Virus record (IMG/VR): IMGVR_UViG_3300043449_000994
Span: 1-43,886 of that record
Length of the DNA stretch: 43,886 nt
From: a virus
Strand: one strand, 5' to 3'
Shown: positions 1 through 43,886 of the stretch, in pieces
Position numbering within the stretch: the stretch's first letter is position 1
How the letters are laid out: every line of letters begins with the position of its first letter
Notes under the pieces: model-generated
The model's input: only the letters and a program-made list of their open reading frames with translations
What the model was told of the DNA's origin: nothing
Databases searched by the model: none
Position numbers and translations under genes: made by a program

Positions 1-2
1 CT

Positions 3-95
3 ATCCGCTGGATGGGTGATGATGCGCCGGTCGCGTGGGCCAGTTTTAAGGATAGCTGTGGGAAGTTTGTGGGAGTTGAAAACGATGAACGCTGA
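3..95 (+). CDS. C-terminal fragment of a small unknown protein (5' end outside window)
   Basis: The frame is open from the left edge to a TGA at 93-95. The readable end is IRWMGDDAPVAWASFK... finishing in GVENDER. An internal ATG at position 12 would give a 27-residue peptide, but the frame continues to the edge, so a longer protein truncated by the window is equally possible. Its stop overlaps the ATG of the next gene at 85, the same coupling used throughout the window, which supports it as real coding. Function not recognised. Confidence 0.4.
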   Translation: MRWMGDDAPVAWASFKDSCGKFVGVENDER

Positions 96-273
96 AGTGC
101 TAGAGGTCGCTACCAAGGCCGTGCAGAAAGCTGAGCGGGAGAAATACCAAGAACTGATCACAGCGGCTGAAGCGGTGATTTATGGATGGGAAAAGACAAT
201 GCACAAAGGTCCAGACCAAACCGCAGACGCGATTTACCGGATGCTGGATGTGGTTGAGAAAATTAAAATATGA
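85..273 (+). CDS. Small acidic helical protein, unknown
   Basis: A 62-aa product starting MNAEVLEVATKAVQKAEREK. The ATG at 85 is chosen over an earlier in-frame ATG at 16 because GGGAG lies 9 nt upstream and because the start overlaps the previous gene's stop. The protein is probably all alpha-helical (many A, E, K, few breakers) with no recognisable domain. Its TGA overlaps the ATG of the ClpX-type zinc-finger gene (ATGA), so the two are probably translationally coupled. Likely a small early phage protein acting on the host or on regulation; no function can be assigned. Confidence 0.65.
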   Translation: MNAEVLEVATKAVQKAEREKYQELITAAEAVIYGWEKTMHKGPDQTADAIYRMLDVVEKIKI

Positions 274-479
274 CCGCTCAGATCTATAAATACACTCCCG
301 CTCAGAAACATTCACCTGAACCACACTGTTCTTTTTGCGGTATAGGCAAAGCTGCAGCAAAAGAAGCAAACATCATACTTATTTCTGGTCTGGAAGGACG
401 TGGGATATGTAAAACCTGTGTGGTAATGATCAACCAACTAATCGACGATTCTATAGATGAACAGCCACGATCGGCGTAA
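270..479 (+). CDS. Stand-alone ClpX-type C4 zinc-finger protein
   Basis: A 69-aa product with CSFC at residues 20-23 and CKTC at 47-50, followed by a hydrophobic helix (VVMINQLIDD). The CSFCG...GxxICxxC pattern is that of the ClpX N-terminal zinc-binding domain, which in ClpX mediates dimerisation and docking of adaptors such as SspB and substrates such as lambda O. The spacing between CxxC pairs (23 residues) is longer than in ClpX. No AAA+ ATPase domain follows, so this is the finger alone. It could bind ClpX or its adaptors and divert the protease; that role is inference. The start overlaps the preceding stop (ATGA). The zinc-finger call is firm, the ClpX relation good, the function unknown. 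Confidence 0.7.
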   Translation: MTAQIYKYTPAQKHSPEPHCSFCGIGKAAAKEANIILISGLEGRGICKTCVVMINQLIDDSIDEQPRSA

Positions 480-768
480 AGAAGCAGTTCCAGCTTATTG
501 GGTCAGTGATTTTGGTGTTTTCAGAGAAGTACCCTTACCAAATCATCGCCCACTTTACTGGCACTCTGATGACGCTCTCAATTACGTTTTGTCTCTAGTC
601 AAAGAAAAGGATGAAAACTTATGGAACTATCTAACGAAGAAATTGGAGAACTCTGGGGTGATTACCACACAGGTAACACAACAATCATCAGAGAGCGTGT
701 CAGACGAATCTATCAAAAAGGCTACGAAAGAGGAAGCGCTGATGCGACACGTAGACTTAAGCTTATAA
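457..768 (+). CDS. Hypothetical protein overlapping both neighbours
   Basis: A 103-aa ORF beginning MNSHDRRKEAVPAYW. It starts inside the end of the zinc-finger gene (23-nt overlap) and its last third overlaps the gene at 621-812 in another frame by 148 nt. The N-terminal 60 residues look globular (YWVSDFGVF, LYWHSDDALNYVL), while the overlapping C-terminal part is polar and S/T/Q-rich. No clear Shine-Dalgarno is seen. It is the only open frame for 480-620. Either this is a true long overlap, or the protein really ends near 620 and the tail is incidental. No domain recognised. Confidence 0.5.
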   Translation: MNSHDRRKEAVPAYWVSDFGVFREVPLPNHRPLYWHSDDALNYVLSLVKEKDENLWNYLTKKLENSGVITTQVTQQSSESVSDESIKKATKEEALMRHVDLSL

Positions 769-812
769 ACGAACTAACTGCTGACTTTCTGGAGAAACGA
801 AATGGAAAATGA
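621..812 (+). CDS. Small charged protein, unknown
   Basis: A 63-aa product, MELSNEEIGELWGDYH..., with an amphipathic basic-acidic helix (RERVRRIYQKGYERG). AAGGA lies about 9 nt upstream of the ATG. It overlaps the preceding ORF by 148 nt and the next gene by 11 nt. Its amino-acid make-up looks more natural across 621-768 than the competing frame, so it is preferred there. No family recognised. Confidence 0.55.
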   Translation: MELSNEEIGELWGDYHTGNTTIIRERVRRIYQKGYERGSADATRRLKLINELTADFLEKRNGK

Positions 813-1017
813 AGAGAACTGGATCATCATCAATGCTGGCTGGAACGATGGAATAGCCATTCCGTTCTCAGATTTCACAGCGATTGCTGGCAAGATCGTC
901 GCTGTCAGTGAAGTAGACAGCAAACTCACTGTCAAAAACGATGTCAAACTCAAACTCGTATCTTCTGAAGCGATCAATGCAGCCAGAGTAGCTGCCAGAA
1001 TCACTACATCAGAGTAG
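802..1017 (+). CDS. Small hypothetical protein, last gene of the plus-strand cassette
   Basis: A 71-aa product, MENEENWIIINAGWNDG..., with GGAG 7 nt upstream of the ATG. It appears beta-rich with hydrophobic alternation (GIAIPFSDFTAIAGKIVAVSEV, KLKLVSS). It has no cysteines, membrane segment or known motif. It directly precedes the terminator at 1030-1053 and so closes the plus-strand operon. Function unknown. Confidence 0.65.
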   Translation: MENEENWIIINAGWNDGIAIPFSDFTAIAGKIVAVSEVDSKLTVKNDVKLKLVSSEAINAARVAARITTSE

Positions 1018-1029
1018 AAAATCACAACA

Positions 1030-1053
1030 ATCGGCCTTTGAGGCCGATTTTTT
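1030..1053 (+). terminator. Rho-independent terminator of the plus-strand cassette
   Basis: Perfect 8-bp stem ATCGGCCT / AGGCCGAT with a TTG loop and a run of Ts (1048-1053), 12 nt after the last stop codon. It is correctly placed and oriented to end the plus-strand transcript. Confidence 0.85.
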
Positions 1054-1102
1054 ACACTAAAAGTGTAGCGAATAGCCCCCATTTTTACTGTCGGTAGCCC
1101 AC

Positions 1103-1261
1103 ATCGCAACGCACTCGCTTTTTCACTTGTTGCGATGTTGCGATTTAGGGGCCATTCAGGGGTCTGTTTTTTTAAGAATCGCAACAGAATCGCAACACGC
1201 TGAAATCCTTACAGTACAAGGGTTCTAGAGCTTTTTTCTCTATTTGTTGTGATGTTGCGAT
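1103..1261. repeat. Cluster of seven GTTGCGAT octamers in the convergent gap
   Basis: Within the gene-free stretch 1018-1344 the octamer GTTGCGAT or its complement occurs at 1103-1110 (-), 1129-1136 (+), 1137-1144 (+), 1178-1185 (-), 1189-1196 (-), 1254-1261 (+), with a one-base variant at 1246-1253 (+). Two pairs are head-to-tail without spacing. The layout suggests a multi-site protein binding region (repressor, replication initiator or partition-type protein); which one cannot be told from sequence. Apart from these and the terminators, no gene is seen in this gap. Confidence 0.7.
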
Positions 1262-1281
1262 TTATTTATTTAATTTCAATT

Positions 1282-1318
1282 TAAGAGAAAAAATGTATTT
1301 TTATGTTTTTTTCTTTTA
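1282..1318 (-). terminator. Possible AT-rich terminator hairpin after the giant late gene
   Basis: Arms TAAGAGAAAAAA and TTTTTTCTTTTA can pair with one mismatch around an AT loop. The hairpin lies about 27 nt beyond the stop of the 3056-aa gene, where the long minus-strand transcript must end. The stem has almost no GC pairs, so the assignment is weak. Confidence 0.3.
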
Positions 1319-1344
1319 TATATAAAGTAGAAGAGACCACAACG

Positions 1345-4300
1345 CTACAAAAGCAACTCATCGTAGAGCTTGTAAGCCGGCAGCGCCTCAACGATCCACT
1401 TGTGCATCGCCTCCGGATCGTCACTGCCAATCGCCTTGAGTCCCTTACGACCCTGCTGCAGTGCCGCACCGGCAAAGCTTTCATAGCCACCGCCACCCCA
1501 ATCCAGATCCTGCTGAGAGTCGATGAAGAACTGACCCGTACCAGTGAGACCTGAACGTTCTACACCTCTCTTCAGGTAGTCAGCTGCTCCCCAGTCTTTC
1601 TTGTAAGGAGGCTCTTCACCAGCGTTGACAATCATATCCTTCATGAAGTCTGCAGCGATCATACCCGGCACGTACAAAGACGCAATAAGTGCCGGTTTGA
1701 AATTACCGTGACTCATCTCATGAGAGATCCTCTGAGTGATCGTCATGTTAAAGCTCCATACGAACTGTTTAAGGTGCGCAATTGGTGCTAGGTAGGGGTT
1801 ACTAACCCATGTAGGAGTTTCTGCGCTAGAGGGGTTCAGAAGAGACTGACGGACCACTTTCTCCGTAGCGTTACGTAGTTTTTCTTCCAGCGCCTGAGCA
1901 GCTTCTTTAGTCATCTTCGGATTGGCTGCTTTGATCTCATCCGCACGTAGTGCAATTCGACCAAGGCTAGAACTAAAAATGATATCCGCTTTGGTCAGCC
2001 CCAGCTCCTCCAGATAACGCGCACTCTGCTCAGCGCCAAAGAAATCTTCAGCACTACGCTGCATGAACAGCTGAGCCGCCTTAACAGCCATGATGGTGTT
2101 ATTACGAATCCAGCCGCTGAGCAGGTTGTACTTGAACAGCTTGTCGTTTATGTCTTTCGACCTACCACTAAGAGTCATACCGTCGTAGCGGTTGTAGGCA
2201 TTGATGACCGTACCAGAGTCGGCAATGATCCCCCAGTCTTGTGCTATCTGTTCCCATTGATCCCGCGTGTAATTCTCCTTCCACTCCTTGAACATGTTCT
2301 TCACGGAGTAGGTGAACGTCTCCCAGCCAGCTTTCACGCTGTTGGTACGGATAGCTACACCCAGTGGATCGACCAGCGAGGAGAAGATAGCTAGAGGTAG
2401 AAGCCGAAGGTTCTGATACGTGAGCAGAGCACCGAACAGATCCTTGAGTTCTCGACTCATACCCACTTCTTTATTACCCAGCAGACCGTTGATGTAGTCT
2501 CTGGCCAGAGCTTCATCGTCAGCCGTAGCACCGTAGCGAGTCTTGGCTTCAGCAATCAGCTTCTCCAGCTTGATTCCATTTACGCCATAGGCACGTACAA
2601 ATTCAGCCTGTCGAGTAGCCTGTTTGATATACCTGACAGCAGTGTGTACAGGATCGTCCTCCATGAACTGGCGGCGGTCTTTTACGTCGATGAAATCAAG
2701 CGTACGCTCTCTGGCATGACCTGCTACAGGCTCTTTCTCAGCGCCCATAACGTCTACCAGATCCTCACCCCTGTCCAGATAAGAAGTGATGGAGTCATAG
2801 ATCTCGTCCGGAGTCTTCCTCAGAGTAGCCATCTTGTCAGCATATTTTGGCTGACGCAGCATCTTGAGAAACTCTTCCTTGTTCTCCGCTACCTTTTCCG
2901 GATCGAAAGCCAGAGGATAGTAGTTCTTCTTTTCTCCGATATTTACCTTAGCGTCTCTCTGATACTGAAGCATTTGGCCGTAGAACGCACGGAGAGCCTG
3001 AGCACGCTTCTTAACCAGAGGGTCCCTAGTAGGTATGCGGTTAAATATTAAAGCGTCGTGTACGGCCAGCAGCTGCTCTTCAGTCAGGTCTCCCAGAATC
3101 TTGTTCACCTTGTTCTGGAACGCTTGTGACTCGTTACGCATACGCTGAATAAGACCACCAGTGTTACCCTCTACACCTTGAGCCTGATAGCCCAGTTCGG
3201 CAATCTTGGCCAGAGGAGGAATGTTCGAGTTATGCAGTCGAGAATACGCAGCCGTGAAAATCACATCGTATAGCTTCTCAACAGCCGCCCATGCGTCCTT
3301 ACCCAGCTTGAGTGCCTTGTCTCCAGTAGTCATGTTCTTGTCCAGAACTCTCTGAACAGGAGTAGCCCCTCTTTTGGCTCGTTCACCACTAGCGAAGTCC
3401 TTGAAGATCATCTCAGCTTTCATATTGTTATCCATGATACTGAGGACCTTGTATATCCAGTCTTTTAGCTTCTGGAACAGAGACTCAGTCTTTGGACCAA
3501 CTTTGAGAATATTTGGGTCAGCTACCCACAGCTGAAAGCCATAAGCTGCAGCTTCCTCACCATTCTCCAGAGCTGCTAACACACCCGAATCGTTCTTGAA
3601 GTACTCTTTCAGCTTCTTAGCCACAGGCCCCTGTGTAAAGGCAGTAGCAAGAATGCGCCTTTCTTCCTTACTGAAGAAGAATTCAAAAGCCGCATGGAGA
3701 GATTCATGATCGGCATGAGCTATATTGTTTTCAGCACCAGTAGCTAGTTTGATAACGCCAAGAAGAGCTTTGTCTTTGATCAGCTCCTGTTCTTTAACTA
3801 GAATCTTTTCGATCTTGGCATCGATTTCCGCGTCATTCAAGCCGGATTTTCTGTTTGCCAACTCATCGATCTTCTTGTCATTGAGTAGATCTCTACGGTC
3901 ATCACGAATTTTTTTCAGAGCTTTCTTGATATCTTCAAACGAACCTTGAGCGTTGTTTTCTAACGTTTCGTCAAATAGAACCGCGACTCTTTTGCCAAGG
4001 AGCTTCTCAACTCTGTCGACAAAAGCTTTCTGAGCGGGGGTCTTCCTAGGCTTTTTAGGCGCAGGACTAGACGCTCCAGAAGGAGGAATGGGTGGAGTAG
4101 CGGGGGGCTGAGCAGGGGACTTTTTCTGACTACCGAACAAGTCAACTGGCTCTCCACCACCGGGAGGAGTTTGTTCTTCAGAATTTGATCCTCCGAACAA
4201 GTCAACTGGCTCTCCACCACCGGGAGGAGTTTCCTGAGTTTCCTGAGTTTCCTGAGTTTCCTGAACCGGATTTTCATTCAACCAGTCCTGAACTGCATTC

Positions 4301-7300
4301 AGGTGGATATCAGTTTCATCCGGTTTGTAGTACCCAACTTTTTTTCCACGAAGGCCCTGAAGAGCCGCAGCAAACTCAGAATCTTTCGACGCGCGGTTAT
4401 ATAGCGCTTCTTTATACTTAGTGACCGCTTCGGCACGAGTGAGTGTACCGCCAGCATCTTTAGCCACAAACGGATTGCCTAGCCATCCACGTTCGCCCGG
4501 CTTAGCATTAAGGATATGTTTCCCACCGTATCTATGCCCGTCGATGACATCTGCAGGCGGTTCGGTTCTGAACGGAAGTTTTACAATCTCAAACGCGTTG
4601 GGTTTTTGGGCATTTTGGCTCTCACTCGTTTGCCCAGAATCAGCTGCCTGCAGCTCAGCAAGCTTGCTTTGCAGATAGGCGAACGTCTTCGGAGCACGTT
4701 GTTTGAGCTGCGCCCTGCCAGTACCAAGACCGTCGCGAGGAATGACGATAGGCTTGTCACGTGGGATCTTGGCGATGGCTGCATCGATTGCGGCCTTGTT
4801 CTGCTCCAGCTCGCCGTCAGTGAAGAAAGAGCCCTCGCTCATGGACGGAGCTTTCTTGGTTGGGATACCGAACGCGTTTGGCTCACCGCGCATGGCCCTA
4901 GCCTGACCACCCAACCCTTTCTGCGTTAAGTTGTCGCCGAAAATGAAGGTCTTGTCCCTATTGTTGCGGACGTATTCTCTAGTGATGACAGCAGGCTCTT
5001 TTTCACCCGTTTGCCCAGATTTTTGAGCCTCTCCACTAGGAGACGTTTGTTCTTTAATAAACGCCACAAAGCGGGCTTGGCCATCGGTAGTGGCCAAGTT
5101 GAACACCGGGATACCCTTGCGCGAAGCCATGTCGATAGCTTGCCCAGTACCGCCTGTTTGTCTAGAACGAGCGGCGCTGCTTTCAGCACCGTCACGTGTC
5201 CATGTCAAAACAAAATCGACAGGTGTATTAAGGCCAGCACCAAAAATCTGATTGGTGTTACGCGCCATTAAATTTAACGGAAACTGTTTGAGCGCATCGG
5301 GATTCGGGTGAATCTCACGGGCAATGGCGCGAGTCTGATCTGTTGCGTGCTTGGCTAAGAAAATTTCTTTCCGTGTACCTGCACCAGCTTCGAAAGCAGA
5401 ATCAGCACCTTGTGCTCCTCCAGACCGCAGTGTATAGCCCAGTTCGCTAAGACGTTTAGCGAACTTAGTCATAAGCTGCTGTATTTCTGGTGGAGTTTCG
5501 CGAGAGCCAATACCCGCGTAAGTCATCGTACGTTGACCGGCTTCATACGCAGGCAGCTTGTCGAATTCAGGAGTTTTGCTTTCTTGGCTCTTACCCGTTT
5601 GCCCAGATTCGTTCTCAGCAGCAAGGGATTCAATCCATTGTTTGTAAGTCAGGTTTGGTTGGAACTTACTAACAACTTGATTGAAGAATTTCTGCAGAGT
5701 GGCACGCAGACTTTCCCAGAACGATCGTTCCTCGGCGCTGATAGCGCGGTCCATGTTATTTTCAACATATTTGTTGAATTGCTCTGCCATCCACTCTTCG
5801 AAGGAAGTTAGATACTTCCCGTATTCCGGATTGGATTTTAGAGTTTTGACCAGAGCGTCGTAGCTCTCACCAAAAGCTTCGTCAAACTTACCTGCCTTCA
5901 GTGAATCGATAAACTCTTCATGTCCGAAAACTTTTGAAGCGCTGAGTATGGCCCTATGATTTTCAAACGTGTTGCCCCAGAAAGCTTTCTGGTCCGCTTT
6001 CCACGCCGCTTTTAACTCGTTTTTAGTTTTCGCATCCAGCTGCTCCCACATGATGTTGTGGATAGCATGACCGAACTCATGGGCCAGAGTAGCCAGCTGC
6101 GTACCTTCAGCTTGATTATCTCTGAACAGAACGATGTAGTTTGTATCGCCGAGGCGCTTGTGAATCCCTCTTGATTTTGCAAGAGGTCGCTCAACAGCAG
6201 ACTGCAGAAGCTCGTATTCCTTAGTATCTTTAGAAATCTCTATTACACGAACCTTCCCCTTTCCTCCGAGGAATTTCTTGATCCATGACTCAGCAGTCTT
6301 CTGCTTCAGGCCGGTAGTGGGTAGAGCATCAAGCGCTGCTTTTACCTTCTCGTCAGTGGTCTGAATCTCTGTTTCGCTATTAGATAAACGATCTCTTATT
6401 GCTTTGAATTGCGTACGTAGATTTTTAACTTGTTCTTCAGTCAGTTCACCCTTGGCTTTTTCGACCTCCATCCCAATACCCAATAGATCACGCGGATCTT
6501 TGGCCTCGTTGAACGCTCTGGTCAGAGAATCGAATTTCGATTCAGCCGGAGTGCTCCCGAACAGATCCGTAGGCTCTCCACCACCGGGAGGAGTTTTTTG
6601 AATAGGTTCTTGAATAGTAGTTTCAGGCGAAACCTCAGTGTTTACGGGGGTTTGAGCCGTTTCCTGAATAGATTCCTGAATAGATTCCTGAATAGGAGCT
6701 TGAGTCTGAGTCTGAGTCTGAGTCTGAGTCTGAGTCTGAGTCTGAGTCTGATCGACCGGAGCCTGAATAGGCCCTTGAACCGGAACAATCGGCCTACTCA
6801 ACTTCTCAATAACAACTTTTCGTAGACGATTCGCTTCGTTTATCGATACGCTACCTTTCTTGACTCTTATTTTCTTACGGACAGCCGCAAGCTCTTCCGG
6901 AGACGTAGCGCTATCAATCGCCGAAAGCAGCTCCGTAGCTTTCGGTCCATAAGACATCAGTTCAGTTTTCTTAGCCTCATAATCAGCCTGAACAGCCGCC
7001 TGCTGTTTCCCATTCAGCGTGTCTTTATTTCTTTCTACAGCTTCTAAGCTTTCTAGCGTATTAGCTTTGGATATCTCACCACGTACCGCCAGCTCAGTCT
7101 CAAAATCAGGTTCGGTGGGAAGGCTATATACAGTCGGTTCACGCCCAGTGCTGGCAGTTCTAGCACGTACCGCCATCTCCTTATTCATAGGAGTGCCGAG
7201 ACTGGCCTCAAACTCGGAATCAATCTTCTCGTCCTGAGTAGGTTCTGTACCAGCCGCTCTGTCCACAGAATCACTACCTGAGCCAATAGCTACCTCAGTT

Positions 7301-10300
7301 GGTAAGCCTTCTTCGACAAAGCTACGCAGGTGGCTACCATCGGGTAGCTTGAGCATAGACCGACCCTGACCAAGGCCTTCGAGAATACGGGCACCTTCAG
7401 AAAGAGTAACGTCTCGGTTCTTTCTAGCTTCCTTTAGAAGGCGACTTTTAAAAGCTCTGTCAGAAGCTCCGCTTTTTCTGAGTTTAAGTTTTTCTTCAGG
7501 TGTGAAATCACCGGCTTCTATACGCGCTACGTTTTCATCAAGGACAGATTTTCTGTCATAAGCGTCGGCCAGAGTTTCTACGTGATCTTGAGTAATATCA
7601 CCATTGCGAAGAGCTTCCTGAAGTGCGGATTTTTCCTCATTTACCTGAGTCTTTTTGATGGTTTCAAAACGAGCGGCATGAATTTTAGTAAGAGCTCGGT
7701 CAGGCGAGATTCCTTCTCTCTTGGCAAGAGCGTCTACTTCCTTTTTCAAAGCAATCAGCGGCTGCTTCTCAGCTTTAGTACCCTGTGCCTTGATACCATC
7801 TTCTAGGCTACTAGCTGTATCGAAGCGAGTCAGGACTTCATGCTCAGCACTCAGCTTTTCTGAGGTTGGAGGAGTCCAAGTCTTTCTCTCTCCAAATTTT
7901 TTTAGATTGTAGGGATCTTCGCCTTTCTCCCTACGGACAACTTTACCGCCAGCAAAGGCATTCTTAGGATCGATTTGTACCTTCAGCTGTTTATCGCCGA
8001 ATGTAATACCTTTATCAGCGAGTGTAGCGACCAGATTGCTATAACGCATTGCCGCGTTTTCGTCAGCAGACAGAGAATCGTCATACTCACTTACATGCTC
8101 GTCAAAAGATTCTCGATTATCTTCCTGTCTAGCCATAGACACCAAAGACATCGGGCTGATATCCAGCGTCAAAGAGCCGTCTTTATTAAGCTTTTTACCC
8201 AGCGATTGAGCGAATTCTTCTACACCTTCTCCGGAAACCGTAATCGGAGTCTGTGTATTTTTGCTCTTGCTGTATTGAGGATCGGCCAGAGACTCAGCGA
8301 TGGTTTTTTCATTGAACGGAGACGCGTTGCTACGTTCAATATCCATCCGATTTCCATCGGAATCGTAAGCCGCTACTTGATTCCCATCAGCATCAAGAAC
8401 CGATTCCGTCTCGGTTTCAGAATCAGGCAAAGCCGTACGAGAATAATCCACAGCATGAAGAGGAGTGGAACCCATCTCTTCACGAATCTGTCGGTCTTCT
8501 TCCCGCTTAAGAACCGAGTCGGTTTGTTCAACCAACGATGCATAAATTGATTCAGGAGATTTCCCTTCAGGCGCAACGGCGCTGAGGTCCATCCGGTGTG
8601 TACCCGGTTTTTGAGCGCTATCTTTCTTAGCAAGAGTTTCCAGCAGACTCCGTTGATCTTGAGACAGGTCCTCTATAGGAGTAGCGGCTATTTTCTGAAG
8701 GGCCGGAACGTACTCACGCCCCAGACCATTCTCGGCAGCAAAAGCGAGAACATTCGACCCAGTGATTTTTCTGGTTTCTAGATCACGTTCTCCTTTAGCA
8801 AAGGCATCCAAAACGGATATAAAATCAGTGCCTGTTTCTTCATTCCATTGACGGATACCTTCCGAAATAATTGGATTTCTAGCAATACCTTCTTCAGTAA
8901 ACAGAGCTGGATTCTGAGCACCGAGAGACATCAACTCGGCCATATCTCTACGCTGGTTGATAGAAGCGTTTTTGACTACGTTGTCTAGAACCGAATTGAT
9001 TCCGCGCAGACGCTCAAGAGTGCCTTTTACATCGACATCGAAGCGCGATGCTTTCTGATCAGAGTTTTCTGTGACAGATTTATACAGACCCTTGACTGTA
9101 TCTCCCAGCCAACTAAATGCCTTAGGCGCGTCTTCCTTAACACGGTCTTTTATGCGACCTGCTGCAATACCAGCGCCTTCAGCAAAGTCTTTGCCGGTCT
9201 CAGCTTTGAGAGTCAGCTTGAATGCTTCCCAGTCCGACGCAGTTTTAGCTCCTAGAGTAGAAGCATCTTGAATAAACCGATCACGAATGACAGGGTCTTT
9301 GATGTTGTCAGCTATGAACTTGTTAACGTCCATAGCAGTTTTACCGACAATATCACCAGCTTTGTCGATACCTTCCTTACGCATATAGTCGATACCTTGA
9401 CCGACTACCGGAGCTATGTTTTCTTTGTAATCAGCTACACCTTTGTCATAGGCTTTATGAGCCTCAGCCAAGGCATTAAGGGTCATGTTTCCTACATCAA
9501 CACCGAACTGTTCAGGATCATCCGCTACGCTCTGTAGCTTGCCAATGATCGTGTCGAAGGTAAGCGGTCCCTCTTCTTTCGGTTTCTCAGAAGTAGAAAC
9601 GAAATCAGAGATAGGAACGGCATTATCACGAAGAGCTTGTATTGAGCCGCCGACAGCACCCATCGGAGCACCGGCTACAGCACCTTTGATCATTGCCTCG
9701 CGAGTCTGATCAAAATTAAACTGGCTCTGCGGATTCAGATACTTCAGCGCAGCCTGACTAGTCAGATCCTGTAAACCTTCTTCTCCACCTTCGGCAGCAC
9801 CTGTCCGAAGAGCAGACAGTCCGACAGTCTTAGCAGCGTTCTTTAGCCCTACGCCTGAAGTGATGCCCTTACCCAGCAGAGACGGAATAACCAGAGCCTG
9901 TTCTGGAGTATTCTCGAGAAGAGCGTTACCTACACCCACGGCTGTAGCCATAGCCGCACGTTTCCACGCGGGCTGCTGCATGGCTACGGGATCGTTCAGT
10001 GTATCGAGAACCTGACCGCCTCCTTCCATAGGGACGAGCGGTGCCGCACCTCCGACTAGGCCCCCTACAACACCTTTTAGAACTCTGCCACCTAAACCAC
10101 CTGCGAGACCGATGGCCGTGGACGGAAGACCCTCACCAATCGCTCCAGCGGCGTAATCTATGGCCGAACCTATCGAATTAACATCTTTAGATTCAGCCAC
10201 TGCGGGAGCCCATGCCTTAGGCATGTTAGCTATGTTTTGAGCAGCCTGTTGCTGCGTGCGCAATCCTGCTTCTGGATTAATCAGTTCCTGTAACTGCCCA

Positions 10301-10515
10301 CCGAATGCTCTACTAGCTTCTAGCGCACTGTATCCGCTGCGGCGAAGTCCTTTTACGAACTCGCCACCACTGTACATAGCATCTAAGTCAGCCTGGATGC
10401 CCTCATTAGGACTAACAGGCTGACCATTTCGTAGCCTAGTGGCGATCCCGTATCTTCTTTCAGCCGACTCTTCTAGAGGAGATAAAGGAAGCGGAGCGCG
10501 CAGAGAATCATTCAT
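1345..10515 (-). CDS. Giant polyvalent virion/ejection protein (3056 aa)
   Basis: Residues ~130-290 are Gly/Ala-rich and hydrophobic, like membrane-seeking ejection proteins. ~1256-1271 is a TQ repeat. HEFGH at 1479-1483 and HESLH at 2270-2274 are two zinc-peptidase motifs. ~1665-1815 (TYAGIGSRETPP, LRSGGAQGAD) is a SLOG/DprA-type nucleotide-binding domain. ~1843-1955 (FIFGDN, GLGGQARA) resembles DUF7831. ~1975-2081 (GWLGNPF, LRGKKVGYYKP) resembles DUF4326 but lacks its usual cysteines. The helical C-terminus (~2600-2960) resembles the LPD38 region of large polyvalent proteins. The motif TPPGGGEPxDLFG occurs at 1308, 2096 and 2116 between modules. Such proteins are typically packaged and injected with phage DNA. 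It is the last gene of the late block. Domain names are from recognition, not a search; enzymatic activity is inferred. Confidence 0.85.
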   Translation of the reverse strand: MNDSLRAPLPLSPLEESAERRYGIATRLRNGQPVSPNEGIQADLDAMYSGGEFVKGLRRSGYSALEASRAFGGQLQELINPEAGLRTQQQAAQNIANMPKAWAPAVAESKDVNSIGSAIDYAAGAIGEGLPSTAIGLAGGLGGRVLKGVVGGLVGGAAPLVPMEGGGQVLDTLNDPVAMQQPAWKRAAMATAVGVGNALLENTPEQALVIPSLLGKGITSGVGLKNAAKTVGLSALRTGAAEGGEEGLQDLTSQAALKYLNPQSQFNFDQTREAMIKGAVAGAPMGAVGGSIQALRDNAVPISDFVSTSEKPKEEGPLTFDTIIGKLQSVADDPEQFGVDVGNMTLNALAEAHKAYDKGVADYKENIAPVVGQGIDYMRKEGIDKAGDIVGKTAMDVNKFIADNIKDPVIRDRFIQDASTLGAKTASDWEAFKLTLKAETGKDFAEGAGIAAGRIKDRVKEDAPKAFSWLGDTVKGLYKSVTENSDQKASRFDVDVKGTLERLRGINSVLDNVVKNASINQRRDMAELMSLGAQNPALFTEEGIARNPIISEGIRQWNEETGTDFISVLDAFAKGERDLETRKITGSNVLAFAAENGLGREYVPALQKIAATPIEDLSQDQRSLLETLAKKDSAQKPGTHRMDLSAVAPEGKSPESIYASLVEQTDSVLKREEDRQIREEMGSTPLHAVDYSRTALPDSETETESVLDADGNQVAAYDSDGNRMDIERSNASPFNEKTIAESLADPQYSKSKNTQTPITVSGEGVEEFAQSLGKKLNKDGSLTLDISPMSLVSMARQEDNRESFDEHVSEYDDSLSADENAAMRYSNLVATLADKGITFGDKQLKVQIDPKNAFAGGKVVRREKGEDPYNLKKFGERKTWTPPTSEKLSAEHEVLTRFDTASSLEDGIKAQGTKAEKQPLIALKKEVDALAKREGISPDRALTKIHAARFETIKKTQVNEEKSALQEALRNGDITQDHVETLADAYDRKSVLDENVARIEAGDFTPEEKLKLRKSGASDRAFKSRLLKEARKNRDVTLSEGARILEGLGQGRSMLKLPDGSHLRSFVEEGLPTEVAIGSGSDSVDRAAGTEPTQDEKIDSEFEASLGTPMNKEMAVRARTASTGREPTVYSLPTEPDFETELAVRGEISKANTLESLEAVERNKDTLNGKQQAAVQADYEAKKTELMSYGPKATELLSAIDSATSPEELAAVRKKIRVKKGSVSINEANRLRKVVIEKLSRPIVPVQGPIQAPVDQTQTQTQTQTQTQTQTQAPIQESIQESIQETAQTPVNTEVSPETTIQEPIQKTPPGGGEPTDLFGSTPAESKFDSLTRAFNEAKDPRDLLGIGMEVEKAKGELTEEQVKNLRTQFKAIRDRLSNSETEIQTTDEKVKAALDALPTTGLKQKTAESWIKKFLGGKGKVRVIEISKDTKEYELLQSAVERPLAKSRGIHKRLGDTNYIVLFRDNQAEGTQLATLAHEFGHAIHNIMWEQLDAKTKNELKAAWKADQKAFWGNTFENHRAILSASKVFGHEEFIDSLKAGKFDEAFGESYDALVKTLKSNPEYGKYLTSFEEWMAEQFNKYVENNMDRAISAEERSFWESLRATLQKFFNQVVSKFQPNLTYKQWIESLAAENESGQTGKSQESKTPEFDKLPAYEAGQRTMTYAGIGSRETPPEIQQLMTKFAKRLSELGYTLRSGGAQGADSAFEAGAGTRKEIFLAKHATDQTRAIAREIHPNPDALKQFPLNLMARNTNQIFGAGLNTPVDFVLTWTRDGAESSAARSRQTGGTGQAIDMASRKGIPVFNLATTDGQARFVAFIKEQTSPSGEAQKSGQTGEKEPAVITREYVRNNRDKTFIFGDNLTQKGLGGQARAMRGEPNAFGIPTKKAPSMSEGSFFTDGELEQNKAAIDAAIAKIPRDKPIVIPRDGLGTGRAQLKQRAPKTFAYLQSKLAELQAADSGQTSESQNAQKPNAFEIVKLPFRTEPPADVIDGHRYGGKHILNAKPGERGWLGNPFVAKDAGGTLTRAEAVTKYKEALYNRASKDSEFAAALQGLRGKKVGYYKPDETDIHLNAVQDWLNENPVQETQETQETQETPPGGGEPVDLFGGSNSEEQTPPGGGEPVDLFGSQKKSPAQPPATPPIPPSGASSPAPKKPRKTPAQKAFVDRVEKLLGKRVAVLFDETLENNAQGSFEDIKKALKKIRDDRRDLLNDKKIDELANRKSGLNDAEIDAKIEKILVKEQELIKDKALLGVIKLATGAENNIAHADHESLHAAFEFFFSKEERRILATAFTQGPVAKKLKEYFKNDSGVLAALENGEEAAAYGFQLWVADPNILKVGPKTESLFQKLKDWIYKVLSIMDNNMKAEMIFKDFASGERAKRGATPVQRVLDKNMTTGDKALKLGKDAWAAVEKLYDVIFTAAYSRLHNSNIPPLAKIAELGYQAQGVEGNTGGLIQRMRNESQAFQNKVNKILGDLTEEQLLAVHDALIFNRIPTRDPLVKKRAQALRAFYGQMLQYQRDAKVNIGEKKNYYPLAFDPEKVAENKEEFLKMLRQPKYADKMATLRKTPDEIYDSITSYLDRGEDLVDVMGAEKEPVAGHARERTLDFIDVKDRRQFMEDDPVHTAVRYIKQATRQAEFVRAYGVNGIKLEKLIAEAKTRYGATADDEALARDYINGLLGNKEVGMSRELKDLFGALLTYQNLRLLPLAIFSSLVDPLGVAIRTNSVKAGWETFTYSVKNMFKEWKENYTRDQWEQIAQDWGIIADSGTVINAYNRYDGMTLSGRSKDINDKLFKYNLLSGWIRNNTIMAVKAAQLFMQRSAEDFFGAEQSARYLEELGLTKADIIFSSSLGRIALRADEIKAANPKMTKEAAQALEEKLRNATEKVVRQSLLNPSSAETPTWVSNPYLAPIAHLKQFVWSFNMTITQRISHEMSHGNFKPALIASLYVPGMIAADFMKDMIVNAGEEPPYKKDWGAADYLKRGVERSGLTGTGQFFIDSQQDLDWGGGGYESFAGAALQQGRKGLKAIGSDDPEAMHKWIVEALPAYKLYDELLL
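4133..4232 (-). repeat. 40-bp direct repeat pair within the giant gene
   Basis: An identical 40-bp segment occurs at 4133-4172 and 4193-4232, start to start 60 bp, encoding two copies of TPPGGGEPVDLFG. It is followed by four copies of a 9-bp unit (to 4264) encoding the QET repeat. A third, diverged copy of the motif lies near 6555-6594. These sit in disordered linkers between domains. Confidence 0.85.
6701..6750 (-). repeat. Hexanucleotide tandem repeat (TGAGTC, about 8 copies)
   Basis: Eight perfect TGAGTC units plus a partial one, encoding a Thr-Gln dipeptide run in the giant protein. The unit is a multiple of three, so copy-number changes keep the frame. The repeat lies just upstream of the first peptidase module and acts as a flexible linker. 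Confidence 0.9.
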
Positions 10516-10516
10516 A

Positions 10517-12985
10517 TTAATTTTCTGGATAATCGAAACTATCGACTAGGTCGGATCTTAAACCACCAGACTGCCTATCTCTAAAGACTCTGTTACCCAG
10601 ACCGACAAAATTACCGCTAGCGTCTCTAATAGAGCGGTATTTTGGATTTTTTCGAGAGAAAAAATTCGAATTCAAATAATCCTGCCAGCTAACGTCGCCT
10701 CTGGTGACAGCATCAAGCATACTTGGCGCATCACCGACTTTATAGTCTTTAGGACTCAATAGCTTTTTAGGCACCATCCCGCCTTCTTCCTGAGCAATAT
10801 CGCCTATATTCTGAGTAAATGCTAACGGCATATCTCTCGTAGCTAACGCTTCACGGACCTCTTGTGGAGTCATTTTTCCAAGATCTCTTCCATCGTTCTT
10901 GAGATCATCACTGACCATATTGTAATAACGCTGCGCTGCTGCCGGATCAGACTTTCCATCCAGGCCCGGTAAAGCTTCCGCAAGTATGTCAGCAAGAGCT
11001 TTATCTTGTTTCCTATGTTCGTCAGCAGACTTAAACGTTGCATCCATGTATTCTTTAGCCGACAGCCCGCCGCCATTACCAATAGTTGCTAACTTCGATA
11101 AAGCTTCATACGGAGCCAGCTTTGTCTGTACGGTACGTAAACCAGCTTCCGACGAGAGGTTATCGTTATTATACATTTGAGCCTGCAAGTTAAACGCCTT
11201 AGCCATACCCGGATCTTGTAGCAGTGAATTCAGGTTATTCATAATCGGATTACTGAATCCGTTAGGACCGACGCGACCAGCCCTAAGAATACCCATATCG
11301 TCTTTATAGCTGACGAAATCGCCCTGCTGGAACGGAGCTCTCATACCGCCGATATAGACGGACTTGTCTTTCGGACTAAATGCAGCAGGAGCAGTAGGAA
11401 CTTGCTGAAAATCTCTACGCAAGCCGCCAGCCATATCACGAGCTAGCTTGCTAGCCCAGTCGAGAGTAAGACCCCCTTCAGCACTTGTACCAGTACCGGG
11501 ACGCACGCGAGCGGTTTCTCTAGCCGGCATAAGATTCCCCTGTCTATCCATCTTCATAACACCAGACGCTTCTGGAGCTGACCTAGTCGGAGTCCTTGGA
11601 GCATTGGCAATATCAGCAGCGAAGGATGATTTCTTTGCGGCTATGTCTGCAAAATTGTCTTTGTAGTCGTACCATTTACCTGTGTCTAATCCATTTTTTG
11701 CTAGGTTGTATGGAAGCGCCACACCGTTTGCTATGTTAGCTCCTACGTCCGACATCACTCCAGCACCACGGACAGCCATATCGCCGGTAAGGGTTGTAGG
11801 AGGATTTACCCCTATACGCTTGGCGTAATCTTCGGTCGGAGTATTGAATCCATCGTAAGCTGCTTTCATTCCAGCGGCTGGCAAACCCACCCTGACCGCT
11901 AGAGTAGGAAGTCCTTCCAAAGCACCAGCCGTTGTACGAGCAACTTTAGTGGCCGCTCTCCCAACGCCTTTTGCCACATCACCTACTGAAGTAGTATTAG
12001 ATCCGTTTAGCGCATTACGGATATTACTTAGTTTGCTAACATCCGGAGCGGCAGGAGTCTTTGCATTAAACCCCCGTTCAAGCGGCGTGAAATTTCTCAA
12101 ATTCGCAGACGGTATCGGTCTTCCGGCAATTCTTCCGTCCGGAGATACATACATCGTCCCGGTTGACGGAGCAGGTTGGCGTAATGCAGCCCTAGCATCC
12201 ATCATTTTTTCCATTGCGGCTTTTTTGAAAACTTCATCGACGCCGCTGGCAAAATACTGAGGTTTACGGAGCCCTACCCGCTCTGTTCCTTTTGAGAAGT
12301 ACCGCGCCCGCTCGTTAGCTTCACGCATAGCGGATTGAGCCGCACCAATGCCTTCCTGAGTGGCCTCCTGCGCTGCCTGCTGGCCATAGCTCAGACCACT
12401 GCTCACCGCCTCCTGTGCCGCGCTCAGGCCTTTAGACAGGCCATCGCTATCGATCCCAACGGGCCTTCTCATGGACCGATTGCCGCCGAACAAACCCCGC
12501 TGCGCCATCGTGTATTGCTGCTTGAAGGCATCGGCTTCTGGGTTGTTAATCTCGCCCAAGCTGCGCGTGTTACCTAGAAACGCCTGATCCCGCGCCTCAC
12601 TCGGTCCGCCCGCTAATCCCGCCGGGTCCATGTACCGATTGGCGGCTCGAACCTCATTTGGTTTGAACGTGTCCGGGTTGCTCAGAATCTCGTCAACTCG
12701 CTGATTGCCCAGTGAGGCCAAGTCAGGCATAACCGGCTGCATCTCAGGCTGCGTATTTTCCGGCTGCATACCATCATCGCCCAGCGCCTTGTACTGAGGT
12801 CTGCGAAGACCCGCAGCTTCATTCAAGGCTCGCACATTACCTCGCCCAAGCATTTCAGCCGCGCCGGGAGATAGCACCGCTTCGCCGGGCGTCAACCACG
12901 CGGGAATAATGTCAGTGCCTTTGGGTTTGCCCGGAACCTTCGGGAGTCCCTTGGATGCGTAACAGGGGTTGCGTTTTGTTTTCAT
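10517..12985 (-). CDS. Large virion protein with tape-measure-like N-terminal motif (~822 aa)
   Basis: The start is taken at the ATG at 12985 (MKTKRNPCYASKGLPK); a GTG at 13039 would add 18 residues overlapping the preceding gene. No strong Shine-Dalgarno is visible for either. Near the N-terminus is TDIIPAWLTPGEAVLSP, a motif common in phage structural proteins of tape-measure or minor-virion type. An Ala/Gln-rich helical stretch and a Gly/Ala-rich hydrophobic segment (GLPTLAVRVGLPAAG) follow. The motif GLR(R/K)PQY occurs twice, about 170 residues apart. It lies between the coiled-coil protein and the giant protein, so it is probably an internal or ejected virion component. Base composition changes sharply near 12300. 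No enzymatic domain seen. Confidence 0.75.
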   Translation of the reverse strand: MKTKRNPCYASKGLPKVPGKPKGTDIIPAWLTPGEAVLSPGAAEMLGRGNVRALNEAAGLRRPQYKALGDDGMQPENTQPEMQPVMPDLASLGNQRVDEILSNPDTFKPNEVRAANRYMDPAGLAGGPSEARDQAFLGNTRSLGEINNPEADAFKQQYTMAQRGLFGGNRSMRRPVGIDSDGLSKGLSAAQEAVSSGLSYGQQAAQEATQEGIGAAQSAMREANERARYFSKGTERVGLRKPQYFASGVDEVFKKAAMEKMMDARAALRQPAPSTGTMYVSPDGRIAGRPIPSANLRNFTPLERGFNAKTPAAPDVSKLSNIRNALNGSNTTSVGDVAKGVGRAATKVARTTAGALEGLPTLAVRVGLPAAGMKAAYDGFNTPTEDYAKRIGVNPPTTLTGDMAVRGAGVMSDVGANIANGVALPYNLAKNGLDTGKWYDYKDNFADIAAKKSSFAADIANAPRTPTRSAPEASGVMKMDRQGNLMPARETARVRPGTGTSAEGGLTLDWASKLARDMAGGLRRDFQQVPTAPAAFSPKDKSVYIGGMRAPFQQGDFVSYKDDMGILRAGRVGPNGFSNPIMNNLNSLLQDPGMAKAFNLQAQMYNNDNLSSEAGLRTVQTKLAPYEALSKLATIGNGGGLSAKEYMDATFKSADEHRKQDKALADILAEALPGLDGKSDPAAAQRYYNMVSDDLKNDGRDLGKMTPQEVREALATRDMPLAFTQNIGDIAQEEGGMVPKKLLSPKDYKVGDAPSMLDAVTRGDVSWQDYLNSNFFSRKNPKYRSIRDASGNFVGLGNRVFRDRQSGGLRSDLVDSFDYPEN

Positions 12986-13001
12986 GGGTGGATGCCTGTG
13001 T

Positions 13002-16000
13002 TTAAGATGAGCCGTCATTTGGGCCAGCATCGGCTGCACCCGATCTGACTACCGTGAAGCTATTGCTTCTGCTATCGCTTGCCACGTTCGTTGAGGATGT
13101 GCTGGTGCCGTTCGACACGGCAAAGCTGCTGCTGTCGCTGGCACTGGCACTCGTACTGGCATTGCTGCTTACACTGGTGCTGGTGCTGGCGCTGATGCTC
13201 TGGCTGCTGCTAGCACTGCGGCTTTCGCTATCGCTTGTGCTGGTGCTGTTGGAGTTGCCAAAGCTGTCGCTCATGCTGGCACTGATATTGACGCTGCTCA
13301 TAGCGCTGCTGGCCAGGTTGCCGGCTATCCGCCCGGTCGCTTCCACCGCGGCGGAATAGGTCTGCCACTTGGTCTGCACCACGCTGATGACGGACTTCAA
13401 CACATCCAGCTGCGCCTGAACGCTCTTAACCTGCGAGTCTAGCGTGTAGGTATTTACCTTCACCTCGGCCTCCAGCTCCGATACCTGCGAGTCAATGTCG
13501 GTCTTGTAGGCGTTGATTTCGCCGGTATACGCACCGATGATGGCACCCACCCGCTTGCTCTCGGCCTCCACAATGGACGTAAATGCCTCCGTCTCGGCCT
13601 TGAACACTTCCACCGGCAGTTTCTTGACTTGCGCCAACAGATTGCCGATGGCTGTTTCGGCCTGAGTGCGGGCCTGATAAGCATCTACCTTGCCCTTGTA
13701 CACCTCCAGCGGCAACAGAGTCTTCTTCAGTTCAAGCTCTGACTTTTTGCTGATGCCCTCAACATTGGCCGCGTAACCTGAGACGGAAGCCTTGTAGGTT
13801 TCGAGCGGCAACTTAACGATGTCGAGGTTCACCAAAGCCTTGGCCTTCTCCGCATCGACGGCTGCGGAATAGCCCTTCACCTGCGTGTCATAGACTTCAT
13901 GCGGGAGTTTGATGACATCCAGCCCGATCTTGCCTTTTTGTACTTGAGCATCGACGTTGGCTTGATAGGCTCTCACCTTGCTATCATAACCCACGAAGTC
14001 CAGTTTCGCGACCTCGGTTTCTGCGGTGGCTTTGGTTCTGACGGCATCGACATAGGACGCATAGCCCTTCACGCGGCTGTCGTAAATTTCCGTGGGGAGT
14101 TTCGCCAAGTCCACTTCAATCCTCGCCTGACTGATGGCGGCCTCGACTTGCGCTTGGTAGCCTTTCAGTTGGCTGTCGAATTTCTGAAGCGGCAACTTCG
14201 CCAGTTCCAATTCGACATTGGCCTTGGTCTTCGCGCCTTCCATCTGCGCCGAGTAACCGCGAATGTCCGTCTCATATTTCTGCAAGGGCAGTTTCGCTAA
14301 CTCAATCTCGGCATTGGTCTTGGTCTGAGCGGCATCGACTTGCGCGGCATAGCCTTGGATTCTGGCCTGGAACAAATCAATCGGTAGCTTCTGGCTCTGA
14401 AGTTCGACTTCGGCCTGACTGCGCTTGGCGTCCACCAATCCGCGATAGGCGTCCACTTTGGCTTTGAACACGTCGGCATCGGCCTTGTAGGTTTCCAGTT
14501 CCCAGAGAGACGCATTGACCGCCTTGGCCCAGCTATCCCACTGGGTTCCATTAGCCTGAACCTTGGCTGAGAACGCCTGAATCTGAGCGCCGAATACCTC
14601 GACCTTGGTTTTCTCTAGTTCCAGTCGTTGCCTTGCCGCCTCAAACGCCAGCTTGTTCGTGGTTTCCCAGACGCTGGCTTGTGCCTGAAGGATCGCCACC
14701 TCCACATTCACGCGCTGCTGCATGATCTGGTAGACCTGCACCATCAATTCGATACTGGCTTTCTGCGCTTCAAATAGGCGCTGCCGCATCTGGTTGGTGT
14801 AGTTCATCATCTGCGTTTCAAGCTGCATCGTGGTGCTGAACGCGAATTGCAGGTTCTTCTGCTCCAGTTCAGCCTGAGCCACGGCGACAGAGCGGGACTC
14901 TTCCACGGTCTTATTCACCGCTTCCTGCTCGGCTTGCAGCAAAGCATTTGCCATTGAAGGCGCAGGCATCGTCCAGCCGGCCGCACTCCAGGATCGGGTG
15001 ACGTTGTTCTTTAAGCGCCTGACCTCGGCATTGGTGCGCTCACGGGCTCTATCCCAGATGGCTTTCTCAACATTCTCACTGAGTCCGGTTGAGAATAAGC
15101 CATTGATCCAGCCCAGCAGCTTATTGTTGAAAGCCTGCAAGAGCGTCGAGTCGTACATGGTTTCCGACCATGAGAACTCAGGTATCTCAATATCTGGGAT
15201 TGGCGTGATGGTCGGCGGGACAAATGTAGTGACCGTCGGGGATTCCTGAAACTCAACGCTGGGAGATACAGGAACCGGTTCATTGAAGGTCGGAGGGCGT
15301 TCTGGCAAATCAATCGTCGGCTTGTCGCCTTCAAAGGTCGGCTCAACCGGGAGGTTGTCCAGCGATACCGCTGATACCGTAGGAGAAACGGGCACATCGG
15401 GCGCGGTAAAGGTGGCGGAACTCAGCACGGGAGAATCCGGCATAGACGGATAGTCCACCGTGATACTGCCGGGTAGGGAAGGCTCAGGGACCGGACTTAC
15501 TGTCGCAATCGAAACCGGGTTCGGGTCAGGCGGTGCTTGAGGTGGATCAGTTATATCCACCGTGATGGTCTTCGGCGTCGGCGGATCGGCTATTGGATCA
15601 GGAATGACGAACGCGGGCGTTTCGCCCGAATAAGCCGGAGCCGTCGGAGCGGTCGGCGTCTGGAAATTGATCTGACTGGCGTCTATCGCATCCGGCGCAG
15701 GGAACTCGTTAATGATCCCCACTTGGTAATCATCGCCCAGTCCGTCCAGCGCACTGTCGTCAGGCGCGGTCAGGTCTTTCGGCACACTGGGCAACGGGAT
15801 GCTGTCATAGTCCGCCTGAAACGCCTGCCAGTCCGGCTTCTCGCCAATCTCCATCTTGATTTCAGACTTGACCAACGGATCGGGCTTGCCCTCACGGACA
15901 ATCGTCGTAGTGATGGGTGGAGGCGGATCAATGGTCGTATCGCCCACGGTCGGTATCAGGGGCGTCGGGATATTGACGATCTGATCCAGTATCGGCCCGA

Positions 16001-16121
16001 TGTCTGCCACCGTCTGGAGCGCGGCATCAATCATGTCGCCAGCGTGTCCCAGTATTGACGGGGCGAACGAGCCAACTATTCCAGCAGCGTTGTTGTTTGA
16101 TGGAAGGGTATCTAAAGCCAT
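13002..16121 (-). CDS. Coiled-coil virion protein with 32-residue repeats and Ser-rich tail (~1039 aa)
   Basis: The ATG at 16121 (MALDTLPSNN) is preferred over a TTG at 16136. The first third is proline-rich and disordered. A long helical region follows, with nine consecutive 32-residue repeats (13524-14387) of the form LPxxxYxxxxxGYxAxVxA...LxxAK. The last ~100 residues are almost pure Ser/Thr/Asn/Ala (SSSQSISASTSTSVSS). The helical repeats predict a long rod or fibrous bundle; the composition suggests a tail-shaft, spike-stalk or ejection-tube part. It sits between the proline-rich peptide and the ~820-aa virion protein. No catalytic motif; family not recognised. Confidence 0.75.
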   Translation of the reverse strand: MALDTLPSNNNAAGIVGSFAPSILGHAGDMIDAALQTVADIGPILDQIVNIPTPLIPTVGDTTIDPPPPITTTIVREGKPDPLVKSEIKMEIGEKPDWQAFQADYDSIPLPSVPKDLTAPDDSALDGLGDDYQVGIINEFPAPDAIDASQINFQTPTAPTAPAYSGETPAFVIPDPIADPPTPKTITVDITDPPQAPPDPNPVSIATVSPVPEPSLPGSITVDYPSMPDSPVLSSATFTAPDVPVSPTVSAVSLDNLPVEPTFEGDKPTIDLPERPPTFNEPVPVSPSVEFQESPTVTTFVPPTITPIPDIEIPEFSWSETMYDSTLLQAFNNKLLGWINGLFSTGLSENVEKAIWDRARERTNAEVRRLKNNVTRSWSAAGWTMPAPSMANALLQAEQEAVNKTVEESRSVAVAQAELEQKNLQFAFSTTMQLETQMMNYTNQMRQRLFEAQKASIELMVQVYQIMQQRVNVEVAILQAQASVWETTNKLAFEAARQRLELEKTKVEVFGAQIQAFSAKVQANGTQWDSWAKAVNASLWELETYKADADVFKAKVDAYRGLVDAKRSQAEVELQSQKLPIDLFQARIQGYAAQVDAAQTKTNAEIELAKLPLQKYETDIRGYSAQMEGAKTKANVELELAKLPLQKFDSQLKGYQAQVEAAISQARIEVDLAKLPTEIYDSRVKGYASYVDAVRTKATAETEVAKLDFVGYDSKVRAYQANVDAQVQKGKIGLDVIKLPHEVYDTQVKGYSAAVDAEKAKALVNLDIVKLPLETYKASVSGYAANVEGISKKSELELKKTLLPLEVYKGKVDAYQARTQAETAIGNLLAQVKKLPVEVFKAETEAFTSIVEAESKRVGAIIGAYTGEINAYKTDIDSQVSELEAEVKVNTYTLDSQVKSVQAQLDVLKSVISVVQTKWQTYSAAVEATGRIAGNLASSAMSSVNISASMSDSFGNSNSTSTSDSESRSASSSQSISASTSTSVSSNASTSASASDSSSFAVSNGTSTSSTNVASDSRSNSFTVVRSGAADAGPNDGSS
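13524..14387 (-). repeat. Nine 96-bp (32-residue) repeats
   Basis: Units begin LPIDLF, LPLQKY, LPLQKF, LPTEIY, LDFVGY, LPHEVY, LPLETY, LPLEVY, LPVEVF, each 32 residues after the last. An aromatic residue recurs at positions 6 and 13. The repeats are diverged at DNA level, so they are old and under protein-level selection. Confidence 0.8.
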
Positions 16122-16132
16122 AATCTTTCTCG

Positions 16133-16348
16133 TCAAATATCGGGTGTGTCGGACGGCACTGCGGGCATGGGCGGCAAACCGGGCATTTCAGGCAGACTGG
16201 GGGTGAGCGGCATGGGTGGCATGTCCGGCAGACTGGGAGCCGCTGGCGACGGCGGGAGGCTCGGCATATTTGCCTTGGGTGGGGGAGGCAAATGTGGAAC
16301 GGGTGGCGCGTAGGGTTTGGGGAATGTGGGGATAGGTATGATTGCCAT
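16133..16348 (-). CDS. Proline-rich small peptide
   Basis: A 71-aa product, about 40% proline, with repeated PxLPxMPxxP patterns (SLPDMPPMPLTPSLPEMP). It is certainly disordered or polyproline-helical, with no signal peptide or cysteine. The stop overlaps the alternative TTG start of the coiled-coil gene, whose own N-terminus is also proline-rich. It may be a virion linker or clasp peptide; function unknown. The gene is short but has a proper start, a tight position and a distinctive composition. Confidence 0.6.
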   Translation of the reverse strand: MAIIPIPTFPKPYAPPVPHLPPPPKANMPSLPPSPAAPSLPDMPPMPLTPSLPEMPGLPPMPAVPSDTPDI

Positions 16349-16353
16349 AACTT

Positions 16354-16557
16354 CTACAGTTCAATCGGAAGCTGAATGTTGGCTTGTACCCCGGATGGGT
16401 TCACTTCACGGTCGATGAACGTGTAGCGGATGACCGAACCCCAATATCCAGTGCCGATGGGTGAATCACCAGCGGTCTGCGCCGCCAAGTCAACGCCATA
16501 ACGCTCATAATCAAAACCGAAGTATTCATAGATTTCGTTGATGTCGATGTCAGCCAT
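16354..16557 (-). CDS. Small hypothetical protein of the tail module
   Basis: A 67-aa product, MADIDINEIYEYFGFDYERYG.... The ATG at 16557 is chosen because AAGGAG lies 7 nt upstream; the longer ORF to 16665 overlaps the previous gene and lacks such a site. Acidic, aromatic-rich N-terminus, then a beta-type C-terminus (GYWGSVIRYTFIDREVN, ANIQLPIEL). It lies between the 611-aa protein and the proline-rich peptide. No known domain. Confidence 0.7.
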   Translation of the reverse strand: MADIDINEIYEYFGFDYERYGVDLAAQTAGDSPIGTGYWGSVIRYTFIDREVNPSGVQANIQLPIEL

Positions 16558-16568
16558 AGCGTTCTCCT

Positions 16569-18404
16569 TTATTGCGTGAACCACGGACGGTCCAGATTGG
16601 CTGGATCGGTTTCGTGGATAACAGTGCCTTTCTTGATGTCGATGAGCCAGCAGCCTTGGTGCCAATGGTGGTCAAAAACAGTCGGCGCGCCCTGCTCGCG
16701 CCATTCCGCTTCGTTGAAGTAACCTTCTTTATCTGCATAGCTTGAGAGCGTCAAAGCAACAGTGTATTTATTTATCTTCTTGCCTAACTGAATGTATACC
16801 TCACAATCAACAGGGTTTTCTTCCCAAAAGGCATAGTTTTGATATTTTCCACTATCCCATCCGGCCGATAGTCGAATCTCATAAACGCCATCAATAATTT
16901 TTGCTTTACTGATAAACGAATTATCAAATTCTATTTTTGCTTCCGTTTCGCTCGCCACATAAGAACTGCTGGTTTTTGTTAACTCAGATACAGCCAATCC
17001 GCCTGCTGGACTATCAACTTCTACCCAGTCTGATCCTTCTTCACGGTCATCAGTAGTCCAGGCTCCATTTGGAAGGCCAAACCCACTATCAACGAGCTCA
17101 GCATAATAATCTGGCGTAGGCGTTACAAAAAGATCAGGCAATGTATAGCCCGGCTTGAAGTCTTTGTACATGCCTCCTTTTGGGTTGGCCTCCCATTCTG
17201 GAATCAAGACCGTGTTTACGGAATTAGTTTCTTCATTGGCAACTATTGCGTTATCAGCATAAATTGTTTCTGCTACTTCATAATCATTTGTGCTGACTTT
17301 AGCGGGAGCATACAGGTCGGTCTTTCTTTTCGTTCGATCTGCCGGATCGATTGTCAGATACGAGTGAACTTGAATAGAATTTTCTTTTTTACTGATAAAT
17401 GGGGCTGTTGTGTATGCGCCATTTTCTGACTTATGAAACAAGTTTGCGTATTCAGTATTATATACGTATTTTTCTAAACCAATTGGCATGAACCGGGCTT
17501 CATCATATATTGTCCTCGAACAATTCAACACAAAAGCACGTTCATTGCCCAAATTATTATGCGTGAGAGATATAGCATTATGTGCTGGCCACCATGATCG
17601 ACCTTTATATATGTATTTTATGTTTGAAAACGATGATTCGACTGTAGCTTTGTATGTATACTGCCCGCGTTCATATGCGTCATTTGTCTGAAAAACTTTT
17701 CCAATAGCTTGCGACGCGCTAGGCTCAAACAAAACAATGTTGGCCTTCGGCTTAACAGGTATATAGTCCTCGTTTGTGTTTTCGACTACATCAGTAACGG
17801 TATTATACCTTGTCCCTGACGTGCCGAAATATGGGTCTTCATATAAATATACTGGCCAGTTTATAGCCTCTGGCCTTGTGTATGGGGTGCGGAAAAATTC
17901 AGGCCAAAACTCTGTCGTTTCAGTTGTGGTCGATGAAAACACGAATTTATGAGGATGTGTTTCATGGTTAAACTCGGGCAAGATAACCCTTACACCAATC
18001 CATAGGTAGCCTTCATCTGTGTTGAATCGTTCACCATGAGGACGCATCAGGATTTCACGCGGGTTGACGTGTGGTGCTTCCGGCATCTCGGGTCTCGCCA
18101 CACCTTCAGTGAGCGGCATCCCGTCATCGCGCGTACCATAGTCCACAGCAGATACGGTGGGAGGCATCTGGACGGGTGACACGCCGAAAATATCGGCCAC
18201 ATGCACATCGCCCATCTTGGCCACGCGAAACTGTGTGCCATCGGATAGCTGCCCTTGCCATTGACCCGCGTCGCGCTCCTGCCCCTCCATTCGCCGGATC
18301 AGTTGCGACATGAGCGTGCGCGCTTGAGGAATACGGCCCTTGGCCTGCTCCACGTCACCCGCGAAGCGGAAGCGAATCGGTGGCCAGTAGTCGTATTCCG
18401 TCAT
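16569..18404 (-). CDS. Tail-associated virion protein of mosaic composition (611 aa)
   Basis: Starts with an ATGA overlap on the preceding gene. The N-terminal ~110 residues and the last ~40 come from GC-rich DNA like the neighbours. The middle (about 16740-17960) is markedly AT-rich; for example, 17221-17280 is 33% GC against 57% for 18181-18240. The protein is rich in aromatic and beta-type residues, without membrane segments. By position it is a tail or appendage protein. The swapped centre with constant ends suggests an exposed, host-range-type domain, which is inference. No family recognised. Confidence 0.7.
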   Translation of the reverse strand: MTEYDYWPPIRFRFAGDVEQAKGRIPQARTLMSQLIRRMEGQERDAGQWQGQLSDGTQFRVAKMGDVHVADIFGVSPVQMPPTVSAVDYGTRDDGMPLTEGVARPEMPEAPHVNPREILMRPHGERFNTDEGYLWIGVRVILPEFNHETHPHKFVFSSTTTETTEFWPEFFRTPYTRPEAINWPVYLYEDPYFGTSGTRYNTVTDVVENTNEDYIPVKPKANIVLFEPSASQAIGKVFQTNDAYERGQYTYKATVESSFSNIKYIYKGRSWWPAHNAISLTHNNLGNERAFVLNCSRTIYDEARFMPIGLEKYVYNTEYANLFHKSENGAYTTAPFISKKENSIQVHSYLTIDPADRTKRKTDLYAPAKVSTNDYEVAETIYADNAIVANEETNSVNTVLIPEWEANPKGGMYKDFKPGYTLPDLFVTPTPDYYAELVDSGFGLPNGAWTTDDREEGSDWVEVDSPAGGLAVSELTKTSSSYVASETEAKIEFDNSFISKAKIIDGVYEIRLSAGWDSGKYQNYAFWEENPVDCEVYIQLGKKINKYTVALTLSSYADKEGYFNEAEWREQGAPTVFDHHWHQGCWLIDIKKGTVIHETDPANLDRPWFTQ

Positions 18405-20191
18405 GTATGAGCGCCCGTTCTTCTGCGGGTAGTGACTTCCGGTATCAGCTCGATGCTGTCCAAGGTGAAGTCCGCGCCGTGAAGGTTCCGCAAGGTGAAA
18501 CGGTGGTAGTTGCCCGTCTGTCCTCTGGGCAGGTTGAGCTTCCGCAGTTGCAGGGTGCCCGAGTAATCGAGGTTCTGCGTGGAGGTGGTGCCGTCGTCGG
18601 TTTCCTGAACGAGCTGCATGCCCTCATCGTTCTTCAGTCCCAGATAGGCGAAGGGAATGCGCTTGAGGTACGGACTACCGAAAGTCTGCGGGCCGATATC
18701 CACCAAGGCAGAAATATCCGTCCCGTTGTCATCGTCGCCGTCTAGTACATAGATGCCGTCTTCACCCGTAGCGAGATGTCGCGTACCATCAAAGGCAAAG
18801 CTGGTGAAGTTGTACTGCTCGTACTTGGATACGGCTCCCGTCTGGAGATTGATGGCCCATGAAGAGAACGCTTCTCCTGCCGTGATGCCGTAACGCGCTT
18901 CGGTTGCTCCGTAAGCGAGCGTAAGCGACGCGAGGGCATATTCAGCCTGAGCCTGCCCGTACAGCACGCTCCAGGTATTGAGCGCGTAGGTAGACTCCTG
19001 AGTAGCGGATACCGTCTGAATCGCCGCCAGTGCGTAGCCAGCATGAGATTGGCCTTGGATGGGCGCAAAGACATGCAGAGAAAACGCCGACTCGGTGTAA
19101 CCCATGACTTGCGTGACCGGAGCCAGTGCATAGACCGAGTCCGATGATCCTGACAGCAGGATATCCGCCAGCAGTCCGTAATCACTGTTCTGAACCGCCG
19201 AGACATTGACGTAGAGCTGAACGCCATACGCCACGTTGGTTTCGGCCTGAGCGTCCACCAGTGCCGACAATCCATAATCGGCATTGGTTGTGGCTTCCAG
19301 ATGCGCCGTGACCGGCAGGAAGTAAACCGCATCCGTCTGGCCTTGGGCGGTGCCGAATGAGCCAATGACGTAATCGCTATTCGTGACACCCGCAATGGAC
19401 GCCACGCTGGACACAGCATAATCGGCATGCGCCTGGCCGGTGATAACAGCATAGGACTGAAGCGCATAACCGGATTCCGCCACCGATTGCGCGAGTCCTA
19501 TCCGCTCCAGCGCGTAATGCGTGTGGGTGACACTGGTGATTTCGGCATAAGCGCCTAGCTCATACCTACTGTCCGCCGAGGCTTCCAGTACAGTGAAGGG
19601 AGCCACGGCATAGCGGTTGTCCGTGGTCGCAGAAATCGCTTGCAGGCCTTCCAGCCCGTACGCCACGTCCGCCGAACCCGTCAGCGTCTGGATGGAGTCA
19701 AGGCCGTAATAGCTGGAATACCCACCGCCGACGTTCTGGTACGCATTCAGCGCGAACCATTCTGTGGCCGGCGCGCTGATATCCTGATAGGCATTCAGTG
19801 CAAACCATTCCGTGGCCGGTGCACTGACGTTCCGATAGGCCGACAGCGCGAAATAGCTGAAGTCCCCAGCGGTGACATTCTGGTAGGCGTCCACCGCAAA
19901 CCATTCCGTCGACGGCGCATTGACGTTGGCATAGGCGTCCAGTGCCCAAGCCGCATCGAATACGCCCTGCTTGTCCGATAGCGGCACACCAGCGGTCAAT
20001 CCCCACGATTGATTCAGCCGATAAGTATCGGTGCTGTACCCGGCAATCTGCCAGGATTGATTCAGTCGATAGGTGTCATAGACCAGCGTTTGTATTTGCC
20101 AGGATTGATTGAGTTCATAGCTGTCCGTTGAGGGCAATCCTGTGGGCAGCAGGATCGCACTGCCGCGTCTGGCGGAACGGACAATGCTCAC
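18401..20191 (-). CDS. Virion protein built of 26 sixteen-residue repeats (596 aa)
   Basis: GTG start with GGAG 6 nt upstream. Residues 25-449 are 26 tandem units of 16 residues with consensus (Y/F)xLxxxxxVxAxxxxx, for example YALQSYAVITGQAHAD and YGLSALVDAQAETNVA. Only unit 3 departs, with a 9-residue insertion. The remaining ~147 residues form a non-repetitive C-terminal domain (DGIYVLDGDDDNG, beta-rich). Alternating hydrophobic positions suggest stacked beta-strands, that is a fibrous solenoid or shaft. It ends with an ATGA overlap on the 611-aa gene. Probably a tail or appendage protein; I recall similar Tyr/Trp repeats in other phage proteins but cannot name the family. Confidence 0.75.
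   Translation of the reverse strand: MSIVRSARRGSAILLPTGLPSTDSYELNQSWQIQTLVYDTYRLNQSWQIAGYSTDTYRLNQSWGLTAGVPLSDKQGVFDAAWALDAYANVNAPSTEWFAVDAYQNVTAGDFSYFALSAYRNVSAPATEWFALNAYQDISAPATEWFALNAYQNVGGGYSSYYGLDSIQTLTGSADVAYGLEGLQAISATTDNRYAVAPFTVLEASADSRYELGAYAEITSVTHTHYALERIGLAQSVAESGYALQSYAVITGQAHADYAVSSVASIAGVTNSDYVIGSFGTAQGQTDAVYFLPVTAHLEATTNADYGLSALVDAQAETNVAYGVQLYVNVSAVQNSDYGLLADILLSGSSDSVYALAPVTQVMGYTESAFSLHVFAPIQGQSHAGYALAAIQTVSATQESTYALNTWSVLYGQAQAEYALASLTLAYGATEARYGITAGEAFSSWAINLQTGAVSKYEQYNFTSFAFDGTRHLATGEDGIYVLDGDDDNGTDISALVDIGPQTFGSPYLKRIPFAYLGLKNDEGMQLVQETDDGTTSTQNLDYSGTLQLRKLNLPRGQTGNYHRFTLRNLHGADFTLDSIELIPEVTTRRRTGAHT
18845..20119 (-). repeat. 48-bp-period coding repeats (26 units)
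   Basis: DNA encoding the 16-residue repeats; each unit is 48 bp and only the third carries an extra 27 bp. Units FALNAYQDISAPATEW and FALSAYRNVSAPATEW are nearly identical neighbours, showing recent local duplication, while others are strongly diverged. Confidence 0.85.
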
Positions 20192-20194
20192 TGA

Positions 20195-20641
20195 TTACTC
20201 CATCGCGAACAGTTTGGCCCGCACATTTACCGTCGCCGGTGCGGTACAGACGATGGCAATGCGCCCTCCTCCAGCCACGTCGAACTCATAACCCAAGGGA
20301 GCCACGTATTCGTACCCGGACTGCGGATGCACTTCCACCACGTCCAGCACGTCACCAGAAGTTGGTTCCACAGTGGCCGTGTGTTGGGCCGTCGTCTGTA
20401 GCGTTTCCGAGTGGTTCGAGACTTTCACCGGGGTCAGAGCCGACATGGTGCCCGCCGTGGTCTGCCGCATAAGGACAACCTGAACGGGTTCGGCAATGGT
20501 GGACGTTCCATCAAAGAACACACCCCAGCGATAAACCTTGATGGGGTGATTGGAGGCCGCGACCAACTGAACAACAGTTTTGGCGGTAGCAGCCGAGAGC
20601 GCGACTTCGGCGGTGATCGCCGCGAGATTGAGTCCTGCCAT
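20195..20641 (-). CDS. Beta-rich virion protein (148 aa)
   Basis: The ATG at 20641 (MAGLNLAAITAEVALS) is preferred, with GAGG 8 nt upstream; the longer ORF to 20701 would overlap the LamG gene. The protein is beta-rich (IKVYRWGVFFDGTSTIAEPVQVVLMRQ; RIAIVCTAPATVNVRAKLFAME), resembling small phage decoration or appendage proteins. It lies between a lectin-like protein and the repeat protein, so it is probably part of the same tail appendage. No catalytic motif. Confidence 0.65.
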   Translation of the reverse strand: MAGLNLAAITAEVALSAATAKTVVQLVAASNHPIKVYRWGVFFDGTSTIAEPVQVVLMRQTTAGTMSALTPVKVSNHSETLQTTAQHTATVEPTSGDVLDVVEVHPQSGYEYVAPLGYEFDVAGGGRIAIVCTAPATVNVRAKLFAME

Positions 20642-20643
20642 GA

Positions 20644-21399
20644 TTAAAGCCTCTGGTAGTGAATGCGGTTGATGGTTTTGCTGAACGGGTTGACTGTGCA
20701 TGGGCGCACAATCGCGGTCGTCGGATTAGGAAAATCGGGGAACGCCGCAGCCGGCGCAGTAAAGTTGCTGGTATACCGGGCGATGCCCTTGGTCAGCCTG
20801 AAGTCATCAATGTAGCCCGTGGCATAACGCTGAACCCCACCGTTCCGCGCCGTTCCGATGTTGGCCGTCGTTCGGGAGCCGATGGAAAAAGACTGCGTTA
20901 CCGGGGTGCCCACGGAGGTTCCGTCCAGATAGAGCCGACACTCATTGGCGGCATCCCTCACCGCAGCGATGTGATACCAAGTATTGGTCGTGATGCTGCC
21001 TGCCGGCGCATTGACAAAGGTATTGCTGCCGACACTCTCCAGAAAGAAGGCCACGGAGCCGTCCGTCTTGTAGTCAATCTGAATCCGGTTGTCGTTTGTG
21101 GTCAGGCTGCCCAGAAAGAACAGCCCGGAGTTGGCGGCCAGAGAGGTCGTGTACAGCCAGGCCTCTATCGTGAATGCACCACTGGTCACGTCACAATTCG
21201 CGGCCGTGGCACTGAGATAATCACCGTTGCCATCAAAATAGCCGGATGCAGTCCCAAACTTTTTTTGGGTGGTGCTCGTATTGGTATTGCCTGATCGGGT
21301 GATGGTATTGCCAATAACATCCGTGAACGTGGTCCCGCCGTTGCTGCCGTCCATGTGCAGCAGCAAGGACACGTTCTCAAAGTAAGGATCACCACTCAT
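20644..21399 (-). CDS. LamG/concanavalin-like lectin-domain virion protein (251 aa)
   Basis: The sequence reads as a laminin-G-type jelly roll: LLLHMDGSNGGTTFTD, FTIEAWLYTT, TNTWYHIAAVRD, CRLYLDGTSVGTPV, GYIDDFRLTKGIARYT. These are the hallmark strands of the LamG_3 family, which binds glycans. It makes up nearly the whole protein. It starts by ATGA overlap with the preceding paralogue and is followed by a small beta protein. Likely an exposed, reversible carbohydrate-binding decoration on tail or head; the exact ligand is unknown. Confidence 0.85.
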   Translation of the reverse strand: MSGDPYFENVSLLLHMDGSNGGTTFTDVIGNTITRSGNTNTSTTQKKFGTASGYFDGNGDYLSATAANCDVTSGAFTIEAWLYTTSLAANSGLFFLGSLTTNDNRIQIDYKTDGSVAFFLESVGSNTFVNAPAGSITTNTWYHIAAVRDAANECRLYLDGTSVGTPVTQSFSIGSRTTANIGTARNGGVQRYATGYIDDFRLTKGIARYTSNFTAPAAAFPDFPNPTTAIVRPCTVNPFSKTINRIHYQRL

Positions 21400-22193
21400 G
21401 AGTAGGACGCACTCACAATCAGCGTGGAAGTATCACTGGTCGTCGCGTTGCTGGTTGACGAAGGGACCACCCGTTTCTGCCAGACGGCCCTACATTCGCC
21501 GGCTGAAAGCTGACTGATGTTCAGCCCATTGGATAGGTCCGCGGCGGTGCTGAAGCTCACGGCCGGATCGGGTGCCGTGTTCTCGTCGGCTATCGTGTCG
21601 GCTACTCCGGTGGCTGACCCGTCACCGACGCCCGCCAAATCCAGGCCAATCTGAATCGCGTCATCACCCGAAGTCTGCGTGCCGATGTAGATTTTTACGT
21701 CATACAGGGCATCGGTGGCATGCGCGTTCTTGACGTAAAAGCACCGGTATTCGGTATCGCCCGCGAGTGATTCCGCACCGGTGATGTTGTCGAACAGACC
21801 ATTGGCCTTGGCCGCGACGGTGATTGTGTCCGACTGGTTGCCGCCCGGGAGACTCCCTGATGTCACGTCAATGTGCAGCCGCCCGCCCGCACTGTCCTGA
21901 AGGATGTAGCGGCCGGTGGAGCCAATATTGATGGGGCTACCTGCGCTTGCTCCATTACCCGCCCAGGTCGCCGTGGTGCCACTGGCGGTATAGGCCAGCG
22001 TACCGTTGCCTATCGCGGAATTGGGTGCGTCCAGAATGGTCACGCCCGTGACATTGGAAAGTCCCGTGGTGGTTCTTCCGACGATCCGCCCATTGGCGTG
22101 GGTGGACATTTGCCCACCCAGACTCTGAGTTGGATCGGTATTGGATGAACCGCCAGATAAGCGATATTCCAGATACGCCAAGTTGATAGCCAT
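21396..22193 (-). CDS. Virion structural protein, paralogue of the next gene upstream (265 aa)
   Basis: Beginning MAINLAYLEYRLSGGSSN, it aligns along its length with the 325-aa protein at 22197-23174: LSGGxSNxDPxxSxGG at the N-terminus, GVTIxDA, then EYRCxYxKNxHAxDxLxDxKxxI and IGLD. It lacks the ~70-residue insert present in the paralogue. Beta-rich, Ser/Thr/Gly-rich, as expected of an exposed virion protein. The start follows the preceding stop in a TAATCCATGG junction. Family otherwise not recognised. Confidence 0.7.
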   Translation of the reverse strand: MAINLAYLEYRLSGGSSNTDPTQSLGGQMSTHANGRIVGRTTTGLSNVTGVTILDAPNSAIGNGTLAYTASGTTATWAGNGASAGSPINIGSTGRYILQDSAGGRLHIDVTSGSLPGGNQSDTITVAAKANGLFDNITGAESLAGDTEYRCFYVKNAHATDALYDVKIYIGTQTSGDDAIQIGLDLAGVGDGSATGVADTIADENTAPDPAVSFSTAADLSNGLNISQLSAGECRAVWQKRVVPSSTSNATTSDTSTLIVSASYS

Positions 22194-22196
22194 GGA

Positions 22197-23174
22197 TTAG
22201 ACCTTGCAGCTAAAGCCGAGCTTGTAGTAGTTGCTGGCGGTTGCAGCCGTCACCCCAGCCGGCACGGTGCGACGAATCCACACGCCCTTATAAGCAGACG
22301 CCGCCATGTCACCAATGGTCAAAGGCGCAGCAGAAGTCGGGGTGGAGAAAGTCACGCCGGTGGGCGCAAAGGTCTCAGAAGCCACGGTGCCGCCTGCGCT
22401 GAATGCGCCGGGGTCAACGGCATCGGCTACGGAGAAGGTATTGGTATCAACCGCAGTCACGACATAGTTGCCGTCATAACCGCTCGGTGTCATGCCCGCA
22501 ACCGTGATATTGGCTCCAACCGGAATGCCGTGGGTGTTACAGGTGAAGGTACTGACGCTACCAGTCCAAGTCGCGCCGGTAATGCTCTTGGTGAGCGGAG
22601 CCGCAGAAGCACTCATGGAGCCGTCATCCAGTCCGATGGCGACAGAATCCTGACCGGGGGTGTTCTCGCTGATCCATACCTTGAAGTCGATCAGACTGTC
22701 AGAGGCATGAGTGTTCTTGAAATACTCGCAGCGGTACTCAACACTGCCCACGTTGGATTCGGCTTTCGATACGTCGTCCCACAAGGCATTCGCCAGTGCA
22801 GTGATGGCGACAGAATCGGAAACCGAAGAACCCGGCAAAGACGAAGCCACTACCGTGACGGACACATAGCCGCCATTGCTCGGGCCTTGGATGGCATAGG
22901 TGCCAGAGACAGATACATCGACTGCCGTACCGGACGTGCTGTTCGGTGGAGCCCAAGTCAGCGTCTTGGTCGTACCATTGAAAGACAGCGTGCCTGTACC
23001 CAGAGCATTACCCGCTGCATCATCAATAGTGACGCCCGTGATGAGCGACGTAGAGCGAGTCGCAGTCTGGTTCTTGATTTGCGTGCTGGAGATAACCCCG
23101 CCAAAGCTGGCTTTGGGATCGCTGTTGGATGCGCCACCGGAAAGATAACGCTTGATATCGGCTAGATTGGCCAT
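22197..23174 (-). CDS. Virion structural protein with inserted beta domain (325 aa)
   Basis: Paralogue of the adjacent 265-aa protein, with AGAGGG before the ATG. Between the IGLD block and the C-terminal VTFSTP block it carries an extra segment of about 70 residues (TWTGSVSTFTCNTHG, ITVAGMTPSGYDGNYVV, DTNTFSVADA). That segment has the look of a small beta module widespread in phage surface proteins (HGIPVGxxITVxGxTPxGYxGxYxV). Likely an exposed tail or appendage component created by duplication and domain insertion. Confidence 0.7.
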   Translation of the reverse strand: MANLADIKRYLSGGASNSDPKASFGGVISSTQIKNQTATRSTSLITGVTIDDAAGNALGTGTLSFNGTTKTLTWAPPNSTSGTAVDVSVSGTYAIQGPSNGGYVSVTVVASSLPGSSVSDSVAITALANALWDDVSKAESNVGSVEYRCEYFKNTHASDSLIDFKVWISENTPGQDSVAIGLDDGSMSASAAPLTKSITGATWTGSVSTFTCNTHGIPVGANITVAGMTPSGYDGNYVVTAVDTNTFSVADAVDPGAFSAGGTVASETFAPTGVTFSTPTSAAPLTIGDMAASAYKGVWIRRTVPAGVTAATASNYYKLGFSCKV

Positions 23175-23198
23175 GATAACCCTCTGTGGATAATAAAA

Positions 23199-24413
23199 TT
23201 AAAACGGGTTTCCTTTTCTCGCGATTTCCCGCGTTGTCCATTCGGATGAAACAAGTGGGTTTGTCGAGCACCCCCACATCGAGATCAGAGCGAATCGCTC
23301 CCCATCTATCTCTCTTACTGTCATTGTACCTTGTTCAGCTTTAGGCATAGCAACGTGTTCAGTCAAATTTTGATTTTCTCCTCCCGGTAAACCACGCATG
23401 AGCCCTTTCTGGCCTAACCATAGAACGCCGGGGTTAATCGGATCGAACGCCACCGCACCCGGTACAGCTCCGTGATACGCTAACTCTCGTCTCTGAGGCA
23501 CTTCGTTTTCATACTGTATAAAATAAGCTCTGCCTTCCGTCACAACATAAACACCGTCAGTAACGGGCAACACTGCCGTGATATTCGATTCAAAGCTCAC
23601 GCCGTTCAGACTGGTGATGTGCGGATTGAAAGGTTCAGTCACATACAGCGTGGAACCATAAGCACCGTAGATGCGCCCGCCTTGTACACACAAATGCGTA
23701 ACCGGCGGCATCGGGCCTTGATACTGGTTCTCCAGCGGTATAGATCGCGTCCCTTCTTCTATGACTACTGTAGTAGTCCATGCTGGATAATCACTTACTA
23801 GATAGAACTCAGCACCGTTGTGGCTAGTAACATAAACAGAAACATACGAAACGAAAGGTGGAGGAGAAGGGAAGTCTGACAGCATTATACCGCCTCCTTC
23901 ACTCACTTCTATGACTTCGCCCTGCCCAGTACCACTTTCAATACCGTCTGCGTCTCGCCAAGTAATAGCTACCTGATACGTTCCACCGTATAAGCCACCG
24001 GTAGGCAGAGCATCGAGACGGGGCTGTCGAGGAGGATTAGGTATTCCCCACACCTTATATCCATTATCCCAACGACCTGTATTTAACCCGTTAGCGAAGA
24101 AGATCTCATTACCTATAACCGCGTAGTAAGTCCGCGTATCTCCCCAGCTAGAATTCAGCACCGTCCCGTCAAGAGTCTTCAGAGAACCTTCAGATACATA
24201 CATAGTCACGCCGGCGTGACTAAATAAGCTATGCGGGCTCGTAGCGTTGATTAGTTTTGTGTACCCTGCACGCCGCTGAATCTTTCCGGAAGCTTTAATA
24301 TTGCAATTGATTATATTGCGAGCTGCGCCATCCTTTAAAGCAAAGACTGCCGAGCGGTTATCTAGCCCAGCAGGCCAGCCGGGAAATTTAAGAGTCGGTG
24401 GGGGTTTGGCCAC
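23199..24413 (-). CDS. Beta-rich tail protein, possible propeller (404 aa)
   Basis: GTG start, overlapping the previous gene by 26 nt. The N-terminus reads FPGWPAGLDNRSAVFALKDGAARNIINCNI, typical of podoviral proteins that begin by placing GLDN/NR residues before repeated strands. The rest is dominated by short strands with G/N turns (ITWRDADGIESG, GGRIYGAYGSTLYVTEP, GVYVVTEGRAYFIQY), consistent with a beta-propeller-like tail hub or stabiliser. No enzymatic motif. Probably part of the tail tube or its closure; the precise family is not recognised. Confidence 0.65.
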   Translation of the reverse strand: MAKPPPTLKFPGWPAGLDNRSAVFALKDGAARNIINCNIKASGKIQRRAGYTKLINATSPHSLFSHAGVTMYVSEGSLKTLDGTVLNSSWGDTRTYYAVIGNEIFFANGLNTGRWDNGYKVWGIPNPPRQPRLDALPTGGLYGGTYQVAITWRDADGIESGTGQGEVIEVSEGGGIMLSDFPSPPPFVSYVSVYVTSHNGAEFYLVSDYPAWTTTVVIEEGTRSIPLENQYQGPMPPVTHLCVQGGRIYGAYGSTLYVTEPFNPHITSLNGVSFESNITAVLPVTDGVYVVTEGRAYFIQYENEVPQRRELAYHGAVPGAVAFDPINPGVLWLGQKGLMRGLPGGENQNLTEHVAMPKAEQGTMTVREIDGERFALISMWGCSTNPLVSSEWTTREIARKGNPF

Positions 24414-24582
24414 TTAATGCTCTCTGTATAATCATCTGCTCAGCCATTTTTACCATACCCAACAGCTGGGTAGTGCTAGCAGAATTACCTTCAAATCCTA
24501 ATCCGCCATCAGAATCAATCCAGACACTGATCCAGGATTGGGCGCCTTCTTTAAAATTTTTTTCTATAGTTTCTTCAGACAT
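24388..24582 (-). CDS. Small acidic protein, unknown
   Basis: A 64-aa product from the ATG at 24582 (MSEETIEKNFKEGAQSW); a GTG at 24618 gives a longer ORF but lies inside the preceding gene. The ATG overlaps the end of the preceding frame by 8 nt, following the coupling pattern of this region. It carries WISVWIDSDGGLGFEGN and a C-terminal helix. No family recognised. Confidence 0.6.
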   Translation of the reverse strand: MSEETIEKNFKEGAQSWISVWIDSDGGLGFEGNSASTTQLLGMVKMAEQMIIQRALSGQTPTDS

Positions 24583-24700
24583 TAATGTGTTTTCTGTCGA
24601 GATTGAAAAAATTCTCACGTTCTATACAACGAGTAGCGAATGATACAGCCTTAAGCCGTTCTAATTCAATATCATCTTTGTACGTATTACAGACCCAATT
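24575..24700 (-). pseudogene. In-frame continuation of the zinc-ribbon gene beyond a TGA
   Basis: Directly after the TGA at 24701-24703 the same frame stays open for 41 codons (NWVCNTYKDDIELERLKAVSF...RKHINV) and ends at a TGA at 24575-24577 that overlaps the next gene's ATG. There is no usable start in it. The continuity of frame, the natural composition and the correct end position suggest that an ancestral ~76-residue gene was split by a nonsense change, that the stop is read through, or that there is a base error in the sequence. Confidence 0.5.
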
Positions 24701-24805
24701 TCAACGTCGTCCATCAAGTGCCTCTTCTAATCGCCACTTGCAGTCCTTGCACAGATTGGTTCCCTCGACGGGCAGCATCCATCGGTCGCATAACCGACAC
24801 TTCAC
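24701..24805 (-). CDS. Zinc-ribbon mini-protein (34 aa), possibly truncated
   Basis: GTG start overlapping the preceding stop (GTGA). The 34-residue peptide MKCRLCDRWMLPVEG... has C3xxC6 and C19xxC22, a classic zinc-ribbon or rubredoxin-like knuckle pair. It ends in a TGA after which the frame continues for 41 more codons (see 24575-24700). It is too short for standard gene callers. Function unknown. Confidence 0.5.
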   Translation of the reverse strand: MKCRLCDRWMLPVEGTNLCKDCKWRLEEALDGRR

Positions 24806-24957
24806 CCATGACAGGAACTGGAACACTCTGGCGTCCTTTCGTACATCACATGAGCGAAAAAGCGCCCGCTATTGAGTGTCATATCTGCCGCGAAAACCAC
24901 CAGTATGCCTACTGAGATGCCGAATAGGGCGATACAGGTTTTTGTGTATAGACTCAC
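24802..24957 (-). CDS. Small single-span membrane protein (51 aa)
   Basis: GTG start overlapping the preceding stop (GTGA). The N-terminal segment CIALFGISVGILVVFAADM is a clear transmembrane helix, and the short C-terminus contains two cysteines (ECSSSC). Position right after the lysis genes suggests an accessory membrane protein (holin or antiholin-like, or superinfection exclusion); this is inference. It is too short to be called by many programs, but the coupling on both sides supports it. Confidence 0.6.
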   Translation of the reverse strand: MSLYTKTCIALFGISVGILVVFAADMTLNSGRFFAHVMYERTPECSSSCHG

Positions 24958-25208
24958 TTGATATGCGCCCTCAACCATTCATAAACTGCTGCGCCCGTCG
25001 TCACGAGGCCCACAGTAGCGATGATGAACACCCGGAACCACTTCGCACCGAGTTCCCACTCAAGAATCTTCGTCGTGATTTCTGCCTGCTCCTTGCGTAG
25101 CTGCTCCTGCTGATAGCGGATCGGCCTGAGTTCATCGCGGATAATCTCGCGCAACTGATACTCATGCGGCATTGTTCTGCGCTCTTCGCCCTGCCATTCA
25201 TCATTCAT
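24954..25208 (-). CDS. XhlA-like membrane protein with coiled coil and C-terminal anchor (84 aa)
   Basis: ATG at 25208 overlapping the upstream stop (ATGA); a longer ORF to 25232 is less likely. Residues ~15-55 form a charged coiled coil (LREIIRDELRPIRYQQEQLRKEQAEI). The C-terminus has one membrane helix (WFRVFIIATVGLVTTGAAVY) and a short basic end. This architecture matches the haemolysin XhlA / phage holin-associated type. A role in lysis is likely from its place among endolysin and spanin-like genes; holin versus accessory function cannot be decided. Confidence 0.65.
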   Translation of the reverse strand: MNDEWQGEERRTMPHEYQLREIIRDELRPIRYQQEQLRKEQAEITTKILEWELGAKWFRVFIIATVGLVTTGAAVYEWLRAHIK

Positions 25209-25354
25209 CGTTGAACCCATCCCGCCGTGCATTTCAGTCCTGCCATCACTTCCATTTCCTCGTAACTTAATGAGCCGGTTGGACGGCAGGTAATGGCGCA
25301 GCCGGTTTGAGCAAGGATCGCGCCCGCGAGTAATATCTGATGAGGTCTTCGCAC
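25205..25354 (-). CDS. Rz1-like small lipoprotein candidate (49 aa), overlapping
   Basis: A GTG at 25354 begins RRPHQILLAGAILAQTGC, a basic N-region, hydrophobic core and lipobox-like cysteine. A short mature part follows (AITCRPTGSLSYEE...AGWVQR). It overlaps the end of the preceding lipoprotein-like gene in another frame, the arrangement typical of Rz/Rz1 spanin pairs. The longer ORF to 25531 in this frame lies within that gene and looks like shadow. The lipobox is imperfect (AQTGC) and the mature part lacks the usual proline richness, so this is a moderate call. Confidence 0.5.
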   Translation of the reverse strand: MRRPHQILLAGAILAQTGCAITCRPTGSLSYEEMEVMAGLKCTAGWVQR

Positions 25355-25554
25355 TCTTTGCTGGATGCCGCCATCACATCGCCGCGAATGTCGATGATGC
25401 AAGTCTCTGGAATCGGCGGCATAGCTAGAGTAGGTTTCTGACAATCGGTTATTAGTTTGTCGAGCTGAGGTGCAGAAACCTTCACTTCGTGCTGAGTGCA
25501 TCCCTGAGTCATGACTGCTATAACTAGACATATTAGGAATAGGCTAAGCGACAT
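25267..25554 (-). CDS. Lipoprotein or N-anchored spanin-like protein (95 aa)
   Basis: The ATG at 25554 is preferred: GGAAG lies 5 nt upstream and it gives a clean signal (SLSLFLICLVIAVMTQGC). An ATG at 25590, overlapping the previous stop, would add 12 acidic residues. The mature part carries two cysteines and a C-terminal amphipathic helix (ECEDLIRYYSRARSLL). The proline-rich stretch KPTLAMPPIPETC resembles P2 LysC-type outer-membrane spanins. It precedes and overlaps the smaller Rz1-like ORF, so the two may form the spanin complex that joins inner and outer membranes at lysis. Which is inner and which outer is unclear. Confidence 0.6.
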   Translation of the reverse strand: MSLSLFLICLVIAVMTQGCTQHEVKVSAPQLDKLITDCQKPTLAMPPIPETCIIDIRGDVMAASSKECEDLIRYYSRARSLLKPAAPLPAVQPAH

Positions 25555-25586
25555 AACCTCTTCCATCATTTCTTGATATGGATCTT

Positions 25587-25685
25587 TCATACAAACAGTA
25601 AGTACAGACCTAATACCATACCCGCAGCAAAGACAGTTACGATACCTACGCCAATAAATACTTGATTTATGAATTCGTCGTTCAT
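25587..25685 (-). CDS. 32-residue single-span membrane peptide
   Basis: ATG overlaps the stop of the endolysin gene and its own stop overlaps an ATG at 25590 (both ATGA). The product MNDEFINQVFIGVGIVTVFA... continues as one membrane helix to a short LLFV end. Such peptides between endolysin and spanin genes can be holins, antiholins or pinholin-like elements. Too short for most gene finders; the perfect coupling at both ends is the main support. Confidence 0.6.
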   Translation of the reverse strand: MNDEFINQVFIGVGIVTVFAAGMVLGLYLLFV

Positions 25686-26275
25686 GCCATCACCTTTCGC
25701 ATAGAAGCCCACAAAGCTTTTCTGTCAGCCAGACCGTTAGTCCCGCCGTTGATCCGTTTAGTCATCGTAGTAAATTGTTCCGCATCTGCTAGAGAATTAC
25801 CGCCAATCATATCCCAGAAATCTGCAGCACTGAGTGCGGCCCATCTAGGTAGAGCTAGTTTAGTAGGCTCTGCTTCAAAGTCCGGAATATCCATCTTCGG
25901 AAATCTGGCACGCAGACGTTGAGTCACTCGTCTGTGATTTCCTCTGCCAGTCGTTTGGATCAACCCATGACCTCTAAAACGAGATCCATCACCGGGATAG
26001 ATATTACCCAGATCTCTACGTCCTTCATAGCGACGTTGAGCCGATGTAGGTCCCCAGATTTCGGTAGTGTATTTAAGTCGGCCAGATTCATGGCCTATTT
26101 GAGCAAGAAACGCAGCTATACGTTTCTTAGTATTGATCCCGTAGAGATTCATGGATTCATTGATCCAATCATCCCAAAAGTCAGCCCGTTCTGAAGAAAT
26201 GCCAAGTCCTTTACTCAGCTGGTTCTGTGTAATCAGAACGGGTGCTTTGGGTGATATTGGGTTTGGGACGCTCAC
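25682..26275 (-). CDS. GH19-family endolysin (chitinase-like lysozyme, 197 aa)
   Basis: GTG start in TAGTGAG directly on the previous stop. The body is a glycoside hydrolase family 19 domain: FLAQIGHESGRLKYTTEIW supplies the two catalytic glutamates (E63 and E72, nine apart as in phage GH19 endolysins). RRYEGRRDLGN and the FRGHGLIQTTGRGNH block form the substrate groove. GH19 endolysins cleave the beta-1,4 glycan bond of peptidoglycan. There is no signal peptide, so export needs a holin. It is followed by a membrane peptide and spanin-like genes, forming the lysis cassette. Confidence 0.9.
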   Translation of the reverse strand: MSVPNPISPKAPVLITQNQLSKGLGISSERADFWDDWINESMNLYGINTKKRIAAFLAQIGHESGRLKYTTEIWGPTSAQRRYEGRRDLGNIYPGDGSRFRGHGLIQTTGRGNHRRVTQRLRARFPKMDIPDFEAEPTKLALPRWAALSAADFWDMIGGNSLADAEQFTTMTKRINGGTNGLADRKALWASMRKVMA

Positions 26276-26529
26276 TACTCCCTACCCTCTTTCAGCACGT
26301 CGCGAACGTCTTCATGGCCGATCTCATTGAGTTCATTGGCGACTTCTGGTGCGGTATTGCCACGAATCAACCAGAAGGTGACGATCAGCAGAGTCCACAG
26401 CGTCGGCAGCAGCCACTTGCGGGTGTCTTCGTCAAAGTCCTTGCTGTATTCCATCGCGGCCAAAAGGATCGCAACCACATTAGTGCCGTGATAGGTGCTG
26501 AGTCCGTATTTCTTGATGAGATTGCCCAT
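26275..26529 (-). CDS. Putative holin / small membrane protein (84 aa)
   Basis: The ATG at 26529 follows the previous stop as TGATG; a GTG at 26532 is an alternative. One strong membrane helix (KWLLPTLWTLLIVTFWLI) at residues ~38-56 is preceded by a moderately hydrophobic helix (TNVVAILLAAMEYSK) that may be a second span. The C-terminus is charged (EDVRDVLKEGRE). Directly upstream of the endolysin, which is the usual holin position. The call rests on topology and context. Confidence 0.6.
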   Translation of the reverse strand: MGNLIKKYGLSTYHGTNVVAILLAAMEYSKDFDEDTRKWLLPTLWTLLIVTFWLIRGNTAPEVANELNEIGHEDVRDVLKEGRE

Positions 26530-26732
26530 CACTTGCTCCCTCTCGTCGCATCAATCGCGTTGACCATCTCGACAAACGCGGGCCATTCGTCGCGGTCAAC
26601 GAGAATCAGCCCCTCTGCGTCCAAAGGGCGCATCGAAACCCACATCCCGTCATCCTCCATACAGATGTCAGTGCCGTTGTGCCGGTACAGGGTGCCGTGC
26701 TTAGTCGTCAAACTGAGAAGGTCATCACTCAT
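26529..26732 (-). CDS. Small hypothetical protein (67 aa)
   Basis: The ATG at 26732 overlaps the upstream stop (TGATGA); a longer ORF to 26792 lies inside the upstream gene. MSDDLLSLTTKHGTLYRHNG is followed by DICMEDDGMWVSMRPLDAEG and a short helix. It looks like a small two-layer beta domain with acidic surface. No family recognised. Confidence 0.6.
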   Translation of the reverse strand: MSDDLLSLTTKHGTLYRHNGTDICMEDDGMWVSMRPLDAEGLILVDRDEWPAFVEMVNAIDATRGSK

Positions 26733-26992
26733 CACTTCATCTCTATCTGCCCAGTCGCCCGCGCCACCCACAGGATCGTGCGAATGACCCAATCAACGAC
26801 CACATCTGACAAGTCCTCGGCCATCTCTTTGATGAGTGCCGCCGCCCGTTCATGCTTGATGTTGTTGCTGATGGCTTCATTGGCTTGCTGCACGATGAAG
26901 TTCTTGATCCTCTCGACCCGGCCCTTGTCCAAGGCTTGATCGGTAATCGCGGCGATGACTAGCATCGCGGCCCAGCGTAAGAATGGGTTCAT
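26732..26992 (-). CDS. Small membrane-associated helical protein (86 aa)
   Basis: ATG overlaps the previous stop (ATGA). A short hydrophobic N-terminal stretch (FLRWAAMLVIAAITD) precedes helices rich in A, E and K (NNIKHERAAALIKEMAEDLSD), and a second hydrophobic helix (VVVDWVIRTILWVARA) lies near the C-terminus. In a chain of coupled small genes before the holin and endolysin. Function unknown. Confidence 0.6.
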   Translation of the reverse strand: MNPFLRWAAMLVIAAITDQALDKGRVERIKNFIVQQANEAISNNIKHERAAALIKEMAEDLSDVVVDWVIRTILWVARATGQIEMK

Positions 26993-27147
26993 TCCGTCAC
27001 CTCTTCGGGTTGCGGTTGCGGCAACTGCGTCTTGGCTTCCTGCTGAATGCCCGCAATCAGTTGCGCGACTTCGGCATAGGGTTTGCTGCCAAGATATTGC
27101 AAGACCGCATTCAAAAGCGCGGTTGAAACTTCGATTTTCTCAGGCAT
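26989..27147 (-). CDS. 52-residue hypothetical protein
   Basis: MPEKIEVSTALLNAVLQYLG continues SKPYAEVAQLIAGIQQEAK and ends in a Q/P/E tail. ATG at 27147 follows the previous TAA with ACC between; its TGA overlaps the next ATG. Similar short YLxxxPYxEVxxLI peptides are common beside phage lysis genes, from memory. Function unknown. Confidence 0.6.
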   Translation of the reverse strand: MPEKIEVSTALLNAVLQYLGSKPYAEVAQLIAGIQQEAKTQLPQPQPEEVTE

Positions 27148-27150
27148 GGT

Positions 27151-27480
27151 TTACTCGGCTGGTTGTGATGAGTTATCACGCTCGAATGCGCGGTTGAGAT
27201 AGTCGGAATACAGGGCTGCGTAGATCAGGCCAACCGGAACGGTTTCGCCGGTCAGTTCGCCGGTATCCAGATCGCGAAGGGAAATCACGCCTTCTGGGTC
27301 AACAGGTCCGCCGACAGTGCCTGCCGTTTCCTGATGCTGCTCACTGTTAATGACTGCAACGGTTTCTTCCTGATAGGTGATATACGGCGGTTGATCCAGA
27401 AAGTTATCAATGATGATCTGTTTTGCGCGTTTGCGGCTTACGCCTTCAATTGGTGTTTCGTCGTAATTGTATTGAAGCAT
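27151..27480 (-). CDS. Hypothetical protein after the tail fibre (109 aa)
   Basis: ATG with AGGA 7 nt upstream. MLQYNYDETPIEGVSRKRAK then a polar mid-part (QEETVAVINSEQHQETAG) and DTGELTGETVPVGLIYAALYSDYLNRAF. Position directly after a large fibre gene would suit a fibre-assembly or fibre-associated protein, but no chaperone family is recognisable. Confidence 0.6.
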   Translation of the reverse strand: MLQYNYDETPIEGVSRKRAKQIIIDNFLDQPPYITYQEETVAVINSEQHQETAGTVGGPVDPEGVISLRDLDTGELTGETVPVGLIYAALYSDYLNRAFERDNSSQPAE

Positions 27481-27492
27481 GATAATTCCTAA

Positions 27493-29886
27493 TTAAGCAG
27501 CTGACGCGGCAAGGAGGTAATAAACAGTGCCGTTCACACGGACAGCAATTCGATTGGATAGGTTTGTCGTTCCGGTATTTGAGCTAACAACACCAGTACC
27601 CTCGGTACGCAAAGAGAGAATCGTATTGCCAGCACTTAAATCGGTTGAGAAGATTTGGATAGTATCCGCTACTCCCGTGCTGGGAGCGGTGCCAGTTTTG
27701 ATGCCGAGAACGTTGGTGGCGGATGTACCAAATGAGGATGTCGCAATCCCAACGTTACCAGAACCATCAATGCGAAGTCGTTCAACATACGCACTGGATA
27801 CTAGGTTATAGAATATGTGAGCCGCTCCGTTCCCGCTTGTGTACGTTAACTGGCTTGTAGCGACACCAAATCCGTAGTGGGATGCCGTACCCGTGTCATA
27901 CAGCCGTATCTTATTCGGATCACCCGCTGTTCCGGCAACATTTGCAAACTGGAGAGGGACGTTGATTGTGGTGGTGCCAATCCCCACGTTACCGCTTTCG
28001 TCAATGCGGAGACGTTCTGCGGAGTTTGTCCAGAATGTAAGGGGGGAGGCAGTAGAAACATATAGCGCCATACCCCCGGTAGTATTACCCCCAGTCCTGA
28101 GAACGACCCCATCTGCCGTCGTAGCCCCGCCCCAAGACGCATCCGTATGGGTAATGCTATTAGCTCCTATCGCAAGGGACGCTGCAGAGTTTCCGTTTGT
28201 AACGGTTAGTACTGCTCGTCCTGAAGTGCCAGCCGATACATATGAAACCTGAGCCGCGCCGTTTACGTCTAGGAGAGCAGCGGGAGAGGGCTGACCGATA
28301 CCCACGTTACCGCTGGAATCTAGGGTTAGTGCATTTTGGACGGTGGTATCTAGACTGATTGATGTATTGGCAGAATTGGAGTTCTGGCGAAAAGCAAAAT
28401 TGCCCGACCCATCCATGTACATGCGTTCGGTCCCAGCATGGGAGAGGGTAAACGCAAGTCCAGATGTGACCCTGAGTTGTCCTACGGAGGGGGCTATGGG
28501 TGCCGTACTGCCGTTTATTTGCAGACTGATCGAATTGGTCGAAGAGTCCTGAACGATTAAGGATGACGCTAACCCTGAATCGCTGGACCGCACTCGCATC
28601 GAGGTGCTGGAACTGCTCAGTACGTCCAGTGCGTAACTCGGTGCGTTCGTACCAATACCCACATTTCCAGCAGAGTCGATGCGAAGTCGCTCTGAGCCAG
28701 CAGTTGACCACGCTACAGTGTCTGCTGCGGGAAACCACAGTCCGGTATTGGGGTCGCCGTTCGGTATCAGGGTCGGCAGTGCTGCCGTGCCTGCCCGAAT
28801 CGCTACAGTATCACCAGACGCATCTCCCAGTGTGACGTTGCCGGTTGCGCCCAGAGTGGTGAAAGTCCCCGCGGCTGGCGTGGTGCCGCCAATCGCGGGG
28901 GGAGAGGACAAATTCAGTGTGCCGCCCAGCGTCAGTGAGCCTGAGCTGGTGACGGTGCCTGTGAGAGTGAGTCCGTTGACCGTGCCGGTGCCTGAAACTG
29001 AAGTGACGGTGCCTGTCGTTGAGCTAGTACCTGCGCCAATGGCGGTCCTGAACGACGCCGCGTCAAGCGTTGAGACCGTGTTATCCGCATTGATACGCGG
29101 GAACGTAATGGCGCTTGGGTTAGCCAGGGTGAACAGGTTGCCGCCCACTGTTGTCGCGCCGAGACTTGTTCGCCCAGTGGCAGCGGTAAGCCCGGTAGAC
29201 CCGCCGTCCCATTTAAGACGGTCTGTGTAGGCTGTGTCCCAGTTCGACTGAGAGGCCGTAGTCGGGATCGAGTACCCGGTCGCCAGAGATACGGCTATTG
29301 TGCCGCTGGTCGTGACGGGCGTACTACTGACCGACAATCCTGTTGGGACACTCAACCCTACACTAGTGACCGTGCCGAGGTTGGTGGTGTAGGCCGTCGT
29401 GTCCAGCGTCCAGGTATCGGCGGCAGTTTTCTTCAGCAACCCAGACGTGCCTGATAGTACAGCAATGGCCGTCAGGTCGGCATCAAGCGGCTGATACAGG
29501 CTGGCATGGGCGTGATTCCCTTCCGCCACCGTTCCACTTGTCGTGCCGAATATTGCCGCTGCACTGATCTGCTGGCCGGTCAGCGTCAGGTCAATGCTGG
29601 TGCTGTCGGCAATGGTGACGGGCGGGGCCAGAGCATCAATCGCCTGTTTGACCCGCAGCGGTGACATCGAGCGCAAGGCCGATTCAGTTCCGGCCTCCAT
29701 CTCGGCCTGACTGGCTGAAACAGTGGAAATATCCGCGTCATAGCCTTGTACCGTCACGCCAATATCATTGGCTGTCAGCCCCGTGGCTTCCGTCACCCAC
29801 GCATAGCCCGTCCATACCCAGACCTTGCCGTTCTCGGTATGCGTCTGGCCCAGCGTGGGCGAGGATGGAAAGTTGAGTGCAGCCAT
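27493..29886 (-). CDS. Tail fibre with RLRIDxxGNVGIGT repeats (797 aa)
   Basis: N-terminal ~60 residues (FPSSPTLGQTHTENGKVWVW) form a phage-fibre attachment-type domain. A Ser/Thr/Gly-rich shaft follows (VTSVGLSVPTGLSVSST). At least five copies of ERLRIDxSGNVGIGT mark the beta-helical stalk seen in S74-type fibres, but the protein ends in RVNGTVYYLLAASAA with no intramolecular chaperone domain. The fibre presumably trimerises and binds the host surface. It follows another fibre in a TAACCATGG junction. Confidence 0.85.
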   Translation of the reverse strand: MAALNFPSSPTLGQTHTENGKVWVWTGYAWVTEATGLTANDIGVTVQGYDADISTVSASQAEMEAGTESALRSMSPLRVKQAIDALAPPVTIADSTSIDLTLTGQQISAAAIFGTTSGTVAEGNHAHASLYQPLDADLTAIAVLSGTSGLLKKTAADTWTLDTTAYTTNLGTVTSVGLSVPTGLSVSSTPVTTSGTIAVSLATGYSIPTTASQSNWDTAYTDRLKWDGGSTGLTAATGRTSLGATTVGGNLFTLANPSAITFPRINADNTVSTLDAASFRTAIGAGTSSTTGTVTSVSGTGTVNGLTLTGTVTSSGSLTLGGTLNLSSPPAIGGTTPAAGTFTTLGATGNVTLGDASGDTVAIRAGTAALPTLIPNGDPNTGLWFPAADTVAWSTAGSERLRIDSAGNVGIGTNAPSYALDVLSSSSTSMRVRSSDSGLASSLIVQDSSTNSISLQINGSTAPIAPSVGQLRVTSGLAFTLSHAGTERMYMDGSGNFAFRQNSNSANTSISLDTTVQNALTLDSSGNVGIGQPSPAALLDVNGAAQVSYVSAGTSGRAVLTVTNGNSAASLAIGANSITHTDASWGGATTADGVVLRTGGNTTGGMALYVSTASPLTFWTNSAERLRIDESGNVGIGTTTINVPLQFANVAGTAGDPNKIRLYDTGTASHYGFGVATSQLTYTSGNGAAHIFYNLVSSAYVERLRIDGSGNVGIATSSFGTSATNVLGIKTGTAPSTGVADTIQIFSTDLSAGNTILSLRTEGTGVVSSNTGTTNLSNRIAVRVNGTVYYLLAASAA

Positions 29887-29888
29887 GG

Positions 29889-31994
29889 TTATGCGAGCTT
29901 GATTGCAGTGATCTGGGAGGCGTTATTGCCCGCGCCATTGGCAGACAGGGCGGCTTTAATCAGGCTAGTGGTGGCTCCGGCACTGGTCGCCATTTGCGCG
30001 GTGATTGTCGTTGTGCCCGCCAAGGTGATGATGGCGGTCATGCAGAGGTTGCACCCTGACCCTGACGCTGATGGGTGATAAGCCTGCTGTGAGGCGTAAT
30101 GCGTGGTGCCGGTGCTGATGCGCCCGTAAATGGTTTCTGCTGTGGTGGCGTTTCTTTGCTGAGTGAGGTGCGCCGTGACCAGCCATGTGCCTGCCGCCAG
30201 ACTTACGCCCGGACCGTTGTACCAAGTATTGCTACTCGGCATCTGCACGTCGGCAGACAACGAGGCTTTGCTATTCGTGATGCTGCCTGCCGATGGCGTC
30301 GTCCAGCTGTAGTCGTAATCGGTGTCCGTGTCCTTAGTCAGCACCTGTCCGGTCGTGCCGCCCGCTGGAGGTTCGTTGACCGGAATATCGCCCGACCCCA
30401 GCAGACTGGTGGATTTCACCGTCTTGATATTGGTGGCTGAGACCAGTGTGGCTTGCTTGCCATCCAGTGCCGTCTGTAGTCCGGTAATTGCCCCGATGGT
30501 GTGCTGGTCTGGGTCTTGCCTATCCGTCAGAGAATCGTGACTGGTGGCACTGAATGTCGATGCTGACGCCGCTACCCGGTCCTGAATCGTCCTGACTGCC
30601 GCGATGACGACATGCGGAGTATTGGCCGTGTACGCCGTGCTGGTCTTGAGGACAATCTGATACAGCGCCACGATTTCCGCGACGGAAATACCCAACCCTT
30701 CAAACTGCTCGGTATAGGCATCATCGACCGTATCATGCGCCAGTCGGCCCATCACCAGTCTGACGGGGTTTGTCTGGCTGTTCGTCGCCACCAGCCAATA
30801 GGCGATGTACTTGCCCTCGCCTGCGTCGGACAACGAACCAGACCCGCCGCTGACCGGGTTGTATCTCGCGGTAGCAGTCCCGGCCACCCAAGGCGTGGTC
30901 GAAGCCGTGGTCATCACATAGGCCGTACCGCTCAGATACATAACCGGCAACGAAGCCGCCCCGGTCAGGGTTTGCTCAAAGGCCGCTGACGGACTGGCGG
31001 AATGGGTGATCGTGTGTTCAAGGTCTTCATCGGCAATCGACAACGGCGCACCGACTGCGACTGTGACAGCAGATTCGTCATCCAGTGTGTAGCTGAGAGC
31101 GCCACCCGACCGCCAGACTGTGCCGACATTCCGGTGGTGGACGTAGTGCCACTCTGGATCGCCCGTCACCGAATGCCGCTCGTCCCCAACGATCAGCGCC
31201 TTGCTGTTCGCCGCGTCCCAATAGACGTAGCCAGCGTTGATGCTGTTCTTGATGTCGCCATAGATGCCTGCGTCATACAGCGCCCACGTGGAGGGATTGA
31301 TCGAGTAATACCGTCCTTGCGACGTGTCATCAATGACAATCGTCAGGGCCGATGAGAAGGTATGCTTCTCGCCCCGGTAGTACGCATCGAACGATGCGCC
31401 CGTAGGCGCAATGGATAGCGTGCGGGTGCCTTCGTTGAAGGTGATGACCGAATCCGTCCGGTTGACGAAGCCGGTGAGCTGGCCATTGACTGAACCCACC
31501 GCTGTACGCGCTTCTGCATCAAGGTTCGTCCAGGCGGTGTCGTAATCCGTGCTGGACGACTTCAGCAGTACATCGCCGGTGGTGCCGCCCGTAGGGAACG
31601 GTTCAACCTGATCGACCCATTCTGTGTCGTAATCGGTATTGGACGCCTTGGCCAGTAATTGCCCCGTCGTCCCGCCCACCACGACACCGACACCATCAGC
31701 CCCGTCCGTGCCATTGGTGCCATTGGTGCCATTCAGCCCCGGATCGCCCTGCGGTCCTTGTGTACCGCTCGACGCATCAACCCACTGCGACGAAGAACCG
31801 TCGTTGTAGTAGATCAGTAGTTCGCCGGTTTCTGAGTTGAACCAAAGACCAGCATCGACTGGAGACGCGGGCGGGGTCGCGCTGACATCGACCGCCAACC
31901 CGGCAACAGGCAACACATCGGGCGGCAATAGGTCGCCTGACGGTATCTCCTGAAGTGTCCCGTCAATCGTGACGAGTGGGCGGCGGTCAGCCAT
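29889..31994 (-). CDS. Tail fibre with collagen-like and GGTTG repeats (701 aa)
   Basis: The N-terminus carries a phage fibre domain (GLWFNSETGELLIYYND) then a Gly-X-Y stretch (GPQGDPGLNGTNGTNGTDG). Three copies of a module GGTTGxxLxKxxxTDYDxxW follow or flank the body (near residues 105, 137 and 565). The middle is a long beta-rich globular part. Collagen-like and TDYD modules are typical of trimeric fibres. Start in TAATCCATGG. Probably a receptor-binding or fibre-shaft component working with the 797-aa fibre next to it. Confidence 0.8.
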   Translation of the reverse strand: MADRRPLVTIDGTLQEIPSGDLLPPDVLPVAGLAVDVSATPPASPVDAGLWFNSETGELLIYYNDGSSSQWVDASSGTQGPQGDPGLNGTNGTNGTDGADGVGVVVGGTTGQLLAKASNTDYDTEWVDQVEPFPTGGTTGDVLLKSSSTDYDTAWTNLDAEARTAVGSVNGQLTGFVNRTDSVITFNEGTRTLSIAPTGASFDAYYRGEKHTFSSALTIVIDDTSQGRYYSINPSTWALYDAGIYGDIKNSINAGYVYWDAANSKALIVGDERHSVTGDPEWHYVHHRNVGTVWRSGGALSYTLDDESAVTVAVGAPLSIADEDLEHTITHSASPSAAFEQTLTGAASLPVMYLSGTAYVMTTASTTPWVAGTATARYNPVSGGSGSLSDAGEGKYIAYWLVATNSQTNPVRLVMGRLAHDTVDDAYTEQFEGLGISVAEIVALYQIVLKTSTAYTANTPHVVIAAVRTIQDRVAASASTFSATSHDSLTDRQDPDQHTIGAITGLQTALDGKQATLVSATNIKTVKSTSLLGSGDIPVNEPPAGGTTGQVLTKDTDTDYDYSWTTPSAGSITNSKASLSADVQMPSSNTWYNGPGVSLAAGTWLVTAHLTQQRNATTAETIYGRISTGTTHYASQQAYHPSASGSGCNLCMTAIITLAGTTTITAQMATSAGATTSLIKAALSANGAGNNASQITAIKLA

Positions 31995-31997
31995 GGA

Positions 31998-32507
31998 TTA
32001 CGCCAAAACGATGGGCTGAAGCCATTCAAAGTTGATACTGGTGGCTGAAGTCGCCACGCCAATCTTCTGCACGACCTGTCCAGTACCAGTCGGTGCTGTT
32101 GAGGTGAATCCGCCCGCCGTAGTAGCCGACAGGAAGACTTCGCCTGGGGTTGCGCCTGAGACAGCGACGTTCGGGCCTTCGAAATAAACAGTCGCGGCTG
32201 CGGGGGCCGTGACCGACGACAAGACAAAACCGTGGGCATATTTGCCACTGGTACTTGCGTCAGCTTTCCTTACCTTGGCCGTGCCGCCATCATTAAATAG
32301 GTTCACAAAGTCACCCGCCGCCAGATTCTCAGAGGACACGATGGCCGCGGTATCTGCACCGATGCCGACCGGCATCATGCTGGTATCGAGTCTTCCAGCA
32401 CTGTCCAGCGCAGGAATATCGCCAGCATTTGCTGCCCCGGCGGAAGTAACAGTCGCCTCAGTCTCGGTCAGAACGCCAGCGTTATTGCGGATGTATTTAT
32501 CAGCCAT
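31998..32507 (-). CDS. Head-fibre or tail-decorating protein (169 aa)
   Basis: ATG after GAGGTAAACC. MADKYIRNNAGVLTETEATV, then GAANAGDIPALDSAGRLDTS (a fibre-linker motif), and a beta-barrel-like body (GDFVNLFNDGGTAKVRKADA, GKYAHGFVLSS) as in DUF2190-type head decorations. Its C-terminal strands (QKIGVATSATSINFEWLQPI) match those of the next protein upstream, implying shared ancestry. Exposed structural protein. Confidence 0.7.
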   Translation of the reverse strand: MADKYIRNNAGVLTETEATVTSAGAANAGDIPALDSAGRLDTSMMPVGIGADTAAIVSSENLAAGDFVNLFNDGGTAKVRKADASTSGKYAHGFVLSSVTAPAAATVYFEGPNVAVSGATPGEVFLSATTAGGFTSTAPTGTGQVVQKIGVATSATSINFEWLQPIVLA

Positions 32508-32515
32508 GGTTTACC

Positions 32516-33142
32516 TCAAAAAATCAGGATGGGTGAAAGAGGGTTGATGTCGATCTGCGTGGCACTGACCGCCAGTCCGATCTGGTGGATATAGGCCAGT
32601 CCTGCCAGTGATTGCGTCAGCACACCTGAAGCACCGACATACACGGGGCCATCGGCCCAGTTCCAACTGGGTTCGGTCAACAGGCCGGATGTCTGGATGT
32701 TCACGTCGTCGCCCGCTACCACGGCTCCCGTGCTGATGCCGATGCAACGTCCGGCATGAGAGGCATTGCTGCCATCGCAGACATAGGCAAGACCGGATAC
32801 AACGCGAATGGCGCGGTGGCCGGAGAGGTTAGTGGCGGCTTCGTGAACCTGAGAGACAACACCTTCGCCCGCCGGTCCCGGTTCGCCCTGCGGCCCACGT
32901 ATTCCCGCCAGTCCGGTGACTTCAACCGTAGTCGTGACAGGCTCGACAATGATGGAGGTGGTTACATCCTCCGATACGGTGATTTGCGAAACCGGGATGT
33001 CATGGGGTGGCAATTGAACCGTCGGATCACCCGTTGCCACAATGGTTGTGGTGACAGGGGAAACAACGATAGTCGCAGAAATGCCCGTCGAAACGACCAC
33101 CTGGGTTGGATCAACCAGGACGGTGCAGTCAACGAGGGCCAT
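32516..33142 (-). CDS. Collagen-like fibre protein (208 aa)
   Basis: TGATG coupling with the gene before. The first ~75 residues are Val/Thr-rich beta repeats in which VVSPVTTTIVATG and IVEPVTTTVEVTG are a repeated pair. A short collagen-like piece, GIRGPQGEPGPAGEG, follows. The C-terminal domain (YVCDGSNASHAGRCIGISTG, GDDVNIQTSG, HQIGLAVSATQIDINPLSPI) resembles the 169-aa neighbour. Trimeric fibre architecture is likely. Confidence 0.7.
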   Translation of the reverse strand: MALVDCTVLVDPTQVVVSTGISATIVVSPVTTTIVATGDPTVQLPPHDIPVSQITVSEDVTTSIIVEPVTTTVEVTGLAGIRGPQGEPGPAGEGVVSQVHEAATNLSGHRAIRVVSGLAYVCDGSNASHAGRCIGISTGAVVAGDDVNIQTSGLLTEPSWNWADGPVYVGASGVLTQSLAGLAYIHQIGLAVSATQIDINPLSPILIF

Positions 33143-33498
33143 CAGGTTGCGTCAGTCGTGACCTGAGGACGAACTGCTATCTTGTCGCCGTAATCCTCAA
33201 TAGGCGGTAGCAGCGTCACGATGTCGCCATTCGGAGCCTTGGCCTGCACGTCATAGACGTACTTGCCGGGAGCAAGTAAGGCAGTTTGCGCGGGAGTCGC
33301 TTCCAAATATGCTACATTGTCAGCATCGGCGGTGTGATTACCAAAAGCTGTTTCGACTGCGAGTGCAGCCGTGGCTGCGTCAAAGCTAGTGCGGAGAGTC
33401 AGCCAATGTTTGTACCCAGTGAGATTCGTCCCGCCGGGATACTGAATCTTAATTCTTACCGTATCGCCTTGTCTAAAATCTGCGAGGTGCTTGGCCAT
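33142..33498 (-). CDS. Beta-rich virion protein, tail or neck (118 aa)
   Basis: ATG at 33498 in TGATG on the previous stop; a TTG at 33501 is less likely. MAKHLADFRQGDTVRIKIQY and GKYVYDVQAKAPNGDIVTLL give an immunoglobulin-like fold of the kind found at N-termini of baseplate and fibre-binding proteins (BppU-like). Probably links fibres to the particle. Exact family uncertain. Confidence 0.6.
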   Translation of the reverse strand: MAKHLADFRQGDTVRIKIQYPGGTNLTGYKHWLTLRTSFDAATAALAVETAFGNHTADADNVAYLEATPAQTALLAPGKYVYDVQAKAPNGDIVTLLPPIEDYGDKIAVRPQVTTDAT

Positions 33499-34175
33499 CA
33501 AATTCCACCATAAGCCACGATTCTTGTTTTATGTTTCGCGATATCCTTTTCTTTCTTAGCAAAATCACAATATTCCAAAAACTTCGCTTTTGAGTCTTCG
33601 GATTTCCTTGGGTTATATGAATCTACATCGTGTTTATTATATGCTAAATGTTCCATCCATTTTAGAAAATGGAAATGGTGCTGATCCGCAACGCCATCAA
33701 AACCGGACGAAAAAGTATCGATCGGGGCTAAAGGGAGCCGTTCGATAAGCAGATGGACAGAATCGTCGTGATCGGGGATGTTTACCCACCGAACTAGGCC
33801 GGGTTCTAGTCCGATAACCATGTATCGAACAGCACCCGTCGTGTTGGTCATATTCAGTCTGCGTAACAGACCAAAATCTTCGTCGTTCAGGCGCGTTGTG
33901 TCCTGAGCATTGATTATCTTTACATCTCGACCATCAGACAGGGTGGCTTGCCGAATGCGAAGAATAGCTTGGCTAATCTCCGCATTTGGTTCGTCTTTTA
34001 CTACGGGGATTGTGCAGATATCGGATAGGAAGTCCGGAATACCTCCAGTGAGTCGTACAAACCAAAAGTATGCGTCGTTCATATACGCATACACCTCATC
34101 ATCGCTCCAAAGATATGGCTTTACAGTATCGGCTACTGTGTCGCGAAATAGTGAATACAACTCATCGGTCGTCAT
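33498..34175 (-). CDS. Head-tail adaptor-type protein (225 aa)
   Basis: ATGA start. MTTDELYSLFRDTVADTVKP followed by LWSDDEVYAYMNDAYFWFVR is the helical opening typical of podoviral connector adaptors that sit beneath the portal. It ends in a helical region (HFLKWMEHLAYNKHDVDSYN, KFLEYCDFAKKEKDIAKHK). Gene order capsid - decoration - small protein - this protein - tail fits. The adaptor role is by similarity of layout, not proven. Confidence 0.65.
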   Translation of the reverse strand: MTTDELYSLFRDTVADTVKPYLWSDDEVYAYMNDAYFWFVRLTGGIPDFLSDICTIPVVKDEPNAEISQAILRIRQATLSDGRDVKIINAQDTTRLNDEDFGLLRRLNMTNTTGAVRYMVIGLEPGLVRWVNIPDHDDSVHLLIERLPLAPIDTFSSGFDGVADQHHFHFLKWMEHLAYNKHDVDSYNPRKSEDSKAKFLEYCDFAKKEKDIAKHKTRIVAYGGI

Positions 34176-34552
34176 TCAGGTTCAGCCTGTTTCAATGAGT
34201 ACGCCTGCCATGCGGCATCGCGTTCTCTGTTGGTTACTTCAAATTCACAGAGCCTGCTCAGCTTTTTAATATGCGGAGCGCCACTAGCTGTGAAATCACT
34301 GCGCTCGCTTCTGTTGAGCATAATATCAAATGCCGCGAAAAGTTTGGCTTCTCTTTCTTCAGGAGAAAGAAAAACTACTGGCTGCGCTTCTTCGCCAAGC
34401 ACATCAATATTATCTTGTGAAACAGCGCCTATAGCAACAGCGTCGGGGACACACATCGGTGGCACCCATACGGGTTCGTCTTTAATGAAAGTTACGGTGT
34501 GGCCTTTGGTAGTACGAAGAGTGAAATTTCTATGGAGCGTGAAATAGGGCAT
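34172..34552 (-). CDS. Conserved-type virion-module protein (126 aa)
   Basis: AGAGG 5 nt before the ATG. YFTLHRNFTLRTTKGHTVTF and KDEPVWVPPMCVPDAVAIGA are features I associate with small proteins downstream of N4-gp56-type capsid genes. A helical C-terminus follows (FDIMLNRSERSDFTASGAP). Its mRNA starts after the strong terminator at 34575-34598. Probably a head-completion protein; function not established. Confidence 0.6.
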   Translation of the reverse strand: MPYFTLHRNFTLRTTKGHTVTFIKDEPVWVPPMCVPDAVAIGAVSQDNIDVLGEEAQPVVFLSPEEREAKLFAAFDIMLNRSERSDFTASGAPHIKKLSRLCEFEVTNRERDAAWQAYSLKQAEPE

Positions 34553-34574
34553 ATATTCCTCTTGTTATTAGAAC

Positions 34575-34598
34575 AAAAAGGGGCCGAAGCCCCTTTTT
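34575..34598 (-). terminator. Strong terminator with UUCG loop after the capsid/decoration genes
   Basis: On the minus strand: AAAAAGGGGC, loop TTCG, GCCCCTTTTT. The GC stem is extended by A-T pairs and followed by a T run; the UUCG tetraloop is exceptionally stable. It lies 12 nt after the decoration gene's stop. It is nearly symmetric, so it could also stop plus-strand transcription. Confidence 0.9.
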
Positions 34599-34609
34599 AT
34601 TATTTCAGA

Positions 34610-35053
34610 TTAAGCAATCTGAACTTCGTTAGAGCGATTCTCGATGATGTAGGTGATCCGTACAGTCATCGTGCCCTGAGTACATACATCGTCCGAGGAA
34701 AAAGCCAGACGGATGTTGTTGCCCAAGCTGCGATAACCAGTCGGGACTAGAGCTACACGAGCCGCGCCCTTCGCGTCAGTGGAAGTCAGATAGCGATCGG
34801 CTGTCAGAGAATCACCAACAGTGATGTCGAAGCCGGCGGTATCGAAAGCAGTTTCAGTGACGACTTCGCCACTAAGAACTACCGCTCCCGGAGGAAGCGG
34901 GATAATTTCGAAAATACCGGCAGCGCCGCCAGCGTTTGTTTTACCAAAATCGACGGTATTCCCTACGGAGTTAACCATAGTATCGTCGAAATTGAACTTG
35001 AACTCAGCGACCAGCGGCCACTGAGCGGTGCGAGATGCGATTTTTAAAGCCAT
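34610..35053 (-). CDS. Head decoration / cement-type protein (147 aa)
   Basis: AAGAGG 9 nt upstream. The protein is a compact beta sandwich by pattern (PLVAEFKFNFDDTMVNSVGN, IIPLPPGAVVLSGEVVTETA, TMTVRITYIIENRSNEVQIA). It follows the major capsid gene directly and is the last gene before the strong terminator, as expected of a high-copy capsid cement protein. Assigned by context and fold pattern only. Confidence 0.65.
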   Translation of the reverse strand: MALKIASRTAQWPLVAEFKFNFDDTMVNSVGNTVDFGKTNAGGAAGIFEIIPLPPGAVVLSGEVVTETAFDTAGFDITVGDSLTADRYLTSTDAKGAARVALVPTGYRSLGNNIRLAFSSDDVCTQGTMTVRITYIIENRSNEVQIA

Positions 35054-35075
35054 ATCCTAAAACCTCTTAGTTGGA

Positions 35076-36188
35076 TTACTGCGCGCAGTAGACGGAAATC
35101 ATGCCGTGGTCTTCGACAGTACCGCCGGAATACTGAGTGTAGAACTGAGGCTTCAGGAAGCCGAGGATCTTCTGTACGGAGATACCCTGTTGGTTCTCGT
35201 AATCGAAGCCTTTTTCTACCCACTCCGGAGCACCGATGTCGGCCATACCCAGAGCCTGAGCGCCGCAGAACAGAATCTGACAGCCATCGACAGCACCAGC
35301 AGCACCGAACTTGGAACCGGCAGGAGCCAGACGGGTGTTAGGTACATGACGGAATTCGTGGAAATAGATACCGTCGATCTTCACAGAAGAACCAGTGAAG
35401 AGGTTGTTACCATCACCACGTGGCTGCGCATGACGCAGATTCAGCAGATAAGTGCTATCCAGCTTCAGTTTAGCCATAGCTGTCGGAGACAGGAAGCAAT
35501 GGTAAGTCTCCTCACCACCTTTTTCCTTAACACCACGGATATAGTTGTCCTTGGCGTAAGCCTTCAGCTGTACGAACAGCTCCCACATTGGCAGATCAGC
35601 GGTAGCAACTGCAGAAGAAGCGCCGCCAATGACCAGATCTTTGGTAGTACCGTTCCAACGAGCTACACGCTTTGCGGAAGGAGCCTTAACATCAGCCGCG
35701 AACTCAAGATAAGACAGATCGGAACCAGCACGAGTGCCGCCGCTGTTCTTGATGTTGTAGCTGATACCAGCCATAGTCAGGAAAGCCAGCTGATCGATAC
35801 GATCTGCCAACCAGTAAGCCAAAACATCGCGAGAGTTGTTACGGAACTCAACGATGGACTTCTGATCAGCCATACGGCCTTCGTGGCGGTTAGCGTGACG
35901 CAGCTGATCCAAACGGATTACTTGATCGAACGCCTTCATGGCCTCTTCATTACCTTCCAGCGTACGATCCCCAGCGATACCGTCCCCTTCGAGGTCGGTC
36001 AACAGGGTGATAACAGCACGCGCGCCCTTTTCTGATTTCTTCAGCTCAGTGATGTGCTGAATAATAGAATTGGAGTCCTTGCCGAGGAACTGATTAACAA
36101 ACGAGTAGTTACGCGCTTGCTTCCACAGGTCCATCGACCATACAGTTTTCTGCTCTTGAGTAAGCAGACCAAAATTAGTCAAACTCAT
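35076..36188 (-). CDS. Major capsid protein, N4-gp56 family (370 aa)
   Basis: GGAG lies 9 nt before the ATG. MSLTNFGLLTQEQKTVWSMD, the long alpha stretch with LTDLEGDGIAGDRTLEGNEE, the paired motifs RHANRHEGRMADQKSIVEFR and LAYWLADRIDQLAFLTMAGI, and HCFLSPTAMAKLKLDS / GVYFHEFRHVPNTR-like segments match the N4-gp56 capsid family (DUF4043), HK97-fold proteins that form the icosahedral shell. Length is normal. Preceded by a promoter at 36326-36353, followed by the decoration gene and a terminator, consistent with high expression. Confidence 0.92.
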   Translation of the reverse strand: MSLTNFGLLTQEQKTVWSMDLWKQARNYSFVNQFLGKDSNSIIQHITELKKSEKGARAVITLLTDLEGDGIAGDRTLEGNEEAMKAFDQVIRLDQLRHANRHEGRMADQKSIVEFRNNSRDVLAYWLADRIDQLAFLTMAGISYNIKNSGGTRAGSDLSYLEFAADVKAPSAKRVARWNGTTKDLVIGGASSAVATADLPMWELFVQLKAYAKDNYIRGVKEKGGEETYHCFLSPTAMAKLKLDSTYLLNLRHAQPRGDGNNLFTGSSVKIDGIYFHEFRHVPNTRLAPAGSKFGAAGAVDGCQILFCGAQALGMADIGAPEWVEKGFDYENQQGISVQKILGFLKPQFYTQYSGGTVEDHGMISVYCAQ

Positions 36189-36325
36189 AATAAATGCTCC
36201 ATAGCAATGACCGGAAAAATAAAACTCTTTTTCGTAGCCTTATCGCCGCCACCGCGTTGTTGCATTCGTAACGTGAATGGTCCGAAGTTCTTTATCGCAA
36301 GGACTTATAGCGAATGTTGTGTATA

Positions 36326-36353
36326 AGTATGCAGATTTTCAAATCTGTGTCAA
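36326..36353 (-). promoter_or_regulatory. Sigma70-type promoter with palindromic operator-like spacer, before the capsid gene
   Basis: On the minus strand: TTGACA at 36353-36348 (perfect -35), then 16 bp CAGATTTGAAAATCTG (36347-36332), then CATACT (36331-36326) as -10. The spacer is a perfect inverted repeat (CAGATTT / AAATCTG around GA). Adjacent TTATAC is an alternative -10. The capsid ATG lies ~140 nt downstream. The palindrome suggests a repressor or activator site inside the promoter. Confidence 0.6.
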
Positions 36354-36354
36354 C

Positions 36355-36615
36355 TTAGACTTCCATCCAATCTTCTGCAAGAAGATCAGTTTGGCTAGCA
36401 ATCCACGGGACAATCTCACCATCAACGGTTTTCATGTCAATGTGGGGCCGGTAATTAATTTCCGTTCCTTCCGGATAAATACCCAGCAATGGGTGACGAT
36501 TCACCTTGAATGTGCTGCCGGGAACTAGAAAGAGAAACATCCCTTTTCCGTTCCACCCTTCTCTGGCAACTTTGTTGCCAATCCTAAGCTGCTCTAATGC
36601 GTGTCCGAAATTCAT
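36355..36615 (-). CDS. DUF2829 protein, Tad2-type (anti-Thoeris family) (86 aa)
   Basis: GGAG 7 nt before the ATG, which overlaps the scaffold stop (ATGA). MNFGHALEQLRIGNKVAREG, WNGKGMFLFLVPGS, YRPHIDMKTVDGEIVPW and ASQTDLLAEDW are the signature blocks of DUF2829. Members characterised as Tad2 form tetramers that sequester cyclic ADP-ribose-type signals made by Thoeris; AcrIIA7 is related. All blocks are intact (W21, Y55-K62, W71, W83). The position inside the capsid operon, between scaffold and capsid genes, is unexpected for a defence inhibitor and might mean late or virion-linked expression. Family sure; activity inferred. Confidence 0.85.
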   Translation of the reverse strand: MNFGHALEQLRIGNKVAREGWNGKGMFLFLVPGSTFKVNRHPLLGIYPEGTEINYRPHIDMKTVDGEIVPWIASQTDLLAEDWMEV

Positions 36616-37460
36616 ACGAAATCTCCACGCAATTCAGAAAGTTTAGAGTCGGGTAGTTTTACAAACTCATCAAAACTCATCTTCATAATAGCTGAGCTAT
36701 CTAATGCGCCGCCTTCTTTATCATGATCAAGGCCAACGCTATTTGTGCTTGGAGGCTGCTTTGATTTAGCACTCATGGCTTTAGTCACTGCAGCTTCTTT
36801 TCTACGAATACCGGTTTCAGTGGTATTCGCTGCTGGAGCCTTAACTGCACCGAGGATGGTTTCAGTAGCTTCTTTTAAAGCCTGTGAAGGAGTCATGCGC
36901 TCAGTCTGCATAAGCCCAGACATCATTGCCTGTACTTTACGGACCGTAGCTTTGTCGAACTCTTCTGCTTCTGGATTAATCTGTGGATAATCCGCTTCCA
37001 GCTTGGCAACCAAAGCATCGTATTTGATTTCCTCGCGCGCCTGATCTTTAGCGGTCATGGCTTTGGCTTCTGCTTTATGCTCAGCAACCAATTCCTTCAT
37101 CTCAAGAATCTGTTCCATCAGATCAGCGGCTTTCTCAAGCTCGCCGTCTGCCAACAGATTAGTGTGCTGCTTGATCAGCTCCTTTACATGCTTCTGAGCT
37201 TCGGCGTAGTCAACCGCCACATTGCGCTGTGCTTCTTTTTCCTCATATTCTTTGAGACGGCGAGCATATTCTTCCTTTTCTGAGCGTTCCTTACGTACAG
37301 CCTCGTCAAAACGAGCTTTAGGGATGGAAAGTTCTTTCTTCTCCTCTTGCTCTTGTTCCTGCTCTTGCTCGACTTCAGGAGCCTGTTCCTGAATCACTTC
37401 TTCCTGTTCAGGCTCCTGAGTCAGAATCTCATCGCCGCGATCTACTACTTCGGTACTCAT
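36612..37460 (-). CDS. Capsid scaffolding protein (282 aa)
   Basis: GGGAG 9 nt before the ATG, which overlaps the portal stop. The protein is acidic and helical: an E/Q-rich N-terminus (EVEQEQEQEQEEKKELSIPK), long charged helices (FDEAVRKERSEKEEYARRLK) and a C-terminal short basic/hydrophobic end (SFDEFVKLPDSKLSELRGD). This composition, and the place between portal and capsid genes, define scaffolds that template the procapsid and are released or cleaved. Confidence 0.85.
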   Translation of the reverse strand: MSTEVVDRGDEILTQEPEQEEVIQEQAPEVEQEQEQEQEEKKELSIPKARFDEAVRKERSEKEEYARRLKEYEEKEAQRNVAVDYAEAQKHVKELIKQHTNLLADGELEKAADLMEQILEMKELVAEHKAEAKAMTAKDQAREEIKYDALVAKLEADYPQINPEAEEFDKATVRKVQAMMSGLMQTERMTPSQALKEATETILGAVKAPAANTTETGIRRKEAAVTKAMSAKSKQPPSTNSVGLDHDKEGGALDSSAIMKMSFDEFVKLPDSKLSELRGDFV

Positions 37461-39628
37461 TTGGTACTACTCCCTTTGGGTTTTGTGGGGGTTTCTTTGG
37501 CTTTCTTTATCGCCATCTCATGCTGGGCTTTCTGTTGCTCCATATTCAGAATGTGCTGCTCAGAAGCCTGCTCCATATTCATCGAATGCTGAACATGAGC
37601 CTGCTCCATTTTCTGAGTAGCCTGAGTCTGGGCTACCTGTAACTTAAGCGCCATTTCCTGACGCTTGAGTTCAAGTTCTTCTCGCTTGAACTGAAGCTCC
37701 ATCTCCAATTCCTTCTGCTTCAATTCAATCTCGAGCTGCATCTTCTGCAGCTCCATCGGATTACCTTTGGCTTCCTGCACTTTAGCCAACTTCAACTGAG
37801 TATCGGCTTCAGTCTGAGCCGATTCTGCCTTCAGGTTAGCCAGTTCCAACTCTGCCTGCATCTTCTGTATCTGCTGCTGATACTGAACCTCAGGAGACTG
37901 CTGCATATCACGCATCTGCTTGATAATCTCGCCGCGCTTGTTCAGACGAGAATTCTCAATCAGCACCTCATCAGGAATCTGAATACCCAGCTCCTTAAGC
38001 GAGATAGCCTGTTCAAACTGGCTGTCTTCCAGCGTCTCTCTGTGAGGAGTGCTGGACACAATTACATCGTATTCACCGATAGTCAGATCATTAACAATCT
38101 GGCCGGTAAACGGATCAGGCTGATTGATCGTAATCTGTTCTGCCTCGCCGGTCAGACGATTGGCTACCACGTTCAGAATACGTTCTTCAGTGTAGAACTC
38201 CTGAACCAGATCCAATACGTTACGAGCGAGGATGTAATCAGTACGAGCCATTCCATCCAGAGGCTTGCTTAGATTCAAAGCGCCTCTGCTCTGATTCATG
38301 GCTACTGCCTTGGCAGAAACGTCTTCACGCGCATTACCAGTCTGGTAGTCATTAACACCAGAAATGGTCTTAATATGCTCTTCAGCCTTGTAGGAGAAGC
38401 GATCCAGACCAGTAGGCGTCTGATTTGGCTGAATCTTCTGAACTACATCGCCGGGAGAGCCTTCAACCTCAAGAACGAGGCCGGTTTCAGCGCCGCGCTG
38501 CTCCAGCTCTTCAATCTGCATGTTGCGCAGCTTGCCAGTCTGGACAATCCAGCCTGAATTAGCTGTCGTATTGATTACATGCAGCTCCTGACTCGTTACC
38601 TTGTTCAGATACTCCTGCGGACCGAGAAGATTCTCGACCAAACCAACGGTTTTGCCTCTACGGAAGTAGGGGAAGTACGGAACAACAGTAAAGTGCTTGT
38701 AGGGACTCCAATCATCGTGCAGAACGATGTTGTCTGCAGTGACTGTCCAGCGAATTCGCTTGACTAGCTTCTTTGTCGTAGCTAATCCGAACTGCTGAGC
38801 CACGATTGCGATCTTTTTCTTGTCCCAAGAATCTGGAACAGGTCGCATATCACCCGTTTTAGGGTCAACGAAGTGCAGCTGATTGTCCATCTTGCGCCAC
38901 TGACGCTCGATAACACGCACGTTTCGTATAACTTCGGCCTGATCCCACGGCCCGAGGTAATATCCCTTGTTGTAATAGAATCCAAAGCGATCTCTTTCAC
39001 GCTCAATGGAGTCGTAACCGTAAGGGAAGAAGCTCGTACCTCTCGTTTTCAGATACTCGGCGTCCTCTTCGTTGTATAGGACGGCAATATCCTGCCACGT
39101 CATCCACTTTGTAGTAAAAACGTCGTTCCAAGTATCGGGATCATAATCTTCTGCGTCGGGATCGACCAGAACGTTCTTCGGATTTATGTTTTCGATACGA
39201 ACTTCACCGGCCATGCTGTCGGTAAAATCCAATCTCACATCCATATAGCCGCGACTGGTGATAATTCCGTCGCAGAACATATCACTTCGCTTCCAATCAA
39301 GCTGATTGGCGTCAGAAATCTGTCTGAAAACCTTGGTAAGGGTCTCAGCTAACTCAACAGGCGCTCCAGAACGAGGCTGAAACGATATATCTGACCTGTT
39401 GTGTATTTGCTCTCCCATCACGTTACTGATGGTAGAGATGATCTTGTTGATCGTCAGTGCCGGTCTTCGCTGAGCCTGTAGCAGTGCAAGGTCATTTGGG
39501 TCCCACTGGATACCCATGAAGTAGTTATTACACTTATCTGCCTTTTTTACGAAGTCAGCGTGCCCATTATCACGAACAAACTGATACCTCATCCATTGAT
39601 GAAGGGTTTTTTGAGTGTCAATGGGCAT
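37457..39628 (-). CDS. Portal protein, P22 type (723 aa)
   Basis: NNYFMGIQWDPNDLALLQAQ and RRPALTINKIISTISNVMG are typical of the P22-like portal family; the DPDAEDYDPDTWNDVFTTKW and DVSAKAVAMNQSRGALNLSK blocks follow. Twelve copies form the ring through which DNA is packaged and ejected. The last ~150 residues are a long Q/E/K/M-rich coiled coil (QQIQKMQAELELANLKAESA), corresponding to the barrel of P22-like portals, ending in a lysine-rich tail. Length and neighbours (terminase before, scaffold after) agree. Confidence 0.92.
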   Translation of the reverse strand: MPIDTQKTLHQWMRYQFVRDNGHADFVKKADKCNNYFMGIQWDPNDLALLQAQRRPALTINKIISTISNVMGEQIHNRSDISFQPRSGAPVELAETLTKVFRQISDANQLDWKRSDMFCDGIITSRGYMDVRLDFTDSMAGEVRIENINPKNVLVDPDAEDYDPDTWNDVFTTKWMTWQDIAVLYNEEDAEYLKTRGTSFFPYGYDSIERERDRFGFYYNKGYYLGPWDQAEVIRNVRVIERQWRKMDNQLHFVDPKTGDMRPVPDSWDKKKIAIVAQQFGLATTKKLVKRIRWTVTADNIVLHDDWSPYKHFTVVPYFPYFRRGKTVGLVENLLGPQEYLNKVTSQELHVINTTANSGWIVQTGKLRNMQIEELEQRGAETGLVLEVEGSPGDVVQKIQPNQTPTGLDRFSYKAEEHIKTISGVNDYQTGNAREDVSAKAVAMNQSRGALNLSKPLDGMARTDYILARNVLDLVQEFYTEERILNVVANRLTGEAEQITINQPDPFTGQIVNDLTIGEYDVIVSSTPHRETLEDSQFEQAISLKELGIQIPDEVLIENSRLNKRGEIIKQMRDMQQSPEVQYQQQIQKMQAELELANLKAESAQTEADTQLKLAKVQEAKGNPMELQKMQLEIELKQKELEMELQFKREELELKRQEMALKLQVAQTQATQKMEQAHVQHSMNMEQASEQHILNMEQQKAQHEMAIKKAKETPTKPKGSSTK

Positions 39629-39684
39629 TGGCGTGCTCTAGCGAGGGCGTGGAGTAGGGTTAGGGCGCTTTGGTTTACAGCCTT

Positions 39685-40044
39685 TCATTTCAAGAACCTC
39701 AATTTGTACTCGGTTGAACGGATCAGAGCCATAATCTCATCGATAATGTTCTGAAGATACGTATCATCTTCGTCGCAACACTTGCTGCGATTCTCTGAAA
39801 TCCAGCTTCCCAGTTCCTTTACAAGAGCCAACGGGTCGCTAGCGAGAGTGAATTTAGCTGGGTATGAGTCAATCAACCCATAATCTCCCTGCCATGCTTC
39901 TGCAAACGAGTCTGCCAGACCGACAATCTCGTCGTAAAAATCGTTCAGAGCCTTGTGCGCTGCATAAGACCTAGTTTTCAAATGAAGAACATGCGCGTTG
40001 GTACGTGCATGAAAGCATCTCATTACTAATTCGCCTGCGCTCAT
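39685..40044 (-). CDS. DUF5856-like ferritin-type four-helix protein (119 aa)
   Basis: The ATG at 40044 is chosen: GAGGAG 9 nt upstream and ATGA overlap with the previous stop. AHVLHLKTRSYAAHKALNDF, DEIVGLADSFAEAWQGDYG and the two C-terminal helices resemble the Dps/ferritin-like bundle I associate with the DUF5856 phage family (H-x-SYAxHxAL-FY pattern). In phages it is often found near portal genes. Function unknown; DNA-binding or packaging-related is possible. The 56-bp gap to the portal shows nothing notable. Confidence 0.6.
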   Translation of the reverse strand: MSAGELVMRCFHARTNAHVLHLKTRSYAAHKALNDFYDEIVGLADSFAEAWQGDYGLIDSYPAKFTLASDPLALVKELGSWISENRSKCCDEDDTYLQNIIDEIMALIRSTEYKLRFLK

Positions 40045-40736
40045 TTGAACCAACTCCTCATTCCGTCGCCGATACCATTAAAGCCTTGCCGAACCTGTTC
40101 CAGAGACGGCTCTGACCGAGACTTATTTCCCGTTAGAGATTTAGGCAAAGCCTTTGCAATAGAGTATGCAGGAACAGCCACTCCTAGCAAGGGTGCCATG
40201 AGCGGGTCTTTCGCCACAGTCTCTCGAGCAAAGGCTCTGTGTTCGTAATTAGCCAATCTGTTCTGTTCTGCCTGATTAGGAGCGCTCTTTCGTAACTCAA
40301 GCAATCTGTTCTGATTCAATCTAGCTAATTCATCATCAGAATATGTGATCGGCTTAGTGTTATAAAACGGCGATTGTCCGCGCCCTTTACGCTCTGCAGC
40401 CCATTCAGCAGACTTTTGATATATGGAATCATCTAACGCTCTATCCTGTGTAGGGATGGGAGGAAGTTTTTTAGGAGCGGTACGTAAATAATCGACTTCA
40501 GCTCTATTGAGTGTCGGCACGAATTGCGGCCCATGATCGTTGGAATACTCCGTCATTACGGACCCGTTTGGTCCGGGCAGCGCGCCTAACCAACCTACAT
40601 CCTTAGCACCATCTCTGAGATCATGTCGAGCGCCCCAGTCTTTTTTGCTGACACGCACCGCTTTAGGTAAATCAGGGCGATATCGCGATGTTTCGGGGAA
40701 AACATCAGTTAATGTTGCCGCTAATTTAGCCTTCAT
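40041..40736 (-). CDS. Virion-module protein with WLGxLxxPxGxVMTEYS motif (231 aa)
   Basis: The ATG at 40736 overlaps the terminase stop (ATGA); an ATG at 40748 is an alternative. RDGAKDVGWLGALPGPNGSV followed by MTEYS and FVPTLNRAEVDYL is a motif I have seen in phage structural or ejection proteins (DGTxKGxGWLGxLxRPDGxVxTEYS...PTLTPxE). The remainder is basic and helical (ELARLNQNRLLELRKSAPNQ). It lies between terminase and portal. Function not known. Confidence 0.65.
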   Translation of the reverse strand: MKAKLAATLTDVFPETSRYRPDLPKAVRVSKKDWGARHDLRDGAKDVGWLGALPGPNGSVMTEYSNDHGPQFVPTLNRAEVDYLRTAPKKLPPIPTQDRALDDSIYQKSAEWAAERKGRGQSPFYNTKPITYSDDELARLNQNRLLELRKSAPNQAEQNRLANYEHRAFARETVAKDPLMAPLLGVAVPAYSIAKALPKSLTGNKSRSEPSLEQVRQGFNGIGDGMRSWFK

Positions 40737-43186
40737 GCCGCCATCCATGAACCAGAACCGCCTTCAACGAACTGAGGCAGTTTGTCTTTCCAACTCTTGG
40801 GCGCTTTAACTTCAAGAAGTTTTCTTGGATTACGTCCTACACAAAGATTAACTGCCCATGCCATAGCGTCGACAATATCGTCGTGTGCTCCGGCAGGAAA
40901 TCTCAAGAACTCAGTCATTAATGTATTGACCCAAGGTGCGTTTTGCGGAAAGTATACTCTACCTTGTTGCATACGTCCCTGCAACGATCTAGCACGCGCC
41001 ATTTTATCCGTTAATGGTTTAAGGGTCTCATAGGGAGGGTACATCCCTCTTTCTGCCATACGCTTCTCAAGAAGCGGCTTAATGGCTTTCCAGATTTGTG
41101 ATTCCTCAAACCCGAGAGTGAGAGGTGCAGTTGGCTCTCCTCCCCAGCGCTCAGCCGCGTTTAATATCTCTTCCACGATCGTGAATGAATCGCCTCTAAA
41201 CCGAACTATCTCCACTACGTGCAGAAAATCATTCTCATCCTGAATGATAGTAGCTCCGACAGTGTAGTCGTTCATCTGCTTTTCGCCGATGGCGAAATCC
41301 CATGCCTGAAATACATTCCGCTGATACGCTGCCGGCGGCACTGACTCGAACTTAAAATACTCCTTCCTGAAATACATACCCTCATCAGGCACAGGGTTCT
41401 GCTGATAGAGCGCTGACCAGATTCTGACGGGCTGGTTAGCCTTCATCGCCGTCATCATCTTCTCGTTATACCTCTCCGGATGAAGTGCTTCACCCGGCAT
41501 ACGTAACAGCTCGTACTCCTCTCCATAGGGTATGGGGATGGAAACACCCTGTTCTCTCTGCTCGTTCCGCTTCTCTACGTGATCCAAATCCATAGGACTT
41601 GGCAGACGTTCTATGAGACCTGTTGTGTGATTTCTGTACTCCCACGCCTCAGCTATGGCTGGATACTTGATAATCACAAACTGGTCCGACTCCTCGTCTG
41701 TGCGCATCTTCTGCTGCAGACGCCCTGCCAAATCATCATCGTGCCACCACGTGTTATGTGACACGAGCCCGTTAGCTATGAAGTTCTCTGTGCGTTCTAC
41801 TTGAAGGTCGAAAACTTCTTCTTCGCCGTCAAATTCAACGCTTACTACCGGATCAAGAATGAAGTCTGATGTATTCAGCAGCGGCAAGTGCAGCGGACTC
41901 AGATCCAAGATGTCCGATAGCGGCGTTGCAGTTGTTACATAAGAGCCCTCTAACTTTTCCTGTATCGTGGCAGTGATCGACAGCAAGTCGCTCTTTCCAA
42001 TGATGTGGGTTTTCTGGGGCGCTACTTCTGCAAATGGCACAGGCTCCGTTCTGTTCTCGGAACATTCGCTCGTAATCGTCGATGGTGATTCCGTACCGAT
42101 TCTTAAGCTTAGCGCTCCGTTTTGCTCGCTGATCCAACGCACTTGGAGCTCGGTATCCATCGGCCCATTTACGTTTGTTGTAATGGGATTGACAGAACCC
42201 TCTACAAATAGCTGATTTGTCGCAGCCATCTGCTGCGCACGTAATGCCGCGCCACTTGCCGTGTTGTCCTTTAGCGCCACGATTCTGTGGGCCGTAGTCA
42301 AGCTTTTCGCTCGAATCCATTTTAAATCGCCTCCGATATCAGCCAAGAATGGATGCCGCCCATTCGCTCTGACTACTTTACCAGATTTAGTAGTAATTCG
42401 CAGCACAGAATCACAACCATTAGATTTAATGGCCGAAACAGTAGACGTGCTTAACGCGCCTCTGTCGTAAGTAGCTACTACGTCCCCAACTTTTATGGAA
42501 TCTAATCGCCGCTCATCTCCGTCGCCCATTAGTACAGGAGTATCCCCAGTCATACACTGGATCACCAGCACGCCTCCACCGGGGGCCAGACGAGTATAAG
42601 CCGTTGACCAGTACCAGTCCCAGAGACTATCTCTCGTAACAATCGAATCAGCTTCTTCCTGATTCTTAATCGGGTCATCAATGATTAAAACTGTCGCGCC
42701 TTTTCCTGTAATACCGCCTCCGACGCCTGCGGCAGTAAAACCGCCACCCATCGTCGTATTCCACGCTTCAGCCGACTGAGAGTCAGGGTCCATCTGCGTT
42801 TTGACGAACAGAGGGTTGTAGCCGGGATCTCTGACAATCTCTCTGACCTTCCTCGAAAATTTCATTGGCAAGTCGAGGTTATATCCGCAGTTGATAACCT
42901 CCCATTCAGGGTGATGGCCTAGAACAAATGCCGGAAAGCGTATGGACGCCAATTCCGATTTGCCGTGGCGAGGAGGGACAAGCAGCATGAGTCGAGGACT
43001 TTTCTTTTCCTCAACGTCGCGCATAAATTGCTCAAGCCTTCGCGCAATATCATGATGTACCCAGCCGGGGTTGTACTGAGGGTAGAACCGCTTTGTAAAC
43101 TGAATCAGTGATCGTCGTGCCAGAACTCGTTTGGCAAGTTCCAGCTCAACCTTTGGATCTACGCCTTGGGTCTGAGAATTAGTCAT
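40733..43186 (-). CDS. terL: Terminase large subunit interrupted by an intein (817 aa precursor)
   Basis: Walker A PPRHGKS at residues 71-77, Walker B VLIIDD ending at 170-171, motif AGVGGGITGKGA before it. The C-terminal RNase H-like nuclease has AWDFAIG (D630) and HDDIVDAMAW (D773). Residues 211-478 are an intein: Cys211 begins CMTGDTPVL and LVSHN ends at Asn478 before Thr479. The joined exteins read GVLVIQ-TWWHDDDLAGRL, a normal terminase sequence, giving a 549-aa mature enzyme. It cuts concatemers and drives DNA into the portal. It overlaps the terminase small subunit by 8 nt. Confidence 0.95.
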   Translation of the reverse strand: MTNSQTQGVDPKVELELAKRVLARRSLIQFTKRFYPQYNPGWVHHDIARRLEQFMRDVEEKKSPRLMLLVPPRHGKSELASIRFPAFVLGHHPEWEVINCGYNLDLPMKFSRKVREIVRDPGYNPLFVKTQMDPDSQSAEAWNTTMGGGFTAAGVGGGITGKGATVLIIDDPIKNQEEADSIVTRDSLWDWYWSTAYTRLAPGGGVLVIQCMTGDTPVLMGDGDERRLDSIKVGDVVATYDRGALSTSTVSAIKSNGCDSVLRITTKSGKVVRANGRHPFLADIGGDLKWIRAKSLTTAHRIVALKDNTASGAALRAQQMAATNQLFVEGSVNPITTNVNGPMDTELQVRWISEQNGALSLRIGTESPSTITSECSENRTEPVPFAEVAPQKTHIIGKSDLLSITATIQEKLEGSYVTTATPLSDILDLSPLHLPLLNTSDFILDPVVSVEFDGEEEVFDLQVERTENFIANGLVSHNTWWHDDDLAGRLQQKMRTDEESDQFVIIKYPAIAEAWEYRNHTTGLIERLPSPMDLDHVEKRNEQREQGVSIPIPYGEEYELLRMPGEALHPERYNEKMMTAMKANQPVRIWSALYQQNPVPDEGMYFRKEYFKFESVPPAAYQRNVFQAWDFAIGEKQMNDYTVGATIIQDENDFLHVVEIVRFRGDSFTIVEEILNAAERWGGEPTAPLTLGFEESQIWKAIKPLLEKRMAERGMYPPYETLKPLTDKMARARSLQGRMQQGRVYFPQNAPWVNTLMTEFLRFPAGAHDDIVDAMAWAVNLCVGRNPRKLLEVKAPKSWKDKLPQFVEGGSGSWMAA
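41753..42556 (-). mobile_element. Intein in terminase (268 aa) containing a nested HNH gene
   Basis: N-terminal splice block CMTGDTPVLMGDGD...ATYD, block B RANGRHPF and C-terminal blocks VFDLQVERTENFIANGLVSHN (shortened here to FDLQ...LVSHN) are present, with Cys1, terminal His-Asn and Thr+1. The splice domain supplies about 80 residues at the start and 34 at the end. The ~155 residues between read through an HNH gene in another frame. Insertion is at a conserved ATPase site, as usual for terminase inteins. Confidence 0.92.
41853..42320 (-). CDS. Endonuclease VII-type HNH homing endonuclease nested in the intein (155 aa)
   Basis: A different frame from the terminase (offset 2), with its own GGAGG 9 nt before the ATG, embedded in the intein DNA. 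The N-terminal zinc-finger-like part (C28, C33, C39, C43, H46) is followed by ACAIC (C94, C97) and LAVDHCHDTGKVRGLLCNNC (D115, H116, H118, C128, C131), the Endonuclease VII / HNH core with its zinc site. HNH homing enzymes nick intein-free alleles to spread the intein. Usually they lie in frame inside the intein; here the gene is separate. The reading is strong on motifs and RBS; function inferred. Confidence 0.9.
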   Translation of the reverse strand: MDSSEKLDYGPQNRGAKGQHGKWRGITCAADGCDKSAICRGFCQSHYNKRKWADGYRAPSALDQRAKRSAKLKNRYGITIDDYERMFREQNGACAICRSSAPENPHHWKERLAVDHCHDTGKVRGLLCNNCNAAIGHLGSESAALAAAEYIRLHS

Positions 43187-43691
43187 TCAGAATCTCTATG
43201 GCTTCGCCTTCGATTATGTTTTGATTTTCTTCTACGATCCGTAGCAAATCGTCATCAGACAGTGTTTCCAGCTTATCGATCACACGTTTTGTGGTGATAT
43301 TGATATCTACCTTCTTCACTTCGGGGGCGTAGTACCCGCACATACGTCCTATCTCTCTCCATCCGGAGATCATGGCTGTTGAGTCTGCCTGCAGTCGTGC
43401 CATATCAATCGCTTCAAGAAAGCCATCCATAACTTTCTTGCGATTCATATCTGACACTTTCTCGTGCTTCTTGTGCAGATAGCGAATAGCTTCCTGAATC
43501 TTGGGGCTATTTATAATAGTCGAAGATTGTGACTCAGGTTGTGCATAACCTGCCATACGCGCAGCCATTAGTGGCGACGCGCCTTTCATAACAGCATCTA
43601 CAAATATCTTCTGCTGATCCGTCAGCATCTGTAGGGGTGAGGTCAACCCAACCAGTTTTTTTGAATGGCCTGATTTTGTGGCGAGATTCAT
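43179..43691 (-). CDS. terS: Terminase small subunit (~170 aa)
   Basis: The ATG at 43691 (MNLATKSGHSKK) is chosen; a GTG at 43736 adds 15 residues; neither has a Shine-Dalgarno. MLTDQQKIFVDAVMKGASPL and AARMAGYAQPESQSSTIINS are the DNA-binding helix-turn-helix of terminase small subunits (DUF/Terminase_2-like); a helical oligomerisation part (KVMDGFLEAIDMARLQADST) and a C-terminal acidic tail follow. It recognises the packaging site and passes DNA to the large subunit, whose start it overlaps. Confidence 0.88.
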   Translation of the reverse strand: MNLATKSGHSKKLVGLTSPLQMLTDQQKIFVDAVMKGASPLMAARMAGYAQPESQSSTIINSPKIQEAIRYLHKKHEKVSDMNRKKVMDGFLEAIDMARLQADSTAMISGWREIGRMCGYYAPEVKKVDINITTKRVIDKLETLSDDDLLRIVEENQNIIEGEAIEILND

Positions 43692-43748
43692 AAAATTTTT
43701 TTCGAAAAACCGAAAAGACGAAGGGGGGTATACCACTTCGGGTTTGAT

Positions 43749-43886
43749 TTGCCAAGGCGGAAAAAGTACCTAGAAGCTTTGAAAAAGTACCTAGAAGCTT
43801 TGAAAAAGTACCTAGAAGCTTTGAAAAAGTACCTAGAAGCTTTGAAAAAGTACCTAGAAGCTTTGAATGATCGGGTGAAAGTACTC
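43749..43886 (+). CDS. Possible start of a plus-strand gene encoding heptad repeats (runs off the window)
   Basis: From a TTG at 43749 the frame reads PRRKKYLEALKKYLEAL and continues with five KKYLEAL heptads and NDRVKVL to the window edge without a stop. Heptads with leucines at fixed positions predict an amphipathic coiled-coil helix. The frame has no ATG or GTG and no well-placed RBS (AAGGGGG is about 20 nt away), so translation is uncertain. It diverges from the terminase operon. If the window ends were joined, the frame would continue into 1-273, but that is speculative. Confidence 0.25.
   Translation, partial: MPRRKKYLEALKKYLEALKKYLEALKKYLEALKKYLEALNDRVKVL
43761..43865. repeat. Five perfect tandem copies of a 21-bp unit
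   Basis: Units at 43761-43781, 43782-43802, 43803-43823, 43824-43844 and 43845-43865 are identical, each with a HindIII-type AAGCTT and encoding KKYLEAL on the plus strand. The perfect identity suggests recent expansion, a functional binding array, or an assembly artefact at the contig end. Directly upstream of the terminase operon. Confidence 0.95.

Follow-up and report, generated by a model that had tools for sequence, protein, structure and literature searches.

The 43,886-nucleotide stretch of viral DNA analyzed here (the window; IMG/VR record IMGVR_UViG_3300043449_000994) carries on its minus strand, as do all features described below, an open frame from ATG to stop (1345..10515) that encodes a giant protein of 3056 aa. 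The C-terminal region of this protein (residues 2252-3000; 1516..3762) matches a virion structural family (phrog_30152, 4e-108) and is homologous to ORF088 of Pseudomonas phage KPP25 (32% identity), which is labeled 'structural protein'. Judged by these database family labels, the giant protein is probably a virion protein, in agreement with the initial annotation. For phage tf, molecular weight was the sole basis on which virion proteins were assigned.

Two HExxH motifs are present in the giant protein. The first, HEFGH (residues 1479-1483; 6067..6081), is zincin-like, has a weak Peptidase_M78 match below the cut-off (E 0.005), and is also found in the homologue L341. The second, HESLH (residues 2270-2274; 3694..3708), is recognized by its motif only, and a counterpart HExxH occurs at the matching place in L341 (residue 1687) and in another homologue, L014 (residue 2092). 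Between the two motifs lies a stack of three small domains, closely followed on its C-terminal side by two PPGGGEPVDLFG linker repeats (4132..4227); a third copy of the repeat is located at 6556-6591, and L341 has two copies.

The initial annotation had placed SLOG, DUF7831, and DUF4326 domains at residues 1665-2081 (window positions 4273-5523). Our HMM search gave matches to all three, and the hmmscan positions confirmed their order. The SLOG domain is DprA-like (residues 1663-1826; 5038..5529; phrog_768, E 7e-46 by hmmscan), although Pfam DNA_processg_A yields only 18 bits in this region, under its 29.6 cut-off. The glycine-rich motifs GIGSR, SGGAxGAD, and GGTG are present in the alignment with relatives. 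DUF7831 (residues 1842-1950; 4666..4992) matches PF25176, whose cut-off is 27 bits, with a score of 132 (E 1e-38), and its AF2 model has a pLDDT of 90. For the DUF4326-like domain (residues ~1977-2083; 4267..4587; AF2 model pLDDT 74), the match to PF14216 at residues 2011-2061 is marginal (25.5 bits versus a cut-off of 25, E 2e-5), and the alignment to relatives extends over about 100 residues. Given that two of the domains score far above their cut-offs and that the weak DUF4326 match is backed by alignment, the stack is not a chance match.

Alignment with haloviral and phage copies also bore out the reported loss of the DUF4326 cysteine motif. Where these relatives have CxC...CH, the window copy reads YYKPDETDIH, so that YYKPDETD (residues 2062-2069; 4309..4332) replaces CxC..C and only the His aligns. 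The CxC..CH motif is kept in 77 of 80 phage DUF4326 loci, the other three matches ending before the motif. The Cys-less copy is probably non-catalytic. A rhodanese-phosphatase fold was looked for with the DUF4326 model, giving no Foldseek match at E <= 0.001 and no VIA match at Z >= 2. Profile searches with SLOG, DUF7831, or DUF4326, like a single-sequence search, returned no convincing solved relative.

Comparison of the giant protein with L341 by blastp revealed that residues 1457-1639 pair with 1340-1517 and residues 2092-3055 with 1515-2472, with an identity of 45% at the N-terminus and 71% at the C-terminus. The segment in between, residues ~1640-2091 (4243..5598), which comprises the SLOG-DUF7831-DUF4326 stack, is absent from L341, and no DUF7831 match was obtained in the 70.9-kb record of L341. 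In L014, DUF7831 is present while the DprA-like SLOG and DUF4326 are absent. The three-domain block is a removable cassette and looks swappable. The existence of L341 without the block and the missing Cys motif of DUF4326 would fit a structural protein whose passenger block is neutral or decaying. However, the SLOG domain retains 29 of the 29 positions conserved in at least 90% of 76 relatives, DUF7831 retains 24 of 24 such positions among 108 relatives (counted over distinct copies no shorter than 80 aa from all 124 loci), and similar combinations recur on other carriers; we consider a mere passenger improbable.

The exact stack is rare, since none of the 50 viral DUF7831 records covered by our partner search (out of 80) joins all three domains; a DprA-like SLOG was found in five and DUF4326 over its cut-off in three. 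A viral scan with the whole stack as query found no relative, and KPP25 is absent among the 60 of 1359 records listed for the stack. In Acidobacteria, the order of the stack recurs as adjacent genes and also within one polypeptide. DUF4326 directly follows DUF7831 in 3 of 44 genome loci, each of these three with a YspA-type SLOG upstream, and a single ORF in L106 reads SLOG-DUF7831-DUF488. Neither this chromosomal counterpart of the triad nor the removable nature of the block was mentioned in the initial annotation.

In 34 of 80 viral loci (11 sequence clusters), DUF7831 resides within an ORF of 1000 aa or more, and SLOG does so in 23 of 80; these giant-ORF lengths are lower bounds because many ORFs run off the fetched locus. 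The Pfam scan covered 10 of the 34 giant DUF7831 ORFs (L009 without its first part) and 3 of the 23 giant SLOG ORFs. De-duplication by the FGDN string, which also merged rows without FGDN, left 66 of the 80 viral DUF7831 copies, and 61 of these plus the window copy constitute alignment A2. N4-type virion RNA polymerases carry relatives of two cassette domains, namely DUF7831 (L044) and a SLOG that is 69% identical to that of the cassette (L261), whereas no vRNAP family is listed for the giant protein by Pfam hmmscan. Because SLOG and DUF7831 have relatives on these polymerases, the giant protein likely enters the cell with the DNA. This analogy and the placement between two HExxH motifs lend support to the idea, put forward in the initial annotation, that the domains would be delivered along with the genome.

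A giant-ORF DUF7831 cluster of 14 contigs is a DNA polymerase; in L017, DUF7831 interrupts a family B DNA polymerase, where it separates the exonuclease match from the polymerase match. This location does not suggest a defense based on a soluble messenger. The cassette might instead target DNA, with the DprA-like SLOG binding incoming ssDNA and DUF7831 stripping adducts (e.g., DarT-type ADP-ribose on DNA) or working at replication. Consistent with this, DUF7831 sits beside a UvrD/AAA_30 helicase in L016, SSB and RNase H-like ORFs (names read from the sequences) lie near Acidobacterial DUF7831, and PMC7824862 proposes ssDNA binding by phage DprA/SLOG and ties DUF4326 to replication or R-M components. 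Yet the same L016 ORF has the order NADAR-DUF7831-helicase-SLOG, a cpYpsA SLOG is combined with DUF7831 in L010, and a Mesorhizobium phage has NAD-salvage genes at most 4 kb from its DUF7831 gene. The SLOG and NADAR domains that share an ORF with DUF7831, as well as these salvage genes, point to nucleotides instead, and we regard a DNA-directed cassette as rather unlikely.

A relationship of DUF7831 to macro domains was also considered. Pfam Macro (PF01661) is not listed for DUF7831 by hmmscan at E <= 1. With the DUF7831 model, VIA placed macro domains at ranks 1 and 2, although with Z no higher than 5.1 (rmsd 3.8 over 106 residues) and 5.0 (rmsd 4.1 over 107 residues); a non-macro design reached Z 4.7, and Z of about 5 is common. 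The best Foldseek rows for the model were rhodaneses and were not significant. By hhalign, only 17-19 columns of DUF7831 align with macro sets, around GxGTG in a single loop. Column shuffles reached the score in 0 of 120 cases with two small macro sets, in 23 of 120 with the larger, 37-row set, which is not significant, and in 7 of 300 in a further run, while SLOG and DUF4326 controls failed to beat all 120 column shuffles. An N-x6-GG spacing, seen in 37 of 37 macro rows, fits N1862, G1869, and G1870 of DUF7831, which are conserved in 97-100% of the 108 relatives; the stricter pattern N-x6-GG-x2-A occurs in 35 of 108 DUF7831 copies and in 2 of 37 macro rows. These data are only suggestive of a divergent macro domain. 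A bolder proposal, which we view as doubtful, is that DUF7831 would be a macro-like domain, strongly divergent and so far undescribed, which phages have mounted repeatedly on the proteins that meet the DNA first (virion RNA polymerases, ejected giant proteins, DNA polymerase, helicase). The stack would then be a swappable cartridge that clears ADP-ribose adducts or signals at entry and was assembled from genes that Acidobacteria also have as a set.

The reading we favor, with a probability of about 55%, is that a polyvalent-type virion protein carries the swappable SLOG-DUF7831-DUF4326 cassette as early anti-defense cargo, predicted to bind or process NAD/ADP-ribose-type nucleotides. The cassette, situated between the zincin-like HEFGH region and the conserved C-terminal virion region, would enter the cell within the giant protein along with the DNA and might be freed by an HExxH peptidase. 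SLOG and DUF7831 could then bind or hydrolyze defense-made nucleotides of this type before phage gene expression, and the Cys-less DUF4326 would bind only or be decaying. It is very improbable that SLOG itself makes or reshapes a nucleotide signal to steer the host while DUF7831 and DUF4326 act as switches, as the top-scoring SLOG family is DprA-like and not a known NAD-using SLOG.

Both SLOG/Macro/NADAR/DUF4326 fusions and injected polyvalent proteins have been predicted before (PMC9503650, PMC7824862, PMC5512222). As described in PMC9503650 and PMC7824862, the fusions of large DNA viruses likewise combine SLOG and DUF4326 with another predicted ADP-ribose-handling domain and are proposed to counter ADP-ribose-derived signals, as here. 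In the window, however, the middle domain is DUF7831 and DUF4326 lacks the cysteines; moreover, such viral domains are typically standalone according to PMC9503650, whereas the window stack is inside a giant virion-type protein. Polyvalent proteins, as portrayed in PMC5512222, resemble the giant protein in being giant and multi-domain with HExxH motifs (here a motif and a weak M78 match only), in their virion-associated C-terminus, and in the position of the cargo between two HExxH motifs. The main text of PMC5512222 never uses the term SLOG, and in the window lineage the presence of the cassette varies between close homologues. In the published literature searched, we did not find DUF7831, the exact SLOG-DUF7831-DUF4326 stack, or the cassette behavior.

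Two closely related virion proteins, one bearing a defined cassette of 452 residues and the other lacking it, provide a natural experiment on the published prediction that NAD/ADP-ribose countermeasures are delivered by virions, and DUF7831, which recurs as a passenger on giant phage proteins, merits biochemical attention.

The giant protein (3056 aa) is encoded on the minus strand at 1345-10515 of a virus record of 43,886 bases. Because the genes around it have family matches to portal, major head, terminase and tail proteins, we place it in a tailed-phage structural region. Upstream, at 10517-16136, lie two long ORFs of 840 and 1044 aa, and their only matches are to PHROGs of unknown function. 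The C-terminal region (residues 2252-3000) matches phrog_30152, which is labelled virion structural protein, and the likeness to ORF088 of Pseudomonas phage KPP25 (32%), deposited as a structural protein, also lies in the C-terminal part. The initial annotation had proposed the domain order SLOG-DUF7831-DUF4326, and family matches bear this out, with a DprA-like SLOG at residues 1663-1826 (phrog_768, 7e-46), DUF7831 at 1842-1950 (1e-38) and DUF4326 at 2011-2061 (2e-5; score 25.5 bits, cut-off 25). HExxH motifs at residues 1479 and 2270 flank this stack, and two PPGGGEPVDLFG linkers directly follow it.

Comparison with homologues indicates that the three domains form a cassette. A single close homologue was identified, L341 (2472 aa), which aligns to window residues 1-1166 (45%), 1457-1639 (34%) and 2092-3055 (71%). 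The last two segments meet at L341 residues 1515-1517, and thus ~452 residues containing all three domains are missing there; DUF7831 has no match anywhere in the 70,920-base record of L341. A more distant homologue, L014, shares the N- and C-terminal parts and carries DUF7831 before its C-terminal region, with no match to the DprA-like SLOG or DUF4326 in its record. Just before this DUF7831, L014 residues ~1640-1770 match no Pfam family at E<=0.01; they look like a further small domain. Third-position GC in the window is 0.66 for the DUF7831 part versus 0.40-0.52 in the non-cassette parts measured, and 0.41-0.42 in its two neighbors, a difference that fits a separate origin of the DUF7831 part. 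Among chromosomal DUF7831 genes, those most similar to the window copy come from Acidobacteria (66-69%).

Outside the window, a DUF4326 gene directly follows DUF7831 at 3 of 44 genome loci (L093, L094, L099), all three with a YspA-like SLOG ORF upstream. Since DUF4326 was detected in 3 of the 99 genomes surveyed in this phylum, this adjacency is unlikely to be due to chance. Across loci L088-L113 (n=26; Acidobacteria, bar one labelled Patescibacteria), a SLOG ORF lies within ~2 kb upstream of DUF7831 in nine, DUF7831 shares an ORF with a DUF488 domain in five, and a DUF488 ORF is found further downstream in 19. The fusions are long ORFs of Acidobacteria MAG contigs (L106, L100, L103, L107, L111), most of whose length has no family match (Pfam, three of the five scanned). 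L106 joins SLOG, DUF7831 and DUF488 in a single ORF, its DUF488 reading CNC...CH, like DUF4326; in L107 a weak Pfam DUF4326 match overlies DUF488. SLOG and DUF4326 genes also adjoin in viral loci L295 and L314. Among 50 viral records with DUF7831, five have a DprA-like SLOG, three have DUF4326 over the cut-off and none has a three-domain ORF, so the window's exact stack is rare.

DUF7831 lies within ORFs of at least 1000 aa at 34 of 80 viral loci (11 sequence clusters; best 80 of 119). Pfam scans of ten of the 34, L014 included, identified an N4-type virion RNA polymerase with DUF7831 (L044) and a cpYpsA SLOG immediately before DUF7831 (L010), and found no informative partner in L008, L009, L074, L075 and L059. 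SLOG lies within ORFs of this size at 23 of 80 loci (best 80 of 344). Three of the 23 were scanned: L261, whose SLOG is the nearest viral one to the window copy among those 80 loci (69%), is also an N4-type virion RNA polymerase, and no family was found in the other two. The N4 enzyme is packaged in the virion and injected. Phage DUF4326 ORFs are small, none reaching 300 aa among 80 loci. A DUF7831 gene of Mesorhizobium phage Cp1R7A-A1 (L002, 3977-4378) lies within 4 kb of NAMPT, NMNAT and tRNA splicing ligase genes.

Two further carriers among the ten scanned bear on what the cassette might act upon. In L017 (4897-8136), a family B DNA polymerase, DUF7831 sits between the exonuclease and polymerase matches; its cluster holds 14 contigs (L017, the one Pfam-scanned, plus 13 related). 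One ORF of L016 (3004-12354) has, in frame, a NADAR match just before DUF7831 (E 3e-4, below cut-off), an AAA_30/UvrD helicase just after it and SLOG further on. Because DUF7831 occurs in a DNA polymerase and next to a helicase, we retain as an unlikely alternative that the cassette would act on DNA rather than on NAD-derived nucleotides.

As for fold, VIA searches with the DUF7831 structure model (pLDDT 90) put macro domains at the top of the list, though at Z 5, Foldseek gave no significant match in PDB, and comparison of DUF7831 and macro profiles had a mixed outcome. Among BFVD viral predicted structures, the model significantly matched phage and giant-virus DUF7831 proteins (Tupanvirus, Hyperionvirus and Yasminevirus); crAss-like phage proteins also matched, as did one unnamed entry. 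Overall, the case for DUF7831 as a macro domain is only suggestive. Of the SLOG positions that at least 90% of 76 relatives share, the window copy retains 29/29, and its DUF7831 retains 24/24 highly conserved positions (108 relatives); therefore both should be functional. In the window's DUF4326 the motif histidine is retained and every motif cysteine is gone, confirming the loss proposed earlier, so this copy is probably decaying or limited to binding.

The name DUF7831 was not found in the literature searched, a set mostly outside subscription journals. Predicted nucleotide and NAD conflict systems are treated in PMC9503650, PMC7824862 and PMC7159879, and PMC7824862 and PMC5512222 give context for the probable role of the cassette; beyond the conflict-system papers, related literature in the set searched comprised a defense review and a phage description. 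The simplest reading is that the cassette is a predicted early anti-defense cargo, which would act on NAD-derived nucleotides.

Follow-up and report, generated by a model that had tools for sequence, protein, structure and literature searches.

An HNH endonuclease gene nested in a second reading frame of a phage terminase intein

Results

Organization of the terminase locus

We have analyzed a 43,886-nt stretch of DNA (the window) that constitutes an uncultured virus record, IMGVR_UViG_3300043449_000994. The minus strand of the window encodes a terminase large subunit (TerL) in a single 817-codon frame, in which the Terminase_6 N and C domains lie to either side of an intein (VIQ/CMTGDTPV...VSHN/TWWHDDD). 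The insertion point corresponds to the ATPase C-motif position that has been described for TerL6-f inteins (PMC5050341). A complete ORF of the Endonuclease VII type lies within the intein but in its +2 frame, preceded by a Shine-Dalgarno-like element. The features of this region, and 2 others noted elsewhere in the window, are listed in Table 1. A first-pass annotation of the sequence had proposed that an intact terminase intein contains an out-of-frame, self-initiating HNH gene, and its coordinates proved to be exact.

Table 1. Features of the terminase locus and of the remainder of the window
Feature	Position	Strand	Properties and support
Terminase large subunit precursor	40733-43186	-	One 817-codon frame including the intein; Pfam Terminase_6N and 6C; PHROG 38 terminase large subunit
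Intein	41753-42556	-	268 aa, Cys1 (42554-42556) to Asn268 (41753-41755), Thr+1; inserted between Q and T of IQ/TWW; PF14890 (Intein_splicing) 1.1e-15
N-terminal half of splicing (Hint) domain	42263-42556	-	Intein residues 1-98, blocks A and B; conserved in a 24-sequence alignment; pLDDT mostly above 90
C-terminal half of splicing domain	41753-41878	-	Intein residues 227-268, blocks F and G (FDLQVERTENFIANGLVSHN)
Intein linker in the terminase frame	41879-42262	-	Residues 99-226, mostly predicted disordered; no amino-acid conservation of its own
Nested HNH (Endonuclease VII-type) gene	41853-42320	-	155 aa, +2 frame relative to the intein; PF02945 1.8e-22; phrog_2914 2e-29
GGAGG, Shine-Dalgarno-like	42330-42334	-	9 nt upstream of the HNH start
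HNH start codon, ATG	42318-42320	-	Last base of Lys79 and first two of Trp80 of the intein (AA-ATG-G)
HNH catalytic motif	41967-41978	-	D115-H116-C117-H118 in the HNH frame
Slippery heptamer T TTA AAA	42320-42326		In -1 phase exactly at the HNH start
Five perfect 21-bp tandem repeats	43760-43867		GAAAAAGTACCTAGAAGCTTT; at the contig end, beside the gene upstream of terminase; possibly an assembly end or a packaging-related repeat
3,056-aa protein	1345-10515		Virion structural domains with a DprA-like domain (PHROG 768, 7e-46); a possible polyvalent injected protein

The intein has the residues expected of a splicing domain, namely C1, N65-x-R67-H68, H267, N268 and T+1, which are invariant in 24 relatives, although N replaces the usual Thr of block B.

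Conservation of the two-frame arrangement

Searches of viral contigs with the intein and HNH alignments confirmed 474 and 591 related stretches, respectively, of which the best 80 of each were kept. Eight more loci came from genome contigs titled as MAGs or strains of Sulfuritalea, Anaerolineae, Endozoicomonas, Gallionellaceae, Nonomuraea, Mycolicibacterium, Chloroflexi and one uncultured bacterium, and the arrangement is also present in cultured Mycobacterium and Gordonia phages. We collected 104 distinct intein DNAs (individual loci are designated below by L and a number), and observed that 102 of these, in about 80 clusters, have both splicing blocks in one frame with no stop between them. 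In all 102 the HNH profile hits only the +2 frame, which is far beyond chance expectation. The remaining 2, L147 and L153, are frameshifted. In L147 (1942-2740), the N-terminal intein half runs in frame into the HNH and the C block is in another frame, which represents either a frameshift that would abolish splicing or a sequence error. Eight further inteins with variant C-terminal blocks showed the same arrangement on reading. The two-frame layout therefore has one origin, and has been kept through divergence to about 50% protein identity.

The putative start site of the nested gene is likewise conserved. The Trp codon of the intein is preceded by A (86) or G (16) and never by C or T, which gives ATG or GTG in every one of the 102 members. 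Lys, Glu and Gln codons force a purine at this position, but Ser, Thr, Arg, Val and Ile codons found there also end in A or G without exception. A core Shine-Dalgarno motif (GGAG, GAGG or AGGA) was found at -16 to -5 in 59 of 102 members (58%), and in 81 of 102 with a wider motif set, as compared with 8.5% and 15%, respectively, for control ATG/GTG triplets in the same terminase exteins. Also, the Gly codon located four before the Trp is GGA or GGG in 80 of 94 cases, against 665 of 1,936 Gly codons in the exteins. It should be noted that these sequences are related, and the counts are not independent trials.

Selection on the two frames

We used 15 independent close pairs to class each substitution in the core of the overlap by its effect in both frames. 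The normalized nonsynonymous/synonymous ratio (N/S) was 0.19 in the HNH frame (bootstrap over pairs 0.12-0.25) and 2.03 in the intein frame (1.6-2.7), whereas the splicing-domain flanks, read in the intein frame, gave 0.20. The value above 1 is the expected by-product of overlap with a constrained frame and does not indicate positive selection. The method does not correct for multiple hits. Changing the transition weight from 1 to 4 gave 0.16-0.21 and 1.8-2.3 for the two frames. In contrast to its lack of amino-acid constraint, the intein frame in the overlap never acquires a stop. If the HNH amino acids were coded with the codon usage of the neighboring terminase, each element should contain about 3.1 stops in the intein frame, or about 249 over 80 clusters, and none was seen. 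The intein frame is thus required to be open, as expected if it is translated through, and nothing more is required of most of the loop.

Predicted structures of the two products

AlphaFold on 24 sequences predicted a confident Hint domain from residues 1-98 and 227-268, with residues 99-212 at pLDDT about 30. The nearest solved folds are DnaB mini-inteins (E 4e-9). The stretch of about 115 residues that is predicted to be disordered is located between blocks B and F, where inteins keep their endonuclease domains (PMC6801210, for the conserved insertion site). The HNH frame was modeled at pLDDT 84 and matched T4 Endonuclease VII over the nuclease core, at 38% identity over 64 columns by fold and 3e-9 by profile. 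D115, H116, H118 and N132, and Cys 94, 97, 128 and 131, are invariant in 24 relatives, and an N-terminal C28-C33-C43-H46 set looks like a zinc finger.

Mobility and decay of the element

Joined flanks of the window aligned contiguously to intein-free terminases, best in L012 (82.6% upstream, 74% downstream), then L021, L022, L009 and L010, so the empty site is exact. The inteins of L170 and L180 are 86% identical in DNA, yet their terminases share only 32-40% of residues, and similarity falls off within 30-60 nt downstream of the intein; L053 and L058 are similar. This is what homing of the whole segment would leave. However, Mantel tests over 85 members gave moderate correlations for all three pairs of parts (0.63 splicing-HNH, 0.55 splicing-extein, 0.62 HNH-extein), so that distances alone do not prove that the unit moves freely. 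The clear cases are individual pairs, and long-term inheritance with the terminase also occurs.

The HNH frame is intact in nearly all of the relatives. L193 has a stop in the nuclease body and has lost the DHCH motif, L164 has an early stop, and L067 has an internal HNH deletion. A search with the joined splicing halves, intended to find a form that preceded the nuclease, yielded one true mini-intein of 149 aa (L200, 1380-1826) at the same site. Its +2 frame still reads VAATARNKSRGPGSSGYWGK-TESVLLKAAEYIRVHSRRS, the two ends of the HNH protein fused. The mini-intein is therefore a deletion derivative, which fits a homing cycle and does not show what preceded the nuclease. A separate Endonuclease VII-like gene lies upstream in L200, at 1-438. 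A search of phage records with this mini-intein found only the nested family and distant inteins of other sites or genes. L193, L067 and L200 all keep the intein frame, so the nuclease is dispensable once the site is fixed.

Other terminase inteins with nested HNH genes

A second terminase intein, located before CGVG(S/A)AL, carries an unrelated HNH (phrog_3377, 1e-44) in the +1 frame. It was found in L216 and L218-L227, and in partly deleted form in L228. Contig L205/L216 holds both this intein (L205:1355-2323) and the type described above in one terminase gene. A third intein, at the Walker B site of L019 (3819-4766), carries another HNH (phrog_1271, 1e-19) in the +1 frame, in a single contig. 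Pfam gave no hit for the second and third nested nucleases, which were identified as HNH by PHROGs. These observations indicate that nested out-of-frame endonucleases have arisen at least three times in terminase inteins.

Discussion

In the aggregate, our observations are best explained by a mobile intein whose putative homing endonuclease is encoded as a separate gene, nested in another reading frame, and we regard this explanation as highly probable. We infer that the terminase frame is translated straight through, that the two halves of the Hint domain fold together with the roughly 115-130 residues between them forming a disordered loop at the usual endonuclease insertion position, and that the intein then excises itself and joins the terminase. 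Splicing is inferred for this copy, but has been shown for the homologous TerL6-f intein of Mycobacterium phage Chandler (PMC5050341), in a study that tested splicing and not cutting for that intein. From the conserved start site and the codon-level constraint we infer that ribosomes also start internally at GGAGG-N9-ATG on the same mRNA, and make a free, zinc-binding HNH nuclease of 155 aa. From the empty sites and the evidence of horizontal transfer we infer that this nuclease cuts intein-free terminase alleles at or near the C-motif, and that repair copies the whole DNA segment, both layers at once. Selection keeps the HNH amino acids on one frame and only the absence of stop codons on the other.

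The core proposal of the first-pass annotation, that a splicing-type intein and a self-initiating HNH gene share DNA in two frames, is thus supported, with three qualifications. The arrangement is not peculiar to this phage but belongs to a widespread, conserved family that extends well beyond actinophages. The suggestion that an HNH gene invaded a mini-intein is plausible, but no pre-invasion form was found in our searches. Finally, the annotation held that the intein must read through about 155 codons of alternative-frame sequence and still splice; the intein does not strictly have to splice around a conserved alternative-frame domain, because that stretch is predicted to be a disordered loop under no amino-acid constraint.

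Other explanations appear unlikely. HNH proteins encoded near terminase genes are part of some packaging machines (Kala 2014, as cited in PMC12613952), and the present HNH, which is inside the terminase gene, might be a domesticated packaging co-factor rather than a homing endonuclease. Yet close intein-free relatives have terminases without it at this site, the unit moves between very different terminases, and it decays or is deleted in some copies. It is similarly improbable that the HNH is a relic of a once-homing gene, now kept only as the coding source of an intein linker. A few copies have lost HNH motifs (L193, L067 and L200, and L228 with an internal deletion), but in the great majority the HNH frame is under strong purifying selection, with all catalytic and zinc residues invariant in the alignment, including in this window. 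Somewhat less likely still is programmed -1 frameshifting, rather than internal initiation, to make the nuclease as a fusion to the N-terminal intein half. The heptamer listed in Table 1 is in the correct phase immediately at the HNH ATG, but only 1 of 102 relatives has it there, whereas the start codon is kept in all of them and a Shine-Dalgarno-like motif in most; it may be a chance feature of this copy. Out-of-frame, self-initiating endonuclease genes are the normal arrangement in group I introns, but a self-splicing RNA intron is very improbable here, as there was no Rfam match in the window at gathering score and the insert is open in the terminase frame in all relatives, with conserved intein blocks and a predicted Hint fold. 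A sequencing or assembly frameshift that split one ordinary intein-endonuclease is refuted, since one indel cannot open both frames over the whole overlap and, L147 and L153 excepted, the N and C splicing blocks share one frame in 102 distinct inteins, including those in finished genomes of cultured phages.

Several known systems resemble the present one in part. The TerL6-f inteins of Mycobacterium cluster B3/B4 phages (Kelley et al. 2016, PMC5050341) are homologous and occupy the same C-motif site of a Terminase_6 protein, and we observed that the Chandler and Phlyer inteins carry the same +2-frame HNH. In the portions of that report that we examined, endonuclease activity is described only for other TerL inteins with in-frame LAGLIDADG domains, and an out-of-frame nuclease in TerL6-f is not mentioned. 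The ShiLan-type hidden HNH insertion in phage DNA methylases (Arsenault, Gosselin and Gogarten 2025, PMC11855218) is also open in the host frame, has an HNH gene in another frame with its own start, and shows evidence of homing. However, ShiLan has no self-splicing domain and no detectable ribosome-binding site, whereas here the HNH sits inside an intact intein with a Shine-Dalgarno-like motif. Split inteins in fractured genes (Dassa et al. 2009) appear to have a free-standing endonuclease between the intein halves; in the present case gene and intein are unbroken and the endonuclease gene overlaps the intein.

Our literature searches, which were confined to openly available papers and did not extend to the text of a 2025 preprint on actinobacteriophage inteins with 'non-canonical architecture' (Gosselin et al., doi 10.1101/2025.01.02.630785), found no description of this architecture in inteins. 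The title of that preprint, and its citation in PMC11855218 for overlapping frames in actinophages, suggest that it may describe out-of-frame endonucleases in inteins, and priority is therefore uncertain. As a tentative generalization, which we consider possible but not established, inteins may have a third, widespread architecture besides mini-inteins and in-frame endonuclease inteins, which arose at least three times in phage terminases with unrelated HNH nucleases and two frame offsets, and which has not been formally described for inteins outside actinophages, or at all.

Intein reviews treat the endonuclease as a domain of the intein polypeptide. Here the two functions are on one DNA segment but in two proteins, so splicing and nuclease dose can evolve and be expressed separately, as in group I introns. 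This explains some apparently endonuclease-free inteins, such as that of Chandler, as carriers of an unannotated nuclease, and suggests a route between mini-inteins, hidden HNH insertions and split inteins with free-standing endonucleases. Gene callers miss the nested gene, as the annotated records that we examined list no separate HNH gene at this place. Canonical mobile inteins share with the present element the Hint domain, insertion at a conserved active-site motif and the dorsal position between blocks B and F, but their endonuclease is part of the intein polypeptide. The two architectures can coexist in one gene: in L202 and L203, the terminase ORF has two inteins, a P-loop intein with an in-frame LAGLIDADG domain and the nested-HNH intein.
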